In this document: positions 1 to 33,747 of the stretch, in pieces | Position numbering within the stretch: position 1 is the stretch's first letter | Layout of the letters: each line of letters begins with the position of its first letter | DNA from: Acidimicrobiales bacterium | GTDB taxonomy: Bacteria > Actinomycetota > Acidimicrobiia > Acidimicrobiales > SZUA-35 | Direction of reading: 5' to 3' | NCBI GenBank assembly: GCA_020630065.1 | Contig: JAHDCC010000018.1 | Location: 1-33,747, forward strand | Length of the DNA: 33,747 nt | Position numbers and translations under genes: made by a program | The notes under the pieces: generated by a model | Told to the model about the DNA's origin: nothing | The model's input: only the letters and a program-made list of their open reading frames with translations | Databases searched by the model: none

Positions 1-59
1 CCAACACCCTCAAACACCTCAAACGAACCATCAGACACAACAAAAACCCCTTCTACTAA
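1..59 (+). CDS. Possible C-terminal tail of a protein cut by the left window edge
   Basis: Reading from base 3, 18 sense codons run to a TAA stop at 57-59, ending in the residues HNKNPFY. The tail is very basic. Third codon positions are mostly C in this frame (AAC, ACC, CTC, ATC, TTC, TAC), which matches real genes of the window such as xseA, while the other two frames lack that bias. It would converge on the glpD-like gene, whose stop lies at 69. The family cannot be recognised from so short a piece, and chance remains possible. Confidence 0.35.
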   Translation, partial: NTLKHLKRTIRHNKNPFY

Positions 60-68
60 AACGTGTGA

Positions 69-1706
69 TTATGTAACGGTCGAACCGAAGTCCGAACCGA
101 AAAACTCGATTAACTTCTGTTCTGCTTGATCCCCAAAGAGAATCTCAGCCGCCTCGAAAAGTCCAGGCGACGACGTGATCTCTTCCTCCGGGATGGTCAG
201 ACTGATCTTGCTTCGACGACGGAGGAAATCATCTAGTTTGGTAACCATCTCCGTCTCTGCTGTATGGTGCAGCTCGACACGTAGGTAGTCGACGGCTTCC
301 ATAATGTTCTCTCCCATCGCCGGGTCGACCCGGATAGCGTCAAGCATGTCAAACGCTCGACGACCATACCGGCGCCATAACCGATCCGAGATCGGTTCGT
401 GACGAAACTCTTGACGGCCTTCGTCCAGCTTCATACCTTTCGCCTGACGATAGAACTGGTCACGAGACTCTTCGCTCGGCTCCCCGTACCAACAGCTCTT
501 CGGCTCAGAAAGAGTCATCCCTAACGACTCGGCGGCCTCGACAACTTCTTCTCCGACGTTCAAACAGTCGGTTAGTTTTCCACCGAATATCGAAACGACG
601 TTCTTAGTGTGGTCCACTTCGATTTCGTGTTTACGTGATAGCGATGTCCAGTCAACGTCTCGCTGATCGTCGCCATCGTTCTTAACCACCAACGGGCGGA
701 CTCCACAGCGCTCGGCGATAATACTGTTTTCCGTTAGCGGCGTATCCAGATTGAGTCGGGCGTTGATTTGTTCGAGAAGGAAGGTACGGTCCTGCCCACT
801 CACTTCGGTAACTACTTCCTCGACTCGGGTATCGGTTGTCCCAATGACAGACCTTGCACCCATAGGAATCACATAAAACAGTCGACCGGTGTCGTCGAAG
901 AAAGCCAGCACACGTTCTTCTGAAGTTAAGCGATCCACAATCAAATGGATGCCCTTCGAGTAGACGATACGATGCTCGGTTTTCAGTTGCCAAGACTCGT
1001 TCAGGCCGTCAATAAATGGGCCAGCAGCGTTTACTATCGTCTTGGCTCGCAACGACATCTCGGTATCACCTTCGATGTCTCGTAGCGTAGCCCTCCACGA
1101 CCCATCGATCTGTTCGGCAGAAACCAGTTCGACATAGTTGGCGGCTACCGCTCCGACATCCATAGCGGAACGAACGAAGCTGAACACAAACCGAGCATCA
1201 TTGTCTTTCAGATACGCATCGGCGTACTCCAAACCACCTTGGAGCGTTGCACTGTTAATCACCGGCTCAAGCCGCTCAATCTGACTCTTACTGACCGGAC
1301 GTGGAGGCTTTGTCTTGAAATTCCCTAACCCCCAGTAACCCACCGCTCCGAGAGTGGCCAGCCAACGAGACACCGGCGCCGTCTGATCTAACGCAGCCAG
1401 GAAACCTATTTCGGTCACGTTCGACGGATACGCATCCATCAAACGATTACGGCTTGTACACAAGTCTCTTACGAGAGAGAACTCGTAGTTCTCCAAGTAT
1501 TTGAAACCACCCCAAACTAAGTTCGACGAGGCCTGGCTCGTGCAACTAGCAAAGTCGCCTCGCTCGACAATGACTACAGAAAGACCCCTAGACGCAAGGG
1601 CAGCGGCGCTAACCGCCCCGTTGATGCCTCCCCCAACTATCAGAACATCAAATTTTCCGTCGTTGAGTCGACCAAGGTTGGTTGATCGTAAGGAAGCCCT
1701 AGTCAT
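69..1706 (-). CDS. FAD-dependent glycerol-3-phosphate dehydrogenase family protein (GlpD-like)
   Basis: This is a 545-residue flavoprotein of the GlpD/DAO family, expected to oxidise a polyol phosphate and pass electrons to the quinone pool at the membrane. The dinucleotide-binding motif GGGINGA lies near residues 25-31. The family features GTTDT, CGVRPL (keeping the arginine that aligns with E. coli GlpD Arg317) and SIFGGKLTD follow in order, and the length is normal. Around residues 60-73 it reads LVWGGFKYLE where E. coli GlpD has LIHGGLRYLE, so a histidine has become tryptophan and an arginine lysine close to the substrate pocket. The ATG start at 1706 has a GGGGAG ribosome-binding site 5 nt upstream. 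It is the last gene of the transporter operon, 27 bp after the SGNH hydrolase. The substrate may be a phosphorylated polyol other than glycerol-3-phosphate. Membership in the family is certain, specificity is not. Confidence 0.88.
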   Translation of the reverse strand: MTRASLRSTNLGRLNDGKFDVLIVGGGINGAVSAAALASRGLSVVIVERGDFASCTSQASSNLVWGGFKYLENYEFSLVRDLCTSRNRLMDAYPSNVTEIGFLAALDQTAPVSRWLATLGAVGYWGLGNFKTKPPRPVSKSQIERLEPVINSATLQGGLEYADAYLKDNDARFVFSFVRSAMDVGAVAANYVELVSAEQIDGSWRATLRDIEGDTEMSLRAKTIVNAAGPFIDGLNESWQLKTEHRIVYSKGIHLIVDRLTSEERVLAFFDDTGRLFYVIPMGARSVIGTTDTRVEEVVTEVSGQDRTFLLEQINARLNLDTPLTENSIIAERCGVRPLVVKNDGDDQRDVDWTSLSRKHEIEVDHTKNVVSIFGGKLTDCLNVGEEVVEAAESLGMTLSEPKSCWYGEPSEESRDQFYRQAKGMKLDEGRQEFRHEPISDRLWRRYGRRAFDMLDAIRVDPAMGENIMEAVDYLRVELHHTAETEMVTKLDDFLRRRSKISLTIPEEEITSSPGLFEAAEILFGDQAEQKLIEFFGSDFGSTVT

Positions 1707-1733
1707 ACGTGCTCCCCAAACCCACGCCCAAAA

Positions 1734-2393
1734 TCATAGGATCTCCTTTACCTTCTGAGCGATGGATTGCCCCAGAACAATATTGGTTTCAGCAGTAAAG
1801 TGAACCCCGTCTACTCCATCGGTATGAATATGTTCACTCGCATCAATGAAGTCGATGCCAAAAACATCTGCAAGGTTTTTATACTTTTTGCCGAGAGCCG
1901 TAGTCTTTTCATAACCACCTTCGAACATGTCAGCAAACCACTCATTGGTGATTGGCGCAAGAGGTGGCGGGGCAACAAGAAGGGTTTGCGGAGCGGGGTA
2001 AGCTGTTCCTACGCCTCCGGCAGACGTGGCTACCTGAGTTAGCAGCCTTAGTACGCCGGTAGAAATCTCGTAAGGACTACGGTTGTAACATGCCTTAGTA
2101 TCGTTAGTACCTAACATGATGATCACCAAATCAAGCGGGTTGTGACTAGCGAGAGCAGAAGGTAAGTATGCACTGCCATCCAACCTCGGATCCATAAGAT
2201 CAACAAGGTCGGTCGTTCGAGCACTTAGACCCTCTTCAATAATTTCATACTCGTCGCCTAACTCATCTGACATAGCCCCGGGCCAGCGTTGGTCAAACGG
2301 ATAGCGTTCCGTGGGCAGAAGTAACTCTGTGGGAATCCACCCCCAGGTGAGCGAGTCACCGAAGCACATTATGCGTTTCTTTTTATTTAACAT
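1734..2393 (-). CDS. SGNH/GDSL-family hydrolase (esterase)
   Basis: A 219-residue SGNH hydrolase without signal peptide or membrane segment, so probably cytoplasmic. Block I GDSLTWGW carries the nucleophile Ser14, Gly55 in EEGLS is block II, GTND carries Asn97, and DGVHF supplies Asp195 and His198. All four catalytic blocks are therefore present and the length is typical. The GDSLTWGW form with a nearby RWPG resembles proteins often annotated as arylesterases. It sits between the distal ABC permease (32 bp upstream) and the GlpD-like gene (27 bp downstream) in the same direction, which suggests it removes an acyl or acetyl group from the imported compound or opens a lactone. That role is inferred from context. 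The ATG at 2393 is followed by a lysine-rich N-terminus. Confidence 0.85.
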   Translation of the reverse strand: MLNKKKRIMCFGDSLTWGWIPTELLLPTERYPFDQRWPGAMSDELGDEYEIIEEGLSARTTDLVDLMDPRLDGSAYLPSALASHNPLDLVIIMLGTNDTKACYNRSPYEISTGVLRLLTQVATSAGGVGTAYPAPQTLLVAPPPLAPITNEWFADMFEGGYEKTTALGKKYKNLADVFGIDFIDASEHIHTDGVDGVHFTAETNIVLGQSIAQKVKEIL

Positions 2394-2425
2394 AGTTCTT
2401 AGTCCTATCTACTTGGGGATTACAC

Positions 2426-3403
2426 TTACGAATTGGTCCTTAGCCCGTAGTACGTGGCAGCGAGCATAATGATGAGTCCTCGGGCGATGAGTTTGCCGGC
2501 ATCGGGAACGCCGAAACTGGTCATCACTACAAACAAAAGGGCGAAGGACAGAACCCCGAAAAATGGACCCCAGACGCCGCCGTCGCCCCGACCGAAAACA
2601 ACTCCGCCGAGTATGGTTGCGGCTACGGCTTCGAGTGGGAGGTCAGCTCCGAAACGGATGCTGCCGACGCCAAGCGATGAGGTCTGAACTAGCCCCGCTA
2701 TACCGGCCATCAAACCGGCAATCGTGTGGGCAATGATCACCGTGCGTTCGACTGGCACACCCGAGAAGTGGGCTGCTACCGGATTCTCACCAACCGAAGA
2801 CACATGACGTCCAAAGACAAACCGAGAGAGAAATACCGCCATTACACCGGTCAGCACGATCCAGAAAATAACGGGAGAAGGCAATGATAAGTACTTGACG
2901 TTGTACACATCGCCAAACGCGTCGGGCACATTGCCCGGGGGTTTTCCACTTGCAAGAAATTGGACAACTCCGACCAGAATCGTGTTGACCGCAAGTGTGA
3001 CCAAGACAGCCGACGCTCGACGCTTTCCTATCAACAACCCGTTAACCAATCCAAGCGAAACACCGATGGCCAACGCAACTATGACTAAAAGGCCAGCGTT
3101 CGCGTCACCAAGTATTCCTGATGAAATCACGTAGTTAATTATGAGCACAACACCAGCGCCGGATAAGTCGATCGAACGAACACGCATGACCAGGAGTTGG
3201 CCAAGCACCAAAATCCCGAGCGGAGCTACTTGGCGAATAAAAGTACCCATTACGTTGATGTTGATCATCTGCGGGCGAGTCAACCAGAGCGTCACCAACA
3301 GGATCACAAACACGAAGTAGGCCGGAGGCACCTTGGCGGCTCGACTCAGAAGAGTTTCACGAGCCGCTTTAGAGCTAGAGGGTATCTTTACAGCAGCAGT
3401 CAT
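2426..3403 (-). CDS. Sugar ABC transporter permease, RbsC-like (second permease)
   Basis: A 325-residue integral membrane protein of the BPD_transp_2 (RbsC/XylH) family, with about eight to ten hydrophobic segments. The family's cytoplasmic coupling region is visible near residues 258-280 (EAVAATILGGVVFGRG followed by GPFFG). The N-terminal RSIDLSGAG is a degenerate version of the usual GGIDLSVGS. It begins 2 bp after the stop of the other permease, so the two are co-translated and should form a heterodimeric channel. The ATG at 3403 is the natural start. The partners are the ATPase at 4377-5885 and the binding protein at 6000-7202. Confidence 0.9.
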   Translation of the reverse strand: MTAAVKIPSSSKAARETLLSRAAKVPPAYFVFVILLVTLWLTRPQMININVMGTFIRQVAPLGILVLGQLLVMRVRSIDLSGAGVVLIINYVISSGILGDANAGLLVIVALAIGVSLGLVNGLLIGKRRASAVLVTLAVNTILVGVVQFLASGKPPGNVPDAFGDVYNVKYLSLPSPVIFWIVLTGVMAVFLSRFVFGRHVSSVGENPVAAHFSGVPVERTVIIAHTIAGLMAGIAGLVQTSSLGVGSIRFGADLPLEAVAATILGGVVFGRGDGGVWGPFFGVLSFALLFVVMTSFGVPDAGKLIARGLIIMLAATYYGLRTNS

Positions 3404-3405
3404 TG

Positions 3406-4380
3406 TTATAGACCTATTTTCTTACGGGACTGCAACGCCACAATGACGAGCAGAATCGAACCTTTGATGATGGTTTGCACGAAGGCTGAAACGTTGCCCA
3501 AGTTCATACCGTTAGCCAACAATGTCATCATGACTACTCCAATGATCGTGCCGTGCAGACTTCCGACTCCGCCGGTTAGTTGGGTACCACCGATAGCGAC
3601 AGCCGTGATCGAATCAATCTCTAGGAGGAGCCCGACATTCGGATCACCTGACACAATCCGACCAGCGAGAAAGACTCCGGCTACAGCAGCAAAAGTAGAA
3701 CACAACACATAGGCCAAGACTACGTTACGACGATCGGCGACACCGTATTTACTAGCTGTGTCTTGACGATCAGCGGCGACGCCTCCACCAATAGCAAACA
3801 GGTGTAGCCCGAAGCGGGAGCCATGAATCAGTTTCCAACCCACGAAGACAGCGGCCGCCAACCACAGCACGGAGAGTCGTCCAGAGACGGACTGTTTGAC
3901 GATTTCTGGGATGACCCCTCCGGCTGTAGGGAGCAAGATCAGTGTGATACCACGCAAAATAATCTGCATCGACAGAGTCGCAATAATCGGGTGTACGTTA
4001 AGCCGAGTAATTGCTAGACCGTTGATCAAACCGATCAGTCCTGCTACCAGAAACACCGTAGGTAACAGCACATACCCTGGAGCATCGAGCGCCAATATGG
4101 CAGTTGTCAAACTCACAACCGACCCGACAGACAGGTCAAGGCCGCCTACCAGAATCACTAACATCTGACCCAAGCCGACCAAAAGAAGCGGAATCGCTTG
4201 GGTGATCAAATTGAGTAAGTTCTGAGGGTTACGAAAACCATCAACCCCGATAAGCAACCAAAGAAAGCCTAAACAGCCAATGGTGAGTGGCAGGAACCAC
4301 AATCCCTGCCGTGAGTCCTGACCGGTCAGGAGCCTGCGAAATGTCACTATCATTTTTCGATCCTGTCGAATAGTCTTCAC
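3406..4380 (-). CDS. Sugar ABC transporter permease, RbsC-like (first permease)
   Basis: A 324-residue polytopic protein of the RbsC-type permease family. It has the canonical GGLDLSVGS motif near residue 80 and ITAVAIGGTQLTGG with GTIIG near residues 257-280. It starts at a GTG (4380) that overlaps the ATPase stop as GTGA, showing translational coupling. The first 30 residues are basic and polar before the first membrane segment. This copy is closer to the family consensus than its partner. It forms the membrane channel together with the product of 2426-3403. Confidence 0.9.
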   Translation of the reverse strand: MKTIRQDRKMIVTFRRLLTGQDSRQGLWFLPLTIGCLGFLWLLIGVDGFRNPQNLLNLITQAIPLLLVGLGQMLVILVGGLDLSVGSVVSLTTAILALDAPGYVLLPTVFLVAGLIGLINGLAITRLNVHPIIATLSMQIILRGITLILLPTAGGVIPEIVKQSVSGRLSVLWLAAAVFVGWKLIHGSRFGLHLFAIGGGVAADRQDTASKYGVADRRNVVLAYVLCSTFAAVAGVFLAGRIVSGDPNVGLLLEIDSITAVAIGGTQLTGGVGSLHGTIIGVVMMTLLANGMNLGNVSAFVQTIIKGSILLVIVALQSRKKIGL

Positions 4381-5885
4381 GCTGCGCTGGTTTGAGTACC
4401 AAGGGCAGCGTCAAGAATTTTGTGTTCGGTTGCTTCGGCGGCGGGCATTTCACTGACGATCGTGTTGTCATGGACAACACATAGCCGGTCGCACAGACCA
4501 ATCAATTCGATGGTTTCTCGGGACAAGACGATGATCGCCCCGCCGCTGTCGGTGAAGTCGCGAAGCAGCTGATAGATTTCAGCTTTCGCCCCGACATCGA
4601 CACCACGGGTGGGTTCCTCAATCAGCAGGATCTCGACCTCAGATGCCAGGTAACGACCTAACAGCACTTTCTGCTGGTTTCCGCCAGAAAGTGAACTAAC
4701 CAACGAATCTGCACTCGGGGCTTTAACCGCCATGCTCGACATGGTCTCAGCCACCGTCTTGTGGTGCCCCTGAGCCCAAGACAACTCGGACTTAGATGAG
4801 TGCAGGCCAATAGAGGTGTTGAAACCTATTGGAAGTTCCAAGAAAAGGCCTTCGTCTTTTCGGTCTTCGGGAACAAACCCGACACCCATGCTTTGCAGAA
4901 GACGAATACCACCGGTTTGTGGCACCGGTATCGGCAGCGACGTGCTGTTTATCGTGACCGATCCGGCATGAGGTTGGTGCTGACCGACAAGAGACCGCAG
5001 AAGCTCCCGCTGGCCCTGTCCTTCCAACCCGGCGAGACCGACGATCTCACCTTTATGAACTGACAGTTCCAGCGGTTCTGCTTCAGGAGAAACCTGAAAA
5101 TCTTTGATGGTCAAGACAGACTCGCCGGTACCGACTGATTTGTTCGGGAATAAGTCGTTTATATCCCGGCCAACCATCATGGCTATTAGAGACTGCTGCG
5201 TAACCTCGGACAGTGGACACGAGTCGACATTTCGACCATCTTTGAGAACAGATACCGTGTCACAAATTTCGAATATCTCTTCCATCCGATGTGAGATATA
5301 TACGATCGCTTTCCCACGATCCCTCAAGCTACGAATATGCCGGTTGAGTGTCTCGACGTCGGCCGCATTAAGAGCAGCGGTCGGCTCATCTAAGATAACG
5401 ACATCCGCGTCGGCGGTGATACCATGCGCTATTTCGACAAACTGACGTTCAGCAATCGACAGCTCCGAAACCAATGTGGTTGGATCTAGATCCAGACCGA
5501 GTTCGGCTATTGCGTTGGCGGTCAGGGACTCCATAGTGGCGCAGTCGACGCGTCCGAGTTTAGTAACCGGCTCCTTCCCTAAATACATATTCTCGGCGAT
5601 TGACAGATTGGGAAGTAGAGACAGCTCTTGGAATACAGTGGACACGCCATACTCCAAGGCCTCTTTTGGAGTGCGCATGTGTACCGCTTTACCATTCCGA
5701 TGGATTGAGCCGCCGTCGGGCTGGACCACACCGGCGAGTATCTTCATGAGTGTCGATTTACCAGCCCCGTTTTCACCTACCAAGGCGTGAACTGAACCTG
5801 AAGCTAGTTCAAGTGACACATCGTCTAGGGCGACGTTGCTATCAAACGCTTTCGAAATGTTTGACATTCGTATTAGGGGTTCCAC
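4377..5885 (-). CDS. Sugar ABC transporter ATP-binding protein, RbsA/MglA-like tandem ATPase
   Basis: This protein energises carbohydrate import and has two ABC domains in one chain of about 502 residues. The first has Walker A GENGAGKST near residue 40, the signature-like LSIAERQ and Walker B VILDEPTAAL. The second lacks Walker A, as is normal in RbsA (GLEGQGQREL instead), but has the signature LSGGNQQK and LLIEEPTRGVDVG. I prefer the GTG at 5885 because GAGGA stands 6 nt before it. An ATG at 5903 would add six residues but has no Shine-Dalgarno sequence, and a third choice is the ATG six codons after the GTG. The gene follows the binding protein after about 115 bp that contain a hairpin, and overlaps the first permease by GTGA. 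Confidence 0.93.
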   Translation of the reverse strand: MEPLIRMSNISKAFDSNVALDDVSLELASGSVHALVGENGAGKSTLMKILAGVVQPDGGSIHRNGKAVHMRTPKEALEYGVSTVFQELSLLPNLSIAENMYLGKEPVTKLGRVDCATMESLTANAIAELGLDLDPTTLVSELSIAERQFVEIAHGITADADVVILDEPTAALNAADVETLNRHIRSLRDRGKAIVYISHRMEEIFEICDTVSVLKDGRNVDSCPLSEVTQQSLIAMMVGRDINDLFPNKSVGTGESVLTIKDFQVSPEAEPLELSVHKGEIVGLAGLEGQGQRELLRSLVGQHQPHAGSVTINSTSLPIPVPQTGGIRLLQSMGVGFVPEDRKDEGLFLELPIGFNTSIGLHSSKSELSWAQGHHKTVAETMSSMAVKAPSADSLVSSLSGGNQQKVLLGRYLASEVEILLIEEPTRGVDVGAKAEIYQLLRDFTDSGGAIIVLSRETIELIGLCDRLCVVHDNTIVSEMPAAEATEHKILDAALGTQTSAA

Positions 5886-5939
5886 ATGGTCCTCATTACA
5901 CATAAATGTTCATGGGTCGGGTTAGACACAGATGAGTTG

Positions 5940-5972
5940 AGTTGGGAGGTGCCCATCGTTCACCTCCCAACT
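5940..5972 (-). terminator. Intercistronic hairpin between binding-protein and ATPase genes
   Basis: A 12-bp perfect stem (arms 5940-5951 and 5961-5972, with a GTTGGGAGGTG arm) closes a 9-nt loop just downstream of the binding-protein stop. There is no U-run after it on the minus strand. It is better read as a partial terminator or an mRNA-stabilising stem that keeps the binding protein more abundant than the membrane parts, a common arrangement in sugar ABC operons. The functional reading is inference. Confidence 0.65.
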
Positions 5973-5999
5973 ACTCAGATTTAACTTGCGAGCGAACGC

Positions 6000-7202
6000 T
6001 TAGCCCTCGCCGTAGAATTCCTGAAGCTCTTCTTCGCTTAGCTCAGATGGCCACCAGACGTTGGCCGATAGATCTGGGCGGTGGAACTCTTTAGCCTTAT
6101 CGACATCCCAGGCTGGAGGTTCGTAGACATAACGTTTGCTTAGTTCTTCACCTCGAAGGAGCGCCGTTGCCGCCCGAACTCCCGCTGCACCTTGGGCAGG
6201 TGAGTACTCGGCTGAAACAGATGGATACCCTTCTTCAATCCATTGACCGAAATAGCCGTTGTTGCCTTCGCCAGAGATAGGAGGAATTTCTGCACCAAAC
6301 TCTTTAAAGACGTCGACGCATGCTCGAGTCATGTCGGCTCCAGAAGACCAAATTCCGTCGACGTTAGGATCATTTAGATACAAGGTTTCACAAACGCTCT
6401 TAGCTGTGTCGTATTGCCAATCCCCAACTTCTTCGGCGGCAATGGTTATGTCGCTACCTTCGAATGCCTGTTGCATACCCCGATATCGATTGATGTCTTC
6501 TGGGTGTCCTTGAAGGCCGCGCAGCACCCAGATGTTTCCTTCACCACCAAGTTCGTCTACCAAGAATTCACCCATAACTCGGCCAAAGTTCTCGGCTCCA
6601 CCTTGAATATCGACGGTGTAGTTGTCGGTCTTTGTCCGACCAGTATGAACAATGACGGGAATGCCTGCTTCGACCGCTTTCGCTATTCCAGGGTCAGCGG
6701 AAGTTTCGGTTACGGGCATGACGATAAGGGCATCGACTTCTTGAGCGATGAGGTCCTCAATATCGGCTACTTGTTTAGCCTGATCGAAGTCGGCATCGAG
6801 CATGATGAACTCTTCGATCTGGTCATCTTTAGCGGCAGCGGACTCCGTCTCATGGGCCAGCTGAACCGTCCAGGTGTTAGCGTTAACACCGAAGTGGCTC
6901 ATACCGATTTTCCATGGCCCCTCAGTTTCGAAAGCTCCAGCTTCGACAATGCTGTTGTCGTCTGGCCGTGGACTAACGCCTTCCATCAAACCGGTCGGAT
7001 TTCCGACCACCTCCTGTGGAGGTTCTCCTGACGACCCATCACCGGAATCGGCTTCGGTTGTTTCAGTGTCCGTGCCAGTATCCCCAGTGGCCGAGGCGTC
7101 ACTCGATGCTGAAGAGCAGCTGGCAGCTACAAACGCCAGTGCACATAACAGCATTAGATATTTTCTCAGCGGAGGCATCCCCCCGGAATTCTTCTTTCTC
7201 AT
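6000..7202 (-). CDS. Sugar ABC transporter substrate-binding lipoprotein
   Basis: A periplasmic-binding-protein type 1 lipoprotein (Peripla_BP_4 / RbsB class) of 400 residues that captures the substrate for the adjacent importer. The ATG at 7202 is chosen because GGGGAAAGGG precedes it by about 4 nt and because it gives a short basic N-terminus. A longer frame open to 7367 would put 55 uncharged-to-basic residues before the signal peptide. The signal segment ends in the lipobox VAASC, and the mature end is a Ser/Thr/Asp/Glu-rich linker of about 45 residues. The domain starts at WKIGMSHFGVNANTW. Typical elements follow: DADFDQAKQVADIEDLIAQ, DALIVMP, IPVIVHTGR and a hinge region with NRYRGMQQAF. 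The ligand is not predictable from the sequence. Confidence 0.9.
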   Translation of the reverse strand: MRKKNSGGMPPLRKYLMLLCALAFVAASCSSASSDASATGDTGTDTETTEADSGDGSSGEPPQEVVGNPTGLMEGVSPRPDDNSIVEAGAFETEGPWKIGMSHFGVNANTWTVQLAHETESAAAKDDQIEEFIMLDADFDQAKQVADIEDLIAQEVDALIVMPVTETSADPGIAKAVEAGIPVIVHTGRTKTDNYTVDIQGGAENFGRVMGEFLVDELGGEGNIWVLRGLQGHPEDINRYRGMQQAFEGSDITIAAEEVGDWQYDTAKSVCETLYLNDPNVDGIWSSGADMTRACVDVFKEFGAEIPPISGEGNNGYFGQWIEEGYPSVSAEYSPAQGAAGVRAATALLRGEELSKRYVYEPPAWDVDKAKEFHRPDLSANVWWPSELSEEELQEFYGEG

Positions 7203-7373
7203 ATTTCCCTTTCCCCTGACCTTGTTGGCCATCTGTTGTTCGACAAGACAATCTGCTGGTCGACTTACCACCGCTAGTGGACGTATCAAGCTAGATGAAG
7301 CTTTTGCCACCGTTAACGACACACCCCTGCGGGCGCTGATAGTGACGTGTTCACCGTCACCTCTCATGGATTA

Positions 7374-7402
7374 ACAGTATGAAAAGGTGCCAGACTCAAC
7401 AA
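7374..7402 (-). promoter_or_regulatory. Candidate promoter of the ABC transporter operon
   Basis: On the minus strand TTGTTG (7402-7397) and TACTGT (7379-7374) are separated by exactly 17 bp. The -10 fits the relaxed actinobacterial TANNNT pattern and the -35 is weak, as expected of an activator-dependent promoter. The motif at 7425-7439 is centred roughly 65 bp upstream of the predicted start of transcription. Confidence 0.35.
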
Positions 7403-7424
7403 TTGGGTTTTGCCCCCAGCCGAA

Positions 7425-7439
7425 TACTCCTTAGGAGTA
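7425..7439. promoter_or_regulatory. Candidate response-regulator binding site (perfect 7-1-7 palindrome)
   Basis: The 15-mer TACTCCTTAGGAGTA has perfect 7-bp arms around one central base. Near-copies occur upstream of the histidine kinase operon (11150-11181), so the two-component system in this locus is the obvious candidate to bind it. LuxR-family response regulators commonly bind short inverted repeats. Binding itself is inferred. Confidence 0.5.
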
Positions 7440-7507
7440 GTCCGCAGGACTCGACGATTCGGGGCGACGGATAGTTCTTGACGTAAAAGAGTGGTCGCCC
7501 AACTAAC

Positions 7508-7533
7508 TCGATGCTGGTTTAAACCAGCATCGA
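7508..7533. promoter_or_regulatory. 26-bp perfect palindrome, candidate operator
   Basis: The half-site TCGATGCTGGTTT is repeated without error as its reverse complement, with no spacer. It lies about 120 bp after the FGGY kinase stop and 75 bp upstream of the candidate response-regulator site. It lacks the central CG of LacI-family operators and has no U-tract on either strand, so an intrinsic terminator is unlikely. A palindrome this long without a gap suggests a dimeric repressor whose gene is not in this window. Confidence 0.5.
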
Positions 7534-7561
7534 CTGACTGCTCCACGAGGGTTCCACTCAC

Positions 7562-7598
7562 CAAATATTTGATGCCTCGCACCGCGGTGAGTACTCAC
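7562..7598. promoter_or_regulatory. Three closely packed perfect palindromes
   Basis: CAAATATTTG (7562-7571), CACCGCGGTG (7580-7589) and GTGAGTACTCAC (7587-7598) are each perfect. The last two overlap by 3 bp. They lie between the kinase stop and the 26-bp palindrome. Each alone could arise by chance, but together they mark this stretch as a likely protein-binding region. Confidence 0.35.
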
Positions 7599-7652
7599 GT
7601 AGGTCGAAACCGAACCTCTACCCGATACTACGAAATAGAAGGAAGCTGACGC

Positions 7653-9137
7653 CTAGGTCTCCCAGTGTTGGGCCCGTCGAACCGCTTTTTTCCAAAGCAC
7701 ATATCGGTGTTCTCGCCGATCGGCCGATGTCCTAGGTTCAAACGTGGCATTTGGCCTATGCATTCCGCTCGCTTCTTCGAGCGATGCCCAAAACCCGACG
7801 CCAACTCCGGCACGAAAAGCTGCCCCGATGGCCGCCGAGTCGGTAAAAGCAGAACGCTCCAGAGGTACCCCTAGCGTGTCCGCCAAAATCTGCATCAAGA
7901 CGTCTGACGCTGAGGCCCCGCCTGTTACCCGGATTGAGGAAATGACCTGACCTGAGCCTGACGATACGGCTTGAAGCATATCCCGCACCTGAAAGGCCAT
8001 TCCTTCAAGTACGGCTCGAACAATGTTAGCTCTCGTTGTTTCTTGTCCGAGACCGATTAGGAGACCGGTAGCGTAAGGGTCTGGCGGCATCGCCAAACCG
8101 GCAAACGCAGGAACAAAAACCACGCCACCGCTATCGGGAACCTGCGACGCGATGCCATCTACTTCGGTCGGATCACCGATAAGGCCCAGTCCTGACTGTA
8201 ACCATTCGACCGCCGCCCCGGATACGTTTGCGCTACCTAACGCTCCGTAGACAACTTCGAATCCGTCGGCATCAACCACGATCGGCAACACGCCCGGGCC
8301 TTCACAAACCTCGCCGGTGTTGTTTAGGAGAAACGCTCCGGTACCTAACGAAAGTGTTGTGTCCCCGATTCTGGTCGAACCAGCACCGAGAGCAGACGCC
8401 GGAATATCACCGAGAACACTCGAAATAGGGACTTCAACATCAAAGAGTTCTCGACTTGTGACACCATAAATGTCACCTGATGGTCGGATCTGTGGCAGAA
8501 CGGCTCTTGGCACTTCAACCAGAGAAAGCAGTTCGTCGTGATAGGTCAGTGTGTGCAAATCGACGAGTTGGGTTGTGGCGGCGCTGGCGTAGTCGACCGA
8601 AAATATTTGGTTGCCAGAAAGGTTCGCCAAGATCCAACTACTCATTGAACCGGCTGCCACGTTGCCTTGAGCCACGCCGGATTGGACAGCAAAGTCATTG
8701 TCTATCAACCACTTGATTTTCGGGCCTGTCGCATTCGTGACAAACGAACCTGCCAGCATTGCGGCTACTTTTTCGGTCCGCGTCGAATTGAGCAACTCGC
8801 ACATGCCTCGTGTTCGGTTGTCCTGCCAACTGACCGCTCTTCCAATCGACCGTAAGTTGGATCGATTCCAGACAACGGCAGTTCCCATTTGGGCGCACAG
8901 GCCGATCGCCTCTAGCTGGTTAGGCGACACTCGGGCGTCTGCGAGCGCGACGCGAGCTGCTTCTAACGTGTTCGACCATATTTCCTCAGCGTCTTGTTCT
9001 ACCCAACCCCGTTGAGGGAAATATCTGGGGACTTGACGGACTGATCGAGCGACGACTTCGCCTTCATAGTTGAGCACAACGGCTTTCGAGTACGTCGTAC
9101 CCTGGTCGATCCCTAAAACGTATCTGTGTAGCGTCAT
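7653..9137 (-). CDS. FGGY-family carbohydrate kinase (GlpK-like, probably not glycerol-specific)
   Basis: A 494-residue sugar kinase that phosphorylates an imported polyol or sugar with ATP in the cytoplasm. The N-terminal GIDQGTTYSKAVVLN is the FGGY ATPase-fold phosphate loop. VSWQDNRT, GPKIKWLIDN, GDIPASALG (holding the catalytic-base aspartate), LSLGTGAF and the C-terminal VTGGASASDVLMQ follow in the GlpK order. Where glycerol kinases have NQRET, whose Arg and Glu bind glycerol, this protein has AQMGT. The GlpK segment APYWDPYARG is MPPDPYATG here. Glycerol is therefore an unlikely substrate. The ATG at 9137 overlaps the response-regulator stop as ATGA and places the first strand of the domain next to the N-terminus, so I reject the upstream start at 9173. 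Confidence 0.9.
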   Translation of the reverse strand: MTLHRYVLGIDQGTTYSKAVVLNYEGEVVARSVRQVPRYFPQRGWVEQDAEEIWSNTLEAARVALADARVSPNQLEAIGLCAQMGTAVVWNRSNLRSIGRAVSWQDNRTRGMCELLNSTRTEKVAAMLAGSFVTNATGPKIKWLIDNDFAVQSGVAQGNVAAGSMSSWILANLSGNQIFSVDYASAATTQLVDLHTLTYHDELLSLVEVPRAVLPQIRPSGDIYGVTSRELFDVEVPISSVLGDIPASALGAGSTRIGDTTLSLGTGAFLLNNTGEVCEGPGVLPIVVDADGFEVVYGALGSANVSGAAVEWLQSGLGLIGDPTEVDGIASQVPDSGGVVFVPAFAGLAMPPDPYATGLLIGLGQETTRANIVRAVLEGMAFQVRDMLQAVSSGSGQVISSIRVTGGASASDVLMQILADTLGVPLERSAFTDSAAIGAAFRAGVGVGFWASLEEASGMHRPNATFEPRTSADRREHRYVLWKKAVRRAQHWET

Positions 9138-9775
9138 GCAGTGCCCGAACCGTCCAACCCGAGTTCCATACATTTTCTCACTAGGCTTGCCGTGTTCGGA
9201 ACGTCGAATTTACGTAAAGCCGCTTGTCGCTGTTTCTGAACGGTTTTTAGACTTGTGTTGAACTTGGCTGCGATCTGTTTCGTGGAGCAGCCGGCAACAA
9301 TGAGTTCGGCGACTTCTCGTTCACGAGGCGATAGCAAGTCGACCGGTGACGGCTCAGCAGTTTTTGTCGGCCCTAGAAACGCCGCCGCCACCTCGGAGCT
9401 CAGGTATACACTTCCGCGATGCGCCCCTCTAACCGCTGCAACTAGCTCATCGCTGACCGCCTGTTTAAGGACGTACCCTTTTGCGCCGAGGGCTAAAGCT
9501 CGTTCGACGGTTGAGATATCGTCCTGCATAGATAGGACAACAACGGCTGGCTGACCGTGCTGGGTCGACATTTTTTCCATAACTTCGATACCGCCCATTT
9601 CCGGCATCGACATGTCGAGGACTAGTACGTCAGGTTGGAACTCTGTGAGAATTTGTTCAACGTCACAACCGTCTTCGCCTTGAGCGACTACCTCGAAATC
9701 TGCTTCCTCCATAAGTAGGCGCCCGATTCCGTCTCGAACAATGTGATGGTCGTCTACAACCGCTATCCGAATCAT
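9134..9775 (-). CDS. Response regulator, REC plus LuxR-type HTH
   Basis: A 213-residue NarL/FixJ-type transcription factor. The receiver domain (1-120) has acidic residues Asp8-Asp9, the phosphoacceptor Asp54 in LVLDMSMPE, Ser82 and Lys104. The LuxR helix-turn-helix (148-205) begins LSPREREVAELIVAG and has the recognition helix around SLKTVQKQR. The ATG at 9775 overlaps the histidine kinase stop as ATGA, and its own stop overlaps the sugar kinase start as ATGA. All three are therefore translated from one message. It should be phosphorylated by the kinase next door and control the uptake operon, probably through the TACTCCT/AGGAGTA sites. Confidence 0.95.
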   Translation of the reverse strand: MIRIAVVDDHHIVRDGIGRLLMEEADFEVVAQGEDGCDVEQILTEFQPDVLVLDMSMPEMGGIEVMEKMSTQHGQPAVVVLSMQDDISTVERALALGAKGYVLKQAVSDELVAAVRGAHRGSVYLSSEVAAAFLGPTKTAEPSPVDLLSPREREVAELIVAGCSTKQIAAKFNTSLKTVQKQRQAALRKFDVPNTASLVRKCMELGLDGSGTA

Positions 9776-10998
9776 CCGCTTCCCTCACCATATAGTGCCT
9801 GCTTCTTGAGCGGAATCGTACCTTCCAATCGGACGCCGCGGCCAAGAGTAGCCTCGATCTCGACCTGTCCATCCAGCATGGCAAACCGTTCTCGAATCCC
9901 TAGCAGTCCGGACCCTCCCTGGTTAGCGTCGTCGAATCCGTTGCCGTCGTCTTCGACCGTGATCGTGACTTCTTCATCATCAGCAGAAAGAGAAACCCAC
10001 GCGGTCGAAGCCTCGGCGTGACGGGCGATGTTAGTCAGCCCTTCCTGCAAGAGTCGATACAGCGTGGTGGAATAATCATCGTTCAAAACGCCGGGCGGGT
10101 TGTCGGCCTCGAATATCACGCGGATGCCTGTCCGTTCAGAAAATACTGAACAGAATTCGGTCATTGCTCCATCCAACGATTTCGTTTTCAATGAAGGTGG
10201 GTTGAGTTGATGGAGAACTGTCCGCATCTGCCTCATAAGCGAAGTTGCGAGTTCGGATGCGTTATCAGCTCGTTCCCGAAGTTTCTGATCCTCAGCCTGG
10301 CGGGCGAGTCCACGAAGTTCGAGAATTAGTCCGGTAAGTGCTTGACCGGTCTCGTCGTGAAGGTCTCTTGAGATTCGCCGTCGCTCATCTTCTTGAATGG
10401 TCATCGCTCGAGAAAGTGAACGGCGTAGATCTTCCTCTGCCACGACCCGACGATCGACGTTTCGCTGCCAAAACACATACACATCCGAACATTCGGTTGG
10501 CCGTATATTGATCTCCCACCAGTTTCCGTCGTGGTCGACAAAGTCGACTTCTCTACCCGTACGCCGTACTGCGTTTAGCATCAAGCGTCGATGTTGTGCT
10601 TTGTCTGGCGGAAGCAAGTCGAAGAGATTAGTCTCCGCGCTGATTTCCTCGATATTGAGGTACTCGGCTCCGGCCTGATTGTTCCACAACAACAGGCCTG
10701 TTTCATCTACCAGCCACACGGGGTTTGTGGTCGCTTTGAGAACTGACCACCCTAACGTCTCCGGCAGATGAGGCTTTGTAGTATCGGGTTGGGAACACAT
10801 CTGAGCACCTATCGCTGACATGGAACCTCGGTGACGCAGCAAACCTGCGAGCTTAAGCGAACCACGAGATACACAGTCAAAGCCAACTTCATCATGTTGA
10901 TCGGCGACTAGTAGTTCATCCTTGAGCGAGGGGAAACCTGGGGGTTCGCTACTCAGACGCCGAATAGCTGTACCTCGTGAAAGCACCGAGGAAATCAT
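9772..10998 (-). CDS. PAS-domain sensor histidine kinase, NarX/DegS type, soluble
   Basis: A histidine kinase of the HisKA_3 class. From an ATG at 10998 it has 408 residues. A PAS domain (about residues 85-180) is followed by the dimerisation helix RRRISRDLHDETGQ, with the phosphoacceptor His at about 214. The ATP-binding domain has N-box QEGLTNIARHA, G1 DDGNGFD and G2 GLLGIRERF. No membrane segment exists, so it senses something inside the cell, perhaps a metabolite bound by the PAS domain. The start is uncertain: a TTG at 11037 lengthens it by 13 residues, and an ATG at 10821 behind a GAGG sequence would remove 59 residues of unclear function and still keep the PAS domain. Its stop overlaps the response regulator. 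Confidence 0.9.
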   Translation of the reverse strand: MISSVLSRGTAIRRLSSEPPGFPSLKDELLVADQHDEVGFDCVSRGSLKLAGLLRHRGSMSAIGAQMCSQPDTTKPHLPETLGWSVLKATTNPVWLVDETGLLLWNNQAGAEYLNIEEISAETNLFDLLPPDKAQHRRLMLNAVRRTGREVDFVDHDGNWWEINIRPTECSDVYVFWQRNVDRRVVAEEDLRRSLSRAMTIQEDERRRISRDLHDETGQALTGLILELRGLARQAEDQKLRERADNASELATSLMRQMRTVLHQLNPPSLKTKSLDGAMTEFCSVFSERTGIRVIFEADNPPGVLNDDYSTTLYRLLQEGLTNIARHAEASTAWVSLSADDEEVTITVEDDGNGFDDANQGGSGLLGIRERFAMLDGQVEIEATLGRGVRLEGTIPLKKQALYGEGSG

Positions 10999-11104
10999 GA
11001 TAGCACACGGGAATTCAGCGGCTCTATGTCTATCCAAGGGGCTTCATCCGAAGCTATCCCCTGGCGACTGGGGGGTACGTCACATTTTCTTGCCATTGTG
11101 GGAC

Positions 11105-11133
11105 ATGGTATGGCTATGGCCTGTCCGGTTCAA
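11105..11133 (-). promoter_or_regulatory. Candidate promoter of the histidine kinase-response regulator-kinase operon
   Basis: On the minus strand TTGAAC (11133-11128) and TACCAT (11110-11105) are 17 bp apart, a good match to a housekeeping promoter. Transcription would begin near 11098, giving a leader of 60 to 100 nt depending on the start codon used. Confidence 0.5.
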
Positions 11134-11149
11134 TTAGGTGTCTGCCCCA

Positions 11150-11181
11150 TACTCGATTACTACACATACTCCTTAGTAGTA
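11150..11181. promoter_or_regulatory. Two candidate response-regulator sites upstream of the regulator operon
   Basis: TACTCCTTAGTAGTA (11167-11181) differs by one base from the perfect palindrome at 7425-7439. A weaker version, TACTCGATTACTACA (11150-11164), lies 17 bp away centre to centre. Both stand upstream of the -35 at 11128-11133, which suggests autoregulation by the response regulator. This is inferred from similarity alone. Confidence 0.45.
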
Positions 11182-11316
11182 CGAAACTATCTCGGCGCCT
11201 CGGACTTTGGAGGTGCCCGCTAGGCGGTGAACAACCTATTAACTAACATCGCTAACGGTCGTGGCTGGAGTTTCCCGACGGTTCACTTTGCAGTGGACTA
11301 CTAAGGGAGATTTCCA

Positions 11317-11619
11317 ATGTCATCATTCAAGAAACTAAGTGCACTCGTTCTCGTACTGGGACTTACCGCTGCGGCGTGTGGCTCAGACGCCGACGAGGTT
11401 ACAGAGGACAGCACCGCTGCAGAGAGCGAGACCGAGACAACCGAAGCCATGGAAGACGGCGACAAAGACGAAGACGCCATGGAAGACGAAGAAGCCATGG
11501 AAGACGGCGACAAAGACGAAGACGCCATGGAAGACGAAGAAGCCATGGAAGACGGCGACAAAGACGAAGAAGCCATGGAAGACGAAGAAGCCATGGAAGA
11601 CGGCGACAAAGAGGGATAG
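11317..11619 (+). CDS. Small acidic repeat lipoprotein
   Basis: A 100-residue exported lipoprotein. MSSFKKLSALVLVLGLTAAAC is a textbook lipoprotein signal with the lipidated Cys at 21. The mature part is almost wholly Asp, Glu, Ala, Met and Lys with no hydrophobic core, so it is probably disordered and strongly negative. Residues 44-100 are three 16-residue units of AMEDGDKDEDAMEDEE and a partial fourth. A GGGAGA ribosome-binding site precedes the ATG, and a strong terminator follows about 45 bp after the stop, so it is a monocistronic transcript. It is transcribed away from the histidine kinase operon. I do not recognise a family. A role as an acidic surface coat, cation binder or spacer would be speculation. 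Confidence 0.85.
   Translation: MSSFKKLSALVLVLGLTAAACGSDADEVTEDSTAAESETETTEAMEDGDKDEDAMEDEEAMEDGDKDEDAMEDEEAMEDGDKDEEAMEDEEAMEDGDKEG
11446..11619 (+). repeat. 48-bp in-frame tandem repeat, 3.6 copies
   Basis: Units lie at 11446-11493, 11494-11541 and 11542-11589, with a partial unit at 11590-11619. The first two are identical and the third differs by one base (GAC to GAA). Each unit itself contains two GCCATGGAAGAC blocks spaced 30 and 18 bp apart. The near-identity at DNA level points to recent expansion by slippage or recombination. Confidence 0.95.
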
Positions 11620-11662
11620 CTTCCCTATCCGGCCAAACTTCTGGCTGTCGCACAATTGCATG

Positions 11663-11697
11663 GTTGGGTCTGGCCTATGCCAGGCCCAACTCTATTT
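11663..11697 (+). terminator. Rho-independent terminator of the acidic lipoprotein gene
   Basis: A 12-bp stem (GTTGGGTCTGGC pairing with GCCAGGCCCAAC, one G-U pair) closes the loop CTAT and is followed by TCTATTTTT. It lies about 45 bp after the lipoprotein stop. Confidence 0.9.
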
Positions 11698-11796
11698 TTC
11701 TGAAAACCAACCACTTCGTATGACCAGCCCAAACCCTCAACCACCTAGACAGGGCGCACACCACTCATTACATCAATAGGCAACCGTTGTCATCGT

Positions 11797-12648
11797 CTAC
11801 TGTTCTGAATTTTGGGGTACCGGAAGCGGACCCCAGTCCGGTAGTGGGGCATAAACAACAGGGCGTTGAGCCGCCAACTCAATCTCCCAGTCACGAGGCC
11901 AGGCGTTACCAGTGCAACCCTTCAAGCTTCCGGTCTGTTGTTCCATAACTCCTGCGGGACGCCCAGCCACCGGACAACGCGGCTGCGGATGGCGTTGACC
12001 AATCAGATGACCCACCTCGTGATTAACCAGGTAGCCTCGATAGTCCTTTACCTCCGCATCCCAATGTGGCACTGCCATCCGCCACCGGTCAGCGTTCAAC
12101 GCCACAACTGGACCGTTTTGACAGCTAACCGTGCCACCCGTCTTCAACGGTAAACACAGTCGATCCACCTCATCACCTTCAGCCAACACCACTCGATACT
12201 CACTCGTGGGATCAGAAACGAACTGAAACCCGGCCTTCACCCAGCCCCGCGAATCATTCAAAACGGCTAGCGCAGTATTTTCTAGTTCAGACACGCTAAC
12301 GTCGGTAACGTTAGATTCGAACCGTAGTGGCACCAGCTCGTTAGAACCTGCGACAGTGGTGGGCTCCTCAGAGGAGCTAGTGGACGAGCTGTCGGTCGTA
12401 GCGGGGTTCGGGTTATCGGTAGGTTCGGGGAGAACAGCCGTTGAGGTAGGTGGGGACGTAGTTGTTTCGGCAGCCGTACCGGCAACGGAGCTACCTACTG
12501 GCTGGGACTGCGGGGCGGGCTGCGTTGTCGATCCACACGAAAGCAACCCCAAAACACAGCCAAGGGATACTACGGCGGCCATTGAAACCGGATTTGGCAT
12601 TGAACTCATCGGTTGAGATGCTACATCATCGTCAACGAGCGTGTTCAT
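11797..12648 (-). CDS. DUF3152-type zinc metalloprotease lipoprotein
   Basis: A 283-residue secreted protein. A hydrophobic signal at 21-37 ends in the lipobox LLSC with the lipidated Cys38. A low-complexity Thr/Ser/Pro linker runs to about residue 105, followed by a folded domain. The motif HEVGHLIGQRH at 210-220 provides the zinc ligands His210, His214 and His220 and the catalytic Glu211, the extended HExxHxxGxxH form. Downstream cysteines (225, 245) and upstream ones (165, 176) may form disulphides. The C-terminal domain matches my knowledge of the actinobacterial DUF3152 family, whose substrates are unknown to me. It follows the small membrane protein by 15 bp in an apparent operon with the CPBP protease. 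ATG alternatives at residues 14 and 17 would shorten only the polar N-terminus. Confidence 0.85.
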   Translation of the reverse strand: MNTLVDDDVASQPMSSMPNPVSMAAVVSLGCVLGLLSCGSTTQPAPQSQPVGSSVAGTAAETTTSPPTSTAVLPEPTDNPNPATTDSSSTSSSEEPTTVAGSNELVPLRFESNVTDVSVSELENTALAVLNDSRGWVKAGFQFVSDPTSEYRVVLAEGDEVDRLCLPLKTGGTVSCQNGPVVALNADRWRMAVPHWDAEVKDYRGYLVNHEVGHLIGQRHPQPRCPVAGRPAGVMEQQTGSLKGCTGNAWPRDWEIELAAQRPVVYAPLPDWGPLPVPQNSEQ

Positions 12649-12663
12649 CGCTAGACAAAAAAC

Positions 12664-13173
12664 CTACCAGTAGTAGACGGCTACATAAACTACATACTGG
12701 TCGCTGTCTGTACGGTCGATCATCACCTGTTGGGTTCGTCCAGGAGTGTCTGACACATCACAACGTTGAAAGCTTGTTGCACTCTCCGGCTTCCACCAAT
12801 CAAGCTGTTCAACGATGACGCCTTCAAGTGGTTGAGAGTTTTCCGGTTCTAACAGACCGCTACACCCTGGCGATGCTACGAAGCTATCAAGGTCTGCCGG
12901 GTCGATGGTCAGTCTGAATTGATATATCGGATCTTGGAAGCCGTCGGAAGCTACTTTGATCTGGCGAGATGAGCTTGGCCATTCAAGTTCGAACTGTTCG
13001 CTAAACCCGGTGGCTCCCGGCCACTCCGCCACTGTGTCGTACTGTGCTTCGTCGAATGTTCGCGAGACGTCACTCGCACCCACCACGAGCGAACCTGCCA
13101 CAAGCGCAACGCACCCGCCCAGCAACATAAGAAAAGCCAGCAGCCCGGCACCTATGATCAGCAACTTCTTCAC
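12664..13173 (-). CDS. Small membrane-anchored protein of unknown function
   Basis: From the GTG at 13173 this is a 169-residue protein with a KK start and one hydrophobic segment of about 25 residues. The segment contains GGC and could act as an anchor or an uncleaved signal. The rest, about 140 residues, is an extracytoplasmic beta-rich domain with two cysteines in the conserved-looking stretches SPGCSGLL and FQRCDVS, ending in DQYVVYVAVYYW. A TTG at 13206 would add eleven residues including a basic stretch and is less natural. It sits between the CPBP protease (44 bp, or 10 bp with the longer start) and the DUF3152 protease (15 bp). I do not recognise a family. Confidence 0.75.
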   Translation of the reverse strand: MKKLLIIGAGLLAFLMLLGGCVALVAGSLVVGASDVSRTFDEAQYDTVAEWPGATGFSEQFELEWPSSSRQIKVASDGFQDPIYQFRLTIDPADLDSFVASPGCSGLLEPENSQPLEGVIVEQLDWWKPESATSFQRCDVSDTPGRTQQVMIDRTDSDQYVVYVAVYYW

Positions 13174-13216
13174 AGCTCGAACGTACCATAGACGCCTAGC
13201 CGGCAACGATCAGGGG

Positions 13217-14092
13217 TTAACCTAGTACGGTAAAAGCCACCACAGTCGAGTTGAACAAAACATGAGCGACAATCGAGGCGCCGAGCCTCCTAGTAACTGC
13301 AGCTAACGTACCGAACAAGAGGCCGACGACGCTGATGGAAACCAGAAGCACGATAGTTGGTTTGAGCGTCGCCCCGGTGAAGTGCGGCAACGCAAACAAG
13401 ATAGTCGAACCGATAACACCAACTATCTGACCGCCGAAACGTTCAAGAGACCGCTGAACGAATCCTCGAAAAAACACTTCTTCTGCCACTGGGGCTCCGA
13501 TAGTGGCCCCAAATATCAATGCGAATAGCCACGGTGACCCTTCGGCCTCTACCAGAAAATCTGTATTGCCTGCTTCGCTCTGATCTTCCAATCCAACAAG
13601 TGACGACATCAGCTGAGCCATAATCGGAACAACAACCAAAGCAACCAAAGCTGCTGCGAGTCCAGTCGATAAGTCGCTCAGTTTAATAGTGAGACCCCAG
13701 TCCTTGACGACTCCCCGACCTTTCCAAACCGTTGAGACAATAAACGGCCAAAGAAACATCGAGAGTTGGAAAACCCCTAACGCACATACGGCGATCACGC
13801 CCGGGGCTGCATCCCCCGAACGGTAGGCATCGACAGCCTCGGGACCAGCGAAGAACGAACCTATGGAAACACCAACGATAGTGGAAGTGAAAACAGTGAA
13901 AATACCGAGACCGATTTGGAGCAGCCCCCAATTGCGGGGCCACGGAAGCTCCGGGAGCTTCTCGAAACTAGCCAAAAACCCTTTAAGGCCAGTCAACTCT
14001 TCCCCGCCGGCAGGAGGCTTCCAACTAGCCGGGAGCTCCGATTCGTTGGATCCTTCTGAAACGCTAGTCATGCTTAAGCTTAACCCCGGCAT
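13217..14092 (-). CDS. CPBP-family intramembrane metalloprotease
   Basis: A 291-residue polytopic membrane protein with about eight hydrophobic segments after a polar N-terminus of about 50 residues. The signature APVAEEVFFRG near residues 200-210 supplies the paired glutamates and arginine of the CAAX-protease/bacteriocin-processing (CPBP, Abi) fold. A later histidine in ALPHF and another in VAHVLFN supply the remaining expected active-site residues. Members cleave prenylated or membrane-inserted peptides, or act in stress and immunity to self-made peptides; the substrate here is unknown. It is the first gene of a minus-strand run with the 180-residue-class membrane protein and the DUF3152 protease. 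The ATG at 14092 and one at 14071 are both possible. Confidence 0.88.
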   Translation of the reverse strand: MPGLSLSMTSVSEGSNESELPASWKPPAGGEELTGLKGFLASFEKLPELPWPRNWGLLQIGLGIFTVFTSTIVGVSIGSFFAGPEAVDAYRSGDAAPGVIAVCALGVFQLSMFLWPFIVSTVWKGRGVVKDWGLTIKLSDLSTGLAAALVALVVVPIMAQLMSSLVGLEDQSEAGNTDFLVEAEGSPWLFALIFGATIGAPVAEEVFFRGFVQRSLERFGGQIVGVIGSTILFALPHFTGATLKPTIVLLVSISVVGLLFGTLAAVTRRLGASIVAHVLFNSTVVAFTVLG

Positions 14093-14106
14093 TCACCGTT
14101 CGATGT

Positions 14107-14137
14107 TTGGACTGACCCCCTCCTAAGCGGGTAGAAT
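14107..14137 (+). promoter_or_regulatory. Candidate promoter of the first OmpA-domain gene
   Basis: TTGGAC (14107-14112) and TAGAAT (14132-14137) are 19 bp apart, with CCCCC 9 bp after the start of the -35. The cold-shock gene promoter at 32194-32224 has exactly the same geometry and the same GGTAGAATG end. Transcription would start near 14144, giving a leader of about 46 nt. Confidence 0.5.
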
Positions 14138-14190
14138 GATAGAGTGTGCGGTCAAACGTAGACAACTCATGACAGCAGAGCGGGATGTAG

Positions 14191-15276
14191 ATGTCAGAAA
14201 CAGATAAGAAGCCCGAAGATTGGGCGACCTACTTTTGGGCCGGCGACCAGGAAGAACCAGAGGTTCTAGGCAAGATAGAACACTCTGTACACACCTCTCA
14301 ACCTGACGTGGAGCCACCCGACCGTTTCGAAGCAACTGGGCCGGTACAAATCCCGCCAGCTCCGCTCCCGAGCACTATCGCCACCCCAGAACCACCTCCA
14401 AACCCACCTAGCAGTGGCCGTACTGGAGGTACTCCCGGTCGACCTTCACGAGATGACTTAAGCTCTTCGCTGCTCACTGAAGCCCAAAAGCCGTCCAAAG
14501 GCCGACGCTTAACATCTGGAAAAGGGTTAGCGATAATCGGCGTAGGTTTGGCGCTAAATTTGGCCGCATTAACCGCGATTCTGGTCATGGGAGACGACGA
14601 ACCTAAGACGCTTACAGCTGAGGTTCTCGACTCAGACGAATACGCAGACGAAGATTCATTACGAATCGAAATCCCTCTCAATCCGAACTCACCCGAAACT
14701 GAGAACCCCGAGAACGGCGTCGAAGTCAACCAGAACTTGGCTCCACTTCAGATGGTTATCACCGACGGCAAAATCGTTCTTCGCGGTACAGCGACCAGTG
14801 ACGAACAGGCTCAAGAAATGGCCGACGAAGCAGCCGAGGTTTTTGCCGGTGTTCCCCTCGTACGTGAATACATCGTCGATGAGGCTGCCCCGCCACCCAA
14901 CCGGGGTGTAGTTGTTCAGAAACCGGTGGTTTTTGAGCCCGGTAGTGCTGTTATTCGGGACGAGTTCAAACCAATTCTTGATGCTTGCGCCGATGTTATG
15001 AAACAAAACCCGACGCTGGTTATGAACGTCAGTGGCCATACCGACTCCGACGGCTCACCCGAATACAACCTGAAGCTCGCAGAGCAGCGGGCGCAAGCCG
15101 TGATCGATTACTACGGCAGTCAAGGTCTAGACCCCGAAAAGTTTGCGCTTGATCCTCTCGGCGAGAACGCTCCGATCGACTCGAATGAGACCGAAGAAGG
15201 CAAGGAAGCGAACCGTCGAACCGACCTCGAATTCGAAGGGGTCTTTGATGAGGTCTTAGAGGAATCCGGTTCCTGA
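14191..15276 (+). CDS. ArfA-like membrane-anchored OmpA-domain protein
   Basis: A 361-residue envelope protein. A Pro-rich cytoplasmic N-terminus of about 110 residues is followed by one membrane segment (about 112-130, GLAIIGVGLALNLAALTAIL). Next is an acidic linker, then a BON-like module (about 185-235, with GKIVLRGTATSDEQ) and a C-terminal OmpA domain (about 245-350). The OmpA domain has SGHTDSDGSPEYN, NLKLAEQRAQAV and EANRRTDLEF, matching the peptidoglycan-binding motif with its Asp and Arg. This order resembles mycobacterial ArfA (OmpATb). It should tether the cytoplasmic membrane to peptidoglycan. The ATG at 14191 follows AGCGGGA. It is divergent from the CPBP operon, convergent with rpoC, and has a paralogue at 30152-30982. 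Confidence 0.87.
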   Translation: MSETDKKPEDWATYFWAGDQEEPEVLGKIEHSVHTSQPDVEPPDRFEATGPVQIPPAPLPSTIATPEPPPNPPSSGRTGGTPGRPSRDDLSSSLLTEAQKPSKGRRLTSGKGLAIIGVGLALNLAALTAILVMGDDEPKTLTAEVLDSDEYADEDSLRIEIPLNPNSPETENPENGVEVNQNLAPLQMVITDGKIVLRGTATSDEQAQEMADEAAEVFAGVPLVREYIVDEAAPPPNRGVVVQKPVVFEPGSAVIRDEFKPILDACADVMKQNPTLVMNVSGHTDSDGSPEYNLKLAEQRAQAVIDYYGSQGLDPEKFALDPLGENAPIDSNETEEGKEANRRTDLEFEGVFDEVLEESGS

Positions 15277-15329
15277 CCATCAATCTCTGATCGATAGTTT
15301 CGGTCAGGCCGCAACCATCCTAAAACGCC

Positions 15330-15370
15330 AAATGGCCGCTACCGATCAGAATCGGTAGCGGCCATTTTAG
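15330..15370. terminator. Bidirectional terminator between the OmpA-domain gene and rpoC
   Basis: A perfect 17-bp stem (arms 15330-15346 and 15351-15367, left arm AAATGGCCGCTACCGAT) closes the loop CAGA. The AAA/TTT ends of the stem give short U-tracts on both strands. It lies 54 bp after the OmpA-domain stop and 29 bp after the rpoC stop, so it serves both convergent units. Confidence 0.92.
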
Positions 15371-15395
15371 TACTAACAAGAGTTAGCTGGTATTC

Positions 15396-18300
15396 CTAGC
15401 CGATCTCGTCTGGCGCAGGAATCCGTGGTTCCGGTGGAACTGGGGATCCGCCAACAGTCTGTTCAGCCCCAATCGAGGCAAGCCACTGAGCAGGGTCCTG
15501 CTCGGCTCCCTCTGAGGAATAGAACGACATTGGCTGGTAGTCCGGAGCTTCAGTCTTGGTGTCACGGTGACGCACAAGGCCAGTACCTGCAGGAATCAGT
15601 TTACCGATGATGATGTTCTCCTTCAGACCAATCATCGAATCGGACTTACCTTCGATAGCTGCTTCGGTGAGGACTCGTGTCGTCTCCTGGAACGACGCAG
15701 CCGACAACCAGGATTCGGTCGCCAACGACGCTTTGGTGATACCCATGATTTCTGGGCGTCCCTCAGCTGGACGTCCACCGTCAGCCACAATACGTTTGTT
15801 GGCGTCAGCGAACTGCCACTGGTCGCAGCGCTCACCTGGCAAGAAGTCAGAGTCACCCGGTTCAGCAATTGCTACCCGACGAGTCATCTGACGAACGATA
15901 AGTTCGATGTGCTTGTCGTGGATCGATACACCCTGGTCTCGGTAAACCGTCTGAACCTGTTCAACCAAGTACTGCTGAGTTTCGCGGATACCACGAATCT
16001 CCAACAGTTCTTTCGGATCACGAGGACCGTCGACGATAGCGTCACCAGCGTTGATGTTTTGGCCGTCTACAACTTCGAGACGGGCCGCCAACGGAACGGT
16101 GTAGTCGTCTTCGGTTCCGTCTTCACCGATAACGGTAATGACTTTACCTTTGCCTTCATCTTCGGAGATGCGAACAACTCCAGAGATGCGAGCCATAGTA
16201 GCTTTACCCTTCGGGCTTCGAGCTTCGAAGAGTTCAACTACACGTGGAAGACCACCAGCGATATCGGCTCCACCAGCAACACCACCGGTGTGGAAGGTAC
16301 GCATTGTAAGCTGCGTTCCTGGTTCACCGATCGACTGGGCGGCGATAACGCCAACCGCTTCACCGACTTCAATGTCTCCGCCAGTAGCCAGCGACATTCC
16401 ATACGATGCCCCGGTGATACCAACCGGTGAATCATCAGTGAGTGGAGAAAGCACCCGCACCCGGTCGAAACCAGGATCGTCGCGTAGTGCTGCCATCTCG
16501 TCTTCACCAACCATGGTGCCGCGTTCCATGACGCTGCCATCAGACATAGTCACGTCGTCAGCGAGAACTCGACTGTAGAGACGAGTCTCCAAGTAGGTTC
16601 GAACCATTCGGGCATCAGGGTCAGCGGGAGAAGAAGCTTTCCCGGTGTCTTTATTGTAGTAGCCGTCAGGTTTAACGTCTTCGAGGAACAAGCCTCGAAC
16701 CGCTTTACCTTCAGCGAACGGGTCACGATCGTTGATGATCACTTCCTGAGCCACGTCGACGAGACGTCGAGTTAGATAACCCGAGTCAGCGGTACGAAGC
16801 GCCGTGTCGACCAGACCTTTACGGGCACCAGGAGTGGAGATGAAGTACTCCAACATGGTGAGACCTTCACGGAAGTTCGATTTAATCGGACGTGGGATCA
16901 TGTCGCCACGAGGGTTAGCTACCAACCCGCGCATACCGGCGATCTGTCGAACCTGCATCATGTTTCCACGAGCGCCCGAACCGACCATCATGTCGATCGG
17001 GTTGAACTGCTTCGACTGCAGGTTTTTGACCATGGCATTTTTGATCTCTTCGGTCGCCTCGGTCCAGACCTCAACCTCTTTCTGACGACGTTCACCGTCA
17101 GTGATGATGCCTTTACGGAACTGGCCTTCGATCTTGGCCGCCTCGGTTTCGTGACGATCCAGAATGCTCTGCTTCTCTTTCGGTGTTTGAACGTCGTCAA
17201 TAGAGACGGTCAAACCGGCACGAGCAGCGAAGTGGAAGGCTAGAGATTTGATTTTGTCAAGGCTCGAAGCAACTTCAGCTTTTGGATAGCTCGACGCTAG
17301 AACATCCACTACCTTGCCGATGTCACGCTTCTTCATCAGGTCATTGATGTACGGGAAATCGTCGGGCAGTGCGGTGTTGAGGAACACTCGACCAGCCGTG
17401 GTCTTGGTGTACTCGGCCGCTTTGCCGTTAGCAGGGGTTTCCAGCAGGTCTGGGTGACGGAAGATGATTGGCTGATGAAGTCCGATTTCTCCGGCTTCGT
17501 ACGCTCGTTCAACTTCGTCGAGTCGACGGAATGTTCCGCCCACTTCAGCATCGACCCACTCGGTGAGATAGAAGACACCGATAACCATGTCCTGAGTTGG
17601 TGTAACCAACGGACGACCGTGAGCAGGCGACAACACGTTGTTCGCCGACAGCATCAACACTCGAGCTTCAGACTGTGCTTCAGCCGAAAGCGGCAAGTGG
17701 ACAGCCATCTGGTCACCGTCGAAGTCAGCGTTAAACGCAGTACACACCAACGGGTGGATCTGGATTGCTTTACCTTCGACCAGAACCGGTTCAAACGCTT
17801 GGATGCCCAGGCGGTGAAGGGTTGGCGCACGGTTGAGCATTACTGGATGTTCTTGAATAACGTCTTCGAGAACTTCCCACACCTGTGGGCGTCGACGTTC
17901 AACCATTCGTTTCGCTGACTTGATGTTCTGAGCCAACTCTTGGTCGACCAGTCGTTTCATAACAAACGGCTTGAACAATTCGAGAGCCATGATTTTCGGC
18001 AGACCACACTGATGGAATTTCAGTGTCGGGCCAACCACAATCACGGAACGGCCAGAGTAGTCAACACGCTTTCCGAGCAAGTTCTGACGGAAACGACCCT
18101 GCTTACCTTTAAGCATGTCTGACAACGATTTCAGTGGTCGGTTACCAGGTCCGGTTACCGGACGGCCACGACGACCGTTGTCGAACAACGCGTCTACCGC
18201 TTCTTGCAGCATTCGCTTTTCGTTGTTGACGATAATCTCGGGAGCACCAAGATCTAGAAGTCGTTTAAGCCGGTTATTCCGGTTGATCACACGACGGTAA

Positions 18301-19385
18301 AGGTCGTTCAGGTCAGAGGTGGCGAAACGGCCACCGTCGAGCTGAACCATTGGACGAAGCTCTGGCGGGATCACCGGAACAACACCAAGGATCATGGCAC
18401 CTGGGTCGTTAACACGTTTCTTGTTGTCGTCGCGTCGGTTAAACGCGGCAACGATCTTAAGACGCTTGATCGCTTTCTGCTTGCGCTGGGCGGAAAGCGG
18501 TTTTACGCCTTCTTCCGGATCAATAGCGGCTCGAAGCTTCACTTCTTCTTCGTCGAAATCGATGCGTTCGATCAGTTTCGTGATCGAACCGGCACCCATT
18601 CCACCTTCGAAGTAGTCGCCGAAACGGTCGGCCATTTCGCGCCATAACATTTCGTCTTCGATGATTTTGCGTGAGAACAGTCCTTGGAATTCGTCCCATG
18701 CCCGTTCGAGCACGTCGAGTTCCATCTCGTAAGATTCGCGAGTGGCGGAAAGTTCTTTTTCAAACGAACGTTGACGGGCTTTGATTTCGTTATCTTTGGC
18801 GCCGTCTTTTTCCATCTGCGCGATTTCGGCTTCAAGCTCTTCGTGCTGCTCGGCCATACGAAGTTCCATCTCTTTATTGATGGCTTCGCGCTCAGAAATT
18901 ACTTCAGCTTCTAGGCTTGGCAGGTCTTGTTCACGTCGTTCTTCGTCGACGTAGGTAACAAGGTTCGCTGCGAAATAGATTACCTTTTCAAGCTGTTTCG
19001 CTTTGAGCTCTTCGCGTGGTTCGGTCCCCATAAGCAGGTACGCCAACCAAGAACGGGTGCCTCGGAGGTACCAAATGTGGACACAAGGTGCGGCCAATTC
19101 GATGTGACCCATTCGTTCACGTCGAACTTTGGATCGAGTTACCTCAACACCACAACGTTCACAAATGATTCCCTTGAATCGAACACGTTTGTATTTACCA
19201 CACGCGCATTCCCAGTCTTTGGTTGGACCAAAGATTTTTTCGCAGAACAGGCCGTCTTTTTCCGGCTTTAACGTTCGGTAGTTGATGGTCTCTGGTTTCT
19301 TAACTTCACCGTTTGACCACATACGGATTGAGTCAGCGGTCGCTAACCCAATTTTCAGCTGATCGAAGTCGTTGACATCAAGCAT
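15396..19385 (-). CDS. rpoC: DNA-directed RNA polymerase subunit beta'
   Basis: The 1329-residue largest subunit of RNA polymerase, normal for actinobacteria. The N-terminal zinc-ribbon is [20 protein letters not shown]. The catalytic NADFDGDQM motif, whose aspartates hold the active-site magnesium, lies near residue 545. The bridge-helix and trigger-loop region includes [16 protein letters not shown]. The C-terminus ends in a Pro-rich tail. The ATG at 19385 follows AGAAAGAG by a few bases, 32 bp after rpoB, so the two are co-transcribed. A terminator follows directly instead of the rpsL-rpsG-fusA-tuf genes commonly found there. Confidence 0.99.
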
Positions 19386-19417
19386 TTGTCATTCTCTTTC
19401 TAGACCCTGAGGGCCTA

Positions 19418-22400
19418 TCAGCGTGCGCCGCCAGCGGCACGGGCTGCGTCTTCTTCGTCTGATCCTCGTTCGGGGCGACTAAGGTCGATCCCCAACTCTT
19501 CGGCTGTTCGGAACAGCTCGTCGTCAAGCTCTCGCATCTCGATTTCCTGTCCGTCTTCAGCGAGTACCTCAACGTTGATGCAAAGTGCTTGCATCTCTTT
19601 GATAAGTACTTTGAAACTTTCAGGGATTCCAGGCTCAGGGATGTTCTCTCCCTTAACGATGGCTTCGTATACCTTGACACGACCAAGCACGTCATCGGAT
19701 TTGATGGTTAGGAGCTCTTGCAAACAGTACGCAGCACCATATGCTTCGAGCGCCCAAACTTCCATCTCTCCGAAACGCTGACCACCAAATTGTGCTTTAC
19801 CACCGAGTGGCTGCTGGGTGATCATCGAGTAAGGACCGGTTGAACGGGCGTGGATCTTGTCGTCGACCATGTGCGACAGTTTCAAGATGTACATGATGCC
19901 AACCATGATCGGATTGTCGAATGGCAAACCGGTTCGGCCGTCGTACAACGTGGCTTTACCGTCTTCGCCGATCAGCCGATCGCCGTTCGCAGCCTCTGGG
20001 TTGAGGTTTTGGAAGATGGATTGGATGGTTGGCTTCTCGCCTGAGAGATGCTTTTCGTCCCATTTCGCTCCGTCGAATACTGGGGTTGAGACCAGCGTCG
20101 ATGGAGTAGTGAACGGGCGAGTCTTCGTTTCGGTTCCTCGCATTGGAGGTTCACCGACTCGTTCGCCGTCGACTTCCCAGCCCCAACGAGCTGCGTAACC
20201 GAGGTGAGATTCGAGAACCTGACCGACGTTCATACGAGACGGAACACCAAGAGGGTTCAATACCACGTCGACGGGGGTGCCGTCAGCTAAGTGTGGCATG
20301 TCTTCGACTGGAAGGATCCTAGAAATTACACCCTTGTTTCCGTGACGACCAGCCAGTTTGTCGCCAACGCTGATTTTGCGTTTCTGGGCGACATAAACCC
20401 GTACGAGCTGGTTGACACCAGGAGGCAGTTCATGGCTGTCGTCTCGGTTAAAGACTTTGACGTCGATAACTTTGCCGACTTCGCCGTGAGGAACCTTCAT
20501 CGAGGTGTCTCGAACTTCGCGAGCTTTTTCGCCAAAGATGGCTCGAAGGAGTCGTTCTTCTGGGGTTAGCTCCGTCTCACCTTTAGGGGTGACTTTACCA
20601 ACGAGAACGTCGCCCGGCCCAACATCGGCTCCGACCCGAACGATTCCTCGTTCGTCCAAGTCAGCCAAGATGTCATCGGCCAAGTTTGGAATGTCGCGGG
20701 TGATTTCTTCTGGACCGAGTTTGGTGTCCCGAGCATCGATTTCGTGCTCTTTAATATGGATAGAGGTCAGGGTGTCGTCTTTACGCAGACGCTCTGAAAG
20801 GATGATCGCATCCTCAAAGTTGTACCCTTCCCACGGCATGAAGGCGATAACCAGGTTCTTACCGAGAGCCAGCTCACCGTTGTCGGTCGAAGGACCATCT
20901 GCGAGCAGATCATCCTTGGTGACCGTGTCGCCAGCTTTTACTCGTGGCTTCTGGTTGATGCAGCTGTCCTGGTTAGAACGGTTGAACTTCAGAAGTCGAT
21001 GAACTTTGCGTCCGTCTTCGGTTTCGAGAACAATTTTCTTGCCGTCGGCTTCAACAACGGTAGCTTGCTCGGTGGCTACCAATGTGTCGGCGGCGTCGAT
21101 GGCGGCTCGTCGTTCAATACCGGTACCTATATAAGGTGCTTCTGCGGTCAGAAGCGGAACTGCCTGACGTTGCATGTTCGCACCCATAAGGGCACGGTTG
21201 GCGTCATCGTGTTCGAGGAACGGAATCAGGCCGGTACCGATAGAAACGATCTGCTTAGGCGAAACGTCCATCATTTGGACTTCGGTGGCTGGCACCTGAG
21301 AAATTTCAGTGGTAGCACCAAAGAACACGTCGCGTTCGAGCTGCAGCTTCAGGTCTCGCAGGGAGGCCGCTTGAGGCGAACTTCGAGCGAGCACGCTGTC
21401 GTCTAAGAAGTTGCCGTCTGCGTCGGTCTTGGCGTTAGCCTGCGCCACAACATACTCTTCTTCCTCATCTGCTGTGAGGTAGACGATTTCGTCGGTGAGT
21501 TTGCCGTCGTGCACTTTACGGTACGGGGTTTCTAAGAAACCGAACGGGTTGACCCGAGCATACGTCGAGAGATAACCGATCAGGCCGATGTTCGGACCTT
21601 CAGGGGTCTCGATCGGACACATACGCCCGTAGTGGGAGAAGTGAACGTCTCGCACTTCGAAACCGGCACGTTCTCGTGAAAGACCTCCGGGTCCAAGAGC
21701 CGAGAGCCGACGCCGGTGAGTCAAACCAGAAAGCGGGTTGACCTGGTCCATGAACTGGCTGAGCTGAGAGGTTCCGAAGAACTCTTTGATCGCCGCCACG
21801 ACTGGGCGAATGTTGATTAGCGATTGTGGAGTGATCGCTTCGACGTCTTGGGTGGTCATGCGTTCCCGCACGACTCGCTCCATACGGGATAGACCGATTC
21901 GAACCTGGTTCTGAATCAGTTCACCGACCGAACGAACACGACGGTTAGCGAAGTGGTCCTGGTCGTCAAGACGGTAACCCGGCTCAGCCACCATCAAGTG
22001 AAGAAGGTAGGTAGCGGAAGCGAGAACCTCGCAGCGGGACAGAACGCCCTGGTCTTCTTCAGGAAGATCCATGTCGAGCATCGGGAAAAGCTCTTGAAGC
22101 TTGGCGATTTCTGGGCCAAGCTTCCGGTTTAGTTTGTAGCGACCAACTCGGGAGAGGTCGTATCGACGGTTCTCGAAGAACGCGTTCTTTAGGTAGGTGC
22201 GAGCAGCTTCGAGCGTAGGTGGTTCACCTGGTCGAGCTCGTTTGTAAATCTCAACCAGTGCTTCGTCTTGGGTGGGTGATAGCTCTTTGTCTTTTTCCCA
22301 CTGACCTTCGAGGAAGTCGAAGTGACGAACGAACGCATCGAGGAAACCGGGAGCGTTTTCTTCGTCGTACCCGAGAGCACGCAACATGGTAAAGAGCGAG

Positions 22401-22999
22401 AGGCGTCGCTTTCGGGCGACACGGACACCAGCTGTTGGGTCCTTACCTGGTTTTTGCTCGACGTCGAACTCGATCCACTCACCTCGATAAGGGTGAATGG
22501 TTCCGGTAACCATTTGATGTTTCGAGAGGTTACGCAGACGGAACCGTTCACCAGGCTGAAAGATCACGCCAGGAGAACGGACAAGCTGAGAAACAACGAC
22601 ACGCTCAGTGCCGTTAATAACAAAAGTTCCTTTATCAGTCATTATTGGGAAGTCACCCATAAAGACTGTTTGTTCTTTGATTTCACCGGTGAGAGCGTTG
22701 AGGAAACGGGCCCGAACAAATATCGGGGCCGAATACGTCATATCTTTCTCTTTACACTCTTCGACCGTAAATTTTGGATACGGCTTTAGATCCTCGTCAT
22801 GGGGATCAAACTCGAGTTCAAGTTGGAGATTTTCTGTGAAATCTTTAATCGGACTTATATCACGGAATGCGTCTGCGAGACCTTCTTCCAAAAACCAATG
22901 GAACGAATCCCGTTGGATGGCAATCAAATCTGGAAGCTCAAGAGCTTCGGATAGATTACCGAAGGAGTAGCGGTCACGGGCAACAGTGCGTGCAGGCAA
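19418..22999 (-). CDS. rpoB: DNA-directed RNA polymerase subunit beta
   Basis: The 1193-residue beta subunit, which builds the catalytic centre with RpoC. The rifampicin region near residues 405-435 reads [20 protein letters not shown]; it keeps the residues aligned with E. coli Asp516, His526 and Ser531 but has Val for Asn518. [35 protein letters not shown] and [19 protein letters not shown] are all present. The start is a TTG at 22999. The frame is closed by a TAG 30 nt upstream and offers no ATG or GTG start before the conserved N-terminus, and GGTGGTG stands nearby as a weak ribosome site. A strong promoter and a leader of about 150 nt precede it. No rplJ or rplL is upstream. Confidence 0.99.
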
Positions 23000-23154
23000 A
23001 GGGACACCACCAGTAGTTAGCGCAATGAGCTACGGAAAGCCTGCACACCTTATATTCACCGACTGTTGCAAGGGGTCAGTAAAGACGGGCGAGCAGGCTG
23101 GACTCACCTAGCATATGCCCCTTAGGCCGTCGGTACAACCGAAACGGGACATAG
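23000..23154 (-). promoter_or_regulatory. rpoB 5' leader with pairing potential
   Basis: The roughly 150-nt leader between the predicted transcription start and the TTG contains AGCCTGC (23099-23093) and GCAGGCT (23044-23038), which can pair over 48 nt. Inside them is a smaller stem with ACTGAC and GTCGGT arms. This could adjust rpoBC expression, but no known leader motif was recognised. Confidence 0.3.
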
Positions 23155-23183
23155 ATAGTAAAAGATTTTCTGTCTCAGGTCAA
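23155..23183 (-). promoter_or_regulatory. Promoter of rpoBC
   Basis: On the minus strand TTGACC (23183-23178) and TACTAT (23160-23155) are 17 bp apart, five and four matches respectively to the housekeeping consensus. This is the best promoter in the window and explains how rpoBC is expressed without the ribosomal-protein operon. The predicted start is near 23148. Confidence 0.7.
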
Positions 23184-23262
23184 GTTTCCATGTCGCATCA
23201 ACAAGATTCTTTAGTCACCAGACTTTTAGTGGGACTAGCTTGGTGCTGCACATCCCCCTTAT

Positions 23263-23964
23263 CTAGCTGGCGGTTACCAGATGCCCAGGCATCCAGCCTA
23301 ACGCCGCTAAACCTCTGCGTTCTTCAAGCTCAAACCTTCTATCGACCGCTAGGTCGTCTGTCACTACCCCAAACCCATCGGAAGCCAGCCGGTTAATTTC
23401 GGCCCGATGTTTTCCTACCACTTGCGCTACATCCGCTTTCGGAACTCGGTGGAAAATAATATCGTCACGAGCAGATATTTCCTTCAAATTTGTTGTCACG
23501 AGCGTTCGCCCACCTTCCAGCGACGACCAGATGTGAATCGGCCCGTTGAATACGCAGGCATGAATCGTCCGCTGGTTGTTGGTCATCAGAACAACGGTTC
23601 CAACCAAATTGGACTGATCCGGAGTCTGCATTACCCAATTCCCTTCGTCGGTGAATCCCTCCAACTTCAATAGGTCCCGGATTTTCTCCTGCTTGGATGT
23701 GGCTGATTCGGGGCTGCGGAGAACTGACGGCGCTTGAGTCGAGAACTTGCGACGCATAAGGTAGACGGCGCTTTTGTTGACCAGCCACGCAGCCAACACA
23801 ACGACGACCACCCACATCGTCAAGACAACGGGCAAAGGCGGCGAGTAGAAAAATAGTCCAACATTCAGAATTGCAGCCAGAAAAATGACTAGAACCACGA
23901 AGCCGATTTTGGTCTTAGTCTTTTGAGACATCCGCAGTCTTGGGCTCGTTTGCATCTGCATCAC
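23263..23964 (-). CDS. Two-pass membrane protein of unknown function
   Basis: A protein of about 233 residues. Two adjacent hydrophobic segments (about 20-38 and 44-65) form an N-terminal hairpin followed by MRRKF, so the remaining 165 residues probably face the cytoplasm. The soluble part includes IRDLLKLEGFTDEGNW, a beta-rich middle and DDIIFHRVPKADVAQVVGKHRAEI; no catalytic motif was recognised. The GTG at 23964 and the ATG directly after it at 23961 are both possible, as is an ATG at 23931. It is upstream of rpoB in the same direction, but the rpoB promoter separates them. Function unknown. Confidence 0.75.
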   Translation of the reverse strand: MMQMQTSPRLRMSQKTKTKIGFVVLVIFLAAILNVGLFFYSPPLPVVLTMWVVVVVLAAWLVNKSAVYLMRRKFSTQAPSVLRSPESATSKQEKIRDLLKLEGFTDEGNWVMQTPDQSNLVGTVVLMTNNQRTIHACVFNGPIHIWSSLEGGRTLVTTNLKEISARDDIIFHRVPKADVAQVVGKHRAEINRLASDGFGVVTDDLAVDRRFELEERRGLAALGWMPGHLVTAS

Positions 23965-24046
23965 CCCGTATATCGACGACTTGGCCTAGAACCTTCAGCA
24001 AAAATGGCCCCTTAACATCCACGGGCACAATACTCAAACACGCCGG

Positions 24047-24376
24047 CTAGAGATCCCACCAATCCGTCGCCCAATGATGGAGACCTTCGAGGGCACCATA
24101 CAGGGCCTCACCTTTGGCCGAACTCAGATAGGTAACCGATCTACCTTCGACGACCCGGTCAACAACCCCGGCATCGCCTAGCTCGGCAAGTCGTTCACAC
24201 AACATCCGATCCGATAGACCCGGAACCGCCTCTTTGATCTCACCAAAGTGGGATTTTCCGTTATTGACGGCGAAGAAGATAGCGCCCGTCCACCGGCGAC
24301 CGATGAGTTCGATCGTCTGATGAAAGTACGGACAGTACCCACCTGGGTTATCTGGGGCCATCCACCAGTATGTCAC
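24047..24376 (-). CDS. HxlR-family winged-helix transcriptional regulator
   Basis: A 109-residue regulator with the HxlR signature CPYFHQTIELIGRRWTGAI at residues 15-33. SHFGEIKEAVPGLSDRMLCERLAEL (helix-turn-helix) and the wing VDRVVEGRSVTYLSS follow. Members commonly sense electrophiles or quinones through the N-terminal cysteine and repress an adjacent oxidoreductase gene. Its GTG start at 24376 overlaps the azoreductase stop as GTGA, so both lie in one message. It likely binds the double palindrome at 24999-25035 and represses its own operon. An ATG five codons later is an alternative start. Confidence 0.93.
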   Translation of the reverse strand: MTYWWMAPDNPGGYCPYFHQTIELIGRRWTGAIFFAVNNGKSHFGEIKEAVPGLSDRMLCERLAELGDAGVVDRVVEGRSVTYLSSAKGEALYGALEGLHHWATDWWDL

Positions 24377-24954
24377 TGAAGCACAAGGCTATCCACCTTC
24401 TGCTCGGCAACCGCTAGGGCCTGGTCGTCAACGGTCAAAGCGTCGGCGGCGACAACTTCAACCGACTCAATCCCTAACAGGCCAAGTGCTGTCTTGATCC
24501 ACGGCGTGACAAAGTCGGCTTCAGATCCGGCGGGGACACCTCCAGATGCGTACACGACGTATGTCGAACGGTCGCCCAGTAAACCGTGAAAGCCCGAGTC
24601 ATCAACACGGAAGGTCACCCCAGAGCGAGAAACATGATCGACCCATGCTTTGAGTTCCGCTGGAGGGCCGAAGTTGTATATCGGGGCACCAATGACGACA
24701 ACGTCGGCCCTCCGCAGCTCATCTATGAATTCTGCGCCCACTGCGAGAAGCTCATTCTGTTCGTCGGTCCGATCTTCTGCGGGTGTGAAACCGGCCGCGA
24801 TATGGACATCGGTCAACTGCGGCACACCAACAGCGAGGTCGCGCTCAATCACCGTTGAGCCTTCAGGGAAGCGATCGATGAGACGACGGGTCAGCTGACG
24901 GCTGACCGAACCTTCGGTGCGGGCACTTGAGCTGATGTGAAGAATAGTAGTCAC
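24373..24954 (-). CDS. azoR: FMN-dependent NADH-azoreductase / quinone reductase
   Basis: A 193-residue flavodoxin-fold oxidoreductase of the AzoR family, which reduces quinones, azo dyes and similar electrophiles with NAD(P)H. The FMN phosphate-binding start is HISSSARTEGSVSR, followed by ADVVVIGAPIYNFGPPAELKAWVDHVSRSGVTF, a clear family hallmark, and YASGGVPAG. The length is normal. It starts at a GTG (24954) with GAAAGA upstream. It lies between a promoter overlapped by two operators and an HxlR regulator, fitting induction by electrophilic stress. The gene name reflects the family; the true substrate is not fixed by sequence. Confidence 0.9.
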   Translation of the reverse strand: MTTILHISSSARTEGSVSRQLTRRLIDRFPEGSTVIERDLAVGVPQLTDVHIAAGFTPAEDRTDEQNELLAVGAEFIDELRRADVVVIGAPIYNFGPPAELKAWVDHVSRSGVTFRVDDSGFHGLLGDRSTYVVYASGGVPAGSEADFVTPWIKTALGLLGIESVEVVAADALTVDDQALAVAEQKVDSLVLQ

Positions 24955-24998
24955 GGGAAATCTTTCGTTGAGTGTGGGTCGGTAGAAGTCACCTCAGC

Positions 24999-25035
24999 AA
25001 CTTACCTTTTGTAAGTTACTTACTTAAAGTAAGTA
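24999..25035. promoter_or_regulatory. Double operator for the HxlR regulator
   Basis: Two palindromes share the form ACTTAC-N5-GTAAGT: AACTTAC-CTTTT-GTAAGTT (24999-25017) and TACTTAC-TTAAA-GTAAGTA (25017-25035). Both have perfect 7-bp arms, and their centres are 18 bp apart. The second covers part of the predicted -10 and the first lies just downstream of the transcription start, a classical repression layout. No similar pair was seen elsewhere in the window. Confidence 0.75.
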
Positions 25036-25060
25036 TAAGTTGGACGCGTCGAATTCGCAA
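25032..25060 (-). promoter_or_regulatory. Promoter of the azoR-hxlR operon
   Basis: On the minus strand TTGCGA (25060-25055) and TATACT (25037-25032) are 17 bp apart. The -10 has five of six consensus bases. The operator at 25017-25035 overlaps the -10 and start region. Confidence 0.6.
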
Positions 25061-25088
25061 GTCTCCCCCGTCACACGACAATGGCCGA

Positions 25089-25826
25089 TCAGCTGGCGTC
25101 TAAAACCTCAGCCAGCAAGGCTGTTGTCACCGCAAAACAACGATCCGCAGCTGAGGAGTCGTAGTTATCATGCCCAGGCCAGGTGTAACCGTGACCAACG
25201 GCCACAAACCGTTCAACCCCAACATGGTCAAGTTCGGCAACCGCATCAAAGAACGCCTGCTGCATTTCAATCGATTGAATCTCGTCAGCATCCCCGATAC
25301 CAACAAACAACCGACCTGAGAGCTCGTGAGCCGACAGGTGTGGGGAATCATTCTCGTCGTCCACCAGGAACGACGGGTGCGACATTGATCCAACAAGAAA
25401 CTGGTCCGGTTTACGCATCATCGTCCTAAACACCGCCCGGGCGCCAAGACAAAACCCTACACACCCGAGCCGTTCCGAATCGGCTACGCCAACCGCGCCC
25501 AAAGCATCATCCAAATCAGACTGAATCTCTTCATCCGTCATCGACCAAATCATGCCCCACAGTCGATCGACGATCTTTGCATCTGCCCGACGCTGATCCG
25601 GTTCGTAACCAATCAAGCGACCGTGCCGATGATACAAATCAGGCACCAGAACGTCGTAACCCTGATGGGCCAGCAGGCGAGCATAGTCGTGAGTGGCAGT
25701 TCGGATACCTGGACCGTCATGAAAGATCACCACCTTAGGCAACCCGACAGCTTCAGCCGACCTCTTTCTCAAAACGGCCATCGGCCCCGAAGACGTATCA
25801 ACATCTAGAATCTCTTCACACAGCAC
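25089..25826 (-). CDS. Dienelactone hydrolase family protein
   Basis: A 245-residue alpha/beta hydrolase of the DLH family. The cysteine nucleophile Cys126 sits in GFCLGAR, Asp179 in GIGDADE and His212 in VGHGYTW form the rest of the triad, and VVIFHDGPG near residues 32-40 lies at the oxyanion region. Length and order are normal. DLH proteins hydrolyse dienelactones in aromatic breakdown, but many homologues have other ester or lactone substrates, so specificity is open. A GTG start at 25826 lies 8 bp after a TATAAG -10, suggesting a leaderless message. It is divergent from xseA across only 26 bp. It could be read into the azoR operon downstream, although azoR has its own promoter. Confidence 0.88.
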   Translation of the reverse strand: MLCEEILDVDTSSGPMAVLRKRSAEAVGLPKVVIFHDGPGIRTATHDYARLLAHQGYDVLVPDLYHRHGRLIGYEPDQRRADAKIVDRLWGMIWSMTDEEIQSDLDDALGAVGVADSERLGCVGFCLGARAVFRTMMRKPDQFLVGSMSHPSFLVDDENDSPHLSAHELSGRLFVGIGDADEIQSIEMQQAFFDAVAELDHVGVERFVAVGHGYTWPGHDNYDSSAADRCFAVTTALLAEVLDAS

Positions 25827-25844
25827 GCAACGATCTTATATGAT
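25815..25844 (+). promoter_or_regulatory. xseA promoter giving a probable leaderless mRNA
   Basis: TTCACA (25815-25820, five of six) and TATGAT (25839-25844, five of six) are 18 bp apart. The GTG start codon lies 8 bp after the -10, where transcription should begin. No ribosome-binding site is present. Confidence 0.55.
25835..25840 (-). promoter_or_regulatory. -10 element of the dienelactone hydrolase gene
   Basis: TATAAG on the minus strand, 8 bp before the GTG start, overlaps the opposite-strand -10 of xseA by two bases. The -35 at 17 bp (TCTATC) is poor. Confidence 0.35.
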
Positions 25845-25852
25845 GTGACACG

Positions 25853-27235
25853 GTGGAGATAGACCCGTTAGGAACCGAAATTTACACCGCGGCCGAACTA
25901 GCCGACCGGATCGGCACTTCGCTACGTTCGGAGTTTCCCGACACCGTGATGGTTCAAGGCGAAGTGTCCGACCTGAAGCGATCACAACCTGGTCACGTCT
26001 ACTTCAATTTGATAGAACCAGCCGAACCCGGCAAACAGTCGACGGCCTCGCTACCGGTAGCCCTGTTCAATTCGAACAAACAAACGGTCAACACCATTTT
26101 GAAGCGGGCCAACGTGGGCCGAATCCAAGACGGCATGCCGCTACGAATTCGAACGAGTGTCGACTTCTATGCCGCCCGAGGAACATTAACCTTGGCAATG
26201 TCGGGCGTCGACCCCACCTTCACGTTGGACTTTCTCTCTTCAGAGCGCGAACGACTCCTTCAACAACTCATCTCTGAAGGACTAGACAAACCAAACGGCC
26301 AACTACCGATGCCGCCTTCCCCCCGTCGAATCGGACTCGTAACAAGCGTCGGAAGTGCCGCCTACGCCGACTTCACCGACGAACTAAAACAAAGCGGGTT
26401 TTCGTGGGATGTCCTTGTCGCCGACTGCAGAGTGCAAGGCCAAGACGCCGAACAAGCCATCGTGGCTGCAATCAAAACCCTAACCAACTACCATGACGTC
26501 GAATTGATCGCTGTTATCCGAGGCGGTGGAAGCCGAGGAGACTTAAGCACCTTCGACTCAGAACCAATCGCCCGCACGATAGCCAAATGCGCTGTCCCGG
26601 TGCTAACCGGCATCGGCCACGAAATAGACACCAGCATCGCCGACGTCGTCAGCCACTCCGCATACAAAACACCAACCGCGGTAGCCGTCGCACTCAACGA
26701 ACGAGTAGCTGACGCTCTCAACCGAGCGGAGCAGTTCTCAGACGCGATAGCTAGCACAACTATGAGAAAACTGGCCGAAGCAGAAGCCCAGCTAACCACC
26801 AAAGCCACCTCATGGGCGATCAACGCCAACCGTTCGGTTCAGACCCAACAACTCAAAATCGATCGCCTCGCCACCGCAGTCCCACAAGCTGCAGGACACA
26901 AATTAAGAAACGCGAACCTCAGAGTCGACACCGCAGACCGAGAAATCACCAGATCCACTCAACGGACCACCAGACAGCAACAAGCTCGCCTCGCCGCTCT
27001 CGAAACATCATTGACTCGCCACAGTCTCCGACCTGTCGAACAGGCCGAACGCCACCTAACAACGATCGAAAACCAAGTGCGGGCGTTAGACCCTCAACGG
27101 ACTCTGGCTCGCGGCTGGTCCATCACCCGGACCGAAGATGGAACCGTCCTCCGAGACCCCAATCAAGCGGAGCCGGGAACCAAACTCGTCACGACAGTGG
27201 CCGACGGCGAGGTAACAAGCACCGTCACCCCCTAA
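25853..27235 (+). CDS. xseA: Exodeoxyribonuclease VII large subunit
   Basis: A 460-residue catalytic subunit of exonuclease VII, which degrades single-stranded DNA from both ends. An N-terminal OB-fold (about 8-110, with VMVQGEVSDLKRSQPGHVYFNL) precedes the nuclease domain. RIGLVTSVGSAAYADF, IRGGGSRGDLSTFD and GIGHEIDTSIADVVSHSAYKTPTA are the diagnostic motifs. A long coiled coil (about 285-405) binds several XseB subunits, and the end ARGWSITRTEDG is typical. It starts at GTG 25853 with no leader. The small subunit gene lies 5.4 kb away at 32669-32923 rather than directly downstream, so the stoichiometry must be set in trans. Confidence 0.97.
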   Translation: MEIDPLGTEIYTAAELADRIGTSLRSEFPDTVMVQGEVSDLKRSQPGHVYFNLIEPAEPGKQSTASLPVALFNSNKQTVNTILKRANVGRIQDGMPLRIRTSVDFYAARGTLTLAMSGVDPTFTLDFLSSERERLLQQLISEGLDKPNGQLPMPPSPRRIGLVTSVGSAAYADFTDELKQSGFSWDVLVADCRVQGQDAEQAIVAAIKTLTNYHDVELIAVIRGGGSRGDLSTFDSEPIARTIAKCAVPVLTGIGHEIDTSIADVVSHSAYKTPTAVAVALNERVADALNRAEQFSDAIASTTMRKLAEAEAQLTTKATSWAINANRSVQTQQLKIDRLATAVPQAAGHKLRNANLRVDTADREITRSTQRTTRQQQARLAALETSLTRHSLRPVEQAERHLTTIENQVRALDPQRTLARGWSITRTEDGTVLRDPNQAEPGTKLVTTVADGEVTSTVTP

Positions 27236-27368
27236 CCCGACCGTGCCCCCTCCATGTTTACGAATTGAGATAAGTGTGACATTACCCACCTGGTAGATAC
27301 TTGGGAATACCTGATACCAAACCACGGTTCCCACTTGTTAAGAGTACCTAACATTTGGAGAAACTTTA

Positions 27369-27767
27369 ATGACTGTTAGTCAAGAAATCCCCCACAGCAC
27401 TTCCACTATTGAAGGCGACAATCGACCCCGATTCGGTATTGGGCACATCTCAATAACGGCAGCCGACGTCGCAACACTAACCAACTTTTATACATCCATC
27501 GGCATGCGACTCGTTGTCAACATGCAACAAGCTGCCATCCTCGAACTTCGAGGAGGAACCCACATCGTCGTCAGGACAGGCCAACCCGGCCAAGCAACCC
27601 TCGACCTAATTGTCGATGACATCAACGAAACACATACCCTGTTCGAAACAGTCGGAACCAACCCAAGCGCAATCACTCGTGGTAACCCCCACGACCGATT
27701 CAGCGTCACCGACCCCGAAGGAAACCGTCTTTTGGTGAACTCAAATCACGCCATCGGACCTGTCTAG
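27369..27767 (+). CDS. VOC-superfamily (glyoxalase/dioxygenase-like) protein
   Basis: A 132-residue protein with the paired beta-alpha-beta-beta-beta modules of the vicinal-oxygen-chelate fold. RFGIGHISITAADVATLTNFYTSIG opens the first module, whose histidine is a usual metal ligand. ATLDLIVDDI and the C-terminal FSVTDPEGNRLLVNS, with a conserved glutamate, form the second. VOC proteins include glyoxalase I, dioxygenases and fosfomycin or bleomycin resistance proteins, and sequence alone does not choose. TTTGGAGAAA stands about 9 nt before the ATG. It follows xseA after 133 bp in which no firm promoter was found. Confidence 0.85.
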   Translation: MTVSQEIPHSTSTIEGDNRPRFGIGHISITAADVATLTNFYTSIGMRLVVNMQQAAILELRGGTHIVVRTGQPGQATLDLIVDDINETHTLFETVGTNPSAITRGNPHDRFSVTDPEGNRLLVNSNHAIGPV

Positions 27768-27898
27768 ACAACACAGACGTCCGAAATACCTACATCGAGA
27801 CCGGCTCAATAACCAAACGTTAGATTCACATCTAAAGGCACCGCCGCCAGAGCAGCTACACAAAGCACAATTACTGCTGCGTGGTGTCGATGGAAGTG

Positions 27899-27955
27899 TC
27901 TACAGGCAGTGACGATCTGACCCAGCTTTTGCTTGGTCGATCGTGACAGTGTAGA
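27899..27955. repeat. Long imperfect inverted repeat
   Basis: A 57-nt segment folds back on itself: TCTACA pairs with TGTAGA at the ends, ACGATC with GATCGT in the middle, and GACCCAGC with GCTTGGTC around a TTTT loop. Three mismatched patches separate the helices. Confidence 0.75.
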
Positions 27956-27977
27956 GGAAACTCGCAGCCGTATCGCT

Positions 27978-28007
27978 GCGGCCGAGAAACGTTTGATTCT
28001 CGGCCGC
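27978..28007 (-). terminator. Terminator-like hairpin after the aminotransferase gene
   Basis: GCGGCCGAGAA (27978-27988) and TTCTCGGCCGC (27997-28007) form a perfect 11-bp GC-rich stem with an 8-nt loop, 27 bp past the aminotransferase stop. There is no U-tract on either strand, so the efficiency is uncertain. Confidence 0.6.
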
Positions 28008-28034
28008 TGCTCGGGACCAGACTTGAAGGACTCT

Positions 28035-29159
28035 TCACCTAGCCCACGACGTTAACTGCTCAACAGCGTCATACATAGTTTCGGTAGATCCCGAGTAACT
28101 AAACCGTAGAAAGTCGTGCCCATCGACAGGGTCGAAGTCAATACCCGGAGTCACAGCTACTCCGCAACTATCAAGCCACTCCGCTGCCAACTCAACACTT
28201 GACCCCAAATGGCTACACCGAGCCCACAGATAAAATGCCCCGTCCGTCGGCGCAATGTCGGTCAACCCAACTCGCGGCAGCCCTTCGAGCAAGACGTTCC
28301 GATTCTGGTTGTAACGGGCTACGTGTTGGTCAAGTTCTGTCTTGCATTCCAACGCCGCTAATGCGACGTGTTGTGACAGCGCCGTCGGACAGATCACCAA
28401 GTTTTGGGCTAGGCGGTCCACAGCACCGCATAAACTTTTCGGCAAAACCATCCAACCGATCCGCCACCCCGTCATCGAGAAATATTTCGAGAAACTATTG
28501 ATCACGATGGGGTTCGACGAAAAAGCTGAAGCGGTCGCAACCTCGGCACCGTAGGTAAGCCCATGGTAAATTTCATCGGAAATCAGTCGCACATCATTTT
28601 CATCGCACCACGCCACTAGAGAAGCTAAATCGTTCGGAGCCATCACAGTCCCTGTGGGGTTTGACGGCGAAGCGACGATAACACCGTCCAGATTGGCAAC
28701 TCGTTGGAGATGTTCAACCGTCGGTTGATAGCGGGTTGAGGCGTCCACCTTGATCGGCACCGGAACCATATGGAGTGCCAGAACCATGTTGCGGTAACAC
28801 GGGTACCCCGGTTCGGGTACACCTATGCGTGCCCCAGGTTCGAATGCCGCCAACAACGCAAGAGTCATGGCCCCTGAAGCACCTTGGGTGATGGCTATTC
28901 GTGTGTCATCAACCTCGACGTCATACATCGAATGCAGGTGCTGCGCGATTGCTGGTGCAAGCTCGGGAATACCTCGACTTGGGGTGTATCCGAGCGGTGA
29001 ACCTTCAAGCATTTCATGAGCCCGACGGACAGCCGCTGCTGGAGCGCCAGTTGAAGGTTGGCCCACTTCTAAATGCAGCACACGTTTACCGGCTTGTTCC
29101 CGCCGTTGGGCTGCCGCCATTACTTCCATGACGTAGAACGGGGTGATAGGTGCAGGCAC
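28035..29159 (-). CDS. Pyridoxal-phosphate aminotransferase, class I/II (aspartate-aminotransferase fold)
   Basis: A 374-residue PLP enzyme of the AspC-like family. The cofactor lysine is Lys225 in SFSKYFSMTGWRIGW, and SPSNPTG (Asn168), SDEIYHGL (Asp195, Tyr198) and the C-terminal arginine in LRFSYSG are the expected cofactor and substrate residues. N-terminal HLEVGQPSTGAP and YTPSRG are also typical. The donor and acceptor cannot be told from the sequence; the class covers aspartate, alanine and N-succinyl-diaminopimelate aminotransferases. The GTG start at 29159 lies 7 bp after a TACTCT -10, implying a leaderless transcript. It is divergent from the binding lipoprotein at 29344. Confidence 0.92.
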   Translation of the reverse strand: MPAPITPFYVMEVMAAAQRREQAGKRVLHLEVGQPSTGAPAAAVRRAHEMLEGSPLGYTPSRGIPELAPAIAQHLHSMYDVEVDDTRIAITQGASGAMTLALLAAFEPGARIGVPEPGYPCYRNMVLALHMVPVPIKVDASTRYQPTVEHLQRVANLDGVIVASPSNPTGTVMAPNDLASLVAWCDENDVRLISDEIYHGLTYGAEVATASAFSSNPIVINSFSKYFSMTGWRIGWMVLPKSLCGAVDRLAQNLVICPTALSQHVALAALECKTELDQHVARYNQNRNVLLEGLPRVGLTDIAPTDGAFYLWARCSHLGSSVELAAEWLDSCGVAVTPGIDFDPVDGHDFLRFSYSGSTETMYDAVEQLTSWAR

Positions 29160-29166
29160 AGTGTTT

Positions 29167-29172
29167 AGAGTA
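29167..29172 (-). promoter_or_regulatory. -10 element of the aminotransferase gene, leaderless layout
   Basis: TACTCT on the minus strand lies 7 bp before the GTG start. A weak -35, TTGCGG, is 19 bp further upstream. The distance puts the transcription start at or next to the start codon. Confidence 0.35.
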
Positions 29173-29343
29173 ACTAGCTTGTTCAGCTAACCCGCAAATT
29201 AGATGCACGAACAGCCAGTCATTCTGGCTATCAAACCGCCCGCTTCATCAACTATTTATGTTCTATTTAGGTATTCGGATTTCTTTTTATCTAGCCCAGG
29301 TGTTGAACGTTGTACCTTGAAAACAGGTAGGGGGTTCTAAGGC

Positions 29344-30162
29344 GTGGAATGGTCACGAATGCGTTTGCTTTTGACGGTTTCTGCACTGCTAGTTTCGTGT
29401 TCGTCATCGGCCACAACACCTCAAACGAACCCCGACAAACCTCGAACCTCTGCACCGGCTACAGACGTCAACCCTGAGACGGCAACGATTACAGACGGCA
29501 CCCTAGCCGTCTGTGTCGAACCTCATCCCCACTTTGTCGAGTCCGCCGATGATGCTACTTCGTGGAGTGGATACGAGATCGACGTAGTGAACGAAGTGGC
29601 AGACCGCCTAGGGCAGAACCTAACCATTATTGAGATTACGTCTCCCACGATCTGGTCCGAACCGAGTCGGCAAGTATGTGACATCGCTGCTGGCAAGATC
29701 TTGATCAACAACCAACGGCGGCAGCAGGCGATTTTCTCAACCCCGTATTTCACCGTCGACCAGGCAATCGTGCGTAGCGTCGACCCTTCTTCGAGTTTTC
29801 TTTCCCTAGAAGATATGGAGGGTGAACGAATTGGTGTCGTTGCAGGGTCGGCCGGGCAGCGAATCACCACGGCGCGGGTCAGAAACCCTACACTTCGAAC
29901 GTTTACATCTCCCGGCGAGCTGCTAGCTGCGACCCAAACCGGTCAGATAGAGCTGGCGGTAATCGACGAGTTTGAGTTAGGAGACCTTCCTGATGATCTC
30001 TACATAGCCGGGCTGCTTCAAAGCAACGAAGAATACGGGTTGGCATTTGGGCGACAAAACAGGGCGCTCCGACAGGCTGTAAATGACGTGTTAGCTGAAC
30101 TTGACGCTGACGGAACCAGCGAAGAGATCTACACCAAATGGCTGTCCCCGAATGAGAGATAG
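29344..30162 (+). CDS. Extracellular solute-binding lipoprotein, family 3 (amino-acid type)
   Basis: A 272-residue periplasmic-type binding protein (SBP_bac_3). A short signal ends in VSC with the lipidated Cys19, followed by a Thr/Pro/Asn linker of about 30 residues. The domain begins GTLAVCVEPHPHFVES and has SGYEIDVVNEVADRLG, a family hallmark, then IAAGKILINNQRRQQAIFSTPYF, GERIGVVAGSAG and LAFGRQNRALRQAVNDVLAEL. Family 3 proteins bind polar amino acids, but no ABC permease or ATPase gene is nearby, so it may serve a distant transporter or act as a sensor. GTG 29344 and ATG 29359 are both plausible starts. The stop overlaps the start of the next gene. Confidence 0.87.
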   Translation: MEWSRMRLLLTVSALLVSCSSSATTPQTNPDKPRTSAPATDVNPETATITDGTLAVCVEPHPHFVESADDATSWSGYEIDVVNEVADRLGQNLTIIEITSPTIWSEPSRQVCDIAAGKILINNQRRQQAIFSTPYFTVDQAIVRSVDPSSSFLSLEDMEGERIGVVAGSAGQRITTARVRNPTLRTFTSPGELLAATQTGQIELAVIDEFELGDLPDDLYIAGLLQSNEEYGLAFGRQNRALRQAVNDVLAELDADGTSEEIYTKWLSPNER

Positions 30163-30982
30163 ACGGCAAGGCGTAAACCGGACAGTACAGGCGTCAGACG
30201 ACGTTCGCAGATGGCGGCGTATTGTTGCAGTAACAGCCGTAATGTTGCTGGTAGTGATGGGGATGAATGTAGTTCGATACGGAGCGCTTTGGACTCCAGA
30301 TGACAAGGACTTAAATACCCAAGCCGAGAACCCTACCCGGCCAGAATCTTCTACCGAGCCGACTCAACCTCGCTACCCCCTGACGCCGATGCCTGACGGC
30401 TGGTTATCCAGTCCGATACCACCAGAGCCAACACCTGAAGCGGTCATATTTGGTGACGACAACACCGTGCGTTTGGTTGGGGCGGTTCCCAGCTGGGATG
30501 ACGCTCAACTACGAGAAGCCAAGCTCCGAGCACTTCTCCCCCGCAACTTTCGGTTGTCTAACGAGTTCGTTTACCATCCCGATGCGTTACCAGAACCCGA
30601 GTTCAGTTTTCGAACGATTGTGCTTGAACAGTCGACGCTGTTCGCTCCTAGCGAATCGATTCTGGCCACTGAGCCTCCGGTATTGGCAGCCATTGCTTCC
30701 ATCATGATCACCCAACCCGATCTGATTGTAGAAATAAGTGGCCACACCGACTCGGACGGCGACCCGCTAGACAATCTTCGTCTAGGGCTTGCCCGCGCAA
30801 AGTCGATATCGCTGGTGCTTCAAGCACGAGCGGTCCCACCACAACAGATCGCATTGTGGTCCGCAGGTGAATCTGACCCAATAGACGAGGTCGACAAGTC
30901 CAAAAACCGTCGGATAGAACTACGCCTATTCCCTCGACCGACCAGCGAGTTAGACCGAAGGACACGAGACGACGATGGCTAG
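30152..30982 (+). CDS. Second ArfA-like membrane-anchored OmpA-domain protein
   Basis: From the ATG at 30152 this is a 276-residue protein. A basic N-terminus (RRWRR) leads into one membrane segment (IVAVTAVMLLVVMGMNVV, about 23-40). A Pro/Thr-rich linker, a BON-like module (about 100-150, with DDNTVRLVGAVPSWDDAQ) and a C-terminal OmpA domain follow. The OmpA domain shows ISGHTDSDGDPLDN, LRLGLARAKSI and KSKNRRIELRL, so the peptidoglycan-binding Asp and Arg are kept. The start overlaps the end of the binding lipoprotein by 11 bp, which argues for coupled translation; an earlier ATG at 30101 would overlap by 62 bp and looks unnecessary. It is a paralogue of 14191-15276 in domain order and in the SGHTDSDG motif. 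Confidence 0.85.
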   Translation: MRDRRQGVNRTVQASDDVRRWRRIVAVTAVMLLVVMGMNVVRYGALWTPDDKDLNTQAENPTRPESSTEPTQPRYPLTPMPDGWLSSPIPPEPTPEAVIFGDDNTVRLVGAVPSWDDAQLREAKLRALLPRNFRLSNEFVYHPDALPEPEFSFRTIVLEQSTLFAPSESILATEPPVLAAIASIMITQPDLIVEISGHTDSDGDPLDNLRLGLARAKSISLVLQARAVPPQQIALWSAGESDPIDEVDKSKNRRIELRLFPRPTSELDRRTRDDDG

Positions 30983-31010
30983 CCGACGTCTCGAGCCGCT
31001 TCGCTAGCCA
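30976..31010. terminator. Inverted repeat across the stops of two convergent genes
   Basis: TGGCTAGC (30976-30983) and GCTAGCCA (31003-31010) form a perfect 8-bp stem with a 19-nt loop. Both gene stop codons (TAG) lie within the arms. There is no U-tract; it may be a compact bidirectional terminator. Confidence 0.4.
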
Positions 31011-32119
31011 ACCACGTTGAGCATGTCCACATGGTCGTATCCAAGGTCGCGGGCGACCGCCTCGTGAGTCACGTGCCCCTGACAGACATTCAATCCGGCG
31101 GCGAGCTGTGAATCAGATCGAAGGGCTTCTTTCCAGCCAAGATCAGCGAGATTCAACGCGTGGGGAAGAGTGACGTTGTTGAGGGCATAAGTGGAAGTCC
31201 GAGCCACCGCTCCAGGCATATTGGCGACACAATAGTGAACTATTCCGTCGACCATAAACGTCGGCGATTCATGAGTCGTCGGTGTTGACGTTTCGAAACA
31301 ACCACCTTGATCGATCGCAATGTCGACCAAAACCGAACCGGCTTTCATCGTGCCCAACATTTGACGGGTGACCAGTTTTGGGGCGGACGCTCCAGGCACC
31401 AAAACCGCGCCGATTACGAGGTCTGCACCGGCGACGCTATCGGCCAGGTTGGCACTATTTGAGAATCGGGTAATTGCCTGCGCTTGGAAATATTTGCCAA
31501 GACGTTCTAATACTTCAGGGTTGCGATCCAGGATCGTGACGCTTGCCCCTAAACCAACCGCCATTTGGGCGGCGTTGAATCCGGCAACCCCTCCGCCGAT
31601 TATGGTTACTGAGCCTGGTGCTACGCCAGGCACCCCTCCCAGCAGTATGCCTCGGCCACCGTTTGTTCGTTCGAGTGCCGTAGCACCGGCTTGTACAGAG
31701 AGACGACCGGCGACTTGGCTCATAGGTTTGAGCAATGGCAGCCCTCCAGATCGTCCCGTTACTGTTTCGTAGGCGATGCAAACTGCGCCGGAGTCCACAA
31801 GATCTCTGGCCTGTTCTGGATCTGGCGCCAAATGCAGGTAGGTGAAGAGTATTTGGTCGGGGCGTATCCATTTCCGCTCATGGGCTTGTGGCTCTTTGAC
31901 TTTGATGATCAAATCGACGGATTCGAATATCTCCTGAGGGGTTCCCGCTGTTGATGCACCTGCAGCCGCATACTCGGAATCATCGGCCCCTATTCCTATG
32001 CCGGCGTCACGTTCGACAACGACATCGTGGCCACGGGCGACAAACTCAGCGACGCTTTCTGGTGTCAATCCGACCCGATATTCGTGATTTTTTATCTCTT
32101 TTGGGATACCTATTCGCAT
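31004..32119 (-). CDS. ald: Alanine dehydrogenase
   Basis: A 371-residue NAD-dependent enzyme that interconverts L-alanine with pyruvate and ammonia. The N-terminus MRIGIPKEIKNHEYRVGLTP with Arg15 is diagnostic. Lys75 (KVKEPQ), His96 (YLHLAPD), the NAD-binding GGGVAG at 175-180 and Asp270 (VDIAIDQGG) are the known catalytic and binding residues, all present. The length equals the family norm. The ATG at 32119 is the only sensible start. It converges on the OmpA-domain gene and is divergent from the cold-shock gene. Alanine feeds both nitrogen metabolism and peptidoglycan synthesis. Confidence 0.97.
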   Translation of the reverse strand: MRIGIPKEIKNHEYRVGLTPESVAEFVARGHDVVVERDAGIGIGADDSEYAAAGASTAGTPQEIFESVDLIIKVKEPQAHERKWIRPDQILFTYLHLAPDPEQARDLVDSGAVCIAYETVTGRSGGLPLLKPMSQVAGRLSVQAGATALERTNGGRGILLGGVPGVAPGSVTIIGGGVAGFNAAQMAVGLGASVTILDRNPEVLERLGKYFQAQAITRFSNSANLADSVAGADLVIGAVLVPGASAPKLVTRQMLGTMKAGSVLVDIAIDQGGCFETSTPTTHESPTFMVDGIVHYCVANMPGAVARTSTYALNNVTLPHALNLADLGWKEALRSDSQLAAGLNVCQGHVTHEAVARDLGYDHVDMLNVVG

Positions 32120-32193
32120 ACTTCTCGACCTCTATCTGTGCGGTATTATGCGGGATCACTACCGTAGCTCGTACTTCATCCCTATAACTTTAT

Positions 32194-32224
32194 TTGCCTT
32201 TGCCCCCATGGGCAGAGGTAGAAT
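32194..32224 (+). promoter_or_regulatory. Candidate cold-shock gene promoter
   Basis: TTGCCT (32194-32199) and TAGAAT (32219-32224) are 19 bp apart with CCCCC in the spacer, the same layout as 14107-14137. The start would be near 32231. The roughly 45-nt leader holds a small hairpin with AGGTTG and CAACCT arms. Confidence 0.5.
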
Positions 32225-32275
32225 GTTGAGGTGAGGTTGGTACAAGATCAACCTTGAGAGTAAAGAGAGATTGCT

Positions 32276-32476
32276 TTGGCAACAGGTACAGTCAAGTTTT
32301 TTAACGCCGAAAAGGGATTTGGTTTCATTTCCCGTGAAGATGGTGATGACGTATTCGTTCACTACTCAAACATTCAAGGGGACGGTTACAAGTCGCTCGA
32401 TGAAGGCCAAGCGGTCGAATTCGATGTAGCGCCGGGCCGCAAAGGAGAAGAAGCTCAAAACGTCAGGGCGGTCTGA
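32276..32476 (+). CDS. Cold-shock-domain protein, CspA family
   Basis: A 66-residue single-domain nucleic-acid chaperone. [16 protein letters not shown] carries RNP1 (KGFGFI), and [10 protein letters not shown] is RNP2. The C-terminal [19 protein letters not shown] completes the five-stranded barrel. The start is a TTG at 32276, 7 nt after AAAGAGAGA; no ATG precedes the conserved first strand. Such proteins melt RNA structure during cold or rapid growth. The 3' side has several hairpins before xseB. Confidence 0.96.
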
Positions 32477-32512
32477 CAAAAAGAACGCTGGGTGGTTCGT
32501 TACCAACACCCA

Positions 32513-32555
32513 AAGTGTTCCCGACTAGCACAGTCGTGTTAGTCACGGGCACTTC
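32513..32555 (+). repeat. Imperfect hairpin downstream of the cold-shock gene
   Basis: AAGTG/CACTT, CCCG/CGGG and ACTAGCAC/GTGTTAGT nest into one stem of about 17 pairs around the loop AGTC, interrupted by two small bulges. No U-run follows. It may stabilise the message or form part of a compound terminator. Confidence 0.5.
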
Positions 32556-32569
32556 AGTTACATAGATAC

Positions 32570-32604
32570 AAGGAGTGCGCAGAGTCTAACTCGGCGCACT
32601 TCTT
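32570..32604 (+). terminator. Probable terminator of the cold-shock transcript
   Basis: AAGGAGTGCGC pairs with GCGCACTTCTT (one G-U pair), then an A-G mismatch and an inner GAGT/ACTC stem enclose the loop CTA. A pyrimidine-rich CGTTTACG follows. The U-tract is weak, so the call rests mainly on stem strength and position between two genes. Confidence 0.55.
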
Positions 32605-32623
32605 CGTTTACGCTTTAGGGTTA

Positions 32624-32652
32624 GTGACGTGTCGTGTACGGCTGACTATACG
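32624..32652 (+). promoter_or_regulatory. Candidate xseB promoter
   Basis: GTGACG (32624-32629) and TATACG (32647-32652) are 17 bp apart, four of six matches each. Transcription would begin about 9 nt before the ATG, giving a very short leader. Confidence 0.45.
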
Positions 32653-32668
32653 ACTAGAGTGACGGGTC

Positions 32669-32923
32669 ATGAGCATCGAAGCTGCCGAAGACGCCGAATC
32701 ACTCAGCTACACGTCTGCGATGGCTGAATTAGAATCGATCCTTCTACAACTCGAAGACGACGACGTCGATATCGACGCGCTGAGTTCGCAGGTCACGCGG
32801 GCTGCGGAGTTAATCGAGTTCTGTCGGCAACGAATCCAGTCGGCGAAGGTTCAAGTCGAACAGGTCGTCACCAATCTGGAGACGGCGACTAGTGGCGGCT
32901 TGGATTCCGAAGAAGAGGATTAG
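32669..32923 (+). CDS. xseB: Exodeoxyribonuclease VII small subunit
   Basis: An 84-residue two-helix protein that binds the XseA coiled coil. The hallmark pattern is SYTSAMAELESILLQLEDDDVDIDALSSQVTRAAELIEFCRQRI, with the family's FxxxMxxLExIxxxLE rhythm (Tyr in place of Phe). The acidic N- and C-terminal extensions look unstructured. It is separated from xseA by 5.4 kb and has its own candidate promoter. It ends 6 bp before the convergent secreted-protein gene. Confidence 0.94.
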   Translation: MSIEAAEDAESLSYTSAMAELESILLQLEDDDVDIDALSSQVTRAAELIEFCRQRIQSAKVQVEQVVTNLETATSGGLDSEEED

Positions 32924-32929
32924 GTCTAG

Positions 32930-33747
32930 TTATTCTTCGTCGTACACGTTGACGGCTTTTATTTCGGCGACGCCAACCTCTTCTTCTTGCACGGTTGGAT
33001 CTACGGCTAGTGTCCCCGGTCCATCTGAAGAGTCGTAGGTGACGTCCCATTGCAGCTCAAGCTCGGCTTCAAAGACGTTTCCGTCAGCCACCGATGACGC
33101 ATTAATGTACTGGTAGCTGCATTCGCCGGGAACATCGGGATTGTAGTCGGCCGTAGCGTGGGGGTCTACGTCGCAAGATTTTTCGGCTTGAGCACCTTCG
33201 GCCAGTGGATCACCTGAGCGGTATGTGAGCACTGACGGCGTTGCGGTAATAGTCACCCATACTGGGTCGGGACCCCCGCTGTCGATAGTGACAACTACTG
33301 GCTCAACCGATTCTGGTGTCGTACGGAAGTCAATCGGAACGTTGACGTATGTCCAGTCCCGTTCGGGGTCAAACGGTTTAAGTGTCAGCTCGGGTTCTGT
33401 CAGATAGTCCTGGGCGAGCGCCTGGAAATCAGGTAGCAACTGAACGGCCGATACGGGAACGTAGGACACTTCCTGCCCCCAGGGGCAGTCGTCGTTAATC
33501 CAAACCGTGTACTCACCTCCACCAAATTCGATCGTTTCGTCGATCTGGCCAATTCCTGTTGCGTCACGGGCACCCTCATCTCGGTCTATCGAGATATCGG
33601 TAGGAATAGAAACATCGGGGAAATAGGGAACAGAAATCTCTTTTGTTTCGACAACAATTGCCGTGTTAGTTTCGTTTCCCTCTTCGTCCTCCCCATTCAA
33701 CGAAATCCCGATGCCGCTTGTTGGGTTTCTCCACTCGCCGTCGCATG
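32930..33747 (-). CDS. Secreted protein of unknown function, N-terminus beyond the window
   Basis: The frame stays open to the right edge, so the gene is partial; the TTG at 33700 is not needed as a start because upstream codons read CDGEWRNP without a stop. At least 272 residues are visible. They are acidic, rich in Val, Thr, Pro and Asp, with four widely spaced cysteines (CDGEW, DDCPWG, KSCDVD, GECSY) that suggest disulphides outside the cytoplasm. VWVTITATPSVLTYRSGD and FEAELELQWDVTYDSSDG look like beta-strands of a sandwich domain. The end is VNVYDEE. I do not recognise a family, though secreted actinobacterial proteins of this composition are common. Confidence 0.75.
   Translation of the reverse strand, partial: CDGEWRNPTSGIGISLNGEDEEGNETNTAIVVETKEISVPYFPDVSIPTDISIDRDEGARDATGIGQIDETIEFGGGEYTVWINDDCPWGQEVSYVPVSAVQLLPDFQALAQDYLTEPELTLKPFDPERDWTYVNVPIDFRTTPESVEPVVVTIDSGGPDPVWVTITATPSVLTYRSGDPLAEGAQAEKSCDVDPHATADYNPDVPGECSYQYINASSVADGNVFEAELELQWDVTYDSSDGPGTLAVDPTVQEEEVGVAEIKAVNVYDEE

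Follow-up and report, generated by a model that had tools for sequence, protein, structure and literature searches.

We found that the upstream regions of two adjacent operons in this contig share a rare inverted repeat, with a perfect copy upstream of the genes of a sugar-type ABC importer and a near copy upstream of the genes of a two-component system. These two dyads most likely form a locus-specific pair of operators for the NarL/LuxR-type response regulator encoded between them. The reading that we favor, with a probability of roughly 0.6, is that the histidine kinase phosphorylates this regulator, which in turn would control both its own operon and that of the importer. This would most likely be ordinary local autoregulation combined with transporter control, and a local regulator that governs itself and its transporter is a well-known principle. 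We infer both the binding of the regulator to the dyads and activation as the sign of the control. Coordinates are collected in Table 1 and refer to the window, i.e., the whole stretch of 33,747 nucleotides that was analyzed.

Table 1. Genes of the cluster and proposed binding sites, in window coordinates
Position	Strand	Feature	Remarks
69..1706	-	GlpD-like FAD-dependent oxidoreductase	Below GlpD cut-offs
1734..2393	-	GDSL-type hydrolase	
2426..3403	-	ABC permease	BPD_transp_2
3406..4380	-	ABC permease	BPD_transp_2
4377..5903	-	Sugar-type ABC ATPase	AraG/RbsA-like
6000..7202	-	Sugar-type substrate-binding lipoprotein	Start probably ATG 7202
7425..7439	.	Perfect 7-1-7 dyad TACTCCT-T-AGGAGTA, TACTCCTTAGGAGTA	Proposed operator of the transporter operon
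7438..7452		Possible weaker half-sites TAGTCCG (7438-7444, +) and GAGTCCT (7446-7452, -)	Each 5/7; speculative
7653..9173	-	FGGY carbohydrate kinase, GlpK-like	Below GlpK cut-offs
9134..9775	-	Response regulator, receiver and GerE/LuxR-type HTH	NarL/FixJ type; proposed dyad binder
9772..11037	-	Histidine kinase, HisKA_3 and HATPase_c	Pfam, NCBIfam; start uncertain
11150..11164	+	Direct TACT-type half-sites TACTCGA and TACTACA	Each 5/7; beside the second dyad, no dyad copy
11167..11181	.	One-mismatch dyad TACTCCT-T-AGTAGTA, TACTCCTTAGTAGTA	Proposed operator between the - strand kinase-regulator operon and the + strand lipoprotein gene
11317..11619	+	Short acidic lipoprotein-like gene	Transcribed divergently from the kinase gene

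On the minus strand, the genes for the histidine kinase, the regulator and the GlpK-like kinase follow each other in overlapping frames and, after a gap of ~450 bp that holds the first dyad, are followed by those for the binding protein, the ATPase, two permeases, the GDSL hydrolase and the GlpD-like oxidoreductase. Because the second dyad sits in the divergent region that separates the kinase gene from the lipoprotein-like gene, it may serve both. The lipoprotein-like ORF contains repeated MED-type stretches and had no Pfam match. A GlpK-like kinase and a GlpD-like oxidase next to a sugar-type ABC importer suggest, from their sequences, the uptake, phosphorylation and then oxidation of a polyol or glycerol-like compound. 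The compound sensed would be a polyol, a sugar or a glycerol-like compound: the adjacent histidine kinase would detect this substrate or its state and phosphorylate the regulator, a dimer of which, centered at 11174, would set the expression of its own kinase-regulator-GlpK-like operon, while a dimer centered at 7432 would switch on the importer/GDSL/GlpD-like operon. If so, the dyad would be the operator of an uncharacterized two-component system, and the tie of a GlpK/GlpD-like sugar-type ABC cluster to a single regulator would help to identify its substrate.

The sequence bears out both the perfect palindrome and the one-mismatch copy described in the earlier note (0 mismatches in TACTCCTTAGGAGTA, 1 in TACTCCTTAGTAGTA). 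These are the sole matches in the window at up to three mismatches from the dyad; since 20 of 100 shuffles also reach at least two matches, this window-only count is weak evidence. A stronger contrast is found in the whole genome (3,698,950 bases or 3.70 Mb, in 81 contigs), where TACTMCTNAGKAGTA, a pattern covering both dyads, occurs without mismatch in two places, both of them in the cluster. Allowing one mismatch adds a single place (none for the reversed control), located inside a mechanically called 290-aa ORF, and the mismatch-free pattern is absent from all 38 other family genomes searched. The looser pattern TACTNNTNANNAGTA returns only the same two places in the genome, against one for its reversed control. 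From the single other place at one mismatch or fewer, we estimate after the fact that ~0.002 chance copies would be expected within 4 kb of the first dyad.

The pair could also be two unrelated short inverted repeats brought together by chance, which we consider improbable. Shuffling the intergenic stretches of the window (3309 bases by our gene map) produced a perfect dyad with a near copy, with arms of 7 and a gap of 0 to 4, in just 2 of 2000 cases, and neither loosening described above brought in more than one additional place. On the other side, the search patterns and the shuffle rule were fixed only after the sites had been seen, and arms of 6 instead of 7 give 14 dyads and two near-copy pairs in the same stretches. 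The earlier note had proposed a genome-wide scan for the motif as a check: without mismatch, the covering pattern stays within the cluster, and the perfect dyad at up to two mismatches is found in six places, equal to the six of its reversed control. The four of these outside the cluster all fall in, or at the end of, mechanically called ORFs of at least 60 aa, which does not by itself prove that they are coding. Because the patterns are confined to this cluster within the genome and the shuffles so rarely yield such a pair, we conclude that the motif is local and not random, and that it forms a genuine, locus-specific link between the upstream regions of the two operons. The equal counts at up to two mismatches speak against a site of a genome-wide regulon. 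A rare site is shared upstream of both the regulator operon and the target operon, which is the arrangement expected of the operator of a local regulator.

Comparison of the two upstream regions with the dyad included gave a similarity reached by 18 of 500 shuffles. An extended promoter similarity downstream of the dyad (GGGGCA...ACC...AATTG), attractive by eye, was dropped as not significant, since 198 of 500 shuffles were as good.

The local regulator has the features of a NarL/FixJ (LuxR-type) response regulator: a receiver domain (PF00072, E 7.9e-26) with the conserved residues D8-D9 (acidic pair), D54 (phospho-aspartate), S82 and K104 assigned by sequence, a GerE/LuxR HTH at residues 147-200 (PF00196, E 1.6e-12), and a partner kinase, encoded by the adjacent gene, with HisKA_3 (PF07730, E 1.2e-15) and HATPase_c (E 8e-11) domains. 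A HisKA_3 partner is usual for regulators of this class, although not strictly defining. In the kinase, Pfam recognized neither a sensor nor a membrane domain; the N-terminal part of the protein looks like a PAS domain by eye only. Of the ten cluster proteins that were scanned, the regulator is the sole one recognized as DNA-binding, which makes it the best candidate to bind the dyads.

A regulator encoded elsewhere, of the LacI, GntR, DeoR or another type and perhaps a repressor, could use the dyads instead, with the local regulator acting at other sites. A perfect odd-centered dyad suits several DNA-binding families, and the recognition helix of the local regulator does not match that of NarL: NarL contacts bases through K188, V189 and K192, where the aligned residues here are Q180, K181 and Q184. 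However, a regulator with a wider role should have left more sites than the one other place found at up to one mismatch, inside the 290-aa ORF, and no second DNA-binding protein was recognized among the ten cluster proteins. We regard this option as rather unlikely and as the less economical one. Assignment of the dyad to the local regulator, as the earlier note had it, keeps the locus-specific link, the sole DNA-binding protein of the cluster and the fit of the half-site to a NarL heptamer in its favor, while the 7-1-7 spacing, the recognition helix, the weak promoters and the lack of orthologous loci in the genomes searched (see below) count against it.

Escherichia coli NarL gave the best solved-structure match to the regulator (E 2.4e-24) and shares with it the receiver and the GerE/LuxR-type HTH. 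According to PMC7419079, a NarL dimer occupies short inverted heptamers arranged as 7-2-7 sites, and the heptamer is given as TACYYMT in PMC4886647, a consensus that the half-site TACTCCT fits. Unlike the NarL sites, both dyads here have a spacer of 1 instead of 2, and the window holds no gap-2 TACYYMT pair within two mismatches in all. Given this spacing and the Q/K/Q residues, the half-site may resemble the NarL heptamer by coincidence, and identical recognition is not to be assumed. The regulator also scores only 114.2 bits against an equivalog cut-off of 250, and the genes controlled would be others, with no nitrate link seen in the cluster.

Other systems of this kind resemble the cluster in part. 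UhpA, also a regulator of the NarL type, activates a transporter gene, and the transporter of the UhpB/UhpA system is a sugar-phosphate antiporter. Both E. coli UhpB and UhpA matched (115.1 bits for the kinase and 120.2 for the regulator), although under the curated cut-offs of 408 and 258 bits, and the cluster has an ABC importer and a GlpK-like kinase in place of the antiporter. The best NCBIfam matches were MctS and MctR of rhizobia, a two-component pair adjoining the transporter gene mctP according to PMC9100948, and similar in having a regulator pair beside a transporter gene; the scores (131.6 bits for the kinase and 143 for the regulator) are far below the curated cut-offs of 700 and 300, and the rhizobial transporter is a symporter instead of an ABC importer. 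Bacillus subtilis ComA, of the same regulator class, uses the element TTGCGG either as an inverted repeat (spacer of 4) or as a direct repeat (spacer of 5), as described in PMC4797271. The combination of a dyad with direct TACT half-sites found here might be similar, although the element is TACT-based and the dyad spacing 7-1-7. It is tentatively conceivable, though we lean against it, that a regulator of the NarL type whose recognition helix has diverged reads the TACT-based 7-1-7 dyad together with direct half-sites and so controls the GlpK/GlpD-like ABC uptake cluster. Such an operator geometry would be unlike those of the NarL and ComA sites compared. Apart from the mildly unusual 7-1-7 spacing and diverged helix, the arrangement is an ordinary one.

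The direct half-sites come from a stretch (11150-11164, TACTCGATTACTACA) that had been proposed as a weaker copy of the dyad. By hand count, only 6 of its 14 arm positions match, and a reading as two direct TACT half-sites suits it better. The surrounding 11150-11184 is the densest region of TACT/AGTA words in the window (5 per 35 bp), three of the five belonging to the second dyad. The partial copy reported at 11297-11306 is exact as a 10-mer, but with one mismatch allowed, 8 of 100 shuffles equal or exceed its number of matches in the window, and the 10-mer overlaps AAGGGAG, a likely Shine-Dalgarno sequence that is probably the ribosome site of the plus-strand lipoprotein-like gene. Next to the first dyad, a small dyad AGTCC-GCA-GGACT (7439-7451) directly adjoins it, with the two weak half-sites around it.

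The claim that the dyads stand upstream of -35 elements could not be upheld. A promoter consensus scan of 7000-11600 found one site against 2.5 expected, near neither dyad and with nothing downstream of either, and looser matches were no better than shuffles. For the kinase gene, the best looser match was TTGAAC-17-TACCAT (8/12), and 20% of 300 base shuffles have a best score as high; for the binding-protein gene, they were ATGAGA-17-CACTAT (7/12) and TTGTTG-17-TACTGT (6/12), where shuffles average 6.65. Taking the 8/12 guess for the kinase and the 6/12 guess for the binding protein, the dyad centers would lie near -76 and -65, respectively, about one helical turn apart by our own arithmetic. 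These positions are compatible with activation, but with promoter guesses this weak they are no evidence by themselves. NarL likewise has sites upstream of its promoters: PMC7419079 describes one just upstream of the -35 element at yeaR-yoaG and others at -44.5, -67.5 and -77.5 in ogt promoter derivatives, and the last two of these activating positions are close to the ones guessed here.

The position of the first dyad depends on the start of the binding-protein gene, which is probably at 7202. There, an ATG is preceded by the Shine-Dalgarno-like AGGGGAAAGGG and followed by a signal peptide with an AASC lipobox recognized by eye, while the listed ORF begins at 7367. The first dyad is therefore ~220 bp upstream of the gene, not 58. 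Candidate starts of the histidine kinase are TTG 11037, ATG 10999 and ATG 10821, and codon-position G+C singled out none of the three.

The first dyad could also be read as RNA, i.e., as a small hairpin in the transporter transcript acting on translation or termination. The minus strand of 7405-7465 folds into a three-way junction, one hairpin of which is the dyad (-25.1 kcal/mol, z -2.60, equalled by 2 of 200 shuffles), but overlapping sliding windows at the same place reach only z -1.59 and -1.45. The mismatch in the second dyad makes for a weaker hairpin (z -0.63 on one strand and -0.76 on the other), and there was no Rfam match. A role as RNA is very unlikely on these figures. Further upstream in the same gap, between the GlpK-like kinase and binding-protein genes, lies a perfect 26-bp palindrome (TCGATGCTGGTTTAAACCAGCATCGA, 7508-7533), a strong hairpin (z -4.36, window 7532-7472) that might mark the end or a processing point of a transcript, or else serve as an operator. 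Elsewhere in the genome, its 18-bp core recurs at three places, each time with three mismatches, and the reversed control also gives three.

No locus orthologous to the cluster was found in the genomes searched (family, class and phylum samples, and genome contigs). Counting its own, 24 of 39 family genomes had a match to the regulator at E 1e-30, with 30-40% identity in the other genomes. Apart from its own, a sample of 395 class genomes gave six regulator matches with E 1e-38 or lower, the best at 42% identity. Scanning those six short class loci and one further locus for dyads (at least 11 of 14 arm positions, gaps 0-3) gave two matches in all, each of them with 11/14 and gap 2. The GlpK-like kinase had no match beside its own at E 1e-130 in the 395 class genomes, nor did the binding protein at E 1e-60 in 396 phylum genomes; in these class and phylum searches, scoring was limited to 7, 3 and 4 candidates per genome for the regulator, the GlpK-like kinase and the binding protein, respectively, so that weaker relatives may be missed. 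Among genome contigs, the regulator had only 10 distant relatives (22-35% identity). In plasmids, it matched 1953 records and the GlpK-like kinase 968, all below 60% identity; the best among the matches listed were 38.8% and 41.9%, respectively, and glpK was annotated in 14 of the 15 listed for the kinase.

The repeats might also be scars or ends of an inserted cassette carrying the kinase, regulator and GlpK-like genes, a segment that they flank in the same orientation. The lack of matches to the GlpK-like kinase in the class sample and to the binding protein in the phylum sample, at the cut-offs used, would agree with this origin. However, the three genes between the repeats include no transposase or integrase, and the G+C content of the cluster (0.526) is like that of its surroundings (0.534 and 0.538), which leaves a cassette hardly credible beside an operator pair of the local regulator.

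Elsewhere in the window, 25017-25051 is a further stretch rich in TACT/AGTA words (4 in 35 bp), and it includes an intergenic perfect dyad, CTTACTTAAAGTAAG, at 25019-25033.
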